Source: Planctomycetota bacterium
GTDB lineage: Bacteria > Planctomycetota > SZUA-567 > H5-PLA8
Direction of reading: 5' to 3'
Assembly: GCA_023150555.1 (NCBI GenBank)
Contig: JAKLKQ010000032.1
Coordinates: 1 to 64,000, forward strand
Length of the DNA stretch: 64,000 nucleotides
Both the position numbers and the translations under genes were made by a program. This document shows, piece after piece, positions 1 through 64,000 of this stretch. The notes below the pieces were generated by a model. It had not been told where the DNA came from, did no database searches, and saw only the letters and a list, made by a program, of their open reading frames with translations. Each line of letters begins with the position of its first letter. The first letter of the stretch is position 1.

Positions 1-375
1 GGCGCGCAGGGTCCCGCAGGTCCGCAAGGTCCTGCGGGCGCGGACGGCGCGCAGGGTCCCGCAGGTCCGCAAGGTCCCGCCGGAGCGGACGGCGCGCAGG
101 GTCCCGCAGGTCCGCAAGGTCCTGCGGGCGCGGACGGCGCGCAGGGTCCCGCAGGTCCGCAAGGTCCCGCCGGCGCGGACGGCGCGCAGGGTCCCGCAGG
201 TCCGCAAGGTCCTGCGGGCGCGGACGGCGCGCAGGGTCCCGCAGGTCCGCAAGGTCCTGCGGGCGCGGATGGCGCGCAGGGTCCGGCCGGTCCGCAAGGT
301 CCTGCCGGAGCGGACGGCGCGCAGGGTCCCGCCGGTCCGCAGGGTCCTGCGGGCGCGGATGGCGCGCAGGGTCCG
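1..375 (+). repeat. 45-bp tandem repeat encoding collagen-like GXY triplets
   Basis: Eight full 45-bp copies (1-360) begin ggcgcgcagggtccc. A diverged ninth follows. Copies 1-5 alternate between two codon variants of the second half (cctgcgggc versus cccgccgg), which suggests a 90-bp duplication step. Confidence 0.95.
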
Positions 376-1401
376 GAAGGGCCCCAAGGCCCGGCCGGCG
401 ATCCGACGCTGCTGCTGCCGATTACTGCCGCCGAGATCAACGCGGAGAGCGCTCCCGCCGGCACCGTCCTGGGCGTGACCGACGCTGCTACGGGCATGGT
501 GGGCTGGGTTCCGTTGGCGACCGGGTCCTGGAGCACGTCCGGCAACGCCGGCACCACGCTGGCGCATTTCGTGGGCACCCTGGACAACGTCGCGCTGACC
601 ATGCGGGTGAACAACATTCCCGCGATGCAGATCGTTCCCGGCGGGGCTACCGGCGGCGGCGTTGCGAACCTGGTCGCCGGCTTCAACGGCAACGGCGTGG
701 CTGCGAACGTGCAGGGTAGCCTGGTCTTCGGCGGCGGCGACGGCGCCGGCGTAAACTCCGCGGCCGCGGACTTCACGACGGTGCTCGGCGGCCGGGCCAA
801 TTCGGCCATGGGGTTCGCCTGCACGGTGGTCGGCGGCGAAGGCAACGTGGCCTCGGGCGGCTACTCGTTCGCCGCGGGCCGCGGCGCGCAGGCGATCCAC
901 GGCGGATCGTTCGTCTGGGCCGACTCGATCAACGCGTCGTTGGGCTCCTTCGGGCAGAACTCCTTTAACGTGCGCGCGTCCGGCGGCGTGTACATGTACT
1001 CGAACCCCGGTTCCACCGTCGGCGTCACGCTGCGCCCGAACTTCAACAGCTGGAGCAGCATCTCGGACCGCAACAAGAAGAAGGACTTCCAGGCGGTCGA
1101 CGGCGAGGAGATCTTGGGCAAGATCGCCGAGATGCCTATTACCCGGTGGCACTACCTATGGGAAGGCGCCGAGGAGGTTCCGCACATCGGCCCGATGGCG
1201 CAGGACTTCAAGCACGCCTTCTACCCGGGCCGCGACGACACGCAGATCACCACCTTCGAGTCCGACGGCGTGCACTTTGCCGCGATCAAGGCGCTGGAAG
1301 AGCGCACGCGCGAACTGGGCAAGGTGAAGGAGGAGCTGAAGAAGACGCTCGATGAACTGAAGGACCTCAAGGCGCGCATCGAGAAACTCGAAAGCAGGTA
1401 A
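1..1401 (+). CDS. Collagen-repeat surface/fibre protein with S74 chaperone domain (5' partial)
   Basis: The frame is open from base 1, so the gene starts upstream; the ORF-track start at 475 is an internal GTG. Codons 1-120 are eight 15-residue Gly-X-Y units ([15 protein letters not shown]), followed by a degenerate ninth. Next come YadA-head-like repeats with motifs such as ANSAMGF and [14 protein letters not shown]. The C-terminus has a peptidase S74 type intramolecular chaperone signature (SDRNKKKDF ... GPMAQDF) and ends in a charged coiled coil ([24 protein letters not shown]). In this family the S74 domain helps trimerise a fibre and then cleaves itself off. I infer a trimeric surface fibre. 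It could also be a tail-fibre-like protein, but no phage gene is nearby. The extent of the N-terminus is unknown. Confidence 0.85.
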
Positions 1402-1430
1402 CGCGGCAGGCTCGGGAAGCGTGTGAACGG

Positions 1431-1459
1431 CGGGCTGCTTCGGCAGCCCGCTTTCTTTT
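1431..1459 (+). terminator. Intrinsic terminator
   Basis: Perfect stem cgggctgc/gcagcccg closed by a TTCG tetraloop and followed by ctttctttt, 30 bases after the stop of the fibre gene. Confidence 0.85.
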
Positions 1460-1467
1460 GCGGGCTG

Positions 1468-2559
1468 CTAAAAGAGGTCGCTCGCCTGCATGCCCCAGCC
1501 GGGGCCGTCGGGCACGCGCATCGTGCCGTTCTCGACCAGCGAAAAGCACGGCATGCGTCCGGGATCGGTCGCGAAGGGGTACTCCACCGAGGTCACCGCC
1601 TTCGAGACTGCTGCGGCGTGCACCGAGGCCAGCGTCGCGACCGGGCCGCTGGGATTGTGCGGACTAACTTCCGCATTGCGTCGTTCGGCAGCGCGGCAGG
1701 TCTCGACCAGCGGGCCGAAGCCGCCGACGTGCTTCACGTCGGGCATGATCACGCTCGCCCAGCCCTGCGCGAGCACCTTCTCGAAGGCCGCCGCGCCGAG
1801 CAGGCTCTCCGCCGCCGCCAGCGGCACCTTGGCCGCTTCCGCCGCCAGGCGCAGGTCCGCGTAGGCCGGACCCAGCGCGCAGGGCTCCTCGATCCACGCC
1901 GGCTTCGCCTTGAGGATGCGGGGGAGGATCGCGAGGAACGCCTCCTTCTCGAAGCGGCGGTGGAAGTCCACGCGCAGGCTCAGTTCCGGGAAGGCCGCGC
2001 GCAGGGATTCCAGGATGCACAGCCCGTACGTTGCCGCGCGCACCGGATCTTTGCCGGGCTCGACCTGCTCGAAGGGCGCGCACTTGATGCGCGTAAAGCC
2101 CATCGCCGCGGCGCGCCGGGCGATGTCGTGGTAGTTCGCCTCGGTGCGCGAGGTCAACGCGCGGTTGATCGTCGCGTAGAGTTCCACGCTCGTTCGCGCG
2201 GCTTCCTTGGTAAAGAGTTTCCAGACCGGCACCTTGGCGCGGCGTGCGGCGAGGTCGTAGAGCGCCTGATTCAGGCCGCTGATGGCCGTCTGCGTCAGGA
2301 AGTCCGGCGCCGCGGCGAAGGCGCCCCGTTCCAGTTCGCGGATGCCCTGCAGCGTGGGGCGCACGTCCGCGACGTGGCGCGCGAAGAGCTCTTCCATCTT
2401 CGCGACGCAGCGCGCATCGTCGCCGCTGTGCGTGGCCTCGCCAAGGCCGGTGTGAATCCCGTCGGTGATGCGCACGAAGACCCAGTCGCCTTTCAGCAGC
2501 AGGGCCTTGGCGTGGCCGGCCGGATCCGGCACGCGGGTGAAGCTCAGTTCGAGCGGCAC
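1468..2559 (-). CDS. Enolase-superfamily (mandelate racemase/muconate lactonising type) enzyme
   Basis: 363 aa. The start chosen is a GTG at 2559, because AAGGAG lies 10 nt upstream; the ORF track runs much further in frame without similarity to the family. It overlaps the end of the amidase gene by 16 nt, which suggests translational coupling. Family landmarks are visible. They are RIKCAPF (KxK region, first Lys replaced by Arg), VDFHRRF (first metal Asp), WIEEP (second metal Glu), AAAESLL (third acidic ligand), IMPDVKHVGGF and SPHNPSGP. Members abstract a proton alpha to a carboxylate, typically in sugar-acid dehydration or racemisation. The substrate cannot be read from sequence. It is the last gene of a sulfatase-fold/amidase operon. 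Confidence 0.85.
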   Translation of the reverse strand: MPLELSFTRVPDPAGHAKALLLKGDWVFVRITDGIHTGLGEATHSGDDARCVAKMEELFARHVADVRPTLQGIRELERGAFAAAPDFLTQTAISGLNQALYDLAARRAKVPVWKLFTKEAARTSVELYATINRALTSRTEANYHDIARRAAAMGFTRIKCAPFEQVEPGKDPVRAATYGLCILESLRAAFPELSLRVDFHRRFEKEAFLAILPRILKAKPAWIEEPCALGPAYADLRLAAEAAKVPLAAAESLLGAAAFEKVLAQGWASVIMPDVKHVGGFGPLVETCRAAERRNAEVSPHNPSGPVATLASVHAAAVSKAVTSVEYPFATDPGRMPCFSLVENGTMRVPDGPGWGMQASDLF

Positions 2560-3845
2560 GTTCGAAGCGCTCCTTCCAGGTGCGGAGCCTGCGCAGCCAG
2601 GGCCTCGTCGGCGCTGAAGCGCGCGGCGAACTGCATGCCCAGCGGCAGCCCGGACGCGCGCCCCGCCGGAAGCCCCAGCACCGGCAGGCCGGCATGCGTC
2701 CACGGCAGGTTCATCGCCGGATCGCCGGTGAAGCCCAGCCCGCGCGGCGCGGTACCCGTCGCGGACGGGCAGACCCACGCGTCGAGCTTCGCGTCGGCCA
2801 TGAGTTTCTCGATGCGCATGCGGAAATCCTGCTGCATTTTCCGGAGTTCGGCCAGTTCCGTGTCGCTCACCGACTGGCCCAACTCGATCCGCGCGCGCGT
2901 CTGCGGCCGGTACGCGTCGCGGTGGCGCGCGAACCACGGCGCGTGGTAGCGCGCCAGTTCGGCGCCGATCAGCCGCGTGTGGCGTTGCTCCAGCGCGTCG
3001 AAGTCCGCCATAGATTGCACGCGGACGATGCGGTGGCCCGCGCGCGCAAGAACCTCGACGGCCGCGTCGAACGGCGCGCGGGCGTTGGGTTCAAGCCGTG
3101 CCAGGTACGGGCCTTCGGGCACGCCCAGGTTGAGCGCTCGCTGCGGCGCGCTGGCGGCCTGCGCGTTCCAGCCGTCGCAGAGTGCCGCGAGCAGCGGCTC
3201 GAGCAGGCCCTTCGCTACCGCGCACAGCACGCCGACGTGGTCGGCTGAGATGGAGTAGGGGATCACGCCGTCCGCCGGGACGCGGCCGAAGCTGGGCTTG
3301 AAGCCTACGACGCCGCAGAAGGCCGCGGGGCGGATCACCGAGCCCACCGTCTGCGTGCCGAGCGCCGCGGGAAAGAACTCCGCCGCGACGCCGGCCGCCG
3401 ATCCGCTGCTCGACCCGCCCGGCGTGTGTTCGGGGTTGTGCAGATTGCGCGTCGGCCCGGGTTCGCTGAAGGCGAACTCGGTGGTGACGGTCTTGCCCAC
3501 GGCGATCGCGCCGGCGGCCTTCAGCCGCGTCACGCTCGAGGCTTCCGCGCCGTCGAAGAGGTCGTGGGGCAGGGCCGTTCCGCAGCGGGTCGGGAAACCG
3601 TCGGCGCGGAAGATGTCCTTCACGCCTACGGGCCAGGCGAAGAGCGGCGGGCGCTTGTCCGGGTCGGGGTACTTCGCACAAAGCGTATCGGCGTCGCGCA
3701 GGATGCGCGCGCGGTCGAAGGTGCCGGGGACGAGCGCCTGGAGGTGCGGCTCGCGCGCTTCGATCGCGTCGCAAAGCGCCTCCAGGCGCCGGCGCAGGGC
3801 GGCGGCGTCGAGTCCGGCGAGCGAAGTCCAGCCGGCGCCGTCCAT
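2544..3845 (-). CDS. Amidase-signature family hydrolase
   Basis: 433 aa, normal length for the family. The amidase-signature Ser-cisSer-Lys triad is visible: Lys in GVKDIF, cis-Ser in the Gly/Ser-rich GGSSSGSAAG, and the nucleophile Ser in GTQTVGSVIRPA (family form GTDTGGSIRxPA). Members hydrolyse or transfer amide nitrogen. GatA itself would normally sit with gatB/gatC, which are absent here, so a stand-alone amidase is more likely. ATG at 3845 lies 6 nt after the stop of the upstream sulfatase-fold gene, so the two are almost certainly co-transcribed. Substrate unknown. Confidence 0.88.
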   Translation of the reverse strand: MDGAGWTSLAGLDAAALRRRLEALCDAIEAREPHLQALVPGTFDRARILRDADTLCAKYPDPDKRPPLFAWPVGVKDIFRADGFPTRCGTALPHDLFDGAEASSVTRLKAAGAIAVGKTVTTEFAFSEPGPTRNLHNPEHTPGGSSSGSAAGVAAEFFPAALGTQTVGSVIRPAAFCGVVGFKPSFGRVPADGVIPYSISADHVGVLCAVAKGLLEPLLAALCDGWNAQAASAPQRALNLGVPEGPYLARLEPNARAPFDAAVEVLARAGHRIVRVQSMADFDALEQRHTRLIGAELARYHAPWFARHRDAYRPQTRARIELGQSVSDTELAELRKMQQDFRMRIEKLMADAKLDAWVCPSATGTAPRGLGFTGDPAMNLPWTHAGLPVLGLPAGRASGLPLGMQFAARFSADEALAAQAPHLEGALRTCRSN

Positions 3846-3851
3846 GCGCGG

Positions 3852-5300
3852 CTAGACGTCCTTATGGGGATAGTCGATGGACCACTTGCCCCGCGTGTTG
3901 GGGTCGGGCTTGTCCAGGAAGCCCTTGATGCAGCGTTCCGGCGCCTTGTGCTTCCTGAGATAGTCCAGGAAGCGTGTGTGCATCTCCTGCAGGGCTTTGG
4001 GGTCCTCCTTCGCGACGTTCTTCGTCGCCAGGGGATCCTTGTCGATGGCGTACAGTTCCGGGTCGCCGTACTGGCCCACGGGCGCGTAGCCCCACTTGTC
4101 CGTGACGGCGAAGGGCGTGCTGCTCCGGCGCGGGATGCCGTCGCCGTCGCCGCTGCGGTGGCAGCCGCTGACGATAATGTCGCGGTGCGCGCCGCCTTCG
4201 CGCAGCGCGCCGGCGAAACTCTTCCCGTCGAAAGGCTTGGGCGGTTCGACGATCGCGCCGGCCAGTTCGGCAAGCGTCGGCAGTATGTCCATGGGCTGGG
4301 CGAGGATCTTGCGGCTCTGGCCGCGCGGGACGTCCGGCCCCGCGATGGCGAGCAGTGCGTGGCTGAGTTCCGGGTACAGCGGCCAGTAGCGCGGGTCGCT
4401 CTCGCAGAGGTTCGACTTGCCGCAGCCGCCGTGTTCGCCGATGGCCATGCCGTGGTCGCTCAGCACGGCGACGACGGTGTCGTCCCAGAGGTCCAGGTCG
4501 TCGAGTTTCTCGAGGATGCGCCCGATGTGGCGGTCGACGAGTTCGGACTCGGCGGCGTAATGCGCCCACAGGTTCTTCAGTTCGGCCTCGCTGTAGATCG
4601 AGGACGGCCCGTAGTTCGGGTGCAGCATCGGCGGGCCGTCGTAGTCCGGATCGTAGCGCTTAACCAGGTACTCGGGCGGATCCCAGGGCTCGTGCGGGTC
4701 GAAGAGGTCGACCCACAGGTAGAAGGGCCCGGCCTTGTAGTTCTCCTCGAGCCAGCGGCAGCCGGTCGCGGCGGTGCGGGCGCAGAAGGTGTCAGCTTCG
4801 CACTCGTAGTAGCGGTTGGTCCAGCGGTGCAGGTTGGGCAGCGTCTGGCCGTTGAAGACCGGCACCGCGCGGGACTTCTCGTTGGGCTGCACCGTCTCGA
4901 TGGGGTGGTTGAGGTGCAGCAGGGGCTTGTCGCCTTCCTGCCCGCGGTGCTGGAAGCTGCCGTCGAAGGCGAGGTTGAAGCCGGCTTTGAAGAGGTGCGG
5001 GCAGTCCACGATCATCTGCGTGACGTAGCCGGCCTTCTTGAGTATCGACGCGATGTGGTTGGGCCCGCACTTCTCGATGTGCTGCCACGGGTAGTGCGGC
5101 CAGCCGCAGGTGCCGGTGGCGAAGTCCGTGCGCATCGGGATCGTCGGGAAGCTGGCGATGTAGAAGCCGTGCACCTCGGCGGCGCGCTCGGTAACGAAGC
5201 GGTCCAGCGCCGGCGTGCGCACGGGGCGCTTCGCGCGCGCGCCCAGGTTGTCGTAGCGGAAGGTGTCGGTGACGATGGTGATGATGTTCTTGGCTGGCAT
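3852..5300 (-). CDS. Sulfatase-fold (alkaline phosphatase superfamily) enzyme with Thr at the nucleophile position
   Basis: 482 aa. AGGAG lies 6 nt before the ATG. The N-terminus ITIVTDTFRYDN carries the first metal Asp (D12), and LSDHGMAIGEHG carries the distal metal ligands, so the alkaline-phosphatase-superfamily core is present. The sulfatase signature C/S-x-P-x-R reads T53-I-P-M-R here (SFPTIPMRTDFATG). The residue normally converted to formylglycine is therefore threonine. A Thr nucleophile is known in phosphodiesterase/phosphomutase branches of the superfamily (for example NPP). I infer a phosphoester or phosphonate type hydrolase, or an unusual sulfatase-like enzyme, not a classical sulfatase. 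First gene of the operon with the amidase and enolase-like genes. Confidence 0.85.
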   Translation of the reverse strand: MPAKNIITIVTDTFRYDNLGARAKRPVRTPALDRFVTERAAEVHGFYIASFPTIPMRTDFATGTCGWPHYPWQHIEKCGPNHIASILKKAGYVTQMIVDCPHLFKAGFNLAFDGSFQHRGQEGDKPLLHLNHPIETVQPNEKSRAVPVFNGQTLPNLHRWTNRYYECEADTFCARTAATGCRWLEENYKAGPFYLWVDLFDPHEPWDPPEYLVKRYDPDYDGPPMLHPNYGPSSIYSEAELKNLWAHYAAESELVDRHIGRILEKLDDLDLWDDTVVAVLSDHGMAIGEHGGCGKSNLCESDPRYWPLYPELSHALLAIAGPDVPRGQSRKILAQPMDILPTLAELAGAIVEPPKPFDGKSFAGALREGGAHRDIIVSGCHRSGDGDGIPRRSSTPFAVTDKWGYAPVGQYGDPELYAIDKDPLATKNVAKEDPKALQEMHTRFLDYLRKHKAPERCIKGFLDKPDPNTRGKWSIDYPHKDV

Positions 5301-5423
5301 GCGCGCTCCTTGGCGGTGGCCGGCAATAGCGTTGCGGCGAGGAAGAATAGTATACGCCCGGCCACCCGAACCTGCCGGGCAGGATCGTGAGGGGCACGAC
5401 GGGTAAATAAAGGCGGCGCTGCT

Positions 5424-5900
5424 TTAAAGGCCGGCGGCCCGCAGGGTGCAGCGGGAAAGCAGCTCGGCGCGTGCGCCTTCGTCCAGGGCCTGGTCCAGGG
5501 CGGGGAAGAAGAGGCTGCGTTCGCGCTGGTCGTGGTGGTCGAGGATGTGCTTGTGGCGCGTCTCCTCGTCCAGCAGCGCCAGTAGCTTGCGCTGCCAGTC
5601 GGGTTTGGACGCGTCGAGGCCCTCCATGCGCGCCTCGTACTCGTCGACGGACTTCAGCAGGTTGACGTGGTCGCCCTTGAAGAGGCGCACGTCGCCGCCG
5701 GGCGTGATGCGCGCCTTGGCCTGGTAGACGGGCATGAGGAACTCTTCTTCGTCCAGGATGTGGCGCGCCAGGGCCTTGCGGTAGGCCTGCAGCGCGGCGC
5801 GGGCGGCGGGCACCTTGCCGTCCAGCAGCGCCGTCTGGTGCCGGAAGAAAAGTTCGGCCAGGTCTTCGTGGTACTTGGCGAGGTCCAGGATACTGGCCAT
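5424..5900 (-). CDS. Hemerythrin/HHE cation-binding protein
   Basis: 158 aa from the ATG at 5900, which has GAGGAG 7 nt upstream; the in-frame GTG at 5915 overlaps that Shine-Dalgarno and is rejected. The protein is all-helical with spaced His/Glu pairs: KYHEDL, ARHILDEEEFLMP, FKGDHVNLL and ILDHHDQRERSLFFP. This is the hemerythrin-like four-helix diiron pattern. Such proteins bind O2 or NO, or sense and buffer iron. It lies upstream of the sulfatase-fold operon with a 120-nt gap, so it is probably transcribed separately. Confidence 0.85.
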   Translation of the reverse strand: MASILDLAKYHEDLAELFFRHQTALLDGKVPAARAALQAYRKALARHILDEEEFLMPVYQAKARITPGGDVRLFKGDHVNLLKSVDEYEARMEGLDASKPDWQRKLLALLDEETRHKHILDHHDQRERSLFFPALDQALDEGARAELLSRCTLRAAGL

Positions 5901-6140
5901 AAGTGGGCTCCTCACAAAGGCCTACAAACCGGCAGCCAAATCGCACATGGGTATCCTTATATCGGCCCGCGCGCTAATTTCAATCCCGGGAAACGGGCTG
6001 CTTGGGTCTTGGGCTTTTGAAAAGTGTGGTATGGTGACCTCTGCCATAGGGGCATTGGACAACGGGGCAGGGGGAAGGCCGGCTTGGCGGCGGGGACGCT
6101 TTCGAGCGTGCCGCCGGGCCGAGTAGCCGGGAGAGACGCA

Positions 6141-6344
6141 ATGGGCAAGGCGGCGCCGTACGAGGAAGTGGAAGCTCGCATCCGGCTGGTGATCATGCGG
6201 GTGGGTCTGGAAGCAGCGCTGGACTGGGCCCGAAAGGCGCTCACGAACCTCGAGAAGCACCCCGAGATGAGCGACGAACCGGCCGTCCGCGCGGTGCGCG
6301 AGTTCGTCCATCGCCACGAGGCGATGTCGTTCGACAACCACTAA
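6141..6344 (+). CDS. Small hypothetical protein
   Basis: 67 aa from ATG 6141, preceded by a weak GGGAGAG. Mostly helical and charged (EVEARIRLVIMRVGLEAALDWARKAL), with no family I recognise. A possible -10 TATGGT lies at 6030-6035. It sits alone between two minus-strand genes. It may be real because the frame is clean and the codon use resembles neighbouring genes, but nothing else supports it. Confidence 0.45.
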   Translation: MGKAAPYEEVEARIRLVIMRVGLEAALDWARKALTNLEKHPEMSDEPAVRAVREFVHRHEAMSFDNH

Positions 6345-6364
6345 CGCTTTTCTTGTAGTTCGAG

Positions 6365-8467
6365 CTACCTCTTCCGCCGCCGCCGGCCGTAGGGCGCGGG
6401 GGCTTCCATGCCGCGGATCGACTGCGCGGGCGCGGCACGCGCGCCGCGGCGCTTCTTGCGGCTGCTGCGCAGGCCCCCGATGCCGCGTTCGACCTTCTGG
6501 CCCTGCACTTCAAGGATGCGGTCGCGCAGTTCGGCGGCTTCCTCGAAGCGCAGTTCCGCAGCCATACGTTCCATCTCGGTTTCGAGATCCTTAACCAGCG
6601 CGGCCTTGTCGATGCGGTCCAGATCGATACCGCTGGCGGCTTCCTCGGCCTGCCGCACGTTGACGATGGCCTCGATACCCTCGCGGATCGCCTTGCGGAT
6701 GGTCACCGGCGTGATGCCGTGTTCCTTGTTGTACGCGAGCTGCTTCTCGCGGCGTCGCGCGGTCTCGTCGATGGTCTTCTGCATGGCCTCGGTGGTCTTG
6801 TCGGCGTAGAGGATCACCTGGCCGTGGATGTTGCGCGCGGCGCGGCCGATGGTCTGGATCAGCGACGACTGGCTGCGCAGGAAGCCTTCCTTGTCCGCGT
6901 CGAGCATCGCGACGAGCGAGACTTCGGGCAGGTCGAGGCCCTCGCGCAGCAGGTTCACGCCCACGAGCACGTCGAAGTCGCCCAGGCGCAGGCTCTTGAG
7001 GATCTGCACGCGTTCGATGGCGTCGATCTCGCTGTGCAGGTAGCGGCACTTCAGGCCCGCCTCGCGCAGGTACGTGGCCAGGTCCTCGCTCAGGCGCTTG
7101 GTCAGCGTGGTGATCAGCACGCGCTCGCCCTTCTTCGCACGCGCCTGGCACTCCTTCAGCAGGTCCGGGATCTGGCCCTCGGTGCTGCGGATCTCGATGG
7201 GCGGATCGACGAGGCCCGTCGGGCGGATCACCTGCTCGACGTACTTTCCGCCGGCGCGCTTGAGTTCGTACGGTCCGGGCGTGGCGCTGACGTAGATCGT
7301 CGGCGGCATCACCAGTTCGAACTCGTCGAAGCGCATGGGCCGGTTGTCGAGGGCGCTCGGCAGGCGGAATCCGTGCTCGACCAGGGTCGTCTTGCGCGCG
7401 AAGTCGCCGTTGTACATGCCGCGCACCTGCGGCACCGTGACGTGGGATTCGTCGAGGAAGAGCAGGTACTCGTCCTTGGGGAAGAAGTCCATCAGGTTGA
7501 ACGGGCGCGTGCCGGGGGCGCGGCCGTCGAGGTGCCGGCTGTAGTTCTCGATGCCCGAGCAGTAGCCGACTTCCTGCATCATCTCCAGGTCGTAGCGCGT
7601 GCGGGCTTCCAGGCGCTGGGCCTCCAGCAGCTTGCCCTGCCCGCGCAGTTTCTCGAGCTGCATGTCAAGTTCCGCCTGGATGCTCTCCAGCGCGTTGGCG
7701 AGGTTGCCCTCGGGCATGACGTAGTGCTTGGCGGGGAAGACGGCGACCTTGTCGTGCTCGGCCTTGATCTCGCCGGTCAGCGGGTCGATCTCGAAGAGCC
7801 CGGTGACGGTGTCGAAATCGAGTTCCACGCGGATGGCCGTCTCGTCGTACGCGGGGAAGATCTCGATCACGTCGCCGCGCACGCGGAAGGTGCCGCGCTT
7901 GAAGTCCAGTTCGGCGCGCACGTACTGGACCTCGGTCAGCTTGCGCAGCGCGGCGGTGCGGTCCAGGTCCTGGCCCTTCTGGAACAGCACCACGCTCTGG
8001 GCGTAGACGTCGGGCGAACCCAGGCCGTAGATGCACGAGACGCTGGCGACGATGATCACGTCGTCGCGGGACATCAGCGCGCTGGTGGCGGCCAGGCGCA
8101 GGCGGTCGATGTCCTCGTTGATCGAGGCGTCCTTCTCGATGTAGATGTCGCGCGCGGGAATGTAGCTCTCGGGCTGGTAGTAGTCGTAGTAGCTGACGAA
8201 GTACTCGACCGCGTTGTTCGGGAAGAACTGCTTGAACTCGCTGTACAGCTGCGCGGCCAGCGTCTTGTTGTGGCTGATCACCAGGGCGGGCTTCTGCACC
8301 GCCTGGATCAGGTTGGCCATCGTATAGGTCTTGCCGCTGCCGGTGACGCCCAGCAGCACCTGGTGGCGCTGGCCCGCGTTCAGCCCCGCGAGGAGCTTCG
8401 CGATGGCCTGGGGCTGGTCGCCCTGGGGCGTGTAGTCGGCCTGGAGTTCGAACTTGGGCATGGGCAT
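6365..8467 (-). CDS. uvrB: UvrABC excinuclease subunit B
   Basis: 700 aa (698 if the second ATG is used; neither has a clear Shine-Dalgarno). Nucleotide excision repair helicase-like subunit that receives damaged DNA from UvrA. Visible features: Walker [10 protein letters not shown], the beta-hairpin [21 protein letters not shown], helicase motifs [24 protein letters not shown] and QTIGRAARN, and a C-terminal UVR domain ([23 protein letters not shown]) for UvrC contact. A 40-residue Arg/Lys-rich tail after the UVR domain is an add-on. uvrA is 42 kb away in the same window, so the two are not an operon here. Confidence 0.97.
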
Positions 8468-8570
8468 CCCGTCAGATCGTTCGGTTAAGGATACCTCGCG
8501 CCCGCGAGGCTGTCACGGGGATTGCGCGCCGACTATCGCGGCGGATGGGAAACGCGTAGAATCCGCCCCC

Positions 8571-9281
8571 ATGGCCCGCTTCGACGCGATCACCTTCGAC
8601 CTGGACGACACGCTCCTGGACCGGCGCAAGACCTTTCGGCTCTACGCCGAGGCGCTGTTCACGCAGCTGCGTTCGCTCTGGAAGACCGAGGTGCTGCCCG
8701 AGGAGTTCGTGCGGCAACTGGCCGTCTTCGACCGGCTGGGCTACGCGCTGCGGCAGGAGTTCGTCGAGCGCATCGTCGACGAGTTCGGCCGCGAAGGGGC
8801 CGTCGCCAACCGCGGGCGCATCGTCAAGGAACTGCTCGACAACTTCTACGAAGGCTTCGCCGCCTTGGCCGTGCCCATGCCGGGGATGAACGAGGCCCTG
8901 CAGGCGGCGCGCGGCGCGGGGCTGAAGATCGCGCTGGTGACGAACGGCTCGACCCAGAACCAGCGCGCGAAGATCGCGGCCCTGGGCCTGGAGGCGCACG
9001 TCGACAGCATCCACATCTCCAGCGAGGAGGGCGTGCACAAGCCCGACCCGGAGATCTTCAAGCGCGCCTGCGACAAGCTGGACGTGGCCATGGCCCGCGC
9101 GCTGCACGTCGGCGACCATCCGATCAACGACATGGCCGGCGCGCGCGCGGCGGGCTTTGGCGAGACGCTGTGGCTGACGCCAAGCGACAAGCCATGGCCC
9201 GAGGAACTCGGTAGACCAGAACCCCCGCGCATCGAGAGCCTGCGCGAGTTCCCGAAGTGGCTGTTCGGGAACAACGGGTAG
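8571..9281 (+). CDS. HAD-superfamily hydrolase (YjjG-like, subfamily IA)
   Basis: 236 aa from ATG 8571, chosen because MARFDAITFDLDDTLLD is the normal HAD N-terminus; the longer ORF adds 39 unrelated residues. All four HAD motifs are present: I DLDDT (nucleophile Asp), II LVTNGS, III Lys in VHKPDPEIF, IV HVGDHPINDMAGA. A helical cap is inserted between motifs I and II. Members are small-molecule phosphatases, often acting on nucleotides or sugar phosphates. Divergent from uvrB, with about 100 nt between the starts. Confidence 0.9.
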   Translation: MARFDAITFDLDDTLLDRRKTFRLYAEALFTQLRSLWKTEVLPEEFVRQLAVFDRLGYALRQEFVERIVDEFGREGAVANRGRIVKELLDNFYEGFAALAVPMPGMNEALQAARGAGLKIALVTNGSTQNQRAKIAALGLEAHVDSIHISSEEGVHKPDPEIFKRACDKLDVAMARALHVGDHPINDMAGARAAGFGETLWLTPSDKPWPEELGRPEPPRIESLREFPKWLFGNNG

Positions 9282-9322
9282 TTCTGCGGGGTCCGGGAAC
9301 CGGGCGCCGGTAATGCTCGGCG

Positions 9323-9790
9323 CTAGTAGAAGAATTTCGAAGCTAGCGCGAGCCATGCGCCGACCAGCGCAAAGACGACGTACGACAGCGCCAAGGGTCG
9401 GCCTATACCTTCCAGGGGCCTGTGGTTGAACATGACTACCGAGGTTACGGAGTAAAAAACGAGAAGATGTATGAATACGACCGAAAGGCCAATGATCGCC
9501 TGGCGAGATTTATAGAAGGTTGGCGATTGGTATTGGTAGATGGCTTTTGAAACGCCCAGGGACAGGCCTATTCCTGCAATCAGCAGGTCAAGTATTCGAT
9601 AGTGAAAGTTCTGCTCCTTCCAGATGGTGATCAACAAATAATACGACAGGATGAGGAAGAGCACGCATAGTGTGAAGGCCGTGTAGGCGATGATGTTGGT
9701 CGTGCTGGTTGGTCCCGAGGGCGCCAGTACAACCACGCCGATGATTGCAAAGGCATATGCGACGATTTGAAAGATCATGGCGAGTTTCAT
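9323..9790 (-). CDS. Four-helix integral membrane protein, unknown
   Basis: 155 aa with four hydrophobic segments: VAYAFAIIGVVVLA, AFTLCVLFLILSYYLLI, a third around IIGLSVVFIHLLVFYSV, and ALSYVVFALVGAWLALA. No family recognised. The gene is visibly lower in GC than its neighbours, which may mean recent acquisition or a relaxed small membrane protein. No good Shine-Dalgarno precedes the ATG. Confidence 0.65.
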   Translation of the reverse strand: MKLAMIFQIVAYAFAIIGVVVLAPSGPTSTTNIIAYTAFTLCVLFLILSYYLLITIWKEQNFHYRILDLLIAGIGLSLGVSKAIYQYQSPTFYKSRQAIIGLSVVFIHLLVFYSVTSVVMFNHRPLEGIGRPLALSYVVFALVGAWLALASKFFY

Positions 9791-9808
9791 GGCGCCAGAG
9801 TCCCAACG

Positions 9809-11428
9809 CTACTTCACCGGCACGGCCTTCGTGCCAGCTTTCGTCTTGCGCGCCGAGTCCTTCTCCTTCTCTTTCGCCTTCTGCTCCAGCGGGTCGGGGA
9901 GTTCGGGCGTCCAGCAGGTGACACGGTTGCGCCCGCCGTGCTTGCTGGCGTAGAGCGCGCGGTCGGCGCGGCCGATCAACTGCTGCCCGTTCAGGCCGCT
10001 GCGGAAGAGGGCCACGCCGATGCTGAGCGTGATCGGGATCGCCTGGTTCTTCTCGCCGCGGAAGACGGTGCGTTCTACGGCCTGGCGCAGCCGTTCGGCG
10101 GTCTGCTGCGCGGCCTCGGGCGTGGCGCCGGGCATCAGGATCGCCATCTCCTCGCCGCCGTAGCGGAAGGCCATGTCTCCGGCGCGCAGCCCCGAACGCA
10201 GCACGCGCGCGACGCCCTTCAGGATCAGGTCGCCCGAGAGGTGCCCGTGTGTGTCGTTGACCTGCTTGAAGTGATCAATGTCGCACAAGAGCAACCCGAA
10301 GGGCCGCGCGCCGCCCCCCACCTCGGCGCGCAGCAACTCCAGGTGCGACAGGAAGTGCCGCTTGATGAAGAGGTCCGTCAACTGGTCGGTGATGGCGCGG
10401 CGGTCGTCTTCGTCTTTCTTCATCGCCAGCGCGATGTGCTTGGCCGACTCGACGAGCAGTTCCTCGACGGCCTCGAGCCCCGCGTGCGCGGGGTCCATGT
10501 CGTCGGCCTGCGCGCGGATGCGCAGCACACCGACGGGCTTCTGGTCGGCCATCAGGGGCACGCAGACGATCAGCGCGCTCTCGCCGCCGCCGGTGCGGTG
10601 CAGCGCGGCGGGGATCTTCTGGCGCAGCGTGCGGCGCTGGTCCAGCGCGCGCGCGGCATGCCTGCATGCGGAAGGCCCGTAGTCGAGGCGTTCGAGCAGG
10701 GCTTCCAGGGCGGCGTCGGGGTTCTGGCGCGCGGCGTCGGCTTCGGGGCTGTTGGCGGCGCGCAGCCACTGCACCTTCGCGACGGGGAACTCGCCGGCGG
10801 CCAGGTGGGCCTCGAAGCGCAGGCGTGCGCCTTCGGCGCTGACCTTGGCGTCCTTCAGGTCCGGGCCGGCGGCGTTGTCGCCCAGGCCGCCGGGTTCGAA
10901 GCAGAGGAACGCTTCCTCCTGGCTGCCGGTCTTCAGGTACGCGGCGGGCTGCACGCCTTCGCGGCCGTCGCCGCTGGCCGCAAACAGCGCAACCTCGCGG
11001 GCCTCGAAGAGTTCGCCCAGCAGCGTCAGGATGCGGTGCAGGCGGTCGCCGCGGTCGGGGATGGCCGTGCTGCGGTGGATCTCGCGCATCAGGGCCAGGC
11101 CTTCGGCCTGGATGCGCAGCCGGCGCGCCTGCAGCAGCGCCATGTCGCGTTCGGCGGCGGTGCGCGCGGCGTCGCGGCGCGCGGCGTCGGTGATGCGGCG
11201 CATGCGCAGGACTTCCCAACTCGCGAGCAGGATCCCAATGCCGGCCCCGGCGATCAGCAGCGCGGCGGCGAGCGAGGTATCGCCCAGCGGCCCGGCCGGC
11301 CAGCGCCCGATGCCCAGGATGTGCAGCGCCGAGAGCCCGCCGCAGGCGAACAGCAGCAACCCGGCGCCGAACGGCGCGAAGGCCTCGAGGAGGACCAGCG
11401 GGCGGGGGAGCGCGGCGCGGCGGCTCAT
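9809..11428 (-). CDS. Membrane GAF-GGDEF diguanylate cyclase
   Basis: 539 aa from ATG 11428 (GGGAG 6 nt upstream). Two N-terminal membrane segments come first (LVLLEAFAPFGAGLLLFACGG and LAAALLIAGAGIGILLAS). A GAF-like sensor region follows (roughly 95-360), then a GGDEF domain with LLCDIDHFKQVNDTHGHLSGD and the catalytic loop RYGGEEM near residue 424. An RxxD inhibitory I-site (RAGD) lies 5 residues before the loop, so product feedback is expected. The tail is Lys-rich. It would make c-di-GMP at the membrane. The GAF-HD-GYP-PilZ protein 6 kb away is the natural counterpart. Confidence 0.92.
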   Translation of the reverse strand: MSRRAALPRPLVLLEAFAPFGAGLLLFACGGLSALHILGIGRWPAGPLGDTSLAAALLIAGAGIGILLASWEVLRMRRITDAARRDAARTAAERDMALLQARRLRIQAEGLALMREIHRSTAIPDRGDRLHRILTLLGELFEAREVALFAASGDGREGVQPAAYLKTGSQEEAFLCFEPGGLGDNAAGPDLKDAKVSAEGARLRFEAHLAAGEFPVAKVQWLRAANSPEADAARQNPDAALEALLERLDYGPSACRHAARALDQRRTLRQKIPAALHRTGGGESALIVCVPLMADQKPVGVLRIRAQADDMDPAHAGLEAVEELLVESAKHIALAMKKDEDDRRAITDQLTDLFIKRHFLSHLELLRAEVGGGARPFGLLLCDIDHFKQVNDTHGHLSGDLILKGVARVLRSGLRAGDMAFRYGGEEMAILMPGATPEAAQQTAERLRQAVERTVFRGEKNQAIPITLSIGVALFRSGLNGQQLIGRADRALYASKHGGRNRVTCWTPELPDPLEQKAKEKEKDSARKTKAGTKAVPVK

Positions 11429-11456
11429 GCGCCGCTCCCGTATGGAAAGAGCGGAA

Positions 11457-11936
11457 TTACGGTCGCGCGGCGGACGGCGTCTGCAAAGTGGAGGACTCGA
11501 AGGAGAGCAGCGGCGCCAAGCGTTCGGCCAGCGCCGGACTGAGGCCCTTGATCGCGGCCAGATCCTGAGCATTGCGGAAGGGCCCGTGCTCCTCGCGGTG
11601 CTTCACGATCGCGGCGGCGCGCTTGGGGCCGATGCCCGGGAGCAGTTCCAGCTCCTTCGCGGTGGCCGTGTTGGGGTTCAGCTTGGCTGGAGATTCTGGC
11701 GCGGAGAAGCTTGCCGAGGCCGCGGATGCCGGCACCACGCGCACGGCTTGGCCGGGCGCGGCCGGACCCGTCATGGCGCGCATCGCCAGGAAGAGCGCAG
11801 GAATGCCCAGCACGACCAGCAGCCATACGGTCAACTCGCCGCGAGTGAGGGTCCACGGTCCTGTAACGGAGTCCCGCTTCTTAACATCGTGCAGAAGCGC
11901 GGACGACTTTAGGGGAATCGAAGGCGGCGCGTCCAA
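11457..11936 (-). CDS. ComEA-like helix-hairpin-helix membrane protein
   Basis: About 159 aa. One N-terminal membrane segment (LTVWLLVVLGIPALFLAM), a Ala/Ser/Pro linker, then a double helix-hairpin-helix: LNPNTATAKELELLPGIGPKRAAAIVKHRE and AIKGLSPALAERLAPLL. ComEA-type proteins bind dsDNA on the outer face of the membrane during DNA uptake. The start is uncertain: TTG 11936 has GGAG 7 nt upstream, and an in-frame TTG at 11951 is also possible. It lies 28 nt upstream of the GGDEF gene and may be co-transcribed. Confidence 0.85.
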   Translation of the reverse strand: MDAPPSIPLKSSALLHDVKKRDSVTGPWTLTRGELTVWLLVVLGIPALFLAMRAMTGPAAPGQAVRVVPASAASASFSAPESPAKLNPNTATAKELELLPGIGPKRAAAIVKHREEHGPFRNAQDLAAIKGLSPALAERLAPLLSFESSTLQTPSAARP

Positions 11937-12017
11937 ATTCTTGCTCCACAAGTGCAGCGGTAATAAAAAGTTACGGCTGTCATGATACCGCTGCTCGGTA
12001 CCCGAACAAGTGTGGGC

Positions 12018-12296
12018 TCAAAGGCCCTGTTTGCCTGCCATCGCGATGCCCATCAGTATTCCGGCCCACACCACGTAAAGCAGCAGTTGCATCAGCGAGA
12101 AGCGCAGCTTCCCGCCGTCGTCGCTGAGCGAACCGCGGACGCCCAGAACAAAGAAGGCCCCGGCCAGCCAGGCAAACAACATCAGGCCCGACCAGCGCGC
12201 CATGCCGGCGAAGAGCACGCTCGCGAACATGCAGAACCCCAGGACCACCATCTGCGTGGCGTATTCTTCGTCGTCGTGCTGTGGCGGCGCGTTCAT
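12018..12296 (-). CDS. Small membrane protein coupled to the DUF4026/DUF2314 gene
   Basis: 92 aa with three hydrophobic segments (MVVLGFCMFASVLFAGMA, GLMLFAWLAGAFFVLGV, LLLYVVWAGILMGIAMAG). Its ATG overlaps the stop of the upstream gene as ATGA, a strong sign of translational coupling. No family recognised. It probably works with the soluble partner encoded just before it. Confidence 0.75.
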   Translation of the reverse strand: MNAPPQHDDEEYATQMVVLGFCMFASVLFAGMARWSGLMLFAWLAGAFFVLGVRGSLSDDGGKLRFSLMQLLLYVVWAGILMGIAMAGKQGL

Positions 12297-13618
12297 TGCT
12301 GCGCCTTGCGCATGGCCGCGCGCAGTTCGTCCTTATGCATGCGGATCGCGCGCAGCGGGAAGAGGCTGCGGGGGTTGACCGGCCCGGCGGGAGTCATGAC
12401 GATCCAGTCGGTGAGGCGCTCGATGGGGTGTCTGGCGCGTTGGCCGGCCTTCATGCGCGCGATGTTGAACGGTTCGCTGGCCAGCGTGGCGTCCAGTTCG
12501 CCGCTCTCGGTCGCTTCGTGGACCTCGAACCAGAGGTGCTCGCGTTCGTTCTCGCCGCCGCCGTCGATCTCGTAGCCGAGTTTCGCGATCGCCGGGCACT
12601 GGAACTCTTTCAAGTCTTCGGCCACGGCGCTGAAGACCGCATAGGTTTTGCGCGCGCGGTCGGCCATTACCTCGGTGGCCGCGCCGGTGAAGTGCATGAT
12701 CGTATGGTCGGAGATGGGGCCGGACAGGAACTTGCTGGGGCGCACCTTGCCGCCGCCGAAGAGGCGCCCCACGAAGCCGGTGGACTCGGGCTCGCAGAGA
12801 ATCGAGCGGTCCTTGCTGTGGGAGGCGTCGTCCGGGCCGTCCCGGTACTGGTGGACGTATTTCGCCTCGGCCAGGCGGTTGAACTCGGAGACCTCGACCA
12901 GGCGGACCGCGCCGCCGGGATGGCAGACCTCGTAGGCGTCCATCGACGGCTGGATCTGCTTCTCGAGGATCAGGAAGGCCAGCAGGCGCAGCAGGTCCGC
13001 GCCGCCGAGTTGCAGGAGATCGGTAGAAGGATCCAGGATGTCGTAGTCGAATCCGCCGATTTCGGCCAAGCCGTGGGAGTGCAGCCAGCGCACGGGGTGG
13101 CGCTCGTCGCCGGCTTCGCTGCGGATCGCGTGCAGGCAGAAGATGGCCTCGACGTCCAGGTCCGCGTCGTGGCTGAGTTCGTCGTCGAGCCACGCGATCG
13201 ACCACATGCGGCCCGAGATGTGGTCCGCCACGCCGACGCCCTCGCGCCCGGCCGCCGCGCGCAGGAAGCGCAGCGCGAGCTTGCGGTCGCGCAGGACGTG
13301 CGCCTTCTCGCTTTCCATGCGCAGCGCCACCATCGAGCGCGCCGAGAGCAGGGCCTCCTTCTCCTCGGGCAGCAGGCCCACCGAGTACTCGAGCAGCTCC
13401 GGCGGCGGCATGAGTTGCTCAGGCGGGCAGAGGATCGTCGCGCGGCCCCACTGCGGATGGCGCAGCGCCATCTCCCACGACGCGCCGTCCTCCCGCTTGA
13501 TCTCGGCTTCCATTCCGGCATCGCGCAGCGCGAGGAAATCGGCCGGGCGCGGCGGCAGCTTGCCGCGGAAGAAGGCCGAGCCCAGGAAAGGGACCTTGCG
13601 TTTGAGCCAGTCGAACAT
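12293..13618 (-). CDS. DUF4026/DUF2314 protein
   Basis: 441 aa from ATG 13618, which has GGAGG 7 nt upstream; the longer ORF-track start adds non-family sequence. The C-terminal 100 residues look like DUF2314 (EHLWFEVHEA ... LASEPFNIARMKAGQRA ... LTDWIVMTPAGPVNPRSLFPLRAI). The N-terminal part resembles the DUF4026 region usually fused to it. No catalytic motif is evident, and no signal peptide or membrane segment is seen. Function unknown. The next gene, a small membrane protein, is translationally coupled. Confidence 0.75.
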   Translation of the reverse strand: MFDWLKRKVPFLGSAFFRGKLPPRPADFLALRDAGMEAEIKREDGASWEMALRHPQWGRATILCPPEQLMPPPELLEYSVGLLPEEKEALLSARSMVALRMESEKAHVLRDRKLALRFLRAAAGREGVGVADHISGRMWSIAWLDDELSHDADLDVEAIFCLHAIRSEAGDERHPVRWLHSHGLAEIGGFDYDILDPSTDLLQLGGADLLRLLAFLILEKQIQPSMDAYEVCHPGGAVRLVEVSEFNRLAEAKYVHQYRDGPDDASHSKDRSILCEPESTGFVGRLFGGGKVRPSKFLSGPISDHTIMHFTGAATEVMADRARKTYAVFSAVAEDLKEFQCPAIAKLGYEIDGGGENEREHLWFEVHEATESGELDATLASEPFNIARMKAGQRARHPIERLTDWIVMTPAGPVNPRSLFPLRAIRMHKDELRAAMRKAQQ

Positions 13619-13781
13619 GGTGTGGCCTCCGGGCTTGCAGGCGATTGTACGTGGGACGCAACGGGGAGCAACCGCTGGCGGGATTTGGCGGATGCGCTGG
13701 CGCGCGCGGCAAACGGGCATACGATAAGGGCAGTCCAACGCATTCTTCCCAAGGCAACGCCGCACGAAAGAGGGGACTTCC

Positions 13782-14849
13782 ATGGCCAAATCGAAGCTCA
13801 CCGGACCCGTCAAGACCGCCATCGCCGGCCTGGGCCGCGCGGGGTGGGGCATCCATGCGCGCATCCTGAAGACCCGGCAGGACTTTCAACTCGTAGCCGT
13901 GATCGACCCCGAAGCCGAACGCCGCGCCGAAGCCGAGCGCGACTTCCCGGGCTGCAAGGGGTACGCCGACTGGAAAAGGTTCCTCGACGATCCCAACGGC
14001 GCCGAACTGGTCGTCATCGCGACGGCCTCGATCGCGCACGTGCCGATGTCCATCGACGCGCTGAAGAAGGGCTTCCACGTGATGACCGAGAAGCCCATGG
14101 CGACGAACCTCAAGGACGCCGACAAGGTCCTAAAGGTGGCCAAGAAGGCCAAGGGCCTCTTCACGGTGCACCAGAACCACCGCGAGGACGCGGACTTGCA
14201 TCACCTGCTGAGCATCTTTGATTCGGGGCTGCTGGGCCGGGTCTTCTACATCCGCATGTTCAGCGCGGGCTTCCGGCGCCGCAACGACTGGCAGACGCTG
14301 CGCAAGTTCGGCGGCGGCACCCTGAACAACACCTGCCCGCACAACATCGACGAGTGCCTGCAACTCCTGCAGAGCCCGGTGGTTGACGTGTGGGGCGACC
14401 TCCAGCAGGCCGTCAGCGCGGGCGACACCGAGGACCACGTCCAGGTCATGATGCGGGGCAAGAACGGCCGCGTCATCGAGATCGTCGTCACCAGCGCCTG
14501 CGCGATTCCTCAGCCGCACTGGCTGGTCTTGGGCACCAAGGGCACGCTGATCAGCGAAGGCAAAGAGTTCTACATCAAGCACTTGGACCCGGCGAAGCCG
14601 CTGCCCAAGCTGAAGGTCAATGCCGCTCTCGCGGTGCCCGGCCGCAAGTACGGCGTCGTGGGCGGCGAGGAACTGAGCTTCCTCGAGAAGCGCGTGCCCG
14701 CCGCGCCTCCGGAGATGGCGAAGAACCTCTACAGCGAACTGTACCGCTCGATCCGCGAGGGCAAGAAGGCTTGGATCACGCCGGAGAGCGTCCGCGAGCA
14801 GATCCGCGTCATCGCGGCGGCGCGCAAAGGGACCAAGTTCAAGGGCTAG
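13782..14849 (+). CDS. Gfo/Idh/MocA-family oxidoreductase
   Basis: 355 aa, AGAGGGG about 6 nt before the ATG. Rossmann N-terminus VKTAIAGLGRAGWGIHARIL, the family EKP motif (VMTEKPMATN) with the catalytic Lys, and the C-terminal active-site helix (GGGTLNNTCPHNIDECLQLL) containing Asp and His. NAD(P)-dependent oxidation or reduction of a sugar, inositol or similar substrate is expected; the substrate cannot be read. The family is strongly expanded in Planctomycetota. Divergent from the DUF4026 gene. Confidence 0.9.
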   Translation: MAKSKLTGPVKTAIAGLGRAGWGIHARILKTRQDFQLVAVIDPEAERRAEAERDFPGCKGYADWKRFLDDPNGAELVVIATASIAHVPMSIDALKKGFHVMTEKPMATNLKDADKVLKVAKKAKGLFTVHQNHREDADLHHLLSIFDSGLLGRVFYIRMFSAGFRRRNDWQTLRKFGGGTLNNTCPHNIDECLQLLQSPVVDVWGDLQQAVSAGDTEDHVQVMMRGKNGRVIEIVVTSACAIPQPHWLVLGTKGTLISEGKEFYIKHLDPAKPLPKLKVNAALAVPGRKYGVVGGEELSFLEKRVPAAPPEMAKNLYSELYRSIREGKKAWITPESVREQIRVIAAARKGTKFKG

Positions 14850-15106
14850 CCTGACCCGGATAACGCCTAATGCTCGACGTGCAGGCGGGAAATTTTTCAT
14901 GCGGTGAAGCGGATTATCGGACGATACAGCCCTTGCGGGGGCAACGAGTTGCAGCGGAAAGGAGCGCGTGGAAGGTCTTGCGCACGGCGGGCTTGCGCAC
15001 TGTGCAGCATGGAATTCGCGAGCAAATCAGGTACTCTTTCCCGAATCGTTTTGGACGTTGCCCGTCTGGCAATTGTAGGGGGGAGGGCCTTTTGGAGGCT
15101 TTCAAC

Positions 15107-15661
15107 ATGTCGAAGCATAAGACGTTGCGCCGCTTGGCCTTCCCTGCGTTGGGAGTGCTGGTGGTGCTGGTCGCAGGAAGCGTTGGCCGGGTGGCCGGCG
15201 TCGCTGAAGGCAAGTACGTCGAGTCGCTGCCGAACTTCGAGCTGAAGGATCCGGCGGAGGCCGTGCACACCGACGAGTCGCTGGCGGGCCACGCCGCGGT
15301 CTTCATCGTCACGATTCCCAACGTGAAGCACGGCGAGCTGCAAGGCCAGTGGAAGCGCTACCTTACGAAGAAGGAAGAGTGGCCCGCCGAAGGCCCCAAG
15401 CTGATCATTCTGGAAGACATGAGCCAGTCCGAGTTCAAGGACAAGGCGCTGGCCAAGATGAAGGAGAAGTACAAGGCCGGTGCGCAGCCGATCCTGCTGC
15501 TGGACAACGACGGAAACGCGCGCCGGAGCTTCCGTATCATCAATGATGAGACGGTCTTGCTGATCTTCAACAAGGAAGGCAAGCTCGTGAAGGCCTACGA
15601 CGAGAAGCCCACGATCGAAGACGCGCGCGACATCCGCAAGCTGGTGGACACGCTGAAGTAA
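15107..15661 (+). CDS. Secreted or anchored thioredoxin-like protein lacking the CxxC
   Basis: 184 aa from ATG 15107 (TTGGAGG, 8 nt). N-terminal hydrophobic segment FPALGVLVVLVAGSVGRVAG serves as signal or anchor. The remainder has a thioredoxin/YtfJ-like order: FELKDPAEAVHTDESLAGHAAVFIVTIPN at the position of the usual active site, then KLIILEDMSQ, AQPILLLDNDGNARRSF and VLLIFNKEGKLVKAY. There is no cysteine pair, so redox activity is unlikely. The role may be structural or binding. An intrinsic terminator follows directly. Confidence 0.7.
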   Translation: MSKHKTLRRLAFPALGVLVVLVAGSVGRVAGVAEGKYVESLPNFELKDPAEAVHTDESLAGHAAVFIVTIPNVKHGELQGQWKRYLTKKEEWPAEGPKLIILEDMSQSEFKDKALAKMKEKYKAGAQPILLLDNDGNARRSFRIINDETVLLIFNKEGKLVKAYDEKPTIEDARDIRKLVDTLK

Positions 15662-15698
15662 CTGCGGCTACCCGGCGAACTGCGGGGGAAACGGAAAG

Positions 15699-15726
15699 GC
15701 GGGCTCTTCGGAGCCCGTCTTTTTTG
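15699..15726 (+). terminator. Intrinsic terminator after the thioredoxin-like gene
   Basis: Stem cgggctc/gagcccg with a TTCG loop, then tcttttttg. Same design as the terminator at 1431. Confidence 0.85.
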
Positions 15727-15746
15727 TTGCCAAATTTTGGCAACAA
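15724..15746. promoter_or_regulatory. Perfect 23-bp palindrome, operator candidate
   Basis: ttgttgccaaa-t-tttggcaacaa is a perfect 11-bp inverted repeat around one base. It overlaps the T-tract of the preceding terminator. It opens a 460-bp AT-richer gene-free region. Confidence 0.5.
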
Positions 15747-15856
15747 GATTTGTCACTTCGCGTGGTCCAATGGCGCTTCGAGTCACAATGACCGGATTTG
15801 TTACCATTTAGCACGATTGCCGCAACGTGCAGGGATTTTTCCGCATCCGTTTTATT

Positions 15857-15910
15857 GGAGTTACAAGATCACGTTCTTGGACTTACAAGATCGGATTTAA
15901 GGACTTACGG
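15857..15910. repeat. Three direct repeats with 22-bp spacing
   Basis: ggagttacaagatc (15857), ggacttacaagatc (15879) and ggacttacggga (15901) are spaced exactly 22 bp, two helical turns. The arrangement suits a tandem protein-binding site. No adjacent start codon identifies a target gene. Confidence 0.6.
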
Positions 15911-16004
15911 GAGCGAAACCTGGGGCCTAGAATGCCGCGCCGCAGCCCGAAGCGGCACCGTCGGGAATTGGAAGGGTTGACCGTAAAGATGTAAAATGGC
16001 GTTA

Positions 16005-16125
16005 GTAAAAGAGCCGAAGCGCGGTTTAACGCGCCCCGTTGGGGCTCGGCTCCTTAAAGGCGATGCTTTCCAGGGGCGTTGCCCCTACGGCTACTTTAGC
16101 GTCGCCTTTCTGGCGAGTTGATTTC
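16005..16125. repeat. REP-like cluster of hairpins
   Basis: Outer arm gagccga/tcggctc (16011-16017/16046-16052) encloses gcgcg/cgcgc and ccc-gtt-ggg hairpins. A second, 12-bp arm aaaggcgatgct/agcgtcgccttt (16056-16067/16098-16109) encloses aggggc-gtt-gcccct. A last small hairpin is cgcc-tttct-ggcg. Short GTT/TTT loops on GC stems in tandem are typical of REP/BIME elements. No RAYT transposase is in the window. Confidence 0.55.
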
Positions 16126-16187
16126 GCCTCGAAATCCTGCCCCAATTCCGTTCTCTATGCTCTCTGTGGCGAATGCCGTTGTTGGAC

Positions 16188-17405
16188 TCACTTCCCGCCG
16201 CGCTTGGCCCAGACCATCCAGCCGAACTCGAGTTGATCGAGCTTCTGGCCGTAGGCTTCGCTCAGCGCGTCGGCGCTGCTCTTGCCTTCCGCGAAGAGCC
16301 CCGGGAGCTTGGCGAAGGCCAGGCCGTCGCGTTCGTAGAGGTACTTCGCGATCGCCCAGCACTGCTGGTAGTCGAGCGCCGACATGCCGACCTCGTCGAG
16401 CGTGAAGACGGTGGCCCATTGCCGCGCCTTCTTGGCGTTGAGGGCCTGTGCGATGGCCTTCGTCCAGTCGGCTTCGAAGGCCACCTCGTTCTGCTCGTAG
16501 CGCACCGAGTAGCAGACGGGCGCGGCGAAGACGAGCGACTCGCAGAGGCTCGAGAAGCCGCCCGCGAACCACAGCGGCACCTTGTTCTCGGTGCTCTGCC
16601 GCACCAGCATCTGCCCGAAGCTGAAGACCGCGACGTGTCCCAGGCCGAAGCCCTTGGGCGGCACGACCAGGTCGCGACGGATCACGGTCAGGTTGCGGCT
16701 GCCGAAGCTGCTCGTCTTCTTCGCCAGCGCCTTCCAGTTCTCGTCGAGGTCCTTGTTCGAAGGGTCGGCGGCGACGTAGTCGAGGTACTTCAAATAATTG
16801 GCCTCGTTCTCGACGACGGCAATGTGCAGGTCTTCCGGCGTGCCGCGCAGGAAGGCGGCGCCGGTGCGTGCGCGCAGTTTCTGCGCGACCTGCTCGAACA
16901 AGAGCGCCGTGCCGCGCGCTTCGCTGGGGCTGGTCTGGAAGTGTCCGGTCACCTGGCGGGTCTCGAAGTCGATAAAGCCCATGCCGAGCTGCTTCTCGCG
17001 CAAAGCGTAACCCTTGTGCCGCGCGTCGCGGTCCAGGCGCTTGCCTTCGGCTTCCAGGCGTTCGATGTGGGCCTTGCCGCGCACGCATTGCGTGCACGGC
17101 AGCCAGCCCAGGCTCGCCTCAGCCGGCGGGGCTTCCTCGTTCTCGAAGAGTACGTACAGCAGCTTCAGGCTGGGCGAGACGGCGCGCCCGGTGTTGTTGC
17201 AGGGCGCGCAGTCGGCCGGGGGCGGCTCGGGGCGCTGGGCGATCTCCAGGCCGTCGTCGCCGGCGGGCGGCTTGGGTTGCACCGGTGCATCGCCGGGCGT
17301 GGCGGGGCCGGGTTCCTCGGCGGCCAGCAGCCCGCTGATAAGGAGGCAGCTCATCACGAGTGCACGGGTGCAGGTCGAGGAACGAAGCACGCGGCGGATC
17401 TCCAT
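16188..17405 (-). CDS. Secreted protein with degenerate peptidase-MA-like domain
   Basis: 405 aa from ATG 17405 (alternative ATG 17438; neither has a clear Shine-Dalgarno). The signal peptide core is ALVMSCLLISGLLA. Two Cys pairs (CAPCNNTG and CTQC) suggest a small zinc-binding or disulfide module near residues 50-90. The C-terminal half resembles planctomycete peptidase-MA-like proteins, with the conserved substrate-side motif PLWFAGGFSSLCESL. The HExxH expected before it reads GHVAVFSFGQM instead, so metal-dependent peptidase activity is doubtful. It ends in WMVWAKRGGK. Function unknown. Confidence 0.6.
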   Translation of the reverse strand: MEIRRVLRSSTCTRALVMSCLLISGLLAAEEPGPATPGDAPVQPKPPAGDDGLEIAQRPEPPPADCAPCNNTGRAVSPSLKLLYVLFENEEAPPAEASLGWLPCTQCVRGKAHIERLEAEGKRLDRDARHKGYALREKQLGMGFIDFETRQVTGHFQTSPSEARGTALLFEQVAQKLRARTGAAFLRGTPEDLHIAVVENEANYLKYLDYVAADPSNKDLDENWKALAKKTSSFGSRNLTVIRRDLVVPPKGFGLGHVAVFSFGQMLVRQSTENKVPLWFAGGFSSLCESLVFAAPVCYSVRYEQNEVAFEADWTKAIAQALNAKKARQWATVFTLDEVGMSALDYQQCWAIAKYLYERDGLAFAKLPGLFAEGKSSADALSEAYGQKLDQLEFGWMVWAKRGGK

Positions 17406-17601
17406 ATCGGCCTGAAATCTTAGACGATTCGGAAGCATGCGTGTAAGGATTTTAGTCGTACAGGAGTGCCCTGCACCTTGCGTGGGCCTGGGAACCGGGT
17501 AAAAATAGGTTTCTGCTTCCCACGCGGCAGCGGAACACGCAGGGCTGCACACGCCGCATCCGATCCCGGATGCCGGCGGCCTCCTGACCACGGAGAGCGC
17601 C

Positions 17602-19041
17602 ATGGCCGAGTCAAAACGCGGTACGGCTCCCAACGGCGAAGACGAAGGCGGCGAACTCAACCGCGAAGACGAAGCCAACGAGGCGCTGCTGGCGATCCAC
17701 GGCGCGCACGACTTGAGCGGCTTCCGCGAGGTCCTGGAGGACCAGGCCAGCGCGCTGGTGGACTGCGAGCGCACGGTCTTCTTCCAGGCCGAACGCGAGG
17801 ATTCCGTCACGAACCTCGTCGCGATCCGCGAGAAGGACGGCAGCCGCATCTGCTTCCCGTTCGGCGAGGGGATCGCCGGGACGGTCGCGAAGGACAACGG
17901 CTACTACCTGACCAACACGCCGAAGGAAGACGACCTCTACACCGCCGCGCTGGACGGCCTGCCGGAGATCCAGGTGCGCAACGTCCTGAGCGCCGCGATG
18001 TTCGACGGGGACGAGACCGTCGGCGTGCTGCAGTGCCTGAACAAGCGCGGCGGGGGCTTCGAGGAAGACGACGCGTTCTGGCTGCAGCGCCTGGCCGAGC
18101 ACGGCGCGCTGGCCTTCGTGCGGCTGAAGCGCGCGGCCGACGGATGGAACTTGGCGCGGGACTTGGCCGAGGCCGTCGCCGCGTCGGTGGACGACAAGCA
18201 CGTCAGCACCGTCGGCCACGCCGACCGCACGCGCCAGGTGGCGCTGGCCATCGGCCGCGATATGAACCTGCAGGACGACGAACTGCGTGAGCTGGAACTG
18301 GCCGCGCTGCTGCACGACATCGGGCGCCTGGGCCTGAGCCCCGAGGCCTTCGAGTGGGCCGGGGGACCGGGCAGCGCGGCGCAGCGCTACGCTGCGCCCA
18401 ACGAGCGCCTGCACCTGGTACTGACCGAGGCCCTGCTGCGCAACCTGAAGCTGCCGGAGTCGCTGGCGAACCTGGCGACGATCGCGCTCAGCCACCACGA
18501 GAAGGCCGACGGCACCGGCTTCCCGCGCGGGAAGAAGACCGCCGACCTGCCGCGCGGCGCGCGGATCCTGGCGGTGGCCAACGAGTTCGACCTGCTGACG
18601 ACGGGCCGTTCGGCCTTGAGCAACGGCAAGGTAATGAGCGACGAGCAGGCCGTGCGTTCGCTGAAGGAGCGCGCCGGCAAGGAGTTCGACCCCGCGGTGG
18701 TCGACCGCCTGATCCGCAACAAGCTCTACGAGATCGAGAAGCGGCGCTTCCCGCGCTGCGCGTACGAGACCCCGCTGGAAGTCACCGTTCTGGGCGGGGC
18801 GAAGGGCGAAGGCAAGGCCGGGCCTCAGGTGCTGCAGACGCAGGCGCTGGACCTCTCGGAAGGCGGCATCCTCTTCCGCAGCGAGACCAAGCTGCCCGCC
18901 GACGCGCTGGTGAAGCTGAAGATCCACCTGCCGACCGAGGTCCTGGACGCCGTCGCCCGCATCGCCCGCGTGATGCCCGGCGACGACGCCAAGACCTTCA
19001 AGATCGGCGCGTACTTCCTGTGGTATGGCTCGCAGAGCTGA
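17602..19041 (+). CDS. GAF-HD-GYP-PilZ protein (c-di-GMP phosphodiesterase)
   Basis: 479 aa, GGAG 6 nt before ATG. A GAF domain (about 35-175) precedes an HD-GYP domain with LLHDIG (H238, D239) and HHEKADGTGFPRG (298-310), where the GYP Tyr is Phe. A PilZ-like C-terminus (about 360-475) follows, with ALDLSEGGILFRS. HD-GYP domains hydrolyse c-di-GMP, and PilZ domains bind it. The fusion suggests an effector or phosphodiesterase that senses its own substrate. It lies 28 nt upstream of FHA-kinase 1, probably the same transcript. Confidence 0.88.
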   Translation: MAESKRGTAPNGEDEGGELNREDEANEALLAIHGAHDLSGFREVLEDQASALVDCERTVFFQAEREDSVTNLVAIREKDGSRICFPFGEGIAGTVAKDNGYYLTNTPKEDDLYTAALDGLPEIQVRNVLSAAMFDGDETVGVLQCLNKRGGGFEEDDAFWLQRLAEHGALAFVRLKRAADGWNLARDLAEAVAASVDDKHVSTVGHADRTRQVALAIGRDMNLQDDELRELELAALLHDIGRLGLSPEAFEWAGGPGSAAQRYAAPNERLHLVLTEALLRNLKLPESLANLATIALSHHEKADGTGFPRGKKTADLPRGARILAVANEFDLLTTGRSALSNGKVMSDEQAVRSLKERAGKEFDPAVVDRLIRNKLYEIEKRRFPRCAYETPLEVTVLGGAKGEGKAGPQVLQTQALDLSEGGILFRSETKLPADALVKLKIHLPTEVLDAVARIARVMPGDDAKTFKIGAYFLWYGSQS

Positions 19042-19069
19042 GAAACGATAAAGGGCACCCGGACGGCGC

Positions 19070-22000
19070 ATGGCGAAGCTGATTCTTCATAGCGAAGAGA
19101 CGTCCCGCGAGTTCATGCTCGACGGCGAAACCGTGATCGGCCGCCAGTCGGCCAGCACCATTCAGATCAACGAGAAGAAGGCCAGCCGCCAGCACGCCAA
19201 GGTCGTCCGCGTCGGCGCCGAGTTCCTGGTCGAGGACCTGAACAGCTCCAACGGCACGCGCGTCAACGGGCGCAAGATCACGCGCTGCACGCTCCAGCAC
19301 GGCGACACCATCCAGATCGGCGGCACGCGGCTGGTCTTCGAGTCCGAGAAGAAGGCCGACCCGGCCCTTGCCGCCGGCGAGACCGGCGGCGCCGGCATCC
19401 CGACGTCCAGCGGGCGCACGCGGACGGGTTCGTCCAGCGACCCGATGATCGGCAAGACGCTGGGCGGCTACAAGATTCTCTCGAAGCTCGGCCAGGGCGG
19501 CATGGGCACGGTGTACCGCGCGCAGCAGATCTCGATGGACCGCGTCGTCGCGCTGAAGGTCATGAAGAAGGAGCTCTCGCAGAACAAGGAATTCGCGAAG
19601 GGCTTCCTGAAGGAAGCGCGCACCGCGGGCCAACTGACGCACCCCGCCATCGTGCAGGTCCACGACGTCGGCGAAGAAGACGGCACGCTGTACTTCTCGA
19701 TGGAGTACGTCGAAGGCGAACCCGTGATCGCGATGCTGAAGCGCGAAGGCCGCCTGGAGATCGGGCAGGCCCTGGACATCGCCATCGGCGTCTGCGAGGC
19801 CCTGATCCACGCCGGCAACCACCGCATCGTCCACCAGGACATCAAGCCCCACAACATCATGGTGGAGAAGCGCGGCAACGTGAAGGTCGCCGACCTGGGC
19901 CTGGCCACCACCGGCGACCGCGCCAGCGACAAGGAGAAGAAGGACAAGAAGATCATGGGGACGCCGCATTACATGGCGCCCGAGCAGAGCCAGCGCGAAC
20001 CGATCGACGGCCGCACCGACCTGTACGCCCTGGGCTGCACGCTCTTCTACATGCTCACCGGCCGCGTGCCCTTCGACGGGCCCAACAGCCTGGCCGTCAT
20101 CACCAAGCACATCACGCAGGAGCGCCCCGACCCGCGCGAGGACAACGCCACCGTCCCGAAGGACCTCGCCGAACTCGTCATGCGCCTGATGGCGATCAAG
20201 AAGGAAGACCGCCCGGCCAACCCGAAGGAAGTGCTCGACGAGCTGAAGGTCCTCAAGACCGACTGGTCGCGCGGCGCCAAGGCTCCCGAGAAGAAGGCCG
20301 GCCTGGTCAAGAAGCGCGCGCGTCGTTCCCGCGGCGGCTTCCGCATGCCCAGCAAGCCGCGCATCACGCTGCCGGCGCCCGCCGCCAACGGGCCCGCCGT
20401 GGCCACCGCGCCCGTGGGACCTGCGGCCAACGCCATGGCCGACGGCAAGACGGAGTCGGACTTCGAGATCGAGACCGTCGCGCGCGACACCGGCCGCATG
20501 CCGACCCGCCGCCGGCCCCAGAAGCAGGGCGTCAGCACCGGCGTGCTGGTGCTTTTCCTGGTCTTCGCGGCTTACATGGCCTTCCATTTTCTCGGCGGCT
20601 CCCGGCGCCCGGTGCAGACGCGGCGCCCGCCGCCCCCGCCGAGCGACGGGACTATTCCCATCGTGCCGATCCCGCCCTCGCCGACGCCGGCCGGCAAGAC
20701 CGAGGCGGCGGGCAACGGCGGCAAGACCCACACGCCCGCCTCGAACCCGGCCGAAGACGCCGCCTGGCAGGACCTGCGCAAGGCGATGGACAGCCGCGAC
20801 AAGCTGATCGCGTCGGGGAACTTCGCCGCCGCGCGCACGGCGTTCCGCGACGTGATGGACAGGCACCGCGGCACCGCCGCCTCTGCCGAGGCCATGCAGG
20901 AGCAGCGCAAGACCGAGGACAGCATCACGAAGATCCTCGACGGGATCCTGCAAGACGCCAAGACCGCCGCCGGGAAGAAGAACTACCGCCTCGCCACCGC
21001 CAAGTGCACGCGCCTGATCTCGGCCGACGACCGCAGCCGTCACGCCGGCGAGGCCAAGGCGCTGCTGGGCCAGATGGACGCTGAGGCGCAGCCGCGCTTC
21101 GACGAATTGATCAAGGCCTCCGGCGATGCCTTGGCCGCCAACAACCTCAAGGAAGCGCGCGCGAAGATCGACCAGGGCCTGGACGAATTGGGCGGCACGA
21201 AGTGGACCGAGAAACTCAGCGCGCGGCAGCTTGAGCTGATCCTCGCCACCAAGTTCATCCGCGCCATGGACAAGGCGCGCGGCCGCCAGACCGTGGACGG
21301 CAAACCCCCGCACCTGACGATTACCTGGTTTGGCGACAAGCCCGAAGACGTGCTGGTGGCTGGTATCGCCGACCTGAACCTGAAACTCAGCGACGGCAAG
21401 GCCACCGTCTCGCAGCCGCTATCCAAACTCGACACGAAAGGCCTGGAAGACTTCGTGCGCGCCCTGGGGCTGCAGAACGACCACCTGGGCTTCGCCAACC
21501 TGCTGCTGGTGCTGGGGCGCGGCGACGACGCGCAGCGCGAACTGCAGCGCAGCATGGAGGACGACACGCAGTCCGAGACCGCCGCGCAGCAGGCCGCGGC
21601 CTTCGCCGGGGCCAGCAACCTGCACGTCTTCGACTTCGGCAACTGGCAGCACCAGCTCGCGTGGGAAGCGCCCTACGGCGCCTGGTCGATGGACAACGGC
21701 CGCTACGTCCTCGAGAGCCCCGAAGGCGGCGACACGTTGCTGAAGACCGAGGCCATCGGCGGGCCGTTCAACGGGCGCAACGGGCGCATCGCGTTCGAAT
21801 TCTCCGCGCAGGAGCCCAAGGACGGCTACTACGTGGCGATGGAGTTCGGCGGCGACCAGCGTAACGTGACGGTGCTCTTCAACGCCGAAGGCTGCCTGCT
21901 GCAGGCCAACGCGGGCCAGGTCGCCAGTGCCAAGAGCGACTGGGGCTTCACCGCCGGGCACACAACGCGCGTGGAACTGGCTATCAAGAACAACGCCGTC

Positions 22001-22138
22001 ACCGTCACCGTCGACGGCAAGGCCGCCTCGCCGCTGCAGGCCAGCGGGCTCGACGATCTGCGCGGGACGATCGCCTTCCGCATCCGCGAAACGAAGGCCG
22101 TGCTGGACAATATCTCGCTGCGCACGATTAAGGAATAG
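19070..22138 (+). CDS. FHA-domain Ser/Thr protein kinase with C-terminal LamG-like domain
   Basis: 1022 aa. FHA domain at residues 1-92 (VIGRQ, SRQHA, NSSNGTRVNG), then a kinase at 134-400 with GQGGMGTVY, Lys163 in VALKV, a catalytic loop reading HQDIKPHN (255-262), VADLGLA and GTPHYMAPEQ. The usual HRD Arg is Gln, so this is a non-RD type kinase. One membrane segment (VLVLFLVFAAYMAFHFL) near 490 is followed by a Pro-rich linker, helical repeats and a beta-rich C-terminal domain of about 180 residues resembling LamG/3-keto-disaccharide hydrolase folds. This domain is expected outside the cell. Transmembrane sensor kinase architecture. No convincing Shine-Dalgarno. Confidence 0.92.
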   Translation: MAKLILHSEETSREFMLDGETVIGRQSASTIQINEKKASRQHAKVVRVGAEFLVEDLNSSNGTRVNGRKITRCTLQHGDTIQIGGTRLVFESEKKADPALAAGETGGAGIPTSSGRTRTGSSSDPMIGKTLGGYKILSKLGQGGMGTVYRAQQISMDRVVALKVMKKELSQNKEFAKGFLKEARTAGQLTHPAIVQVHDVGEEDGTLYFSMEYVEGEPVIAMLKREGRLEIGQALDIAIGVCEALIHAGNHRIVHQDIKPHNIMVEKRGNVKVADLGLATTGDRASDKEKKDKKIMGTPHYMAPEQSQREPIDGRTDLYALGCTLFYMLTGRVPFDGPNSLAVITKHITQERPDPREDNATVPKDLAELVMRLMAIKKEDRPANPKEVLDELKVLKTDWSRGAKAPEKKAGLVKKRARRSRGGFRMPSKPRITLPAPAANGPAVATAPVGPAANAMADGKTESDFEIETVARDTGRMPTRRRPQKQGVSTGVLVLFLVFAAYMAFHFLGGSRRPVQTRRPPPPPSDGTIPIVPIPPSPTPAGKTEAAGNGGKTHTPASNPAEDAAWQDLRKAMDSRDKLIASGNFAAARTAFRDVMDRHRGTAASAEAMQEQRKTEDSITKILDGILQDAKTAAGKKNYRLATAKCTRLISADDRSRHAGEAKALLGQMDAEAQPRFDELIKASGDALAANNLKEARAKIDQGLDELGGTKWTEKLSARQLELILATKFIRAMDKARGRQTVDGKPPHLTITWFGDKPEDVLVAGIADLNLKLSDGKATVSQPLSKLDTKGLEDFVRALGLQNDHLGFANLLLVLGRGDDAQRELQRSMEDDTQSETAAQQAAAFAGASNLHVFDFGNWQHQLAWEAPYGAWSMDNGRYVLESPEGGDTLLKTEAIGGPFNGRNGRIAFEFSAQEPKDGYYVAMEFGGDQRNVTVLFNAEGCLLQANAGQVASAKSDWGFTAGHTTRVELAIKNNAVTVTVDGKAASPLQASGLDDLRGTIAFRIRETKAVLDNISLRTIKE

Positions 22139-22236
22139 CGCGGTAGCGCGGCCTGAGGACCGCTCGCCCATCCATTTCACCGCTATCCAGGCACAGTGTG
22201 CATCCCAGGAAAAACAAACAATTCCGGCCCGCCGGC

Positions 22237-22266
22237 TTGACGCCCGCCGAACGCGTGGGGTATGGT
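22237..22266 (+). promoter_or_regulatory. Sigma-70-type promoter of the MFS attenuator transcript
   Basis: TTGACG (22237-22242), 18-bp spacer, TATGGT (22261-22266). The predicted start of transcription falls on or within two bases of the leader ATG at 22273. The block GAAC...TGGGGTAT is shared with the trpS leader promoter. Confidence 0.7.
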
Positions 22267-22272
22267 TTCCTC

Positions 22273-22377
22273 ATGTCCTCAATTCGGCACGGCATAGCCT
22301 TCGCCCAGAAGGCCAAGAAGTTCTTCGGCAGGTGGTGGAAGCAGGCTTCCACCGTTCCGCCGAATTCCCATTTCTGA
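22273..22377 (+). CDS. Trp-codon leader peptide of the MFS-GNAT operon
   Basis: 34 aa: MSSIRHGIAF AQKAKKFFGR WWKQASTVPP NSHF. Too short for the ORF track. Tandem Trp codons (TGG TGG, 22333-22338) lie in the 5' arm of the protector hairpin. The ATG is 6 nt after the -10 box, so the mRNA is probably leaderless, as described for trpL in Sinorhizobium. It stops 28 nt before an intrinsic terminator. The arrangement matches the E. coli trpL logic (KGWWRTS), with ribosome stalling at Trp codons deciding termination. The peptide itself need have no function. Confidence 0.8.
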   Translation: MSSIRHGIAFAQKAKKFFGRWWKQASTVPPNSHF

Positions 22378-22413
22378 ACCCAACACGAAATTGGAAGAGG
22401 CGGAACGGAGCGG
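22334..22413 (+). promoter_or_regulatory. Trp attenuator with protector, antiterminator and terminator arms
   Basis: 1:2 protector is ggtggaag/cttccacc (22334-22341/22346-22353) and includes the Trp codons. 2:3 antiterminator is ccgttccgcc/ggcggaacgg (22352-22361/22399-22408), extended by ttcc/ggaa. 3:4 terminator is acggagcgg/ccgctccgt (22405-22413/22420-22428). The 2:3 arm shares bases with both the 1:2 and 3:4 stems, so the alternatives are mutually exclusive. Confidence 0.8.
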
Positions 22414-22436
22414 CTCAAACCGCTCCGTTTTTGTTT
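22405..22436 (+). terminator. Intrinsic terminator of the attenuator
   Basis: Perfect 9-bp stem acggagcgg/ccgctccgt, loop ctcaaa, then ttttgttt. It lies between the leader ORF and the MFS gene. Confidence 0.9.
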
Positions 22437-22461
22437 GGCGCAACATTCGGGAGTCACGGCG

Positions 22462-23670
22462 ATGCGGTGGGATGCGACGACGAGGGGGCTGGTGGGGCTG
22501 GCGCTGGCGCACGCGGTGCTGGAATGCAATTGCGGCGTGTGGCCGGTCTTCAAGCACCTCGCCGGGCTGGACCTGTACTGGGCCGGGGCGATTGCCACGG
22601 TCACGATGGCCACGGCGTCGATCCTGCAGCCGGCCTTCGGGCACTGGGCCGACGGCGGCCGCGCGCGCGCGATGGTGGTGTGGGGCACGGGCCTCACACT
22701 GCTGATGGCGCTGCTGGGCCCGCTGCACCGCGTGCTGTCGGATGCGCATCCGGCGTTCCTGTACGCCGCCTTCACGCTGCTGATCCTGACGGCGCGGATG
22801 GGGCATTCGATGTTCCATCCCGCCGGCGCGCTGCTGACGGGCGACCTCTTTCACGCCAAGCGCTCGGTCGGGCTGGGCTATTTCGCGGCGCTGGGGTGGG
22901 CGGGCTACGGCTTGAGCCAGGTCACGTTCAGCGAGGTCTACGTCGCGTCGGGCGGACATTCGGAATGGCTGCTTTTGTTGAGTGTGCCGCTGGTGGCGGC
23001 GGTCGCGCTGTGGTGCCCGCGCGACAAGGCGCACGAGGACTCCAACCGCGACAGCATTCGCACGAAGGCGCGCGCGTTCTGGGGCATGCGCCGCAGCGTG
23101 GGGCTGCTCTTCGCGGCCACGACGCTGGTCTGCGCGGCGAACATGGGGCTGTTCTTCCTCTTCCCCGAATTGCTCGCGTCGAAGGGCTACGCCGGCTGGG
23201 TGGTGAACGGCGGCGCGTTCGCCTTCCTGGTCGCTGGCATGGCGGCGGGCGTGCTGGTGGGCGGGCATCTGGCCGAACGCTTCGGCATGCGCGCGCTGCT
23301 CCTGCTGTCGGTGGCGGTGAACTTCGCGGTCTACGAGGCCTTCGTGCAGGTGGGCGCGGTGCCGGTGCCGCTCTTCCTGGCCATCTGCGCGGCGGCGGGC
23401 ACCTGCATGGGGCTGGTGCAGCCGCTGCCGGTGGCGCTGGGGCAGGCGCTGGAGCCGCGCAACGCCAGTTTGGTCAGCGGCCTGCTGATGGGCTGGACGT
23501 GGGTGCTGGGCAGTTTCTCGCCGCTGGTGGTGGCGTTCCTGGCGCGGGAACTGGGCACCAGCGACGCGCTGTCGGTGTACGGGCTGCTGAACCTGGCGGC
23601 GCTGGGCTGCACGATGGCGCTGGTGCGGGGGCTGCCAGGCCCTGCGGGATGCATGGAAAATACAGGATAG
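22462..23670 (+). CDS. MFS transporter, Fsr (fosmidomycin-resistance-like) group, under Trp attenuation
   Basis: 402 aa from ATG 22462 (GGGAG, 8 nt); the ORF-track TTG lies inside the terminator tail. About 12 hydrophobic segments. The motif ARMGHSMFHPAGALLTGDL resembles the Fsr branch of MFS transporters (F-HP-x-G region). The leader upstream makes expression respond to Trp-tRNA shortage, so I infer transport of tryptophan, a precursor or a related aromatic compound. The substrate is not readable from sequence. The GNAT gene follows after 11 nt and is probably in the same transcript. Confidence 0.88.
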   Translation: MRWDATTRGLVGLALAHAVLECNCGVWPVFKHLAGLDLYWAGAIATVTMATASILQPAFGHWADGGRARAMVVWGTGLTLLMALLGPLHRVLSDAHPAFLYAAFTLLILTARMGHSMFHPAGALLTGDLFHAKRSVGLGYFAALGWAGYGLSQVTFSEVYVASGGHSEWLLLLSVPLVAAVALWCPRDKAHEDSNRDSIRTKARAFWGMRRSVGLLFAATTLVCAANMGLFFLFPELLASKGYAGWVVNGGAFAFLVAGMAAGVLVGGHLAERFGMRALLLLSVAVNFAVYEAFVQVGAVPVPLFLAICAAAGTCMGLVQPLPVALGQALEPRNASLVSGLLMGWTWVLGSFSPLVVAFLARELGTSDALSVYGLLNLAALGCTMALVRGLPGPAGCMENTG

Positions 23671-23681
23671 GAGTTCTATCG

Positions 23682-24113
23682 ATGGTGGCAATTCGATGGG
23701 CGGAAGACCGTGCGGACTTGGCCAGGTGCTACCCGGTCATGAAGGAACTGCGTACCCACCTTGCCGGCGAGGCGGCCTTCGCCGAGCAAGTCGAGCGGCA
23801 GGCGCGCGCCTACGGCTACCGCGTCTGTTTCCTGGAGGCCGATGGCCAGGTGGCGTGCGTGGGCGGCGTGCGGATCAGCGAGTGCCTGTGCGATGGCCGG
23901 TTCCTCTACGTCGACGACCTCGTCACTGGCACGGCGCTGCGCTCCCGAGGCTACGGTGCGCAACTGCTGGACTGGATCGTGGCGTACGCGCGCGCCAACG
24001 GATGCCGGGAGGTCGGACTGGAATCCGGCGTCCAGCGCTTCGGCGCGCACCGCTTCTACTTCGCACGGCGCATGAAGATCAGCAGCTACCACTTTTCATT
24101 GAAGCTGGAATAA
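23682..24113 (+). CDS. GNAT-family acetyltransferase
   Basis: 143 aa, start ATG 23682 with AGGAG about 9 nt upstream. GNAT features: FLYVDDLVTGTALRSRGYGAQLLDWIVAYARANGC (acetyl-CoA binding R-G-x-G-x-x-L) and the late beta strands EVGLESG and AHRFYFARRMKISSYHFSLKL. Small single-domain N-acetyltransferase; acceptor unknown. Transcribed after the Fsr-like transporter, so probably Trp-regulated too. It could modify the transported compound, but that is only a guess from position. Confidence 0.85.
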   Translation: MVAIRWAEDRADLARCYPVMKELRTHLAGEAAFAEQVERQARAYGYRVCFLEADGQVACVGGVRISECLCDGRFLYVDDLVTGTALRSRGYGAQLLDWIVAYARANGCREVGLESGVQRFGAHRFYFARRMKISSYHFSLKLE

Positions 24114-24119
24114 CGCCGG

Positions 24120-26327
24120 TCACTTCGGCATGGGAAGATCGACGACGGCCCAGTAGAGGCGCTCGCGGTCGTGTAAGGCGCGGGCGGTCTCCAGCAGCGT
24201 GCGGCGTGCGGGCGTGAAGGCGAAGGAGCGTTCGGGCTTGCCGTTCAGCGCCACGCGCAGGGGCTTGTGTAGGTCGAAGCGTTCGCGCGCGACGTACACG
24301 CGCAGCCCGCGCGCGTTGGCGACGGTGAGCGTCAAGAGATTGTTCTCGCCGGCCGTGGCCTGCGCGCGCACGTACTTGCTGCGGAAGCCGCCGTCGAGTT
24401 CCTCCAGCGGGTCCGCGGCGGGTTTGCGCTTGTTGACGCGCTGATTGAGGATCTCGAGCCAGAAGGCGCGCGCGGTCTCGATGTCGGCGCTGATCAAGTC
24501 GATGCGCGCCGGCGCGCGGGCGATCTCGTGTCCGGCCATCCAGTCGAGCACCGCCGGTATCTCCTCGGGAAAGGTCCCGCGCCCGCGCTTGCGGTAGCGG
24601 CTGAACTTGAGGTGTGCCTCCAGGCCGGCGGCCAGCAGCGTTTCGCGCACGCGGCCGGTGACCAGCGCGACGCGTTGGTCGCGTTCGCCGAAGACCGCGT
24701 AGCCCGGCACGTGGATCAGGTGCGTGTAGTAGTTCGCCGAGAGCCCGTTGATTACGCCGCTGGCGGAGGCGAAGGCCGCGAAGCGGTCCGGATGCGTCAG
24801 CGCCACGTCCCAGGCCATGTCGCCGCCCATGTCGAAGCCGGCCAGGTACACGCGCGCGGGATCGGCGGCGAAGTTACGCGCGCAGTCGGCGGCCGCGCGC
24901 AGCGCCATCTTGCGTTCTTCCAGCGTCGAGAGGTACCCGTTGGTCCGCCCGACGGGCAGTTCTGGCGCGGCGACCAGCCAGCCGCGCTTGCGCGCGTCGG
25001 GGCCCCACAGCCGCAGCGCGTCGAGCGCTTCCTCGCCCTTGCCGTGCAACGCGACCAGCAGCGGGCGCCGCTGCGAAGGGTGGTAGTCCTCGGGCAGCAG
25101 GACCTTGTAGGTCACGCCCAGCTCGAGTTCCTCCTTCGGGGCCTCGTGCGTGAAGGGCCCGCTCTTCGAGCGCCCTTCCTTAGGCGCGGGCGCCGGCAGC
25201 GCGCGCTTGCCCAGGCGGACGAGCGCCTCGAAGGCCTCGTCGGTCAGCCCCGGGAACGAGAGCGCCAGTTCGAGCCGCTGCGCCAGCTGCGGGTCGCCGG
25301 CGGGCGCTTCCAGGTAGGCGTTGATGGCCAGTTCCGCGTCGAAGAAGGCATCGATGCCGTTGGTCTGCTCCTTTTTCAGCGCGCCGCCGTAGCGCACTTC
25401 GAACGAGAAGGCCTTCAGCGCGTCGATGGCCTGCGAGTAGTTGATGCGCTGCGCGTCGGCGACGTGCACGGAAGCCAGGATCGCGCGGCGGCGTTCGGCG
25501 GACAGCGGCCCGTCCAGGTCCGGGAGCAGGCGGCGGATCAGCTTGGCCTCGTCGCCCAGCGCGCCTTCCATCGCCTTCTTGATCGCGCGCACCTGCACGC
25601 TCCAGGCGTCCATCGCCTGCGTCTCGTCGCTGATGCGCTCCTGCAGCTTGTGCGCTTCGGCCTGCAGGCGCTTCAATTCCTCGGTGCGCAGGCCGCCGTC
25701 CTCGGGCGCGGCCATCTTCGAGAGCGCGTCGGCGATCAGGCGCCCGGCGTCCTCGTACTGGTGCAGGCCGACCTGTTCGCGGGCCAGGCGCAGGCGTTCG
25801 GCGATGCGCCCGGCGCGCAGTTCGCCGGCGAAGCCCTGGCGTTCCTTCTCGGTGAGTTCCGGCAAGCCCACCAGCGCGGCCTGAGCCTTGCCGTGGTAGC
25901 CGGCGGCGACCAGGAAGCGCACGTACTGCGCGCTGCGTTCCGCGTCGAGGGGCTCGCCGAGCAGCCGGCGCTTGGCCTGTGCGACGCGCTCGGCGAGGGC
26001 TTCGTCCTCGGCGGGCAGGAGTTGCGTCCATTCGTAGTCGGTGCCTTCGGCGGAGAAGGTGCAGGCCTTCTCGTTGACCTCGCTGATCGCCACCGTGAGG
26101 GTCAGCTCGCCCAGCACCGCGTCCTGGATCTCGAGCGTGAAGCGGCTGCCGTCCTCCGCCCAGCGCGGCTCGCCGAGGCGCTTGAATGGCACCGTGATGT
26201 GCTTGAGGTCGGCCGAGGCCGCGCCGCCGTCGCCGACGAGTTCGGCGCGGGCCTCAACGCAGACGGCGCAGCAGAGGGCCACGGCGAGTGCCAGGGCGAG
26301 GCGGGGGCGGGGTAGCGGTCGGCGCAT
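24120..26327 (-). CDS. Secreted alpha/beta-hydrolase-fold protein with altered catalytic residues
   Basis: 735 aa from ATG 26327 (AGAGG, 5 nt). Signal peptide LALALAVALCCAVCVEARA. Residues 100-380 are helical and coiled, then an esterase/PHB-depolymerase-like hydrolase domain (about 405-600): RPLLVALHGKG, AAPELP, VYLAGFDMGG, YAVFGERDQRV. The nucleophile elbow is G-F-D499-M-G, with Asp in place of Ser (codon gac confirmed). The expected catalytic His region reads KRGRGTFPEEIPAVLDW, with Arg in place of His. Likely a non-catalytic or mechanistically altered member. The last 130 residues form a separate beta-rich region. Confidence 0.8.
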   Translation of the reverse strand: MRRPLPRPRLALALAVALCCAVCVEARAELVGDGGAASADLKHITVPFKRLGEPRWAEDGSRFTLEIQDAVLGELTLTVAISEVNEKACTFSAEGTDYEWTQLLPAEDEALAERVAQAKRRLLGEPLDAERSAQYVRFLVAAGYHGKAQAALVGLPELTEKERQGFAGELRAGRIAERLRLAREQVGLHQYEDAGRLIADALSKMAAPEDGGLRTEELKRLQAEAHKLQERISDETQAMDAWSVQVRAIKKAMEGALGDEAKLIRRLLPDLDGPLSAERRRAILASVHVADAQRINYSQAIDALKAFSFEVRYGGALKKEQTNGIDAFFDAELAINAYLEAPAGDPQLAQRLELALSFPGLTDEAFEALVRLGKRALPAPAPKEGRSKSGPFTHEAPKEELELGVTYKVLLPEDYHPSQRRPLLVALHGKGEEALDALRLWGPDARKRGWLVAAPELPVGRTNGYLSTLEERKMALRAAADCARNFAADPARVYLAGFDMGGDMAWDVALTHPDRFAAFASASGVINGLSANYYTHLIHVPGYAVFGERDQRVALVTGRVRETLLAAGLEAHLKFSRYRKRGRGTFPEEIPAVLDWMAGHEIARAPARIDLISADIETARAFWLEILNQRVNKRKPAADPLEELDGGFRSKYVRAQATAGENNLLTLTVANARGLRVYVARERFDLHKPLRVALNGKPERSFAFTPARRTLLETARALHDRERLYWAVVDLPMPK

Positions 26328-26484
26328 CGATACCTCTAGTGTAGGACGAACCGGAGGGCGAGTCCTTATGGGAAAAACGGGCGCCAGCCGGGTTATAAGG
26401 CCTTGCGCGGCTCCGTCTTGACGCCCCCCGGCCAAAGACGGATACTGATTGGTCGCAGTCATCCGAGAGTCCGGAAAAACGCGC

Positions 26485-27102
26485 GTGGCGACGTCCTCCA
26501 TAGAACCGGCTGTGGGCAGCGACGAGGCCCTCAGCAGCGACGCCAACCTCATCACCGAGGTCCTGGCCGGCAAGCACGAACGATACAGCGAACTGGTGCG
26601 CCGGTACAAGAGCCTGGTGACCTCGTACGCCTTCAGCCGCGTGAACCAGCGCGAGATGGCCGAGGACCTGGCACAGGAGACCTTCGTGCGCGCCTTCGTG
26701 GCGCTCGAGAACCTCAAGAAGCCCAGCGCCTTCTCGGCCTGGATCCTCTCCATCGCCCACAACGTCTGCATCGACCACCTGCGCAGCAAGTCGCGCACGG
26801 TCTCGCTGGAAGTGCACAGCGAGAAGGACAGCCAGGGCGAGATCGTGCTCGAGAACAAGAAGGACCGCTCGGTGGTGGACCGCATGGCCCACGCCGAGAT
26901 GCGCTCCATGATCCTGCAGGCCATCGACGGGCTGGGCGAGGAATACCGCGTCACGCTGCTGCTGCGGCATGTCAACGGGCAGAGCTGCGAGGAGATCGCG
27001 CAGACCCTGGGCGTCAGCCTGGGGACCGTGACCAGCCGCCTCAGCCGCGCGCACCGCCTGCTCCGAGACCGCCTGTCGAAGCTTCAGGAGCCCGATAAGT
27101 AG
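26485..27102 (+). CDS. ECF-type RNA polymerase sigma factor
   Basis: About 205 aa; start uncertain (GTG 26485 or TTG 26449). Region 2 is RYSELVRRYKSLVTSYAFSRVNQREMAEDLAQETFVRAFVAL ... FSAWILSIAHNVCIDHLRSK. Region 4 is EEYRVTLLLRHVNGQSCEEIAQTLGVSLGTVTSRLSRAHRLLRDRL, a normal helix-turn-helix. These are standard sigma-70 family regions 2 and 4 without region 3. The next gene is a likely membrane anti-sigma factor 75 nt downstream, so the pair probably forms a sigma/anti-sigma switch. Confidence 0.93.
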   Translation: MATSSIEPAVGSDEALSSDANLITEVLAGKHERYSELVRRYKSLVTSYAFSRVNQREMAEDLAQETFVRAFVALENLKKPSAFSAWILSIAHNVCIDHLRSKSRTVSLEVHSEKDSQGEIVLENKKDRSVVDRMAHAEMRSMILQAIDGLGEEYRVTLLLRHVNGQSCEEIAQTLGVSLGTVTSRLSRAHRLLRDRLSKLQEPDK

Positions 27103-27177
27103 TTTTCTGTAAAGGGGTTGCGTTAAGCGAAAGGTTGCAACAAAGCCGGGCTTTGCACGTCATAACGGAAGGAGCTT

Positions 27178-27675
27178 TTGGAGGCAGTCGCTGCGAAAAT
27201 GTCGGCTTCGGATCTCGAACTTCTGATCGACGACTACGTCGACGGCAGCCTGGACCCCGCCAAGCGGAACCTGGTCGAGGCGCGCATGAAGGCCGATGCG
27301 GAATTCCGCGAGAAGGTCGAGACCGCCACGCAGTCGATCAGCATGATCCGCCAGGCGCTGTCCAAGGTTGAGCCTGGGCGCGACTTCGAAGAAAAGGTCA
27401 ACAGCCAGATCATCAGCATCACGCAGAGCAACCAGCACCTCCGGCCGTTCAACCGCGGCGCGGGCGGCCAGCTGACCGCTGGCGACCCAGACGCGCGGCT
27501 GCTGCACGACCCCGAAGCCGCCCGCGAAAAGCGGCGCCTGATGGGCATCGCCGCGGCCGCCGCCGTGCTCTTCGCCATCGCAGCCGCCGCGCTGGTGATC
27601 CTGCTCTCGAATCCGCCTTCCGAAAAGGAAAAGCAGGACGTGCCGCCAAAGCCGCCCGCCGCCCAGCATCGCTGA
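27178..27675 (+). CDS. Membrane anti-sigma-factor-like protein without zinc ligands
   Basis: 165 aa from TTG 27178 (AAGGAG just upstream); ATG 27199 is the alternative. N-terminus LELLIDDYVDGSLDPAKRNLVEARMKADAEFREKVE has the usual anti-sigma lead sequence, but the HxxxCxxC zinc motif is absent. A single membrane segment lies near the C-terminus (LMGIAAAAAVLFAIAAAALVILL), followed by a short acidic and Pro-rich tail. It should bind the sigma factor at the membrane. Confidence 0.75.
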   Translation: MEAVAAKMSASDLELLIDDYVDGSLDPAKRNLVEARMKADAEFREKVETATQSISMIRQALSKVEPGRDFEEKVNSQIISITQSNQHLRPFNRGAGGQLTAGDPDARLLHDPEAAREKRRLMGIAAAAAVLFAIAAAALVILLSNPPSEKEKQDVPPKPPAAQHR

Positions 27676-27676
27676 T

Positions 27677-29305
27677 CTATTTTCCGGTCGTCTTGCGCAC
27701 CCAGAACTCGTAGAGCACCGCCGAACCCTGGCCCGGCCCAAAGCCTTTGCGAGGTGGAATGCCCATCGTCATGCCCTGAGCCGGCACGAAATAGAGCGTC
27801 GTTTCCAGCGTGTAGGCATTCTGTTGGAGATCGGCGAGGCGAGCCTCCAGCCACGTATCCATGCCTTGTTTGCGGATCATCGAGTACGATGTGTGCACAA
27901 AGACCAGGTACTTCGGCCTGGTTTCCTCGATCTGCGCCCAAACCCGCTCTTGGAACTCGCGCTCGCGCTGGATGGCGCCGGTCAGCGGGTAGGCGTTAAC
28001 GTACGGGTTGGCGTTGCGGCGCTGCGCCAGAAGCGGGATCTGCGGCTCGCTGCCGTAGATGAACATCCATTCGTCTTCGGCCATGTGCTCGCGCAGGTAG
28101 TCCGCGGCCATCGCGGAGCCCTCAAAGCCCTGCGCGCCGAGGAGGTTCAGGGAGATGTGGACGGGATTCGGGCGCCAGTAGTACCAGGGGCTCCAGTAGG
28201 CCGGCAGCAGCGCGGCCATGCCCACGACCCAGACCGCGAACGTGCGCGCGCGCAGGCGCGACCCTCCGGCGGCGTGTTCCTGGAGCTTGTCGATCGCGTA
28301 GCCCGCGCCCAGCGCCAGGGCGGGGCAGAGGATCGCGAAGTAATGCGCGTAGAAGTAGCCCGACTGCACGGTACTCAGCGCCGAGAGCAGCAGCAGCGCG
28401 CTCAAGGTGCCCGCGTACCGAAAGCCCTTGCGTACCGACCAGGCCAGTCCGAAGAGCGTCAGCGCCAGGATAAAGCCGTGATCGTAGAGCAGTTGCCGTC
28501 CCACCAGGATGAGGCGCTGTCCGGCGATCGACCAGCCGGCCGCTCCGTAAGCAATGCTGTGCGTGAACGACCAGTAGAAGAACTCGCCGAAGTTCCCCGC
28601 GATCGCGAAGCCCGCGCAGACCAGGGCGCTTAAGCCTACGCCGCCGAGGATCCACCACGCGAAGCCTAGCAGTGCGGGCTTCACCCGCGCGGCTCCCGGC
28701 GGACCGGCCAGCAGCAGCGGCACGCACAACAGCGGCAGCGCCGCGGGCTGCTTGATCCAGCACGCCGCAGCGCCGCAGGCCCCCGCGGCCAGCAGCAGCA
28801 GGACGCGACGGCGACCGTCGGCAGGCCTTGCGGCCAACACTAGCCTCATGCTCGCAACCAGCGGCAGCAGCAAGAGCAGTTCCGTGCTGGCCGACGGTCC
28901 TTGCACCGACGGCGTGGCGCTGGCCAACGCGTAGACGAAGGCGGCGTACAGCCCCGCGCGCCGGCCGCTCAGCACGCGCGCGACGGCGGCGACCAGCAGC
29001 AGCGCCACGAAGTTCCAGAGGTGAGGGAAGATGTGGATGCCGCGCGGCGTCGCGGGAAAGATGCTCAGCGCCAGCGCGTAGAGGTAGAAGACGCCGGGGG
29101 GCTTGTGGTCGCACAGGTCGCGGTACGGCAGCTGGCCTTCCAGGATCGAGCGGCCGATCAGGCCGAAGGCGCCCTCGTCGCGGTCCAGCGGCACGTCCAG
29201 CAGCGGAATGCGGATCCAGGCGTACAGCGCGGCGATGGCCAGCCACGGCAGCCAGCGCCCAACGGCGGAGCGTTCGTCGCGAAGTCCCTGCGCGGCCTCG
29301 CTCAT
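27677..29305 (-). CDS. GT39/PMT-type membrane glycosyltransferase
   Basis: 542 aa from ATG 29305, which overlaps the stop of the upstream gene as ATGA. About ten hydrophobic segments, with the N-terminal loop RIPLLDVPLDRDEGAFGLIGRSILEGQLPYRDLCDHKPPGVFYLYAL. The DE pair and the DHKPP motif are typical of the ArnT/PMT (GT39 or GT83) family, which uses lipid-linked sugars. A soluble C-terminal domain of about 130 residues follows. Acceptor unknown. Converges with the anti-sigma gene, with one base between stops. Confidence 0.85.
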   Translation of the reverse strand: MSEAAQGLRDERSAVGRWLPWLAIAALYAWIRIPLLDVPLDRDEGAFGLIGRSILEGQLPYRDLCDHKPPGVFYLYALALSIFPATPRGIHIFPHLWNFVALLLVAAVARVLSGRRAGLYAAFVYALASATPSVQGPSASTELLLLLPLVASMRLVLAARPADGRRRVLLLLAAGACGAAACWIKQPAALPLLCVPLLLAGPPGAARVKPALLGFAWWILGGVGLSALVCAGFAIAGNFGEFFYWSFTHSIAYGAAGWSIAGQRLILVGRQLLYDHGFILALTLFGLAWSVRKGFRYAGTLSALLLLSALSTVQSGYFYAHYFAILCPALALGAGYAIDKLQEHAAGGSRLRARTFAVWVVGMAALLPAYWSPWYYWRPNPVHISLNLLGAQGFEGSAMAADYLREHMAEDEWMFIYGSEPQIPLLAQRRNANPYVNAYPLTGAIQREREFQERVWAQIEETRPKYLVFVHTSYSMIRKQGMDTWLEARLADLQQNAYTLETTLYFVPAQGMTMGIPPRKGFGPGQGSAVLYEFWVRKTTGK

Positions 29306-29919
29306 TTCTGCAGGGCGTCGATGTGCGTGCGGCCGAAGCGCGCCAAGCAGGCCGCCCCGTTGTTGACGTAGTGGCGGTAGGTCGCAGCCAGGCGTTCGCG
29401 CTGGCGCGCGTCGAGTTCCTTCACCTGCTTGGCGGGGCAGCCGACCCACAGCGTGTGCGGCGGGACCTGCGTGCCTTCCAGCACCAGCGCGCCGGCGGCG
29501 ACCAGGGCGCCTTCGCCGACGACGCAGCGGCTGAGCACCGTCGCCCCGATGGCGATCAGCGCGCCGTCGCCGATGGTGCTGCCGTGTACGATGGCCTTGT
29601 GGCCCAGCGTAACGCGGTTGCCGAGGACGCAGGGGTAGCCGCGGTCGACGTGCAGGATGCTGCCGTCCTGCACGTTGGTCTCTTCGCCGACTTCGATGTA
29701 CTCGTCGTCGCCGCGCAGCACGCAAGCGTGCCAGACGCTGCTGCGGGCCTTGAGTTTAACGCGGCCCCAGAGGACCGCGTCGGGCGCGACCCAGGCGCTG
29801 GAGTCGATGATGGGCCGCGTGTTGATGGCCGCCCAGTCGAAATGCTCATCGGGGTAGGGGACTTGCGGGAGCGGCGGGGGCTTCACGCCCCGCCATTCCG
29901 GAGGAAGTTCATTCTTCAT
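29302..29919 (-). CDS. Gamma-carbonic-anhydrase/hexapeptide-repeat protein
   Basis: 205 aa from ATG 29919. Left-handed beta-helix of hexapeptide repeats with the gamma-CA ligands and neighbours: SVWHACVLRGDDEYIEVGEETNVQDGSILHVDRGYPCVLGNRVTLGHKAIVHG. The His residues in ILHV, GHKA and VHG correspond to the metal triad in this family (YrdA/PaaY). A CO2 hydratase or transferase-like role is possible. Coupled to the glycosyltransferase gene by ATGA overlap. Confidence 0.88.
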   Translation of the reverse strand: MKNELPPEWRGVKPPPLPQVPYPDEHFDWAAINTRPIIDSSAWVAPDAVLWGRVKLKARSSVWHACVLRGDDEYIEVGEETNVQDGSILHVDRGYPCVLGNRVTLGHKAIVHGSTIGDGALIAIGATVLSRCVVGEGALVAAGALVLEGTQVPPHTLWVGCPAKQVKELDARQRERLAATYRHYVNNGAACLARFGRTHIDALQK

Positions 29920-29976
29920 CGTGGGAGCATTGTGCGCGCCCACCGCATTATTGCAACCGTTAGAAAAGTTCGCTGC

Positions 29977-31638
29977 TCAGCGCTTCCACTTGGTGGAGCT
30001 GATGTCGCTGCGCTTGAGTTCGACCGAGGTGAAGAACGTTAAGTCGCCGTCTACGGCCGGAATGAAGATGGTGATATCCAGGTTATCCTCCGTGAGCGTG
30101 CCTCCGGCCGGGTCGATGCCCACTCCGGTCAACTCGTTGGTCGCGAGCTGGAACTTGCCCTTCAGGTTGCTGATCGTGAACTTGGAGAGTTCCGGCACCG
30201 CGCCCTTGACCAGCGTGATGGTGGTATCCACCCCTGTGCCGGTGACGATGAAGTCCGTGGAAGGGCTGAGAACAATCTTGGTCGCGCCGCCGATGGTGAC
30301 CTCGATATCGCCGATCCCGTCGGGCTCGATGTTCGTCCCCAGGTCGCCGGCGATGACGCCGCTGGCGCTGATCTTGTGGCCGCCGGTGTCGGGGTTCTCG
30401 ACACCCGAGGTCTTCAGCGAGACGAAGGTGCCGGTGGCCGTGGCGTTCTTGCCGAAGGTGAAGCTGGCCTTGGCGCCCTTGCCCTTGGCGGACGTGTAGA
30501 GCGCATCCATCTGGGCGATGCAGTCGTCGTTGTCCACCGTGACGGTGCCCAGCACTACCTGTATGGCGATGGGCAGCGTTTTTTCCTCGGTCTGGTCGAC
30601 GACGCCCAGGAATCCGCGCAGGTCCAGGAGGCTGCCGGCGATCGAGTAAGTGCCTTTTGCGGCATTGAATGCGATCTTGAAACTGGGCGAGGAGCCCGCA
30701 GGCGACGCGAACTTGCCCTTTTCATCCAGCGTCGCACCGGTGGCGACGTTCTGGCCGTTGATGAATAGGGCCACGTCCAGGCCCGTAAGGTCGGCGGGGA
30801 ATCCGGCCGGGTTCCAGACGCCCGAGATCTTGAACTTGTCGGCGTCCACGCCGCCGGCGTGCTTCGACCAGCTGATCCCGAACTGGGCCTTCTTGACGTA
30901 CATGCGCCCGTCGCCGGTGGTTCCGCTGCTGACCAGGATGGGCAGGAAGACGGTTTCGCTGGTCAGCGGAAGATCGTCCTTCACGGTCAGGCTGGAAATG
31001 TACAGTCCGTCGGCGCCATAGGAATGCGAGGTATTGTTGGTCCACCCGGTGTCGGAAGTAGCTCCGTCGCCAAATTTCCAGATAAAGTGGTCGAGGGTCG
31101 CGCCGTCTCCGAGGGTAGATCCGCTGCCGTCGAAGTTGACGGTGACGCCCGTGCCGACCGTCGTGTCATCGGCGGTAATGACCGCGACGGGCGCGTCGGG
31201 CAGCTTGCCGTTGTTGGAGATCGAAATCACGACGGTGGCGACGTTTGAATCGTTCGTGCTGTCGTTGGCCTTGTAAGTAAACGTGGTGATGTAGGTTGTG
31301 TTGTCACTGGGCGTGAAGTCGAAGGAACCGTCCGAAAAGAAGTTCAAGGTGCCTTTGGTATCGGCAGGCGAGGCGCTGACGAGTATTGCAGTGAGCGAGT
31401 CGTCCTGCGGATCGGTGTCGTTGGCCAACACGCCGTTGGCCGCGTCGACCGTCAGGGTCTTGTTCCTCTGCCCTCCGTACACATCGTCGTTTGCCGTGGG
31501 TGAAACTGGAGCTCTCGGCCTCGCGTCCGCCGCGTGAAGCGCAACCGGTGCGGCCAGGACCACCGCCAAAATCGCAAGAAGCCGGAAGTGGAGGTTGGCC
31601 AAACGGGCTACCGCGCCCAGTTTGTGCTCAGGTGTCAT
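29977..31638 (-). CDS. Secreted cadherin-like/PKD protein with shared C-terminal module
   Basis: 553 aa, AGGAG 7 nt before ATG. Signal peptide LLAILAVVLAAPVALHA. Then an Ig/cadherin-like VCBS-type repeat (DANDDVY-like TANDDVYGG ... GVLANDTDPQDDSLTAI), a PKD domain (PVAVITADDTTVGTGVTVNFDGSGS ... FIWKFGDGATSD) around residues 150-240, and from about 260 a long C-terminal module beginning MYVKKAQF and ending VELKRSDISSTKWKR. The same module ends the 1017-aa protein at 38956. Extracellular or surface location is expected. Confidence 0.85.
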   Translation of the reverse strand: MTPEHKLGAVARLANLHFRLLAILAVVLAAPVALHAADARPRAPVSPTANDDVYGGQRNKTLTVDAANGVLANDTDPQDDSLTAILVSASPADTKGTLNFFSDGSFDFTPSDNTTYITTFTYKANDSTNDSNVATVVISISNNGKLPDAPVAVITADDTTVGTGVTVNFDGSGSTLGDGATLDHFIWKFGDGATSDTGWTNNTSHSYGADGLYISSLTVKDDLPLTSETVFLPILVSSGTTGDGRMYVKKAQFGISWSKHAGGVDADKFKISGVWNPAGFPADLTGLDVALFINGQNVATGATLDEKGKFASPAGSSPSFKIAFNAAKGTYSIAGSLLDLRGFLGVVDQTEEKTLPIAIQVVLGTVTVDNDDCIAQMDALYTSAKGKGAKASFTFGKNATATGTFVSLKTSGVENPDTGGHKISASGVIAGDLGTNIEPDGIGDIEVTIGGATKIVLSPSTDFIVTGTGVDTTITLVKGAVPELSKFTISNLKGKFQLATNELTGVGIDPAGGTLTEDNLDITIFIPAVDGDLTFFTSVELKRSDISSTKWKR

Positions 31639-31736
31639 GCCCTATCTCCTTGCTGGGTACAATGTTATACCAATCGCGAGCGCGCGATCGAAGGCAACTA
31701 TTTATATGTAAACGAGTTACGGGAAAATGCGTTGGG

Positions 31737-31760
31737 CAAAAAGCGCACCGTTTGGCGCTC
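31737..31760 (-). terminator. Terminator after ilvN
   Basis: On the minus strand, agcgc/gcgct with loop around caaacggt, followed by ttttg. The other strand also has a T-run (ctcttttag), so it may work in both directions. Confidence 0.6.
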
Positions 31761-31762
31761 TT

Positions 31763-32419
31763 TTAGTGCGGGTCGCGGCCTTCCATCTTGGGTCCGCGGG
31801 CCAGGGCCAGGCGCCCGGTGCGCGCCATCTCGATGATGCCGAAGGGGCGCATCAGTTCGAGGAACGCGTCGATCTTCTGCTCGGGCCCGACGAGTTCGAC
31901 CATCAGGTCCTTGAGGCCGATGTCGACGATCTTGCCTTCAAAGACCTCGACGATTGCGAAGATCTCCTGGCGGCTGCCGGCGGGCGTGTGGACCTTCACC
32001 AGCGCGAGGTCGCGCTCGACGTGGTCCTTCCCGGTGAAGTCGAGCACCTTTATGACGTTGACGAACTTGGAGAGCGCCTTTTTCAGCGCGTCGACGATGG
32101 CCTCGGGCGCGCTGACGGTGATGGTCAGGCGGCTGAACTTGGACTCCTCGGTCTCGGCGACGCTCAGGGACTCGATGTTGTACCCGCGCGCGGCGAATAG
32201 GTTGGCGACCTGTGCCAGCAGGCCCGGCACGTTCTTGACCCACAGGCTGATGACGTGGCGGTTGACGCGCTGGCCCGAGAGGACTTCCTTGCGGGACAGG
32301 GGCGTGGGGCCCGCGCCGGACTCCGGCGTAAGCGTGTAGCCGGCGATCCCCGACGGCAGCCCGCCGTCGACGGCGTCCGCGGGCAAGCCGGGAGTGCTTC
32401 GGGGTTGGGCCTTGGCCAT
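31763..32419 (-). CDS. ilvN: Acetolactate synthase small (regulatory) subunit
   Basis: 218 aa, GGAG 7 nt before ATG. ACT domain RHVISLWVKNVPGLLAQVANLFAARGYNIESLSVAETEESKFSRLTITV, the feedback binding site for valine, then the C-terminal domain (FGIIEMARTGRLALARG). An extra ~50-residue N-terminal stretch precedes the ACT domain. Last gene of ilvB-ilvC-ilvN; 27 nt after ilvC. Confidence 0.95.
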   Translation of the reverse strand: MAKAQPRSTPGLPADAVDGGLPSGIAGYTLTPESGAGPTPLSRKEVLSGQRVNRHVISLWVKNVPGLLAQVANLFAARGYNIESLSVAETEESKFSRLTITVSAPEAIVDALKKALSKFVNVIKVLDFTGKDHVERDLALVKVHTPAGSRQEIFAIVEVFEGKIVDIGLKDLMVELVGPEQKIDAFLELMRPFGIIEMARTGRLALARGPKMEGRDPH

Positions 32420-32446
32420 GGTCGGGCTCCCTGGTTCTCGATGCTT

Positions 32447-33643
32447 TTAGCGCTTCTTCTTCGCGGCCTTCTTGGCCTTCTTCTTGCGCGTCTGGGCGGC
32501 GGCCTTGCGCGGCGCCTGCTTGCGGCCCTTGCGGGCGGGCGTGCTCTTCTTCGCTGTGGCACTGCCCTTCGCCGCCGCCTTCGGATTCTTGGCGCCGGGC
32601 TGCCGTTCGGGGCGCAGTTCGCGAACGATCTTGCCGATCTGCCACATTTCGTCGGCATCGACGGCGGCCAGTTCCTTCTGCAACTGTTGGTGGTAATCGG
32701 GGCGGCTGTTGGCGTCCAGGACGCGCGCGGTCTCTTCGCCCTGCTTGACCTTGCGGTAGAGTTCCTCGAAGACGGGCTTGCTGGCCTCCTCGAACTTCTT
32801 GAACCAGTCCAGGGCGCCGCGCTGGGCGGTGGTGGAGCAGTTGGCGTACATCCAGTCCATGCCCTTCTCGGCGATGAGCGGGTAGAGGCTCTGCGTGGCT
32901 TCCTCGACGGTCTCGTTGAAGGCTTCGCTGGGGCTGTGCCCGTGTGCGCGCAGGACCTCGTACTGCGCCCGCCACAGGCCGTAAATGGCGCCCATCAGCA
33001 CGCCGCGTTCGCCGGTGAGGTCGCTCAGCACTTCCTTCTCGAAGGTGGTCTCGAAGAGGAACCCGCTGCCGATGGCGATGCCCAGGGCCAGGCAGCGTTC
33101 GCGCGCGCGGCCGGTGAAGTCCTGGTGCACGGCGAAGCTGCCGTTGATGCCGCGGCCTTCCAGGAACAGGCGGCGGACGGTGGTGCCGCTGCCCTTGGGC
33201 GCGACCAGGATCACGTCGACGTTGCGCGGCGGAACCACGCCGGTCTGTTCGCTGAAGACGATGGAGAAGCCGTGTGAAAAGTACAGCGCGGCGCCTTCCT
33301 GCAGGTTCGCCTTGATCACGGGCCAGCTGGCCTTCTGGCCGGCGTCGGAAAGCAGGTACTGGACGACGGTGGCGCGGCGCACGGCCTCGCCGAGGTCGTC
33401 GAAGAGCGTCACGCCGGGCTCCCAGCCGTCCTGCTTCGCCAGGTCGTAGCTCTTGCCCTTGCGCACGGCGACGATGACCTTGACGCCGTTGTCGCGCAGG
33501 TTCAGCGACTGCCCGCGCCCCTGCACGCCGTAGCCGATGATGGCGACGGTTTCGCGGCCGAGGATCTCCTTGAGCTTCTTCGGCGGGAAGTCGGTGCGCT
33601 CGACGACGGTCTCGGTGACGTTGCCGACGGTAAACGTTTTCAT
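32447..33643 (-). CDS. ilvC: Ketol-acid reductoisomerase with lysine-rich tail
   Basis: 398 aa from ATG 33643 (AGGAG, 5 nt). Converts acetolactate to dihydroxyvalerate with NADPH and Mg2+. Rossmann loop VAIIGYGVQGRGQSLNLRDNGVKV, YFSHGF, VAPKGSGTTVRRLF, AVHQDF, and the KARI knot helices EVLSDLTGERGVLMGAIYGLW. Short (class I-like) core. The last 54 residues (about 22 Lys/Arg, histone-H1-like: KKSTPARKGRKQAPRK) are not part of KARI and look like an appended disordered basic tail. Within the ilvBCN operon, 25 nt after ilvB. Confidence 0.93.
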   Translation of the reverse strand: MKTFTVGNVTETVVERTDFPPKKLKEILGRETVAIIGYGVQGRGQSLNLRDNGVKVIVAVRKGKSYDLAKQDGWEPGVTLFDDLGEAVRRATVVQYLLSDAGQKASWPVIKANLQEGAALYFSHGFSIVFSEQTGVVPPRNVDVILVAPKGSGTTVRRLFLEGRGINGSFAVHQDFTGRARERCLALGIAIGSGFLFETTFEKEVLSDLTGERGVLMGAIYGLWRAQYEVLRAHGHSPSEAFNETVEEATQSLYPLIAEKGMDWMYANCSTTAQRGALDWFKKFEEASKPVFEELYRKVKQGEETARVLDANSRPDYHQQLQKELAAVDADEMWQIGKIVRELRPERQPGAKNPKAAAKGSATAKKSTPARKGRKQAPRKAAAQTRKKKAKKAAKKKR

Positions 33644-33668
33644 CTCTTCTCCTTTGGGGGGACCGGGA

Positions 33669-35390
33669 TCAGATGAGCTCCGGTTCCTTTGGATAGTGCA
33701 CGATCTCATCCAGGCCGGCGCCGGCGGGCACCATCGGGTACACGTTCTCGGCGTGGGCGCAGTGGAAATCTATGATGACGGGCGCGTCCTTGAGTTTGCG
33801 GGCCTGTTCGAGCGTCTTGTCGACGTCCCCGCGCTTCTTGCAGGTCAGGCCGTGGCAGCCGAAGGCCTCGGCGACCTTCGCGAAGTCGGGGTTGTCGCTC
33901 AGGTCCACTTCGCTGTAGTGCTTGTCGTAGAACATCTCCTGCCACTGGCGCACCATGCCCAGATGGAAGTTGTTCATGATCGCGATCTTGACGGGCGTCT
34001 TTAGCCGGCGGCCGGTGACCAGTTCCTGAATGTTCATGATGATGCTGCCGTCGCCGCTGATGCACCAGACCTCGGCGTCGGGGCAGGCCACCTGCGCGCC
34101 GATGGCCGCGGGCATCCCGAAGCCCATGGTGCCCAGCCCGCCGCTGGTGAGGAAGTGCCGGGGCTCGACGAAGGTGTAGAACTGCGCGGCCCACATCTGG
34201 TGCTGGCCGACGTCGGTGGTGACGATGGCGCGGCCCTTGGTCATGTGGCAGATGCGGTCGATGACGTACTGCGCCTGCAGGCCCTTTTCCGGGTAGCGCA
34301 GCGGGTGCTCGCGCTTCATCTTCTGCAGCGTGTTGTGCCAGTCCTCGCGCGGCTTGGCCTTGAGGTACTTGAACAGGAGCTTCAGGCTCTGCCGCACGTC
34401 GCCCTGCACGGGGAACTCGGTCTTCACGTTCTTGCCGATGCAGGTGGGGTCGATGTCGAAATGGACCTTGCGGCTGCGCGTGGCGAACTTGTCCAGGCGG
34501 CCGGTGATGCGGTCGTCGAAGCGCGCGCCGACGCTGACCAGCAGGTCGCAGTTGTCCACCGCGTAGTTCGCGTAGCTGGTGCCGTGCATGCCCAGCATGC
34601 CCAGCGAGAGCACATGGTTGCCGGGGAACGCGCCCAGCGCCATGACCGTGGTCGTGACCGGCACGTTGGCGCGTTCGGCGCTCGCGCGCAGTTCGCGGTA
34701 CGCGCCCGAGATCACGCAGCCGCCGCCGACGTAGAAGAGCGGGCGCTCGGCTTCGTTGATCGCCTGCGCGGCGGCCTCGACCTGCGCCTCCTGGCGCGGC
34801 AGGGGCTCGTCCAGCGGCGGGCGGTAGCCCGGCAGGTCCATGGGCACGTCGAGCGGCCCTTCGTACTGCGCTTCCTGGATGTCCTTCGGGATGTCGATCA
34901 GCACCGGGCCGGGGCGGCCGGTCATGGCGATGAAGATCGCCTCCTTGATCACTCGCGGCAGGTCGCGCACGTCCTTGACCAGGTAGTTGTGTTTGGTGAT
35001 GGGGCGGGTGACGCCGGTGACGTCGGCCTCCTGGAAGGCGTCGTTGCCGATGAGGTGCGACTTCACCTGCCCGGTGATCGCCAGCATGGGGATGGAATCC
35101 ATGTAGGCGGTGGCGAGGCCGGTGACGAGGTTCGTGGCGCCGGGGCCGCTGGTGGCCATGCAGACGCCCAGCCGGCCGCTCGAACGGTAGTACCCGTCAG
35201 CCATGTGAGCGGCGCCTTGTTCGTGGCGCGAGAGGATGTGCCGGATCTCGGGAAAGCTGTAGAGTTCATCGTAGATCGGAATCGTCGCGCCGCCGGGATA
35301 TCCGAAGATGTGCTCGACGCCGTGCCTGCGCAGGCAGGTGAGCAGAAGGCGTGCGCCGTTCATTTTGACGTGCGGGTTGCGGGCCACCAC
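33669..35390 (-). CDS. ilvB: Acetolactate synthase large subunit
   Basis: 573 aa if GTG 35390 is used; ATG 35363 (MNGARLLL) is also plausible. The ORF-track start at 35444 would put the gene through the attenuator hairpin and is rejected. ThDP enzyme: VEHIFGYPGGATIPIYDEL, the catalytic Glu in SRHEQGAAHMADGY, FAD region, and the ThDP motif GDGSIIMNIQELVT ... IMNNFHLGMVRQWQ. Condenses two pyruvates, or pyruvate and 2-oxobutyrate, in valine/leucine/isoleucine synthesis. First gene of ilvBCN. Confidence 0.95.
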   Translation of the reverse strand: MVARNPHVKMNGARLLLTCLRRHGVEHIFGYPGGATIPIYDELYSFPEIRHILSRHEQGAAHMADGYYRSSGRLGVCMATSGPGATNLVTGLATAYMDSIPMLAITGQVKSHLIGNDAFQEADVTGVTRPITKHNYLVKDVRDLPRVIKEAIFIAMTGRPGPVLIDIPKDIQEAQYEGPLDVPMDLPGYRPPLDEPLPRQEAQVEAAAQAINEAERPLFYVGGGCVISGAYRELRASAERANVPVTTTVMALGAFPGNHVLSLGMLGMHGTSYANYAVDNCDLLVSVGARFDDRITGRLDKFATRSRKVHFDIDPTCIGKNVKTEFPVQGDVRQSLKLLFKYLKAKPREDWHNTLQKMKREHPLRYPEKGLQAQYVIDRICHMTKGRAIVTTDVGQHQMWAAQFYTFVEPRHFLTSGGLGTMGFGMPAAIGAQVACPDAEVWCISGDGSIIMNIQELVTGRRLKTPVKIAIMNNFHLGMVRQWQEMFYDKHYSEVDLSDNPDFAKVAEAFGCHGLTCKKRGDVDKTLEQARKLKDAPVIIDFHCAHAENVYPMVPAGAGLDEIVHYPKEPELI

Positions 35391-35401
35391 GGGTTTCCCC
35401 C

Positions 35402-35434
35402 CGAAAAGAAAGGTCCCGGCGCGTGACGCCGGGG
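35402..35434 (-). terminator. Leader terminator-like hairpin (attenuator) before ilvB
   Basis: Minus strand cccggcg-tcacg-cgccggg followed by acctttcttttcgg. Located between the leader ORF and the ilvB start. The T-run is interrupted, so its strength is uncertain. Confidence 0.6.
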
Positions 35435-35480
35435 CCATGGGCACTGCTTCAGATCGAAAACGATGCTAGCGAAGGCATCT

Positions 35481-35525
35481 TCAAAATGCAAGTATATCGA
35501 TTTTAAATTTTAAAATCACTTGCAT
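35481..35525 (-). CDS. Branched-chain amino acid leader peptide
   Basis: 14 aa: MQVILKFKIDILAF. Six of 14 residues are Val, Ile or Leu, including V-I-L and I-D-I-L runs. The coding bases form a long AT-rich hairpin (35486-35525) with arms atgcaagt/acttgcat. The ATG is about 5 nt after the predicted transcription start. A terminator-like hairpin follows 47 nt after the stop, then ilvB. This is the arrangement of the ilvGMEDA leader in E. coli. I found no clear antiterminator pairing, so the mechanism remains inference. Confidence 0.65.
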   Translation of the reverse strand: MQVILKFKIDILAF

Positions 35526-35536
35526 ATATCGAAAAC

Positions 35537-35564
35537 ATCCTAATTTTAAAATATATGCGTCCAA
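35537..35564 (-). promoter_or_regulatory. Predicted promoter of the ilv leader transcript
   Basis: Minus strand TTGGAC (35559-35564), 16-bp spacer, TAGGAT (35537-35542), in an AT-rich island between trxB and ilvB. Confidence 0.5.
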
Positions 35565-35620
35565 TATGAACGCGCAAGTCGTTTGCTTCGTGGACTCTTC
35601 GCGATCGAAAAGACGGCCTG

Positions 35621-36565
35621 CTAGTGCTGCTCGGCGAGGTACCGCTCCATCTCCAGCGCGGCCTTGCAGCCCATCCCGGCAGCCGTCACGGCCTGGCGGT
35701 AGCGGCGGTCGTGGCAATCGCCGGCGGCGAAAAGCCCCGGGACGTTGGTGCACTGGCGCTCGTCGGCCTTGATGTAGCCGTCCTCGTCGAGGTCCACCAG
35801 ACCCTTGAGCACGCCGGTGGTGGGGATGTGTCCGATGGCGGAGAAGACGCCCTTGATCTCGAGTTTCTTAGTCTTGCCGTCCTGGGTGCTTTTCAGGCGC
35901 ACACCGGTGACTTTCTTGCCGTCGCCCAGGATCTCGTCGACGACCTGGTTCAGTTCCCACCTGATATTCTTGCGGCCGCGGGCGCGTTCGACCATGACCT
36001 TGCTCGCGCGCAGACCCTCGCGGCGGTGCACGATGGTGACTTCCTTGCAGAGGTTCGACAGGTAGATGGCTTCCTCCATCGCGCTGTCGCCGCCGCCGAC
36101 GACGATCACGGGCATGTTGCGGTAGAAGTTCCCGTCGCAGACCGCGCAGTAGGTCACGCCGCTGCCCTTGGGCGGCTGGTATTCCAGTTCGCCGGGCGCC
36201 TGCATGAAGCGCGGCGCGGCGCCGGTGGCGAAGATGATCGTGCGGCTCTTCAGGACCTTCCCGCCGCCGATTGTGACGGCGAAGTTCTTGCCGTCGCGTT
36301 CGATCTTCTCGGCACTCTCCCATTCAAGCTCGGCGCCGCAGCACTTGGCCTGCTCGATCATCGCGTCCATCAGCTTGGGGCCCAGGATGCCTTCGGCGAA
36401 GCCCGGGAAGTTCTCGACCTCGCTGGTCTTGGTCAGTTGGCCGCCGGGCGTGGTGCCGGCGAGCACCAGCGGTTCCAGGCGCGCGCGGGCCGCGTAGATG
36501 GCGGCGGTGAGCCCGGCGGGGCCCGAGCCGATGATGATCGTGTTTCGCAAGGCGTTATCGGACAT
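35621..36565 (-). CDS. trxB: Thioredoxin reductase
   Basis: 314 aa, GGAG about 10 nt before ATG. FAD-binding N-terminus NTIIIGSGPAGLTAAIYAARA, redox-active CAVCDG, NADPH-binding VIVVGGGDSAMEEAIYL and HRRE, and the C-terminal FAD motif GLFAAGDCHDRRYRQAVTAAGMGC. Full length, standard bacterial low-molecular-weight enzyme that reduces thioredoxin. It lies upstream of the ilv leader on the same strand, but the ilv promoter is separate. Confidence 0.96.
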   Translation of the reverse strand: MSDNALRNTIIIGSGPAGLTAAIYAARARLEPLVLAGTTPGGQLTKTSEVENFPGFAEGILGPKLMDAMIEQAKCCGAELEWESAEKIERDGKNFAVTIGGGKVLKSRTIIFATGAAPRFMQAPGELEYQPPKGSGVTYCAVCDGNFYRNMPVIVVGGGDSAMEEAIYLSNLCKEVTIVHRREGLRASKVMVERARGRKNIRWELNQVVDEILGDGKKVTGVRLKSTQDGKTKKLEIKGVFSAIGHIPTTGVLKGLVDLDEDGYIKADERQCTNVPGLFAAGDCHDRRYRQAVTAAGMGCKAALEMERYLAEQH

Positions 36566-36798
36566 GGGTTCGGATCTCCGTGGTCGAGCGAGGCGTTGGC
36601 CGTACGGCCGCCCTCGTCTTTACAGGGTAGGGCGCGTGGCGGCAAGCGAAGGGTGACCCCACCAGGACCGTGCGGGTATTTTGAGGGTGGCGGCGGGCGA
36701 GTTTGGAGCTATTCTTTATAGTGCAATTGCCTCTTTGGTGTGCCGTGCCGGCTTCGCGGCATGCCGCGAAGGAAACCGTTGGCTGCGAGGACCTCCAC

Positions 36799-38232
36799 GT
36801 GGACATCTCGAAACTCCTGGAGAAGGCTCGGGAGGCCGCCGAGCGCCGCAATTACGACTATGCCATCGCGTTGTACAAGCAGGCCTGCGAGTTGGATCCC
36901 AACAGCATCGATGGGCGCCGCGAACTGCGCGCGGTCCAGATCCGGATGTCGAAGGAGAAGCCGGTCAGTTTCATGGGCAAGGCCAAGCTTATGGCCAACA
37001 TCACCAAGGCCCAGGGGCTTTTCGCGGCCAAGAAGTACGACGGATGCATCAACGCCTGTGAAGACGCGCTGGTGATCGACCCCGGCCACGTCGGCATTCA
37101 GGTGCTGCTGGGCAAGGCGCTGGCCCAGGCCGGACACCTGGACACCGCGATCCAGACCTTCGAGGACGTGCGCAAGACCCGAGCCGGCGGCGACAACAAG
37201 GCGCTGGTCGAGGCCAGCCGCAACCTCGGTTTCGCCTACGAAGGCAAGGGCGAGATCATGAAGGCGCTGGATATCTGGTCCGAGGTCTACAAGATCAACC
37301 CCGGCGACCGTGACGCGGGGCAGAAGATCCGCGACCTCAGCGCAAGCGACATGACAAAGAAGATCGAGTCCGGCACCAAGGACGCCTCGAAGGGCAGCCT
37401 CGCCCGCAGCATCGCCAAGGACAGCAAGGTCGTGCAGCGCCAGGAACGCGACCACCAGGAGATCCGCAGCGAGCAGGACTTGCAGGCTGCCATCCAGGAT
37501 GCCAAGGACGACGTAGCGAAGAATCCCGAAGACCCGCGCTACATCTCCAAACTCGGCGATCTGTACCGCAAGGCGGCCAATTACGCCGAGGCCAAGGCCG
37601 CGTACGAGAAGGCCGTGAGCCTCGAATCGGTCAACCCGCAGTGGAAGTTCAAGCTTCACGACCTCGACATCTGGAAGATGACCAACGAGATCAACGAGTT
37701 GATCGGCAAGGTCAAGGCCGGCGAGGTGAACCTGAAGGACGACGTGGTCAAGCGCCGCCAGGCCCTGCTGGAGTTCCGCCTGAAGACCTACATCGAACGC
37801 GAGAAACTCTATTCCACCGAATCCGGCATTCGCCACACGCTGGGCGGGATCTACTTCGACCTCGCCGAGGTCAAGAAGGACCGCGCGCTCTACGACGAGG
37901 CCATCAAGCGCTACCAGCAGACCTTCCGCGACCCGAAGTTCCGCATCGAGGCCGGGCTTCGCATGGGCCTGGGCTTCGCGCGCAAGGAGCAGTACGACTT
38001 GGCGCTGAAGCGCTTCGACGAGACGCTCGCCACCCTGGAAGTCAAGGACGAGCGATGGAAGAACCTGCAGTACGCCAAGGCCGACACGCTCGAGAACAGC
38101 AAGAAGCCCCAGGAGGCGCTCGCGGCGTTCCTGGAGGTCTACGAGGTGGACGTGGCCTTCCGCGACGTCTCCGCCCGCGTCGAGAAACTTCAGAAGTCCG
38201 CCGGCGGCGACGACGCCAGCGCGGCGGGGTAG
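36799..38232 (+). CDS. TPR-repeat protein
   Basis: 477 aa from GTG 36799 (GAGGA, 7 nt); the ORF-track start has no Shine-Dalgarno. Tetratricopeptide-type helical repeats: REAAERRNYDYAIALYKQACELDPNS, LFAAKKYDGCINACEDALVIDPGH, YRKAANYAEAKAAYEKAV, ARKEQYDLALKRFDETLA. A charged helical segment (residues about 200-260) separates N- and C-terminal TPR blocks. No signal peptide, so a cytoplasmic scaffold is likely. Partner unknown. Confidence 0.85.
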   Translation: MDISKLLEKAREAAERRNYDYAIALYKQACELDPNSIDGRRELRAVQIRMSKEKPVSFMGKAKLMANITKAQGLFAAKKYDGCINACEDALVIDPGHVGIQVLLGKALAQAGHLDTAIQTFEDVRKTRAGGDNKALVEASRNLGFAYEGKGEIMKALDIWSEVYKINPGDRDAGQKIRDLSASDMTKKIESGTKDASKGSLARSIAKDSKVVQRQERDHQEIRSEQDLQAAIQDAKDDVAKNPEDPRYISKLGDLYRKAANYAEAKAAYEKAVSLESVNPQWKFKLHDLDIWKMTNEINELIGKVKAGEVNLKDDVVKRRQALLEFRLKTYIEREKLYSTESGIRHTLGGIYFDLAEVKKDRALYDEAIKRYQQTFRDPKFRIEAGLRMGLGFARKEQYDLALKRFDETLATLEVKDERWKNLQYAKADTLENSKKPQEALAAFLEVYEVDVAFRDVSARVEKLQKSAGGDDASAAG

Positions 38233-38269
38233 CCAACGTCAGGGGCGAGCGGCAAGGGGTGAGGGGTGA

Positions 38270-38340
38270 GGAACGGAAAACTGCAAACGGCAAAATGCAA
38301 ACGGCAAAAAAACGGCAAACTGAAAACGAAAAAACGGCAC
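38270..38340. repeat. A-rich short direct repeats
   Basis: Imperfect repeats of actgcaaacggcaaa / atgcaaacggcaaa / aaacggcaaact, followed by aaaacgaaaaaacggcac, in the gap between the TPR and membrane-protein genes. Confidence 0.7.
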
Positions 38341-38377
38341 ATAGGCTAAAGCCAACATCACCAGACCATCCGGAATC

Positions 38378-38941
38378 ATGTGCGATCGGAGCGCGAGCGA
38401 TCCTGGAACGGGGCAAACCTTCCTGGGTGCGTTGCTGTTTTCGACGCTGTCGTTAAACGCCTTGATGGGCTGGTATCAGCTCTTTAATCCGAACAACAAA
38501 ATGTCCGGCATCGACCTGCTTGTAGTTTTAGCGAAGCTCACGCTGACAGGCTGTATCCTGGCGATTCCCAGCGTCGGACTTCTCTTCTTCACCTTGCGCG
38601 CACGCTATCGGCGGAAGAAATCAGACACCCTGCAAACAATCTTTGGCCCCTGCTTAGCTTACGGCGTGGGCTTCAGCCTTATGAACTCTTGGGCCATCTG
38701 GATGTCCGGTGCGGATCGCTATAACGCGGCCGTTTTTGTTGAGATACCCTTGCTGTTTGTGGTGTCGGGCGGCAGTGCGGGGCTTTGGATGGCTTGGCTG
38801 TTTGCTCGGGCAAGAGGCGTCAAAGTTCAATTCAGACTGTCCTATCTGCTCGGTGCCGCCTGCTTCCTGGCGCTCCTGCTTTTCGCTTTTTCTGCCGATA
38901 GCACCACGGGTTTGGGCAGGGGCTTTGTGTTTGGGTTCTGA
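38378..38941 (+). CDS. Four-to-five-helix membrane protein, unknown
   Basis: 187 aa with segments TFLGALLFSTLSLNALMGWY, LLVVLAKLTLTGCILAIPSVGLLFF, FGPCLAYGVGFSLMNSWAIW, VEIPLLFVVSGGSAGLWMAWLF and YLLGAACFLALLLFAFSA. No recognised family and no clear Shine-Dalgarno. Lower GC than its neighbours. Converges with the large beta-helix protein. Confidence 0.6.
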   Translation: MCDRSASDPGTGQTFLGALLFSTLSLNALMGWYQLFNPNNKMSGIDLLVVLAKLTLTGCILAIPSVGLLFFTLRARYRRKKSDTLQTIFGPCLAYGVGFSLMNSWAIWMSGADRYNAAVFVEIPLLFVVSGGSAGLWMAWLFARARGVKVQFRLSYLLGAACFLALLLFAFSADSTTGLGRGFVFGF

Positions 38942-38955
38942 AGTTCCCACCCGCC

Positions 38956-41900
38956 TCAGCGCTTCCACTTGCCGCTGTCGATGTCCGTGCGCTTCAGTTC
39001 GAGCTGTTGCTCGAAGGTGATGGTGTTGCCCGAGGCTGTATCCCACACGAGGGTGACGGCAATGATATTGGCCGTGGCGCCGGCGCCCGCCGCGTCCAGC
39101 CCGGCGCCGATGTTGTTCGTCGTGATTGAAAAGGTGTGCTTGGCGTTGTTGATCTGGAACTTGGCGAGTTCGGGCACGGCGCCCTTGTTCATGGTGATGA
39201 TGCTCAGGGGCCCGTCGTCCTTGATCGTGTAGTCGGCGGGCGTGAGCGTAATGGTGCCAGACGAACCGATGTCGATGTCGATGTTTCCGGCCGGCGTCAG
39301 GTCCAGGTCGCCGGCGGAGACCACGCCGGTCAGCTTGAGCGTGTGCAGCGGCGTGGGGTCCTTTTCTGTGGCGGAGGACTTCAGGATCAGGAAGGCGCCG
39401 CCCGAGGTGGCATCCTTTGTAAAGCTGAACGAGCCGGAGGCCGTCTTGCGCAGCGCGGACTTCAGCTGGAACTGGAAGACGTTGATGAACTGGCTCGTGA
39501 GCAGGCTCGAGCCGGTGAAGCGCATCCCGAAGGTCACCTCGACGGTGCCCACGGCGTCCGCGTCGGCGACGTCGAGGAGTTCGCGCAGGTCCTGCTTCTT
39601 CGCGCTGAACGAATACTGGCCGTTGCTGGGCTTGATCGAGAAGGAGTAGGTGCCGTCGTTCAGCGGCAGGTTCTTGTTGTTGCCGCTGGCGTCCAGCGCA
39701 TCGTCGATCAAGGTCTGGTCGTTGACGAGAACCGTAATCTGCACGCCCGAAAAGGTGTCTTCGATGCCCGCCGGGTTGATGTTTCCCGAAAAACTGAGGG
39801 AATCGGCACTCTGGTTCTGGTCGTGCTTGGCGAAGTTGATCGTGAACTTGCCCTTCTTTACGTACAGCCCGGCGTCGAAGACCGAGGCGTTTGTCGGGGA
39901 GATCTCCGGCGAGATTTCCGAACTGTTCCCGGTCGTTTCGTCGATCAGAACGGCGACGACGGTCTCGTCGAGCCCCACGGGGCCCAGGGTGGCGGGCGTG
40001 GAGCCGCGATTGCCGGTCCCGTCGGTGGTGACGCCTGTCTGGCGCGCCAAAAAGCGCATGCGGTTGGACGACGTAATCGCGAAGAACTCGACCGTGAATT
40101 GGCCGCTGGCGGTGGTGGCCAGCGTGTAGGTCAGCGAGGCGCTGGTGCCCGCTTCCAGCGTCGCGAGGTCCGGGAAGTTCTGCAGCCCGTTGGGGCCGGC
40201 GTCGGCGTCGCCCGCGCCGTCGTTGCTCGTGGCGCCGTCGTCGCCCAGGTCGATCCCGATCCCGCCGTTCCCGAAGATCAGGTTTCCATACCACTCGATG
40301 CCCGCCGACGTTCCGCCCGTAACGGTGATGCCGTCGCCGGCGTTGAACCCGATGAAGTTGCGCTGCCCGCCCAAGTCGCCGCCGATGGCGAGGCCGGTCG
40401 GAGCGGTGTCGCTGACATGGATGCCCGATCCACCGTTGCCCACGTCCAGCACGCCCTGCGGCCCGGTGCCGATGGCGTTGTTGAGAATCAAGAGCCCCAC
40501 GCCGTCTGCGTTTTCCACCGAGATGCCGTGGCCCGCGTTGCCAGAGACGACGTTCCGGCCGCCGGCGGTCGAGCCGAGAATACCGAAACGGGCATTGACC
40601 ACGGTGATGCCGTTCTGCTGGTTGGGCAGGGGCGCCTGGCCCGAAATGTCGGTCCCGATCAGGTTGCCCAGAATGTTACCGGTGCCGGTGCCCAGAACGA
40701 CGCCGTGCTCGCCGTTGCCCGAGATCATATTGGTGTCCTCCGCCCCGTTGCCGCCCAGGATGGTGCCGGTGTCGCCCGTCAGCAGCACGCCGAACTGCGA
40801 ATTGGGCAGCGCGGCCAAACCGGTGATGTCGCCGCCGATCAGGTTATGGGTGATGACCGTGCCGTCGGCGGCGGATTCGACGGAAAGGCCGTTGCCGGTG
40901 TTTCCGGAGATGAGGTTCCCCTGCACGGTGTTGTCCGCGGCGAGGCTTCCGGTAATCCTCACACCGCCGTTGCCGTTCGGGAGTGCCGCCAGGCCGGATA
41001 CGTCCGTCCCGATGAAATTGTTCTGGACCAGGGTGTCGAACGTGTCCTCGGTAGCTCCATTGACCAACAGGCCCACGCCGGTACTGCCGGAAATGATGTT
41101 CCGTTGAAGGGCGTCGGGGCCGCCGACGGTCTCGCCGCTGATGTCGAGGATCCGGATGCCGACGCCGTTCGCCACAGCCGAGGTCCCCGCGGCGTCGGTG
41201 CCGATGCGGTTGCCTTCGATGCGGTTGCCGCCGGTCAAATTCCCGGTGGCTCCGTCGTTAATGCCGAATCCCGTGTTTCCGGAGATCACGTTTCCCGCGT
41301 TCTTGGCGATTCCGCCGACAAGCGTGTTCGTGGCATTCACCAAGCGGATGCCATCGATGTTCCCCGCGGCGGCCGTGCCCGCGGCGTCGGTGCCGATCAG
41401 ATTGCCCTGGATTACCGTGCCGTCGGCGCCAACGACGCTGATGCCGTTGTCGCAGGTGGAGACCAGGTTGCAGTCCGCGCGCGAGATCCCGCCGACCGTT
41501 ACGTCGACTGCGTTGCTACGGATCACGATCGCGTCGTCGCAGAGGGAGAAGAGATTCCCCGAAAAGCGGTGGTTGCCGGAGTTGTCGGCGGAAACCGCCG
41601 TGGCGCAGCCGGTGAAGTCGATCCCGCGCATGGTGCTGCCGTCGCTGCCGGCATCGAACAACAGCGCGTTGCCCCCGGTGGTGGTGATTTCGATCATCAG
41701 CACCGCGTTGGTGCCTTCGATAAGGGTGTTCGTGCTGCTTCCGGATTGCGTGTAGCCGTCGATGGTCAGCGGCGAAGTGACCGTCGGCAGGGGGCTGGTA
41801 AGCGTGATCGTGAACGGCCCCGTTCCCGGGATGGCGAACTTGACCGTATCGGCCCCCAGGGCCCCGTTCGCCAGGTTTATCGCAGCGCGCAGCGAGCCGA

Positions 41901-42009
41901 GGCCGCCGTCGGCGTTGTTGGTGACGGTGAACGTCGCCGCGTGCGCCGCGCCGAGACTCAGCAGGTAGGCGCAACTCAGCAGCAGGGCGGGCATCCGGAA
42001 CCGGGGCAT
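38956..42009 (-). CDS. Large secreted beta-helix (CSLREA-type) protein with shared C-terminal module
   Basis: 1017 aa from ATG 42009 (AGGAGG, 6 nt; signal peptide ALLLSCAYLLSLGAAHA). The N-terminus ATFTVTNNADGGLGSLRAAINLAN is a CSLREA-type start. Then come many right-handed beta-helix repeats with N-x-I-G-T-D (GNLIGTDAAGT, QNNFIGTDVSGL, GNLIGTDISGQ) and ISGN ladders. At about residue 680 the helix gives way to a module beginning LYVKKGKFTINFAKHDQNQSADSL and ending LELKRTDIDSGKWKR, homologous to the end of the 29977 protein. Expected at the cell surface or outside. Binding target unknown. Confidence 0.85.
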   Translation of the reverse strand: MPRFRMPALLLSCAYLLSLGAAHAATFTVTNNADGGLGSLRAAINLANGALGADTVKFAIPGTGPFTITLTSPLPTVTSPLTIDGYTQSGSSTNTLIEGTNAVLMIEITTTGGNALLFDAGSDGSTMRGIDFTGCATAVSADNSGNHRFSGNLFSLCDDAIVIRSNAVDVTVGGISRADCNLVSTCDNGISVVGADGTVIQGNLIGTDAAGTAAAGNIDGIRLVNATNTLVGGIAKNAGNVISGNTGFGINDGATGNLTGGNRIEGNRIGTDAAGTSAVANGVGIRILDISGETVGGPDALQRNIISGSTGVGLLVNGATEDTFDTLVQNNFIGTDVSGLAALPNGNGGVRITGSLAADNTVQGNLISGNTGNGLSVESAADGTVITHNLIGGDITGLAALPNSQFGVLLTGDTGTILGGNGAEDTNMISGNGEHGVVLGTGTGNILGNLIGTDISGQAPLPNQQNGITVVNARFGILGSTAGGRNVVSGNAGHGISVENADGVGLLILNNAIGTGPQGVLDVGNGGSGIHVSDTAPTGLAIGGDLGGQRNFIGFNAGDGITVTGGTSAGIEWYGNLIFGNGGIGIDLGDDGATSNDGAGDADAGPNGLQNFPDLATLEAGTSASLTYTLATTASGQFTVEFFAITSSNRMRFLARQTGVTTDGTGNRGSTPATLGPVGLDETVVAVLIDETTGNSSEISPEISPTNASVFDAGLYVKKGKFTINFAKHDQNQSADSLSFSGNINPAGIEDTFSGVQITVLVNDQTLIDDALDASGNNKNLPLNDGTYSFSIKPSNGQYSFSAKKQDLRELLDVADADAVGTVEVTFGMRFTGSSLLTSQFINVFQFQLKSALRKTASGSFSFTKDATSGGAFLILKSSATEKDPTPLHTLKLTGVVSAGDLDLTPAGNIDIDIGSSGTITLTPADYTIKDDGPLSIITMNKGAVPELAKFQINNAKHTFSITTNNIGAGLDAAGAGATANIIAVTLVWDTASGNTITFEQQLELKRTDIDSGKWKR

Positions 42010-42217
42010 GAACAGCCTCCTCAAGATGGTCGTTCGCGTGCGGTCTTCGATTACGGCTTTGGCGGATTTCGAACCCATATCGATTGGGCGCGGGGAAACC
42101 GCCGGTGCTGCTACGATTATGGAGAGGGGATTTTCGGGCAATGCCCGATCGATGCAAGCGCTTTCGTGGCGGATTGCGGAGCCGAATGGCGGTGCCTCGG
42201 GTGCTTCGCTCGGGCCT

Positions 42218-43318
42218 CTATTCCTCCGGCACGATGGCCGTGCCGTTCTCGATCGCGTCCTTGGTTGCGATCTCCTTCCAGCGTTCGATGCGCCCCTTCA
42301 TCCACTCGGCTTCCTCGGCCATCTCGTGCTTTGCGTAAAAATCGCGCAGGGCTTCGTAGCGCTTGTTGGCGTCGAATCCGATGTTCCACTGCAGTTTGCG
42401 GTGGCAGAGCGGGCAGAAGTGGATTGGCGCGCGGTCGGTCTCGGCCAGGCTGTTCGAGCCGTTCATCGAGCAGTGGTAGAAGACGCAGTGGCTGAGCCCG
42501 AACATGTGTCCGGCTTCGTGGTTGAGCACTTTGCACGAGCGCCGCAGGCCCATGATCTCGTCGCCGTCCTTGCGCACCTTGCCCCAGAACTCGGGGTAAT
42601 AGCGGGCAAGGCTGTACACGCCCACGCGGCGGCCGAAGCTGCCCAATCCAAAGACGAAGTTCAGGTTGTCGGCCCACAGGTCCTGCATCGTCACGCCCAG
42701 GTACACGACGGCGTCGTCGGGGAGTTTCTTCGCCAGGATCTCGTCGAGGATCTTCTCCGCGTCGTACTGCGTGTCGTAGGTGCCGTGGCGGTTGCCGAGC
42801 GGGATCTTGCGCGTCAGGGCCTCGCTCTTGCCGCCGATCTCCAGCGGCAGGGAATCGGCGACGCGCGCCGGAAGCTGAAAGAAGATCTCCGCGTAGTCGC
42901 GCATGGCCTCGACGACCTTCGTCTGTTCCTCGTTCATCGGGCCCAGCGGCTGCAGGACCACGGTGCGGCGGTCCTTGGTCGGGCGGACCGGCGTGCTGAG
43001 GCGGTAGCGCCCCATCGACTGCGGCGTCTCCTGGAAGCGGTCCAGCCAATCGCCGGGCTCGGGCTTGCCCATGCGCGCGAAACCGGTCTCGTCGAGTTTT
43101 CCGATGGATGCGTAGACCTGGGCCTTCACTTCGTCGTCGCTGCCTTCGCCGGACAGCGCGCGCGCGCCGTGGATTGCGAAGTAAATCGCTCCGCCGAAGC
43201 AGGTCACGTAAACGAGCCAGGCCAGCCAGCCTCGGCGGCCGCGGTGCGGGGCGGGGGGCGTCAGCATGGCGGGCGGGGGGACTCCGGGGCCAGGGGCGGC
43301 TGGGGCGATTTCGTCCAT
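42218..43318 (-). CDS. Membrane-anchored archaemetzincin-type (M54) metallopeptidase
   Basis: 366 aa, AAGGA 7 nt before ATG. One N-terminal membrane helix (WLAWLVYVTCFGGAIYFAI) after a Pro-rich start. Catalytic region from H267: HEAGHMFGLSHCVFYHCSMN ... FCPLC. This is the archaemetzincin signature HExxHxxGxxH-C-x4-C-x-M-x16-CxxC (usual spacing x17), with three zinc His and a second Cys-based site. Archaemetzincins are usually soluble and shorter; the anchor is extra. Substrate unknown. Confidence 0.88.
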   Translation of the reverse strand: MDEIAPAAPGPGVPPPAMLTPPAPHRGRRGWLAWLVYVTCFGGAIYFAIHGARALSGEGSDDEVKAQVYASIGKLDETGFARMGKPEPGDWLDRFQETPQSMGRYRLSTPVRPTKDRRTVVLQPLGPMNEEQTKVVEAMRDYAEIFFQLPARVADSLPLEIGGKSEALTRKIPLGNRHGTYDTQYDAEKILDEILAKKLPDDAVVYLGVTMQDLWADNLNFVFGLGSFGRRVGVYSLARYYPEFWGKVRKDGDEIMGLRRSCKVLNHEAGHMFGLSHCVFYHCSMNGSNSLAETDRAPIHFCPLCHRKLQWNIGFDANKRYEALRDFYAKHEMAEEAEWMKGRIERWKEIATKDAIENGTAIVPEE

Positions 43319-43485
43319 CGCGTCGTCCTTATCAACGTACCGAGGGGCGCCGGGGTTCCCGGAAATCCCGAAACGAATTCCTCTGGGGGGGAATTACCGG
43401 TTTCGGACCCCTTTCTTTACCTCCAATGGTGTCAAAAGGACGTAATAAAAGGATGCGCCCCTGTAAACTTAAGGGGCGGGCGAGA

Positions 43486-43513
43486 TTGACACCCTTTGGG
43501 TAACGCTTAATAA
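43486..43513 (+). promoter_or_regulatory. Promoter of FHA-kinase 2
   Basis: TTGACA (43486-43491), 16-bp spacer, TAATAA (43508-43513); alternative -10 sites AATAAT and TAATAG overlap it. A GC-rich hairpin cgcccct/aggggcg lies just upstream (43456-43478). Confidence 0.7.
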
Positions 43514-43590
43514 TAGCCTCGCTGATTTGGCCAGTCCCGTTAGACCGTTGTCAGGCAAGGACTTGGCTCCGGCCGGAGGTTCTGCTTCCA

Positions 43591-46305
43591 GTGGCAAAGC
43601 TGGTCGTACGCAAAGGCCGCAACGTGGGCGCCGAGTTCAAGCTCAACGCCGACCGCCTGATCATGGGCCGCCGCAGCCAGTGCCCCATCCCGGTGCTGGA
43701 CCCGAAGGCCAGCCGCGAGCACGCCGTCATCACGCGCAAGGACGGCAACTTCTTTCTGCAGGACCTCAGCCGCAACGGCACGTACCTCAACAGCCAGGGC
43801 GCCAGCAAGAACGGCGAAGAGCCGTCGCCGCTGAAGTTCGGCGACAAGATCCGCATCGGCGACACCATCATGGAGATGGTCGACGAGAAGGCGGAAGTGA
43901 TCGACATCCAGATCCCCGGCTACAAGATCCTCGAGAAGATCGGCATCGGCGGCATGGGCACGGTCTACAAGGCCAAGCAGCTGAGCATGGACCGCATCGT
44001 CGCGCTGAAGGTGCTGAACGAGAAGTACAGCAACGACCGCGAGTTCGTGGACCGCTTCGTCCGCGAGGCGCGCGCGGCGGGCAAGCTGAACCATCCCAAC
44101 GTCATCCACGTGCACGACGTCTCCAAGGCCGGCGGGCGGCATTACTTCTCGATGGAGTACATCGACGGCAACTCCGTGAAGGAAGAGCTGCGCATTCACG
44201 GGAAGATCGGCACCGACAAGGCCCTGGACATCATGCTCCAGACCGCGAAGGCGCTGGAGTTCGCGCACGAAAACGGCATCGTGCACCGCGACATCAAGCC
44301 CGACAACATCATGCTCACCAACGACGGCGTGGTTAAGATCGCGGACCTGGGCATCGCGAAGACCTTCGAGGAAGTGCCGCGTTCGCCCAACGACAACCGC
44401 CGCGTGATGGGCACGCCGCATTACATGGCGCCCGAGCAGGCCCTGGGCAAGGACATCGACCACCGCGTCGACATCTACAGCCTCGGCGCCACCTTTTACC
44501 ATACGCTCACCGGCACCACGCCGTTCTCGGGTTCCACCGCGCACGAAGTCCTGAAGGCGCACATCCAGGAATCGCTGCCGGCGATCCAGACCGTAAACAA
44601 GGGCGTGCCCGACCCGGTCTGCTTCATCGTCGAACGCATGATGGCGAAGCTCCCGGAGAAGCGTTACCCCAACGTCACGCGACTGATCGAGGACCTCGAG
44701 CGCGTGCAGCAGGGCATTCACGACGGCATCGAACAGATTCCCGCCGGCGACAGCACCGTCATGCGCGCCGTCGATGCGCGCGGCGCCGCCGAGAAGGCCA
44801 AGGCCGCCGCGGAGGGCGTCGTCGAGGAACTGACCACCGGCCTCCAGCAACCCGTCAAGAACGCGCTGCTCTATGCCGGGCTCGTCGGCGTCTTCCTGCT
44901 GGTCGTGGTGCTGGTCGTCGTCATCGCGCCGAAGTTCATGGGCGGGGGCGGCGGTTCAGGCAACGGCGCGAACCCCGGGCCGGGCGAAGTCAAGACTTCC
45001 GGCGGCACGGCCGAGACGCCGCCCGCGGCGAAGACGGAGTCGGGCGAACCCGTGGTCGCGGTGAAGAACGACGGCGCCGAAGCCGAGAAGATGCTCGCCG
45101 ACGCGGCCGCGCTGCTGAAGGACGATCCGGTCTCCAGCGCCGCGGGCCAGATCCTGCAGGACGTGGTGAAGAAGTTCCCCGCGCTGCCCGCGCGCGACAA
45201 GGCCAACGAGATGCTGAAAGGCATCGCCGCCGAACGCCGCGCGCGCGAACGCCAGGTCGCGAAGAAGGCCTTCGACGACGCCGCGCAGTTCGAGGCCGCG
45301 AACCAGAGCGATGCCTCGAAGTGGCCTGAGATCGCGGCGCGTTTCCAGGCTGTGCTCGCCAGCGCCCAGAACGTCCAGGACATCTACGACCAGGCCAAGG
45401 GCAAGGCCGAGGACTGGAAGAAAAAGCACGAGGGCGCGGTCAAGGAAACGGAGCAGGCCGACTTGGCCAAGGCCCTGGCCGCCGTCGATACGGCACTCGC
45501 GGCGAAAGACTTCGACGCCGCGCGCCAGACGCTGAAGGACTTCATCGGCAACCACGCCGCAGGCGCCGCGAAGGACGCCGCCGACGCGCGCCTGAAGGAA
45601 GTCGACGCCGCCGCGGCCAAGGCCTTCGAGGCCGCCAAGGCCGACGCCGACAGCAAGGCGAAAGGCATCGCCACGCCGCTGCCCGATACGCTCGCCGTCT
45701 GGAAGGGCTACCTCGCCGCCGTCAAGGACGCCGTGCATCGCGGCCAGGCCGAGACGGCACAGAAGGCCGTCGAGGAAGAGGCCGCCAAACTCTTTGCCGA
45801 CGAATCGGCGAAGACCGCCGAACTCGCCAAGAGCTACCAGTACGCCGACGCCCTGCAGCGCTTCCGCCGCCTGCGCAAGCAGCTCGGTTCGATGGGAGTC
45901 GCCGCCGGGACCGAAGCGCGCGAGAAGGATCTGCTGGCCGAGGAGAACCTGCACGAGCGGGTGCTCGAAGCCATTCGCGCGAAGACCGCCGGCGGCGCCG
46001 TGGCGCTGCCGTTCGAGTACGTCGACGAGAAGTACAAGAACATCGAGGCGCTGAGCAAGATCAAGACGTGGGCCGTGACGAAAGTCGACGAAGGGCAACT
46101 GGAACTCGACGCGATCCCCAAGAACAGCGCGCCCGGCATGCGCCGCAAGTTCGACGTCTTCACGCCGAAGCAGCAGTACCAGCTGCACCTGCACTTCCTG
46201 CCGCCGGCAACGCCGGCCGACCACTTGGCCTACGCCGCATTCTGCAAGGAGCTGGGCCTCAACGAGGAAGCCGCCCTGCACGAGGCCAAGGCCAAGGGCG
46301 AGTGA
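43591..46305 (+). CDS. FHA-domain Ser/Thr protein kinase with membrane anchor and helical ectodomain
   Basis: 904 aa from GTG 43591 (GGAGG about 11 nt upstream). FHA domain at 1-95 (IMGRRSQ, SREHA, RNGTYLN). Kinase at 110-370: GIGGMGTVY, Lys140 in VALKV, intact VHRDIKPDN (231-239), ADLGIAKT and GTPHYMAPEQ. Membrane segment NALLYAGLVGVFLLVVVLVVVI near 430. The remaining ~450 residues are Ala/Lys/Glu-rich helices resembling repeated tetratricopeptide-like or coiled-coil units. Same plan as FHA-kinase 1 but with a normal HRD. No neighbouring substrate is obvious. Confidence 0.92.
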   Translation: MAKLVVRKGRNVGAEFKLNADRLIMGRRSQCPIPVLDPKASREHAVITRKDGNFFLQDLSRNGTYLNSQGASKNGEEPSPLKFGDKIRIGDTIMEMVDEKAEVIDIQIPGYKILEKIGIGGMGTVYKAKQLSMDRIVALKVLNEKYSNDREFVDRFVREARAAGKLNHPNVIHVHDVSKAGGRHYFSMEYIDGNSVKEELRIHGKIGTDKALDIMLQTAKALEFAHENGIVHRDIKPDNIMLTNDGVVKIADLGIAKTFEEVPRSPNDNRRVMGTPHYMAPEQALGKDIDHRVDIYSLGATFYHTLTGTTPFSGSTAHEVLKAHIQESLPAIQTVNKGVPDPVCFIVERMMAKLPEKRYPNVTRLIEDLERVQQGIHDGIEQIPAGDSTVMRAVDARGAAEKAKAAAEGVVEELTTGLQQPVKNALLYAGLVGVFLLVVVLVVVIAPKFMGGGGGSGNGANPGPGEVKTSGGTAETPPAAKTESGEPVVAVKNDGAEAEKMLADAAALLKDDPVSSAAGQILQDVVKKFPALPARDKANEMLKGIAAERRARERQVAKKAFDDAAQFEAANQSDASKWPEIAARFQAVLASAQNVQDIYDQAKGKAEDWKKKHEGAVKETEQADLAKALAAVDTALAAKDFDAARQTLKDFIGNHAAGAAKDAADARLKEVDAAAAKAFEAAKADADSKAKGIATPLPDTLAVWKGYLAAVKDAVHRGQAETAQKAVEEEAAKLFADESAKTAELAKSYQYADALQRFRRLRKQLGSMGVAAGTEAREKDLLAEENLHERVLEAIRAKTAGGAVALPFEYVDEKYKNIEALSKIKTWAVTKVDEGQLELDAIPKNSAPGMRRKFDVFTPKQQYQLHLHFLPPATPADHLAYAAFCKELGLNEEAALHEAKAKGE

Positions 46306-46453
46306 CCGGAGCGGCTCCTTCCGGGTGGTAACGATTCAAGGCGTGGCCGGTTGAATGCCGCCGCGTTTCGCGCGTCTGAAAGGAAGTCCGCGGAAGCACC
46401 AATATAAGGATGTTTGCGCCGCCCCGCCGTGCCCGCCATTACCGGAGAGACCC

Positions 46454-48202
46454 ATGACGAATCGCCGCCGACCTTCGCCCGCCGCCCTGGCCTTCGCGCT
46501 GCTGGCCTTCCTGTCCGCGCCGGCCTTCGCCGAGGACGCCGCGGGCGAAAAGCCCAAGCTGCCCGAAGGCGTCAAGGCGCTGACACCGGAGATGCAGAAG
46601 GAACTCGACGTGCTGGTCCAGGCCGCCGCGGCGCGGCGAGGCCTGAAGCTGAAGAACGCCGTCGCGATGGGGCAGCTCGACGAGCCCAAACTGAAGCAGA
46701 AGGTCCTCAAGATGTTCGACGACGAACTGCCCGCCGCGAAGATGGCGCCGCTCGAGAAGTCGCTCAAGAGCTTTGGCTACATTCCGGAGGAGATGAACCT
46801 GGGCGAGTACTACCCCAAGCTCCTGACCAGCCAGATCGGCGGCTTCTACGACCCGAAGGAGAAGTACCTGGTGCTGATCGACCGCGAGGGCGGCCCGCTG
46901 GGCCCCCAGGGCGAGAAGATGTTCGGCAAGGAAATGATGGAGCTGATGTCCAACACGATGATGGTCCACGAGATCACGCACGCGATCCAGGACCAGCATT
47001 TCGACCTCTCCAAATTCGGCCACGATGCGGTGCTGGACGACGCCGCGGCGGCCAAGACGGCGCTGATCGAAGGCGACGCGACGCTGGTGATGTACGGCTA
47101 CATGCTGAACAGCGACCTGGAGCGCGTGCCCATGGTCGCGCAGCAGATGAAGATGTTCTCCTCGAACCCGGGGCAACTCGCCGCGATGATGCCCGACATG
47201 CCGGGCGCGAAGGAACTGGCCGAGGCGCCCGCGTACCTCAGCGAGAACCTGATGTTCAGCTACATCCAGGGCATGGTCTTCGCGCTGGAGGTCAAGAAGG
47301 CCGGCGGGCAGAAGCTGCTCGACCACGCCTTCACCAAGGACCCGCCGCGCAGCACCGAGCAGATCCTGCATCCGGAGAAGTGGCTCGCCAAGCGCGACGA
47401 CCCTGTAAAGATCGAGCTGCCCGACCTTACGCAAAGCGTTCTTCAGGGCTTCGCGCGCATCCAGGAAGGCACCTGGGGCGAGTTCAACATCCGCCTGATG
47501 CTGGAGGAAAAGCTGGGCGCCGCAGGCAAGGCCGAAGCCGCCACGGCCGCCGAAGGGTGGGGCGGCGACCGCTTCGCCGTCTACGAGAGGGACGGGGCGC
47601 GCGTGCCGGTGTGGTGCGTCGACTTCGACACGCAGAAGGACGCCGAGGAATTCAAGGCCGCCGTGGCCAAGGCCCTGAAGGACGCGGCCGTGACGTGTCC
47701 GCCGGAGAAGAAGCGCTGCACGGTGGTGCTGGGCGGCAAACTGGAGGCCAAGGCTTCCGAAGAAGTCAACGCGAAGTTGGCCGCCGCCGCGGCCACCGCG
47801 CCCGAGAACAAGGCCCTGGACCTCGCCGCGCTGGGCATCACCGACGCCGACAAGCCCAAGCCGCTGGGCATGGCCGAAGCGATGCAGATGATGAACAGCC
47901 CCAATCTGAAGTCGCTGATGGGGGCGGGCATGGAGACCGCGGACCTGGACAAACTCGTCGACACCATGTTCGACGACCCCGACATGTCGAAGGCCCTCAT
48001 CGACAGCGTGATGGACATGTACAAGCAGATGGGCCTGAGCATGCCGCGCGACCAGGTCGAACAGGTGATCAAGAACCCCGCCATGCGCCAGATGATGAAG
48101 TCCATGATCAAGAACATGATGCCCAAGCAGCCTGCGGCGCAGCCCGAGAAGGAAGGCGCAACGAAGACGCCGGCGGACAAGCCCGAACCTTTAAAAGAAT
48201 AG
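46454..48202 (+). CDS. Secreted HExxH metallopeptidase-like protein with Met-rich C-terminus
   Basis: 582 aa from ATG 46454 (GGAG, 6 nt). Signal peptide LAFALLAFLSAPAFA. Gluzincin-like zinc region MMVHEITHAIQDQHFDL (H172, E173, H176), followed by IEGDATLVMYGYM as the likely third-ligand helix. I recognise this as a planctomycete-common family of putative metallopeptidases with no characterised member I can name. The C-terminal ~120 residues are Met-rich (MGAGMETADLDKLVDTMFDDPDMSKALIDSVMDMYKQMGLSM ... NPAMRQMMKSMIKNMM), reminiscent of STI1-type helices. Substrate unknown. Confidence 0.8.
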   Translation: MTNRRRPSPAALAFALLAFLSAPAFAEDAAGEKPKLPEGVKALTPEMQKELDVLVQAAAARRGLKLKNAVAMGQLDEPKLKQKVLKMFDDELPAAKMAPLEKSLKSFGYIPEEMNLGEYYPKLLTSQIGGFYDPKEKYLVLIDREGGPLGPQGEKMFGKEMMELMSNTMMVHEITHAIQDQHFDLSKFGHDAVLDDAAAAKTALIEGDATLVMYGYMLNSDLERVPMVAQQMKMFSSNPGQLAAMMPDMPGAKELAEAPAYLSENLMFSYIQGMVFALEVKKAGGQKLLDHAFTKDPPRSTEQILHPEKWLAKRDDPVKIELPDLTQSVLQGFARIQEGTWGEFNIRLMLEEKLGAAGKAEAATAAEGWGGDRFAVYERDGARVPVWCVDFDTQKDAEEFKAAVAKALKDAAVTCPPEKKRCTVVLGGKLEAKASEEVNAKLAAAAATAPENKALDLAALGITDADKPKPLGMAEAMQMMNSPNLKSLMGAGMETADLDKLVDTMFDDPDMSKALIDSVMDMYKQMGLSMPRDQVEQVIKNPAMRQMMKSMIKNMMPKQPAAQPEKEGATKTPADKPEPLKE

Positions 48203-48298
48203 TTTCGATTGCGGAGTGCGGATTGAAACTGCGGAGCATGCGTCGACCGGCTCAAATCCAGGAAAGAAGTTCCTCGGTGCCCGCTGTGATCTCGGCAG

Positions 48299-48754
48299 TT
48301 AACGCCGTTTCGTGTTCTTCTCGTAGTACGCGATGAACTCCTTCGCCGGCACGCGCGCGATGGCCTCGCCGATCACGTCCAGCGCGAGGTCTTCCACCTT
48401 CTTGAAGCGCACGCACGACTTGCCCATGTCCAGGCGCTTGCCGGTCTTCGCCCAGGCCTTCTTGAACCAGGAGAGGTGCTTCTTGTCGCAGTAGAGACAC
48501 ATCATATACAGCGCCATGTGGTTCTTCTGCGAAGCCAGGTGCGCGAAGGGCAGCGGCTGCTTCGGATCGGCGTGGTAGCCCGCCGGGTACAACTTGTGCG
48601 GCACGAAGTAGCCGATCATCCCGTACTGGATGCCTTCTTCATACGCTTGGTCGAGGTTCTTGCGGATCACCTCGCGCACGGCCTCCAGCGGCTTGCGGCG
48701 GTCGTGCGGCAGCGCGGCGAGGTATTCGGCGACGGTGGCGGCTTTGGCCTTCAT
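48299..48754 (-). CDS. DUF1801-family protein
   Basis: 151 aa from ATG 48754, overlapping the stop of the upstream gene as ATGA. Pattern typical of DUF1801/YdhG-like small proteins: VAEYLAALPHDRRKPLEAVREVI ... EGIQYGMIGYFVP ... KNHMALYMMCL ... MGKSCVRFKKVEDLALDVIGEAI. No catalytic function is established for the family. The longer ORF start adds unrelated residues. Confidence 0.8.
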   Translation of the reverse strand: MKAKAATVAEYLAALPHDRRKPLEAVREVIRKNLDQAYEEGIQYGMIGYFVPHKLYPAGYHADPKQPLPFAHLASQKNHMALYMMCLYCDKKHLSWFKKAWAKTGKRLDMGKSCVRFKKVEDLALDVIGEAIARVPAKEFIAYYEKNTKRR

Positions 48755-49128
48755 GCGGAACCTGCGGGTTCTGGTGTTGCGGCGTTCTCCCGCAGGCGGC
48801 GGGCGCGGCGTTCGAAAAGGCGTACGACAAACCAAAGAATGGCCAGGTTGCATCCGGCATCAAGAAGCAGCGGTATGGGTTTCCATCCGTCGTGATAGCT
48901 GTAACCGGTCATGGTGTCACCTTCGTAGTGGACGCCGAATTCAGGATGAACCGAAAACGGCCACCCCATGCCATATTCTCGCTCAAACCCGGGCATCGGA
49001 TCGAGCCACGCGGCGGGAGTAAGGCGCACGGGTGCCGGTAGGAGATTTAGGGCCAGCAGTACGCCGATCGTGACCGAGGCGGCCAGCAGGGTCGAGAGGC
49101 GGAATTGAAAACGGGGAGAGGGCTTCAC
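48751..49128 (-). CDS. Small membrane protein with planctomycete-type RLSTLL N-terminus
   Basis: 125 aa from GTG 49128 (GGAG, 7 nt). N-terminus FQFRLSTLLAASVTIGVLLALNLL, a short motif plus membrane helix recurrent at the start of many planctomycete proteins. Second hydrophobic segment at LLLDAGCNLAILWFVVRLFE, then a charged tail. Coupled to the DUF1801 gene. Function unknown. Confidence 0.7.
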   Translation of the reverse strand: MKPSPRFQFRLSTLLAASVTIGVLLALNLLPAPVRLTPAAWLDPMPGFEREYGMGWPFSVHPEFGVHYEGDTMTGYSYHDGWKPIPLLLDAGCNLAILWFVVRLFERRARRLRENAATPEPAGSA

Positions 49129-49308
49129 GCGGAGGCTCCGGGTGTTATCGAGCGTTCAGAGAATAGCGCAGGGCGGGAAAATTGGGAAGGGCAGGGACAT
49201 ACTTACGCAATGCGTTAGCATGGAATCCTGCGCGGCGGGATACTTCAAGCTCTCAATTTGTTTCTCTTATCTTTTTTCTCTTAACTCTTATCTATCTTTC
49301 CTTCCTTT

Positions 49309-49344
49309 CTGTTCCCTGAATCCTCATTCCTGTTTCCTGAATCC
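49309..49344. repeat. Two copies of ctgttccctgaatcc with 21-bp spacing
   Basis: ctgttccctgaatcc (49309-49323) and ctgtttcctgaatcc (49330-49344) in a pyrimidine-rich tract; purine-rich on the minus strand. Confidence 0.8.
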
Positions 49345-49372
49345 TTCGCGTTTAGAAGTTTTGGACACCACC

Positions 49373-49582
49373 CAGGTGGGTCACGAGGGGTCGCTCCGCC
49401 ACCTGTCGAATGGCGACGCGCTGGACCCCCGTCCCGAGCGACATGAGCGCTACTCAGTCTATGGGCTGACTTCCCCCGCCGGTCATGTCGACGGGATACT
49501 GCCTCGGTACCTCGGCCTGCAAGGAGTCCTCATAATTAACGGGGAGGGTGACCATTCGACCGCTTCTCCCCCGTCCTCGCAG
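49373..49582. ncRNA. Candidate structured RNA with long-range pairing
   Basis: Stems: caggtgg/ccacctg (49373-49379/49399-49405); tcccg..cgacatga/tcatgtcg.cggga (49432-49446/49483-49496, 13 bp); acgggg/ccccgt (49539-49544/49569-49574); a 9-bp long-range pair gtcgaatgg/ccattcgac (49405-49413/49552-49560). Strand undecided. A minus-strand TTGATA-N19-TACTAT promoter-like pair sits just beyond the 3' end of the listed interval. It matches no RNA family I could identify. Confidence 0.45.
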
Positions 49583-49671
49583 TCACTATAGTAGACGCCA
49601 GAGACATCCATTTATCAACTTAATTCTATCTAAAATACTTAAATTTTATAGGAACTATGAGACGTTTTAGT

Positions 49672-49685
49672 GTCACATATGTGAC
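49672..49685. promoter_or_regulatory. Palindrome upstream of uvrA
   Basis: gtcacatatgtgac is a perfect 14-bp palindrome, embedded in a near direct repeat gagacgttttagtgtcacatat / gtgacgttttgtcatatat. A regulator-binding site is possible. It is 390 bp from uvrA, so the target is uncertain. Confidence 0.4.
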
Positions 49686-50073
49686 GTTTTGTCATATATC
49701 GCGGGGGCCGGGGCCGGTATCCGGACCGCAGGGGCGAGGAGTCACAGGGGGTAGGGGCGAGGAACGGCGTTTCGTGTTTCTGGTTCCGGCTTCGCGCTTG
49801 CCCTGCTGGCAAACGACGAATCAAAATGGCCGATGTCGAGGACCAATGGCCAATCGCTTACGCACCAGTTTCGCTTTGCGTAGGGAGCGGACCTTTTGTG
49901 GCCTTCGGCCACCCAAGAGTAATCCGCCGTGGGCCTCTGCGTTCTCCGAGTCTCTGCGTTGAAGTCGGTCGGCCAAGAGGGCGTTCCAGCCAAAACTACG
50001 CTTTCCGCTCGTCACGGACCGAATACGCTCGGGGTGCCAACACGTAGGACGCGACTCCATAGAGATCCGCCCG

Positions 50074-52950
<2,877 letters not shown>

Positions 52951-52960
52951 TGGACGTCCG

Positions 52961-53701
52961 CTACTTGCCGTGCACCAGCGTTGCCGCCGCCAGGCGCACG
53001 CCCACTTCCGCGGGCACCAGCACCACGCGCCCCGGGCTGTCCGGCAGCCGGCAGACGACCAGTTTCCCCTTCACGTACCAAGGCGCCGTATCGGGGGCCA
53101 TCTGCAACACGTGCCAGCGCGGGTCGCCGGGCAATCGTGCGAGATAGATCACGCCCAGATGCAGGCGCAGGACCATCCACGCGCGCCCGACGTTCAGCCA
53201 GTCGGTGATCTGGTCGAAGGCCTCGCTGCGGAAGATCTCGATGCGGAGGGCTTCTTCGGCGAGCACGAAGTCTCCCTTGCGGTAAATACGCAGCCGGCGC
53301 TCGGAAAGCAGCCGGTGCAGCACGAACGCCAGCAGCCCGCCGGCGGCCAGCAGAACGGCCTGGATCGCCCAGTCCGCGGCCCGCGATCTGGACTCCGGGT
53401 AGGTCAGGTCGAAGACCGGGTGAATCAGCATCACGAAGAGTCCGCCGGCGAGCAGGAAGAATCCCGCCGCGAACAGAATGCCGCGGTGCACGTGGTCCTG
53501 GCGCAGGTAGGCCTCGCGCACGGCCTCGGTGACCGGGCGCGGCGCCTTGGGGTAGCGGTCGAGCACGTGCGGCGGTTCGGGTTCGGGCGCCTTGAAGGCC
53601 TCGAAATCGGCGCAGACCGCGCACATCCGCTTGTTGCGGAAGGTGCGCATCTCGTTCCATTGCGTCGGAAGGTTGCAGCAGGGGCAGAGCAGGCGCGGCA
53701 T
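52961..53701 (-). CDS. Zinc-ribbon membrane protein, unknown
   Basis: 246 aa from ATG 53701; ATG 53713 is an alternative with GGGAG 10 nt upstream. N-terminal zinc ribbon MPRLLCPCCNLPTQW ... CAVCADFEAF, then two hydrophobic segments (GILFAAGFFLLAGGLFVMLIHP and WAIQAVLLAAGGLLAFVLHRLL) and a soluble beta-rich C-terminal domain with YRKGDFVLAEEALRIEIFR. No family recognised. Converges with uvrA. Confidence 0.65.
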   Translation of the reverse strand: MPRLLCPCCNLPTQWNEMRTFRNKRMCAVCADFEAFKAPEPEPPHVLDRYPKAPRPVTEAVREAYLRQDHVHRGILFAAGFFLLAGGLFVMLIHPVFDLTYPESRSRAADWAIQAVLLAAGGLLAFVLHRLLSERRLRIYRKGDFVLAEEALRIEIFRSEAFDQITDWLNVGRAWMVLRLHLGVIYLARLPGDPRWHVLQMAPDTAPWYVKGKLVVCRLPDSPGRVVLVPAEVGVRLAAATLVHGK

Positions 53702-53713
53702 TGGTGGTCCCAT

Positions 53714-54022
53714 TCCCGCCCGTCTCCCACTCAATCCATATCATATCCTGCGATGCGCGGCGGCCATTCTTTGCCGGTTTTGCAGACTTCTTACATTGTC
53801 TTCGTATTCACATATATGTGCGAAAGAAAATACCAAAATAGTACCAATCGCAATGGCGCGTGGCGCAGAGGTCGCTGCTATTCCTCGCGTTTGCACTCAG
53901 GTTTTGGGTGCATTGTTCCAGCAGGACCGGTGTACAAACAGGTGACGGATAGAAAAGGTTTAATTAATACCAGAAGAATACCGATTCTCGCTGGCCGGAT
54001 TCCAACCCGAAGGAGTTTTCGC
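53714..54022. other. Gene-free promoter region
   Basis: No ORF. Contains the 12-bp palindrome cacatatatgtg (53809-53820), close to but not identical with the uvrA-side palindrome, an AT-rich block around 53960, and the AAGGAG of the next gene. Confidence 0.5.
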
Positions 54023-56992
54023 ATGATTCGAACTGCCCGGCACCTGCTTCCAGCCCTGCTGTGGGCGGCCTGTTCGGCCTCGTTGGCCGGCGAATCGGCG
54101 TTCGACGAATTCAAAATCAAGCGCGAGGCGGTCTTCGAGTTCGCGAAGGCGCCCGCCGTTACGCGCGACGGCGATCAGATCGGCATCGCGTTCGAATCGA
54201 AGGGCTTCTGCGACGTGACCGTGGTGCTCGAGGACGCCGACGGCCGCATCGTGCGGCACCTCGCCAGCGGCGTGCTGGGCGACAACGCGCCGCCTCCTTT
54301 CCAGAAGAACGCGAAGGCGCAGCGCATCGTCTGGGACGGCAAGGACGACCAGGGCAAATACGTGGACGACAAGAACGGCCTGACCGTGCGCGTCGCCCTG
54401 GGGCTCAAGCCGCAGTTCGAGAAGAACCTCGACTGGTCGCCGTACAAGCGCGTCAGCGCGCAGTGCCCGCTGCTGGCCGTGTCCAAGGACGGCGTGTACG
54501 TCTACGAAGGCGAGGTCGTGGACAGCCTGCGCTGCTTCTCGCACGACGGCGCGTACAAGCACACCGTCTATCCCTTCGGCGCGAAGCAGCTGCCCGGAGT
54601 TCAGGGGCTTCACGAAGGCGTCTTTCCGCAGGAGGGCGCTCGGCTGCCGATGAAGGAAGGCTTCCACCAGGCCACGCTGCTGGGCAGCGGCACGAACGCC
54701 GGCTTCGACGAGAAGAGCGGCTATGGCGTAGACAAACACAACAACCACCACGGTTCGGTGATCGGAAACGCGGCGCAGGCTCTGGCTGTGGGCGGGGGGC
54801 GGATCGCGCTCGCTCGGCTTAGCCTGAACCGCCTGGCCGAAGACGGCACGACGGGCGGCCTGCCGCTGCACGGCCCCGAGGTGACGGTCGCCGCGCGTTC
54901 GCAGCAGTTCAAGTTTGGTAAGGAAGCCTTCCCGGTTTCCCCCTGGAGCGCCGCGCTGTCGCCGGACGGCAAGTGGGTCTACTTCGCGGGGTACGCCTAC
55001 CGGAACCACGGCCACTGGGACTGTCTGGACGTGGTGATGCGCATGCCCTTCGACGGCGAGAAGCCGCCCGAAGTCTTCGCCGGGGACCTGGACAGCACGA
55101 AGGGCTCGAAGAAGGACGGTAGCTTCCGCGGGGCGTCGTCGGTGGCTTGCGACGCCGCAGGGCGCGTGTACGTGTCCGATTACACCAACGACCGGGTGCA
55201 GGTCTTCGACGCAAACGGCAAGTTCCTGAATGCGATCCCCTCCCAGAAGCCCGCGGCGGTGCAGGTGCATCCGAAGACGGGCGAGATCTACACCTTCTCC
55301 TGGCTGCTGCACTGCCGGCACTTCGCGAACGAACTGGCCGCGCGCGAGAAGCAGCACGAGAAACCGTATGTGATCGATTCCAAGATGCGGCGCTTCGGTG
55401 CGTTCGACGATCCGAAGCCGAAGGCGGAGTTTGACCTGCCGCTGCCGAAGTTCAGCGGCAACGGGTACCTGGAATGGGCCTCCATCATGCCCGGCCCGAT
55501 GGCCAGCGTGGCCTTGGACGGCTACACCGAACCGCCGACGGTCTGGCTTGCGCAGATGAACGCGAAGTCGCTGGCGGTTTCCGGCGGGCACCTGGCCCAC
55601 GGCGCGCAGCTGATCGGAGCCGCTCGAAAAGAAAACGACACGAGGTGGGGCAGCAATTCGATCGTGCTGATGCAGGAGAAGAACGGCAAGCTGGCGCCCG
55701 TGCGCAATTTCGAGGACGAGGTCAAGGCTGCGGTACTGCGCAGCACCCCGCCCAAGACCTCGCGCCAGCGCCTGTACGTGCATCCGGTCACGGGGCGGCT
55801 GTACGTGGGCGAGGGCGACAGCGGTATCGTCGAGAAGGCCGTGCAGCAGCTGCTCTGGTTCGACCCGGACTCGGACAAGAAGGGCCTGCTCGAGCTGCCG
55901 CTTTCGGCGGAAGACATCGGCTTCGACCGCGAAGGCCGCCTGTACTGCCTGGGCTTCAACGAGATCGGGCGCTTCGAGTTCCCCTCGATGCGCGAGGTCC
56001 CCTGGGACTACGGCGAGGAACGCGGCAAGGTGGCCTTCGGCGACGGGCGCACCGCGAACCTGATGGCCGGCCTGGTCATCCCGCACAACGGCGGGCTGTG
56101 GCACCGGCCCGGCTTCGGCATCAATGCGAAGGGCGACATCGCCATCGGCAGCCTGGTCACCGGCGGGATGATCGAAGCGCGGGTGCTTACGGAAGGCAAC
56201 GTGGGGGACCGTGCCGCGCGCAAGTGGATGCCGCCCATGTACCCGGGACGCATCGTTGACCACCGCGCCACGACCGCGATCAACATCTGGAACCGCCACG
56301 GCGAACTGATCAAGGAAGACGCCGTGCCGGGCCTAGGTGTCGTCGACGGCATCGGACTAGACGAGGACAACAACCTCTATTGCATGCTCGGCACCACGCG
56401 CATGCTGGACGGCAAGCCGTTCGTCACGCACGCCACCGGGACGATGGCCTGCTTCCCGGCCGGGCGCGCGAAGCTGGTTACCTCGGGCAAGGGCGCCAAG
56501 ATCCCGCTGCCGGAGGCCGAACGTCCCGGCCGCAAGCCCGACTTGGACCTGGGCGGCGCCGCGTGGGTGCAGGGCACGTCCTGGCTCTATGGCGGGGTGG
56601 GTTGGGCCGGCGGCATGGCGGCAGGGTCCAGCGGCTGCTGCTGCTGGAACAACCGCTTTGCGTTCGACTACCTGCGGCGCAGCTTCGTGCCGGAGACCAG
56701 CCACTACAGCGTCGCGGTGCTGGACGCGAACGGCAACCTGATCACGCGTGTCGGGCGCTTCGGCAACGCCGACGACGGCCTTCCGCTGGCCAGAGAAACC
56801 GCCGCGCCTCAAGCGCGCAGCATCGGCGGCGACGAAGTGGCGCTCTTCCACAACAACTACGTCGGCACCTTCACCGACCGGCGGCTGTTCATAGCCGACG
56901 GAGGCAATTTCCGCATCCTCAGCGTGAAGCTGGGCTACCATCAGGAAGCGAAGATCGCGCTCAAGGACGTGCCGGAGGGCGCGGGCAAGTAG
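54023..56992 (+). CDS. Large secreted NHL/beta-propeller protein
   Basis: 989 aa from ATG 54023 (AAGGAG, 7 nt). Signal peptide HLLPALLWAACSASLA. Begins with a FlgD-like module (IAFESKGFCDVTVVLEDADGRIVRHLASG ... RIVWDGKDDQGK), then blades typical of NHL or SMP-30-type propellers (GRVYVSDYTNDRVQVFDANGKFLNAI, GRLYVGEGDSGIVEK, GRLYCLGFNEIGRFEF, LFIADGGNFRILSVKLGY). A CCCW motif (GSSGCCCWNNRFAF) is notable near the C-terminus. Probably an extracellular or surface protein; ligand unknown. Confidence 0.85.
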   Translation: MIRTARHLLPALLWAACSASLAGESAFDEFKIKREAVFEFAKAPAVTRDGDQIGIAFESKGFCDVTVVLEDADGRIVRHLASGVLGDNAPPPFQKNAKAQRIVWDGKDDQGKYVDDKNGLTVRVALGLKPQFEKNLDWSPYKRVSAQCPLLAVSKDGVYVYEGEVVDSLRCFSHDGAYKHTVYPFGAKQLPGVQGLHEGVFPQEGARLPMKEGFHQATLLGSGTNAGFDEKSGYGVDKHNNHHGSVIGNAAQALAVGGGRIALARLSLNRLAEDGTTGGLPLHGPEVTVAARSQQFKFGKEAFPVSPWSAALSPDGKWVYFAGYAYRNHGHWDCLDVVMRMPFDGEKPPEVFAGDLDSTKGSKKDGSFRGASSVACDAAGRVYVSDYTNDRVQVFDANGKFLNAIPSQKPAAVQVHPKTGEIYTFSWLLHCRHFANELAAREKQHEKPYVIDSKMRRFGAFDDPKPKAEFDLPLPKFSGNGYLEWASIMPGPMASVALDGYTEPPTVWLAQMNAKSLAVSGGHLAHGAQLIGAARKENDTRWGSNSIVLMQEKNGKLAPVRNFEDEVKAAVLRSTPPKTSRQRLYVHPVTGRLYVGEGDSGIVEKAVQQLLWFDPDSDKKGLLELPLSAEDIGFDREGRLYCLGFNEIGRFEFPSMREVPWDYGEERGKVAFGDGRTANLMAGLVIPHNGGLWHRPGFGINAKGDIAIGSLVTGGMIEARVLTEGNVGDRAARKWMPPMYPGRIVDHRATTAINIWNRHGELIKEDAVPGLGVVDGIGLDEDNNLYCMLGTTRMLDGKPFVTHATGTMACFPAGRAKLVTSGKGAKIPLPEAERPGRKPDLDLGGAAWVQGTSWLYGGVGWAGGMAAGSSGCCCWNNRFAFDYLRRSFVPETSHYSVAVLDANGNLITRVGRFGNADDGLPLARETAAPQARSIGGDEVALFHNNYVGTFTDRRLFIADGGNFRILSVKLGYHQEAKIALKDVPEGAGK

Positions 56993-57005
56993 CAATCCCG
57001 CCGCC

Positions 57006-57034
57006 TTGACGAATTCGCGAACATGGGGTATCGA
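57006..57034 (+). promoter_or_regulatory. Promoter of the trpS leader transcript
   Basis: TTGACG (57006-57011), 17-bp spacer, TATCGA (57029-57034). Predicted transcription start coincides with the leader ATG at 57042. A near-perfect inverted repeat, catggggtatcgatacccccatg (57022-57044), spans the -10 box and start. Confidence 0.7.
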
Positions 57035-57041
57035 TACCCCC

Positions 57042-57149
57042 ATGGCAACGCTACCCGTCCACACCGCGAGCTTTTGGGCCTGGCGACGGGCCGCGGGCAC
57101 CGCGTTCGGAAACGCGGCGGCCGTGGCCCTCTCGTTTACGGGGAGTTGA
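57042..57149 (+). CDS. Trp-codon leader peptide of trpS
   Basis: 35 aa: MATLPVHTAS FWAWRRAAGT AFGNAAAVAL SFTGS. Too short for the ORF track. Two Trp codons flank one Ala (TGG GCC TGG, 57075-57083), just before a long hairpin (57086-57124) formed by the rest of the ORF. The ATG is 7 nt after the -10 box, so the transcript is probably leaderless. An intrinsic terminator lies between it and trpS. Confidence 0.75.
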   Translation: MATLPVHTASFWAWRRAAGTAFGNAAAVALSFTGS

Positions 57150-57183
57150 CCGAGGGTACTTTCAGTCTGCGCTAACGTAGCGG

Positions 57184-57213
57184 CCCCGGGACGATGCCCG
57201 GGGTTTTTTGTTT
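57184..57213 (+). terminator. Leader terminator upstream of trpS
   Basis: Stem ccccggg/cccgggg with loop acgatg, then ttttttgttt. A competing antiterminator is possible through cgggg (57139-57143) with ccccg (57184-57188), 5 bp, which is mutually exclusive with the terminator. Confidence 0.85.
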
Positions 57214-57229
57214 CGGAGAATTTTCAAAA

Positions 57230-58204
57230 ATGCCCGTCCGCATCCTTTCCGGCGTTCAGCCTTCTGGAAAGTTGCACCTCGGCAACTACTTCGGCGCGAT
57301 CAAGCAGCACATCGAGCTTCAGGAAAGGCCGGAGCACGAGCCCTACTACTTCATCGCCGACTTCCACGCCATGACCACGGTTCAGGACGCCGAGCGCATG
57401 CGCGAATACATCCGCGGTGTCGCGCTGGACTACCTTGCCCTGGGCCTGGACCCCAAGCGCGCGACGTTCTTCCGCCAGTCCGACGTGCCGGAAGTGACGG
57501 AACTGGCGTGGATGCTCAGCGCCGTCACCGGCATGGGCCTGCTGGAGCGGGCGCACAGCTACAAGGACAAGGTCGCGAAGGGCATCAAGCCCAGCGTGGG
57601 GCTCTTCTATTACCCCGTGCTGATGGCCGCCGACATCCTGATCTACAAGCCCAAGTTCGTGCCGGTGGGGCAGGACCAGGTCCAGCACATCGAGATGACC
57701 CAGGACATGGCCCAGTACTTCAACAACACCTACAAGTGCGAGGTGCTGGTGCGCCCCGAGCCGCGCCTGGACAAGGGCGCCAAGGTCCCCGGCACCGACG
57801 GCGAGAAGATGAGCAAGTCCTACGGCAACACCATCGACCTGCAGCTCGAGGGCAAGGCGCTGAAGAAGGTCGTGATGGGCGTGAAGACCGACAGCACGCC
57901 CGTCGAGGACCCCAAGGACCCGGCGAAGTGCAACGTCTTCGCGCTGTACCAACTCGTGGCGAGCGACGCCGAGCAGGCCGCGCTGGCCGAACGCTACAAG
58001 GCCGGCGGGCTGGGCTACGGCGAGGCCAAGAAGCTGCTGCTCGAGAAGCTCGACGCGTATTTCGCGTCCTACCGGGCGAAAAGAAATGACTTGGAGCAGA
58101 ACCTCGACTACGTCGATTCCGTTCTAAGGGACGGGGCCGAACGCGCCCGCAAGGTCGCGCGCGCGACCCTGGACGAGTGCAAGAAGGCGGCGGGACTGCT
58201 TTGA
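57230..58204 (+). CDS. trpS: Tryptophanyl-tRNA synthetase
   Basis: 324 aa from ATG 57230; GGAG lies about 11 nt upstream. Class I synthetase: HIGH-type PSGKLHLGNYFGA near the N-terminus, QVPVGQDQ-like VPVGQDQVQHIEMTQDMAQYFN, and KMSKS in DGEKMSKSYGN. Charges tRNA-Trp. Expression is apparently gated by a Trp-codon leader and terminator. Confidence 0.96.
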   Translation: MPVRILSGVQPSGKLHLGNYFGAIKQHIELQERPEHEPYYFIADFHAMTTVQDAERMREYIRGVALDYLALGLDPKRATFFRQSDVPEVTELAWMLSAVTGMGLLERAHSYKDKVAKGIKPSVGLFYYPVLMAADILIYKPKFVPVGQDQVQHIEMTQDMAQYFNNTYKCEVLVRPEPRLDKGAKVPGTDGEKMSKSYGNTIDLQLEGKALKKVVMGVKTDSTPVEDPKDPAKCNVFALYQLVASDAEQAALAERYKAGGLGYGEAKKLLLEKLDAYFASYRAKRNDLEQNLDYVDSVLRDGAERARKVARATLDECKKAAGLL

Positions 58205-58218
58205 TCGGCGGGTGACGC

Positions 58219-59259
58219 ATGGCGAATCCACAATCCGAAGTCCGCACTCCGCAACCGTTCTGGCGCCGTCTCTTCGGCGCGCCGGCCGATACGGGCGATG
58301 CGGACGTCGTCTTTCCGCCGGGCTTCCTCGAGGCGCTCGACCGCTTACGCATTGCGGCACTGAAGGCTGCCGGCGGCGGCTTGAAGGAAGGCCACCGCCT
58401 GGGCGCCTACCGTGGCGGGCAGCTGGAGTTCCACGACCACCGCGGCTACTCGCCCGGCGACGACCTGCGCTACCTCGACTGGAACCTCTACGCGCGCCTT
58501 GGAAAGCCCTTCGTCAAGGAGTTCGCACGCGAGGAAGCCGGCGCGATCCACCTGCTGCTCGACGCTTCGGCCTCGATGGCGCTGGGCACGCCCAGCAAGT
58601 GGACCTTCGCGCGGCGGCTGGGCGCGCTCTTCGCCCACGTGGCCTGGAGCGCTCGCGACCAGGCGCGGACCTTCGTCTTTGGGCATGGCGTGTTGGCCGA
58701 AGGCGAACGCCTGCGCAGTTTCCCGCCGCGCGGGAGCAGGCCGGGCACCGGCGAGTTGCTCGAATGGTTGCGCAAGGAACGCGTCGCGCCGCCGGCCGCG
58801 GAACGCGACGCAGGAGAGGAAGGCGAAGGCACGCACGTTAATACCGAAGGCGGGATCCTGATGAACGCCGTGCGCGCGTTCCTGCGCGAAGCGCCGACGC
58901 GCGGGCGCGTCTTTATCGTCTCGGATTTCTGGTACGAGGAGCGCGAGATCGCCGCGGCCTTCCAGGCCTTGTCGGCGGCGGGCTTCGACACGGCGGCACT
59001 GCACGTGCTCGCTCCGGAAGAATCCGCGGTGCCCGAACCCGGCGAACTGCGCATCCTGTCGCTCGAAGAGACCGGCGAAGTGGAGCTGAACCACACGCCC
59101 GCGGCGGCGGCGCGTTACGGCGAGGAGTTGGACGCGCACGCGGCGGCCGTGGAAGGCGTGCTGCGGCGGCGCGGCGGGCAGTATCTCTTTGCGCCCTCCG
59201 ACGCGGCCTTGGAGAAGGTGCTGCTGCAGACCCTGCGCCGAAGGCACTGGATCACGTAA
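58219..59259 (+). CDS. DUF58 (von Willebrand-type) protein
   Basis: 346 aa from ATG 58219, 14 nt after trpS. DUF58 core: YSPGDDLRYLDWNLYARLGKPFVKEFAREEAGAIHLLLDASASMA, including a MIDAS-like DASAS. Such proteins usually accompany a MoxR AAA+ ATPase, which is not in the window. The first codons overlap a dispersed 14-mer (see findings), so the exact start deserves caution. Could be co-transcribed with trpS. Confidence 0.85.
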   Translation: MANPQSEVRTPQPFWRRLFGAPADTGDADVVFPPGFLEALDRLRIAALKAAGGGLKEGHRLGAYRGGQLEFHDHRGYSPGDDLRYLDWNLYARLGKPFVKEFAREEAGAIHLLLDASASMALGTPSKWTFARRLGALFAHVAWSARDQARTFVFGHGVLAEGERLRSFPPRGSRPGTGELLEWLRKERVAPPAAERDAGEEGEGTHVNTEGGILMNAVRAFLREAPTRGRVFIVSDFWYEEREIAAAFQALSAAGFDTAALHVLAPEESAVPEPGELRILSLEETGEVELNHTPAAAARYGEELDAHAAAVEGVLRRRGGQYLFAPSDAALEKVLLQTLRRRHWIT

Positions 59260-59290
59260 ACGTCAACCGTTCTTGCAAACCGGCGGACTG

Positions 59291-60247
59291 CTATTTAGGC
59301 AGGCGCGCGCTCTGCGTGCGGCGCTTCTGGTGTTCGACGATGGCGCGCTTGGCCTCGTCCATCTGTCGCATGCCTTCGAGCAGCAGCTGCATCGAGTTGC
59401 CCTGGATGGTGCGCTTCTGCACCGGCTCGCCGACATCGAAGCGGAACTCCCCTTTGTTGAGATGGAAGATCAGGAACAGCGCGTCGGGGCCTTCGATATC
59501 GGCGATCGCGGCGTGCCAGACCTGGCCGTCGACGAAGAAAATCTGGCCGTCGTGCTTGCCTTCGTTCAGGTGCAGGGAGCCGGTGAGATTGAGCGACTCC
59601 AGCATGCTCAGTATCTTCGCCACGTCGATCGCGCCCAGCTGCCCCGCGAAGAGGCCCAGTTTGGCGTTGCTTTCGTGGGCGGAGGCGCGCTTTGAAGCCA
59701 TTTCCGGCGCGGGAACGTCGCCCACGGGCGGCAGCGCGACGGCGGGCGTCGGCAGACCGGCGGTCTGTTCGTCGAGCATCGGAATCGCCAGGGTGCTGGA
59801 CGATGCGCGCAGGTCGCGGACCAGCGCCACCAACTGGTGGCCGGGGCAGGGGACCTTCAGGAACGCGTCCCTGACGCTCTCTTCGCCCAGCGGCGCCAGT
59901 TCGGGCAGCAGCAGCCCGGCCTGGGTGAGCCCGATCACGGGGATGCCGTTGGTGCCGATCGTCGAACGCAGCGTGCGCAGAAAGAGCAAGTCTTCGGCCT
60001 GGCACGCGGTCAGGTCCTGCACGACCACCCCGATGCCGCCCATGCGCACGCACTCCCAGGCGTCCTCGATGGAGCCTGCGGTCAGCACGCGCTCGCCAGC
60101 GCCCTGCAGCACCGCGGCCAGCGTCGACAGCACCTGAGGGCTGCGGCAGATGACCAGCACGGTCATGGCCGGCGAGCCGTCGAAGACAGGCATCGCGTTC
60201 ATCGCGTCCGAGAGCCCCGTACCATTTTCAACAGTCCAAGCCCCCAT
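59291..60247 (-). CDS. Response-regulator-like protein with PATAN (DUF4388) domain
   Basis: 318 aa, GGAGG 6 nt before ATG. N-terminal receiver-like region (TVLVICRSPQVLSTLAAVLQGAGERVLTAGSIEDAWECVRMGGIGVVVQDLTA ... LKVPC), with the acceptor position reading VVVQDLTA, then a linker, then a PATAN domain (LGLFAGQLGAIDVAKILSMLESLNLTGSLHLNEGKHDGQIFFVDGQVWHAA ... GEFRFDV). PATAN domains occur in signal-transduction and adaptor proteins. Partner unknown. Confidence 0.85.
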   Translation of the reverse strand: MGAWTVENGTGLSDAMNAMPVFDGSPAMTVLVICRSPQVLSTLAAVLQGAGERVLTAGSIEDAWECVRMGGIGVVVQDLTACQAEDLLFLRTLRSTIGTNGIPVIGLTQAGLLLPELAPLGEESVRDAFLKVPCPGHQLVALVRDLRASSSTLAIPMLDEQTAGLPTPAVALPPVGDVPAPEMASKRASAHESNAKLGLFAGQLGAIDVAKILSMLESLNLTGSLHLNEGKHDGQIFFVDGQVWHAAIADIEGPDALFLIFHLNKGEFRFDVGEPVQKRTIQGNSMQLLLEGMRQMDEAKRAIVEHQKRRTQSARLPK

Positions 60248-60377
60248 GCTACACCTCCGCCGAAAGACGGTCTAGCAGCCCGGGCATTCCGCGCGCAAAA
60301 ATTGGCCTGCGGGAAGGCACGTGTGCGCCGGCGATCCTCGCTTGCGGGAAAGGGCTCCCCGAGCGGAGAATGGGTTC

Positions 60378-61607
60378 ATGCCCAGACGAGGACCGGGAAA
60401 GGGAAGGCGCGAGCAGGCCCCCAAGCGGCGCAGCAACCGCGACGGCGACGATGCCCGCAGCCGCGGCGGCGCGCCCCGCCGCATCGGGACCGGGCGCAGC
60501 CGGGCCGAGGCCCCGCAGCGCGAGCGCGGCTGGACCCGGCTCCACGACGACGATCTGGACGAAACCGTCAGCTACGAACGCCTCAAGGTCGGACGCGACC
60601 GCGTCGAATCCCGCGCGGAGGCCGACGGCTACGGTGCGAAGATCGAAGGCCCCGCCGCCTCCGGCACGGTAGTGGAAGTCCAGAAAGGCAGCTTCCTGAC
60701 GGCGCTCGACGCGCCGCCGGAACTTCCGCCGAACAGCGCGCCGCTGCCGGACTTCCTGCGCACCTGGCCGCGCGGGACGATGAAGCACTACGAAACCGGC
60801 TTGGCGAATCTCGTCGCCGCCGGCGACCGCGTCGAAGTGATCGTTCCGCCGGTGCACGGCAACGAGGAATACGAAGGCCTGCTGACGAAGGTGGCGCCGC
60901 GGCGCAGCACCTTCCGGCGCCTGCACCCGTCGGGGCGCTCGATCCAGACCCTCGCCGCGAACGTCGACCGCGTCGCGATCGTGGCCTCGGCGCTGGAGCC
61001 GCCCTTCCGGCCCGGCTTCGTCGACCGCGTGCTGGCCTGCGCGGCAAGCTGCCAACTGCCGGCGGCGCTGGTGCTGAACAAGATCGACCTGGGCGTGGAC
61101 GCGGAGACCGAGGCGCTGCTGGAAGTCTACCGCGGGCTGGGCGTGCCGATCTTCCGCGCCAGCGCGTTGACCGGCGAGGGCCTGGAACCGCTGCGCGCGG
61201 CGTGGACCGAAGGGCGCACGGTGCTGTGCGGGCACAGCGGTGTGGGGAAGTCGAGCCTGCTGGTCGCGCTGCGCCCGGGCCTGGCCGAGCAAGTGCGCGT
61301 CGGCGAAGTCTCCGGCGTCACGTCGAAGGGCACGCACACCACCACGCACGCGCGGCTGTACCGTTCGGCGGAAGGCGAGATCATCGACACGCCGGGCGTG
61401 CGCGAGTTCACCCCCGCGGACACCGACAAGCAGAACCTGTGGGCATGGTTCCCGGAGATCGCCTCGCGCCGCGACGGCTGCGCCTTCGCCGACTGCACGC
61501 ACACCGTCGAACAGGGCTGCGCGATCCTGGCCGCCGTCGCCGCGGGCGAGATCCACCCGCGGCGGCACGAGAGCTACGTGCGCATCTTGAAGTCCCTGCC
61601 GGAGTAG
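60378..61607 (+). CDS. rsgA: Ribosome small-subunit-dependent GTPase A
   Basis: 409 aa from ATG 60378 (GGAGA, 9 nt). Circularly permuted GTPase: G4 LVLNKIDL precedes G1 GHSGVGKSSL, then G3 DTPGVREF. OB-fold N-terminal part and a C-terminal Zn region CAFADCTHTVEQGC. 30S assembly factor. About 60 extra N-terminal residues are basic and low-complexity. Converges with the PhyH gene, 3 nt between stops. Confidence 0.95.
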   Translation: MPRRGPGKGRREQAPKRRSNRDGDDARSRGGAPRRIGTGRSRAEAPQRERGWTRLHDDDLDETVSYERLKVGRDRVESRAEADGYGAKIEGPAASGTVVEVQKGSFLTALDAPPELPPNSAPLPDFLRTWPRGTMKHYETGLANLVAAGDRVEVIVPPVHGNEEYEGLLTKVAPRRSTFRRLHPSGRSIQTLAANVDRVAIVASALEPPFRPGFVDRVLACAASCQLPAALVLNKIDLGVDAETEALLEVYRGLGVPIFRASALTGEGLEPLRAAWTEGRTVLCGHSGVGKSSLLVALRPGLAEQVRVGEVSGVTSKGTHTTTHARLYRSAEGEIIDTPGVREFTPADTDKQNLWAWFPEIASRRDGCAFADCTHTVEQGCAILAAVAAGEIHPRRHESYVRILKSLPE

Positions 61608-61610
61608 CTG

Positions 61611-62354
61611 CTACCTCCCGCTCTTTTCCAGCACCTTGCCGGTGCGGTTGCCGCAGATCAGGAACGCCGCCTTCGCGAAGTCGTAGCTCAGGTCGTCCTG
61701 CGAGACGTCGCGGTAGGTCGGGATCAGCGCCCAGCGGTCGCGCCCGCTGGTGTTCTTGTAGCTGGCGTGAAGCGTCAAGTCGTGGAAGAAGACCGCGGTG
61801 CCGGCCTTGGCCGCGCAATCGACGGCCTTCGACTCGTCGACGTCCTCCTGGCGCAGGCGGTTGCCGAACCCGATGCCCTCGCTGTCCTTCCCGCCGTGAT
61901 TGAAGATGGTCTTGTGCGAACCGGGGATGAAGCGCAGGCAGCCGTTCTCGGGCGTGGCGTCGTCGAGCGCGATCCAGATCGAGTACTTGTTCGCGCCCTT
62001 CCAGTACTGCCAGTCCTGGTGCCACGGCGACCCGAAGTCCACGTTGGCGGATTTGTAGACGACCTTGTCGCTCCAGAACTCCAGGTTCGGCCCGGCGATC
62101 TCCTTCAGGATCTCGACGGTCTCGGGCCGCGCGTTGAAGGCCTTGAACCAGGCGCTCTGGATGCTGAGGCCCACGAAGACGCCATTCTCGCGCCCGCCGC
62201 GGGACTCGGTGCTGGCCTTGCCCTTGTTGACGATGTCGAGGACGCGCCGGACTTCGGCCTTGGCCTCGTTCATCAGCGCCTTGGAAAAGAGGTCCGGGAC
62301 GACGACGTAGCCCTCGCGCTTGAACGCCGCTTTATAGTCGGTCTTGACCAGCAT
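61611..62354 (-). CDS. Phytanoyl-CoA dioxygenase family protein
   Basis: 247 aa from ATG 62354 (AGGAG, 8 nt). Fe(II)/2-oxoglutarate oxygenase fold: SPWHQDWQYW (HxD iron ligands), then FFHDLTLHASYKNTSGRDRWA (distal His and 2-oxoglutarate Arg). Substrate unknown; the family hydroxylates small molecules. A LacI operator sequence lies 27 nt upstream, immediately after the LacI gene. Confidence 0.88.
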   Translation of the reverse strand: MLVKTDYKAAFKREGYVVVPDLFSKALMNEAKAEVRRVLDIVNKGKASTESRGGRENGVFVGLSIQSAWFKAFNARPETVEILKEIAGPNLEFWSDKVVYKSANVDFGSPWHQDWQYWKGANKYSIWIALDDATPENGCLRFIPGSHKTIFNHGGKDSEGIGFGNRLRQEDVDESKAVDCAAKAGTAVFFHDLTLHASYKNTSGRDRWALIPTYRDVSQDDLSYDFAKAAFLICGNRTGKVLEKSGR

Positions 62355-62381
62355 GGTGCCTTCTCCTTTGTCCTCGAAAAG

Positions 62382-62395
62382 TGGGAACGTTCCCA
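62382..62395. promoter_or_regulatory. LacI-type operator in front of the PhyH gene
   Basis: tgggaacgttccca, a perfect 14-bp palindrome inside agtgggaacgttcccaact, identical to the site at 63483. Confidence 0.75.
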
Positions 62396-62440
62396 ACTCC
62401 AATCCCTAATGAACGCGGCCCGTTGCCGCGTCCCCGTGCA

Positions 62441-63469
62441 TCAGTTCTTCGAGCGGAAGCCCAGCGTCGAGCCCCGCACGCGCAGTTCGCCCGGAATCGA
62501 GCGCGCTACCGGCGCGGGTTTGCGGGCGCCCAGCAGTTTCGCCATCTCTTCGACGGCTGCCTCGCCCATCTCGTACGTCGGCTGTGCGTACGCCGTGCAC
62601 GGCGGATCCAGGTACGCGGCTGCCACCAGGTCGTCGAAGGTCGCCACCGCCACGTTGCGGCCGGGTTCGAGCCCGCGCACGCGCAGCATCCTGTACCCGC
62701 GCATCATGCCGGCCTCGAGGCTGAAGATCAGCCCGTCGGGCGGGTGCTTCGCATCCAACGCGCGGGCCAGGGCCGCTTCCAGCGCCGGGCCTTCGGCGAA
62801 CTCCGCGCCGCTGTGCACGGCCAGATTCTTCGCCGGCAGCGCGTGCTGCGTCCACGCCGCGCGCAGGCCGTCGCCGAAGGGGCCGTACGCGGGCGAGAGC
62901 CAGTCGAAAGCCACCACGCGCCGGCAGCCCTGCGCGACCAGGTGCCCGGCCAGCGTGCGCCCGGCGTGGTGGAAGTCGGTCCAGCAGTGCGGCTCGTCGC
63001 CGCGCTGCTTGTGGCGCCAGTTGATCCCGATCCAGGGAATCCCGTAACGCGCCAGCAGATCCAGCGTGGCGGGCGGGGTGGGGGCGAGCAGAAAGACGCC
63101 GCGCACGAACTTCTCGGCGGCCAGCCGTTGGAAGGCCTTCGCGTCCGTGAAGTCCTCGACGAAGATCTGCAGGTCGTAGCCCAGCCGACGCGCGCCGCGG
63201 GCGATGCCTTCCAGCTTCTGCGCGGCGATGGCGTGGCTCAGCGAGCCACGGCTGGCGCGGTCGGGCACGACGATCCCCAGCAGGCGGTTCTCGCCGCTGC
63301 GCAGGGCGCGCGCGGCGGTGTTGGCGCGGTACTTCAGGGCGCGGGCGGCCGAGAGGACTTTCTCCCGCGCGTTCGCGCTGACGGCGCCGTGCCCGCAGAG
63401 TGCCCGCGCGGCGGTGGACTTGCCCACGCCGGCGCGGCGCGCGATATCGACGATGCCCGGTCCGGCCAT
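62441..63469 (-). CDS. LacI-family transcriptional regulator
   Basis: 342 aa, GGGAGG 4 nt before ATG. N-terminal helix-turn-helix and hinge: IVDIARRAGVGKSTAARALCGHGAVSANAREKVLSAARALKYRANTAARALRSG, then a periplasmic-binding-protein-like effector domain (LLGIVVPDRASRGSLSHAI ... DGLIFSLEAGMMRGYRML ... AVATFDDL). Effector probably a sugar or similar ligand. Two identical operators flank this module, one 13 nt upstream of its own start and one before the PhyH gene, so autoregulation and control of PhyH are likely. Confidence 0.92.
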   Translation of the reverse strand: MAGPGIVDIARRAGVGKSTAARALCGHGAVSANAREKVLSAARALKYRANTAARALRSGENRLLGIVVPDRASRGSLSHAIAAQKLEGIARGARRLGYDLQIFVEDFTDAKAFQRLAAEKFVRGVFLLAPTPPATLDLLARYGIPWIGINWRHKQRGDEPHCWTDFHHAGRTLAGHLVAQGCRRVVAFDWLSPAYGPFGDGLRAAWTQHALPAKNLAVHSGAEFAEGPALEAALARALDAKHPPDGLIFSLEAGMMRGYRMLRVRGLEPGRNVAVATFDDLVAAAYLDPPCTAYAQPTYEMGEAAVEEMAKLLGARKPAPVARSIPGELRVRGSTLGFRSKN

Positions 63470-63482
63470 ACGCCCTCCCGAG

Positions 63483-63496
63483 TGGGAACGTTCCCA
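63483..63496. promoter_or_regulatory. LacI-type operator in front of its own gene
   Basis: tgggaacgttccca inside agtgggaacgttcccaact, 13 nt upstream of the LacI ATG. 19 bases are identical to the site at 62382. Confidence 0.8.
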
Positions 63497-63575
63497 ACTT
63501 TAGCGCCCTTGCGCGCGGCGTCAACGAAAATCTTTAGCCGCGGAGCACGCAGCGGTTTCACGCCGTTCCTGCCGC

Positions 63576-63605
63576 TTGCCGTAAGGGCGGGGGCGCGGAT
63601 ATGGT
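63576..63605 (+). promoter_or_regulatory. Predicted fbp promoter
   Basis: TTGCCG (63576-63581), 18-bp spacer, TATGGT (63600-63605), 42 nt upstream of the fbp ATG. The same -10 TATGGT is used before the MFS leader. Confidence 0.5.
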
Positions 63606-63647
63606 TTGGGCGGCAGGCGTTGCGGCACCCAACCCAGTGGAGAGCCC

Positions 63648-64000
63648 ATGGCTACCGACACCGGCCAGTTCGCCCGGCACATGACCACCATCGAGCGCCA
63701 CATCCTCGACCAGCAATCGGCCTTCCCCGACGCCAGCGGTTCGCTGACCAGCCTGCTCTACGACATCGCGCTCGCCGGAAAGCTGATCGCGAGCAAGACC
63801 GTGCAGGCCGGGCTGGTGGACATCCTGGGCCGGCAGGGCGCCACGAACGTGCAGGGCGAGGACGTCCAGAAACTCGACGTCTACGCCGACCAGACCATCT
63901 TCCGGCTGATGGACCACACCGGGCGCCTGGCGGTGATGGCCAGCGAGGAGCACGAAGGCCTGATTCCGATCCCCAAGCAGTACCCCATCGGCAACTACGT
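63648..64000 (+). CDS. fbp: Fructose-1,6-bisphosphatase class 1 (3' partial)
   Basis: Open to the end of the window, so absent from the ORF track. 117 codons visible from ATG 63648 (GGAG, 5 nt): [24 protein letters not shown] ... [60 protein letters not shown] ... VMASEEHEG. The NVQGE...KLD and SEE motifs are standard for type I FBPase. Gluconeogenesis or pentose-phosphate carbon flow. Confidence 0.92.

Follow-up and report, generated by a model that had tools for sequence, protein, structure and literature searches.

The window, i.e. the whole 64,000-nt stretch of DNA analysed, belongs to an uncultured Planctomycetota bacterium whose genome is known as a MAG. On its forward strand, positions 57230–58204 encode the tryptophanyl-tRNA synthetase TrpS (324 aa; TIGR00233, 280.8 bits at a cut-off of 176.75), which shares 72–80% identity with its orthologues in the family and has its closest relatives in Planctomycetota bacterium TGS_PLA7 and NC_groundwater_1043. 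The gene is preceded by a Shine-Dalgarno sequence, GGAGA, read at 57215–57219, and SD-like purines are present before trpS in the family genomes G001 and G005 too. Further upstream, a gene for an NHL-repeat protein (Pfam) ends at 56992 and is co-directional with trpS. The interval between both genes holds a promoter, a short leader ORF with Trp codons, a hairpin and an intrinsic terminator, all on the forward strand, and these parts, their conservation and their spacing are read directly from the sequence.

Leader ORF, promoter and distribution

The leader ORF (57042–57149) has 35 codons, encodes the peptide MATLPVHTASFWAWRRAAGTAFGNAAAVALSFTGS and contains the putative regulatory codons UGG-GCC-UGG at 57075–57083, with the two UGG codons at 57075–57077 and 57081–57083. 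A first-pass annotation of this DNA had described a leader ORF with TGG GCC TGG, and such an ORF is indeed present. The annotation had made its case depend on the conservation of frame and Trp content across relatives; both are kept in three further genomes of the family, where the Trp motifs read WIWRW, WIWRR and WAWRR. Overall, trpS is preceded in four genomes by a leader ORF with clustered codons (W-x-W) for the amino acid handled by the downstream gene. The stretch UGG-(GCC/AUC)-UGG-CGA-(C/U)GG-GCC-GCG is shared by all four leaders, with only the middle codon varying in UGG-(GCC/AUC)-UGG-CGA, while the four peptides (that of the window, MKFQMSRWIWRWAANSVLRRAERVAHSRGG, MRYEMPSFPRSWIWRRAAHSALRRAWSVALFPMG and MNRMSGRPRTSWAWRRAAGQAPLRAGREAIFATR) are not conserved outside WxWR[RW]AA. 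The stop codon follows the first Trp codon after 23 codons in the three relatives and after 24 in the window.

The -35 element TTGACG (57006–57011) is the same, at the same place, in four out of four family leaders. It is followed, after a 17-nt spacer, by the putative -10 element TATCGA (57029–57034), the position of which matches its counterparts TACTAT (G001), TACGGT (G005) and TACTAT (G006), with spacers of 16–17 nt. A GGG ahead of the -10 element is invariant in the four leaders. By consensus, the -10 element of the window leader is weak, and a strict scan for sigma-70 promoters gave no full-consensus match at this leader. From the conserved promoter elements only, transcription is predicted to start around 57040–57042. 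Counted from the last base of the -10 element, the leader ATG follows at 7 nt in the window and at 6 nt in both G005 and G006, and no Shine-Dalgarno sequence is seen ahead of it in these three. Since the ATG sits 6–7 nt after the -10 element in three of the four leaders, where transcription normally starts, the promoter geometry indicates that the leader ORF of the window is probably leaderless. G001 differs in having a Shine-Dalgarno sequence (AAGAGGTG) and an ATG 16 nt after the -10 element, and is hence not leaderless. According to a comparative study (PMC5397173), species with few SD-led genes, including Planctomycetes, have sequence features that point to initiation without a leader or with the help of S1. 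A loose search for the promoter-to-ATG pattern performed no better than the control in most genomes.

The leader unit was found before trpS in four of the seven family genomes (the window genome, G000, together with G001, G005 and G006) and is absent there in G002, G003 and G004. Among the four, the promoter, the Trp codons, the hairpin, the position of the stop codon and the terminator are kept, and most other bases have changed. The gene 5' of the unit encodes a membrane-like protein without a name in G001 and a GH32 glycosidase (Pfam) in G005, both on the strand opposite to trpS. As far as could be told, these genes and the NHL-repeat gene of the window are mutually unrelated, therefore the promoter, leader and terminator travel as a unit with trpS. 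Moreover, because the upstream gene in G001 and G005 points away from trpS, the terminator there belongs to the leader. G003, in which trpS lies on the minus strand (L004), is in the same genus as G006 and has a different upstream region without the leader, so the attenuator has been gained or lost within one genus.

Beyond the family the unit was not recovered. The leader was missing in 77 of the 80 trpS loci examined, and the three matches were those same family leaders. Covariance modelling, which the first-pass annotation had proposed, pointed the same way: with a 204-position leader model, the only full-length matches in 392 genomes of the phylum were the four family trpS leaders (167–201 bits). 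The best match in another genome (locus L140, 28 bits) has neither trpS nor a W-leader context and was rejected as chance, and a further candidate, L132, turned out to be an ordinary terminator.

Hairpin, terminator and candidate antiterminator

A strong hairpin, hereafter 1:2 (57088–57129), starts 4 nt after the second Trp codon. Its base, which is invariant across the four leaders, is formed by GGGCCGCG (57088–57095) and CGUGGCCC (57122–57129), above which the stem is extended. In the four sequences, 93% of the cells of this hairpin are paired and five pairs have changed on both sides. The intrinsic terminator GGCCCCGGG-ACGATG-CCCGGGG-TTTTTT (57182–57209) lies between the leader ORF and the ATG of trpS at 57230 and is likewise conserved: the stem GCCCCGGG...CCCGGGGTTTTTT occurs in the window, G001 and G005, and the same stem with TTTTCTTTT in G006. 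The distance from the stop codon to the terminator is 29–33 nt in the four leaders. Both the long hairpin directly after the Trp codons and the terminator with six T before trpS had been described in the first-pass annotation, and they are present as claimed. By eye, a pyrimidine-G step is also seen 10–11 nt past hairpin 1:2 in the window (within 57129–57140), G005 and G006, i.e. in three of the four leaders. By analogy with the hairpin-type pause sites that it resembles, it may serve to synchronise polymerase and ribosome.

Directly behind the stop codon of the window leader, ACCNNAGGGC can pair with the 5' arm of the terminator, GCCCCGGG. The candidate antiterminator strand (segment 3), ACCGAGGGU at 57149–57157, overlaps the last base of the stop codon, and the corresponding segments of the relatives are ACCGCAGGGC (G001), ACCUGAGGGC (G005) and GCCUGGGC (G006). 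Each of the four mimics the 3' arm of its terminator. This pairing had been spotted by eye in earlier single-sequence folds and was not given to RNAalifold, which for the four leaders returned a consensus containing hairpin 1:2 together with the helix between the post-stop segment and the terminator 5' arm. For hairpin and antiterminator helices combined, 90.5% of the cells are paired, against 24–51% when slid by one to three columns, and none of 500 shuffles matched any of the five measures. Both-side changes occur in seven pairs of the four sequences, five of them in hairpin 1:2 and only two in the antiterminator. Compared with random 16-mers of the genome, the post-stop complementarity has p-values of 0.057, 0.056, 0.008 and 0.033 (about 5e-4 combined, for a place chosen post hoc and sequences that are related).

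The effect of a ribosome was modelled by folding only the RNA downstream of it, with the 3' edge of the ribosome set at P-site +15, and by taking the gap between the best fold without and the best fold with the terminator. With the ribosome at the first Trp codon, this gap is 7.1, 1.0, -0.3 and -0.6 kcal/mol in the four leaders; with the ribosome at the stop codon, it is 13.9, 9.5, 8.7 and 7.7 kcal/mol. The E. coli trp leader, used as a textbook control, has gaps of 3.5 (stalled) and 13.9 kcal/mol (stop). The stall gaps do not singly beat those of shuffled upstream sequence (fractions of 0.76, 0.26, 0.18 and 0.06). The modelled energies are thus compatible with a switch and are no proof of one, as shuffled upstream sequence often gives similar stall values. 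The antiterminator of the window leader is the weakest of the four (gap of 7.1 kcal/mol), and the RNA of G006, when the terminator is disallowed, folds best into another long-range structure. The exact antiterminator is the least certain part of the scheme.

Proposed switch and alternative explanations

Taken together, trpS is very probably controlled by a Trp-codon attenuator. That it is a ribosome-mediated transcription attenuator which increases the expression of trpS upon a shortage of Trp-tRNA(Trp) is likely as well, on the basis of the sequence and with the antiterminator marked as uncertain. As for the transcription start and leaderless initiation, we infer the stalling and the direction of regulation. 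Transcription would start at or next to the leader AUG, and 70S ribosomes would initiate on the leaderless mRNA. When Trp-tRNA is ample, the ribosome would pass UGG-GCC-UGG, unwind hairpin 1:2 and arrive at the stop codon, where it would cover about 9 nt behind it, that is, most or all of segment 3 (ACCNNAGGGC). With segment 3 masked, the terminator GCCCCGGG:CCCGGGG would form and transcription would end before trpS. When Trp-tRNA is scarce, the ribosome would stall at the first UGG. With the A site on this codon, the edge of the ribosome ends where hairpin 1:2 begins, which leaves the hairpin intact; it could then form at the leading edge and hold its 3' arm (GGCCCU) off segment 3. The free segment 3 would pair with the terminator 5' arm, allowing the polymerase to read into trpS. 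This wiring through a post-stop antiterminator is plausible and falls just short of being probable. If true, completion of the leader rather than the state of hairpin 1:2 would signal termination, and the post-stop antiterminator can be tested against the 2:3 switch known from textbooks.

The closest competitor is an attenuator of the classical E. coli type, in which a stalled ribosome would mask the 5' arm of hairpin 1:2, freeing its 3' arm GUGGCCCU to pair with AGGGC behind the stop codon as a 2:3 antiterminator. The sequences of G000, G001 and G005 allow a GGCCCU:AGGGC-type match of 4–6 bp, and a ribosome whose A site holds the second UGG covers much of the hairpin 5' arm. However, a ribosome with its A site at the first UGG leaves the hairpin intact, and the 2:3 helix overlaps no terminator base and so cannot prevent the terminator; it would rather compete with the terminator arm for segment 3. 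The 5-bp antiterminator mentioned in the first-pass annotation, where it had no position, meets the same difficulty. The sole helix of that kind that was found joins the hairpin 3' arm to the post-stop segment (GGCCCUC:GAGGGU); it cannot by itself be the antiterminator, because it does not overlap the terminator, and in the proposed scheme the short helix between GGCCCU of the hairpin arm and segment 3 would counteract antitermination. The classical type is therefore considered unlikely. The earlier proposal that stalling at Trp codons controls trpS is supported by sequence conservation in its principle, and its switching scheme had to change, with the antiterminator now placed behind the stop codon and the start now probably leaderless.

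A chance ORF might also be considered, as open frames are plentiful in GC-rich DNA and the upstream gene of the window is co-directional; the terminator would then merely punctuate upstream transcription, and trpS would be expressed from an unregulated promoter. This is very unlikely: the leader persists behind differing upstream genes, which are divergent in G001 and G005, the promoter is located 5' of the terminator, and the Trp codons, the stop position and the hairpin are conserved. Furthermore, such an ORF precedes only 2 of 36 terminators, as described below. A T-box binding tRNA(Trp), or a different riboswitch with direct, translation-independent sensing of uncharged tRNA, comes to mind since T-boxes classically control trpS in Firmicutes, and the hairpin contains GGGCACCGCG, which is superficially T-box-like. 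These letters are not conserved in the other three leaders, whereas the ORF with its Trp codons is, and Rfam gave no T-box or Trp_leader match, neither at gathering score over the entire window nor when 351 bases around the leader were scanned permissively; the low-scoring matches, among them anti-hemB at 19 bits, were dismissed as chance. Direct tRNA sensing is thus extremely improbable. Finally, the released leader RNA or peptide might additionally act in trans, as reported for peTrpL in S. meliloti (PMC7298713). Termination would yield a structured RNA of about 170 nt in which a 35-aa peptide is encoded; this peptide is not conserved beyond WxWR[RW]AA in the four genomes, and a trans-acting role is considered highly unlikely.

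Related leaders and known attenuators

Most descriptions of amino-acid attenuation come from Proteobacteria and Actinobacteria, and a search of open-licence papers found no Trp attenuator in Planctomycetota. The E. coli trp leader (trpL; Rfam Trp_leader) resembles the window leader in its neighbouring Trp codons, the hairpin after them, the intrinsic terminator and comparable energies in the stalled and stop states. It differs in using a 2:3 antiterminator, in which the 5' arm of the terminator itself serves as segment 3, whereas the candidate strand in the window lies behind the stop codon and would be masked by the terminating ribosome. The auxiliary trpRS1 of S. coelicolor has reportedly been studied as a case of ribosome-mediated attenuation. 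Trp-codon attenuators have been predicted before trpS in Streptomyces, e.g. S. avermitilis trpS2 (PMC1262725), and in S. lividans trpL2-trpS the leader MMTRTCTQLWRAA, with one Trp codon, was reported to be leaderless (PMC8079986). The S. avermitilis and S. lividans systems act on the same gene and likewise have a hairpin preceded by a short leader ORF with Trp codons, but they belong to another phylum and have another leader peptide; by eye, the S. lividans peptide as published has only W-R around the Trp codon in common with that of the window. S. lividans trpL2 further has a single Trp codon and no U-tract, whereas the planctomycete leader combines W-x-W with a conserved hairpin after these codons, a perfect GC terminator followed by U6 and a candidate post-stop antiterminator. 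The leaderless polycysteine attenuators of mycobacteria (Canestrari et al. 2020, cited in PMC13236596) are reportedly alike in having a short leaderless ORF whose codons sense an amino acid, which is Cys and not Trp. No conserved terminator hairpin was found upstream of mycobacterial cys operons (PMC1262725). The attenuation principle is known from other bacteria; what looks new is the bacterial group, the leaderless layout and the wiring.

A second leader of this type lies in the same window at 22238–22434, before an MFS gene (22462–23670). It reads TTGACG-N18-TATGGT-N6-ATG, followed by a leaderless-type ORF encoding MSSIRHGIAFAQKAKKFFGRWWKQASTVPPNSHF, and is similar to the trpS leader in its promoter-to-ATG layout, Trp codons (here WW), hairpin and terminator. 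Its antiterminator is a textbook 2:3 helix, CCGUUCCGCC:GGCGGAACGG, overlapping the terminator CGGAGCGG..CCGCUCCGTTTTT, while the trpS candidate is found behind the stop codon. As no homologue of the MFS gene turned up in the six other genomes of the family, the gene may encode a Trp-linked transporter that was acquired. In the 986 kb of the window genome that were surveyed (about 15%), 36 strong terminators were counted, and a short ORF with W-x-W or WW within 220 nt before the terminator was found for two of them, the trpS and MFS leaders of the window. Both have a TTGACG promoter and an ATG 6–7 nt after the -10 element.

Tentatively, it is possible that the family uses leaderless Trp leader ORFs for trpS, the MFS transporter and perhaps trpE, with the trpS switch rewired relative to E. 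coli such that the antiterminator lies behind the stop codon, hidden by the terminating ribosome. A Trp attenuator in Planctomycetota would mean that transcription and translation are tightly coupled in this phylum, and 70S initiation on leaderless leader ORFs would be fast enough to control the polymerase.

Short ORFs are also seen before trpE in the window genome (L115, 1235–1291, plus strand; MASRSCSRTRRFARPVAW) and in G001 (L112, about 3130–3074, minus strand; MTSGPCTHTRRLSRPVAW). They start 7–9 nt after a -10-like element, and their single Trp codon is the last one before UGA, followed by a hairpin that includes the Trp codon and by a run of T6–T7. From its sequence, this arrangement is a possible attenuator in which the stalled ribosome would sit on the terminator arm itself.
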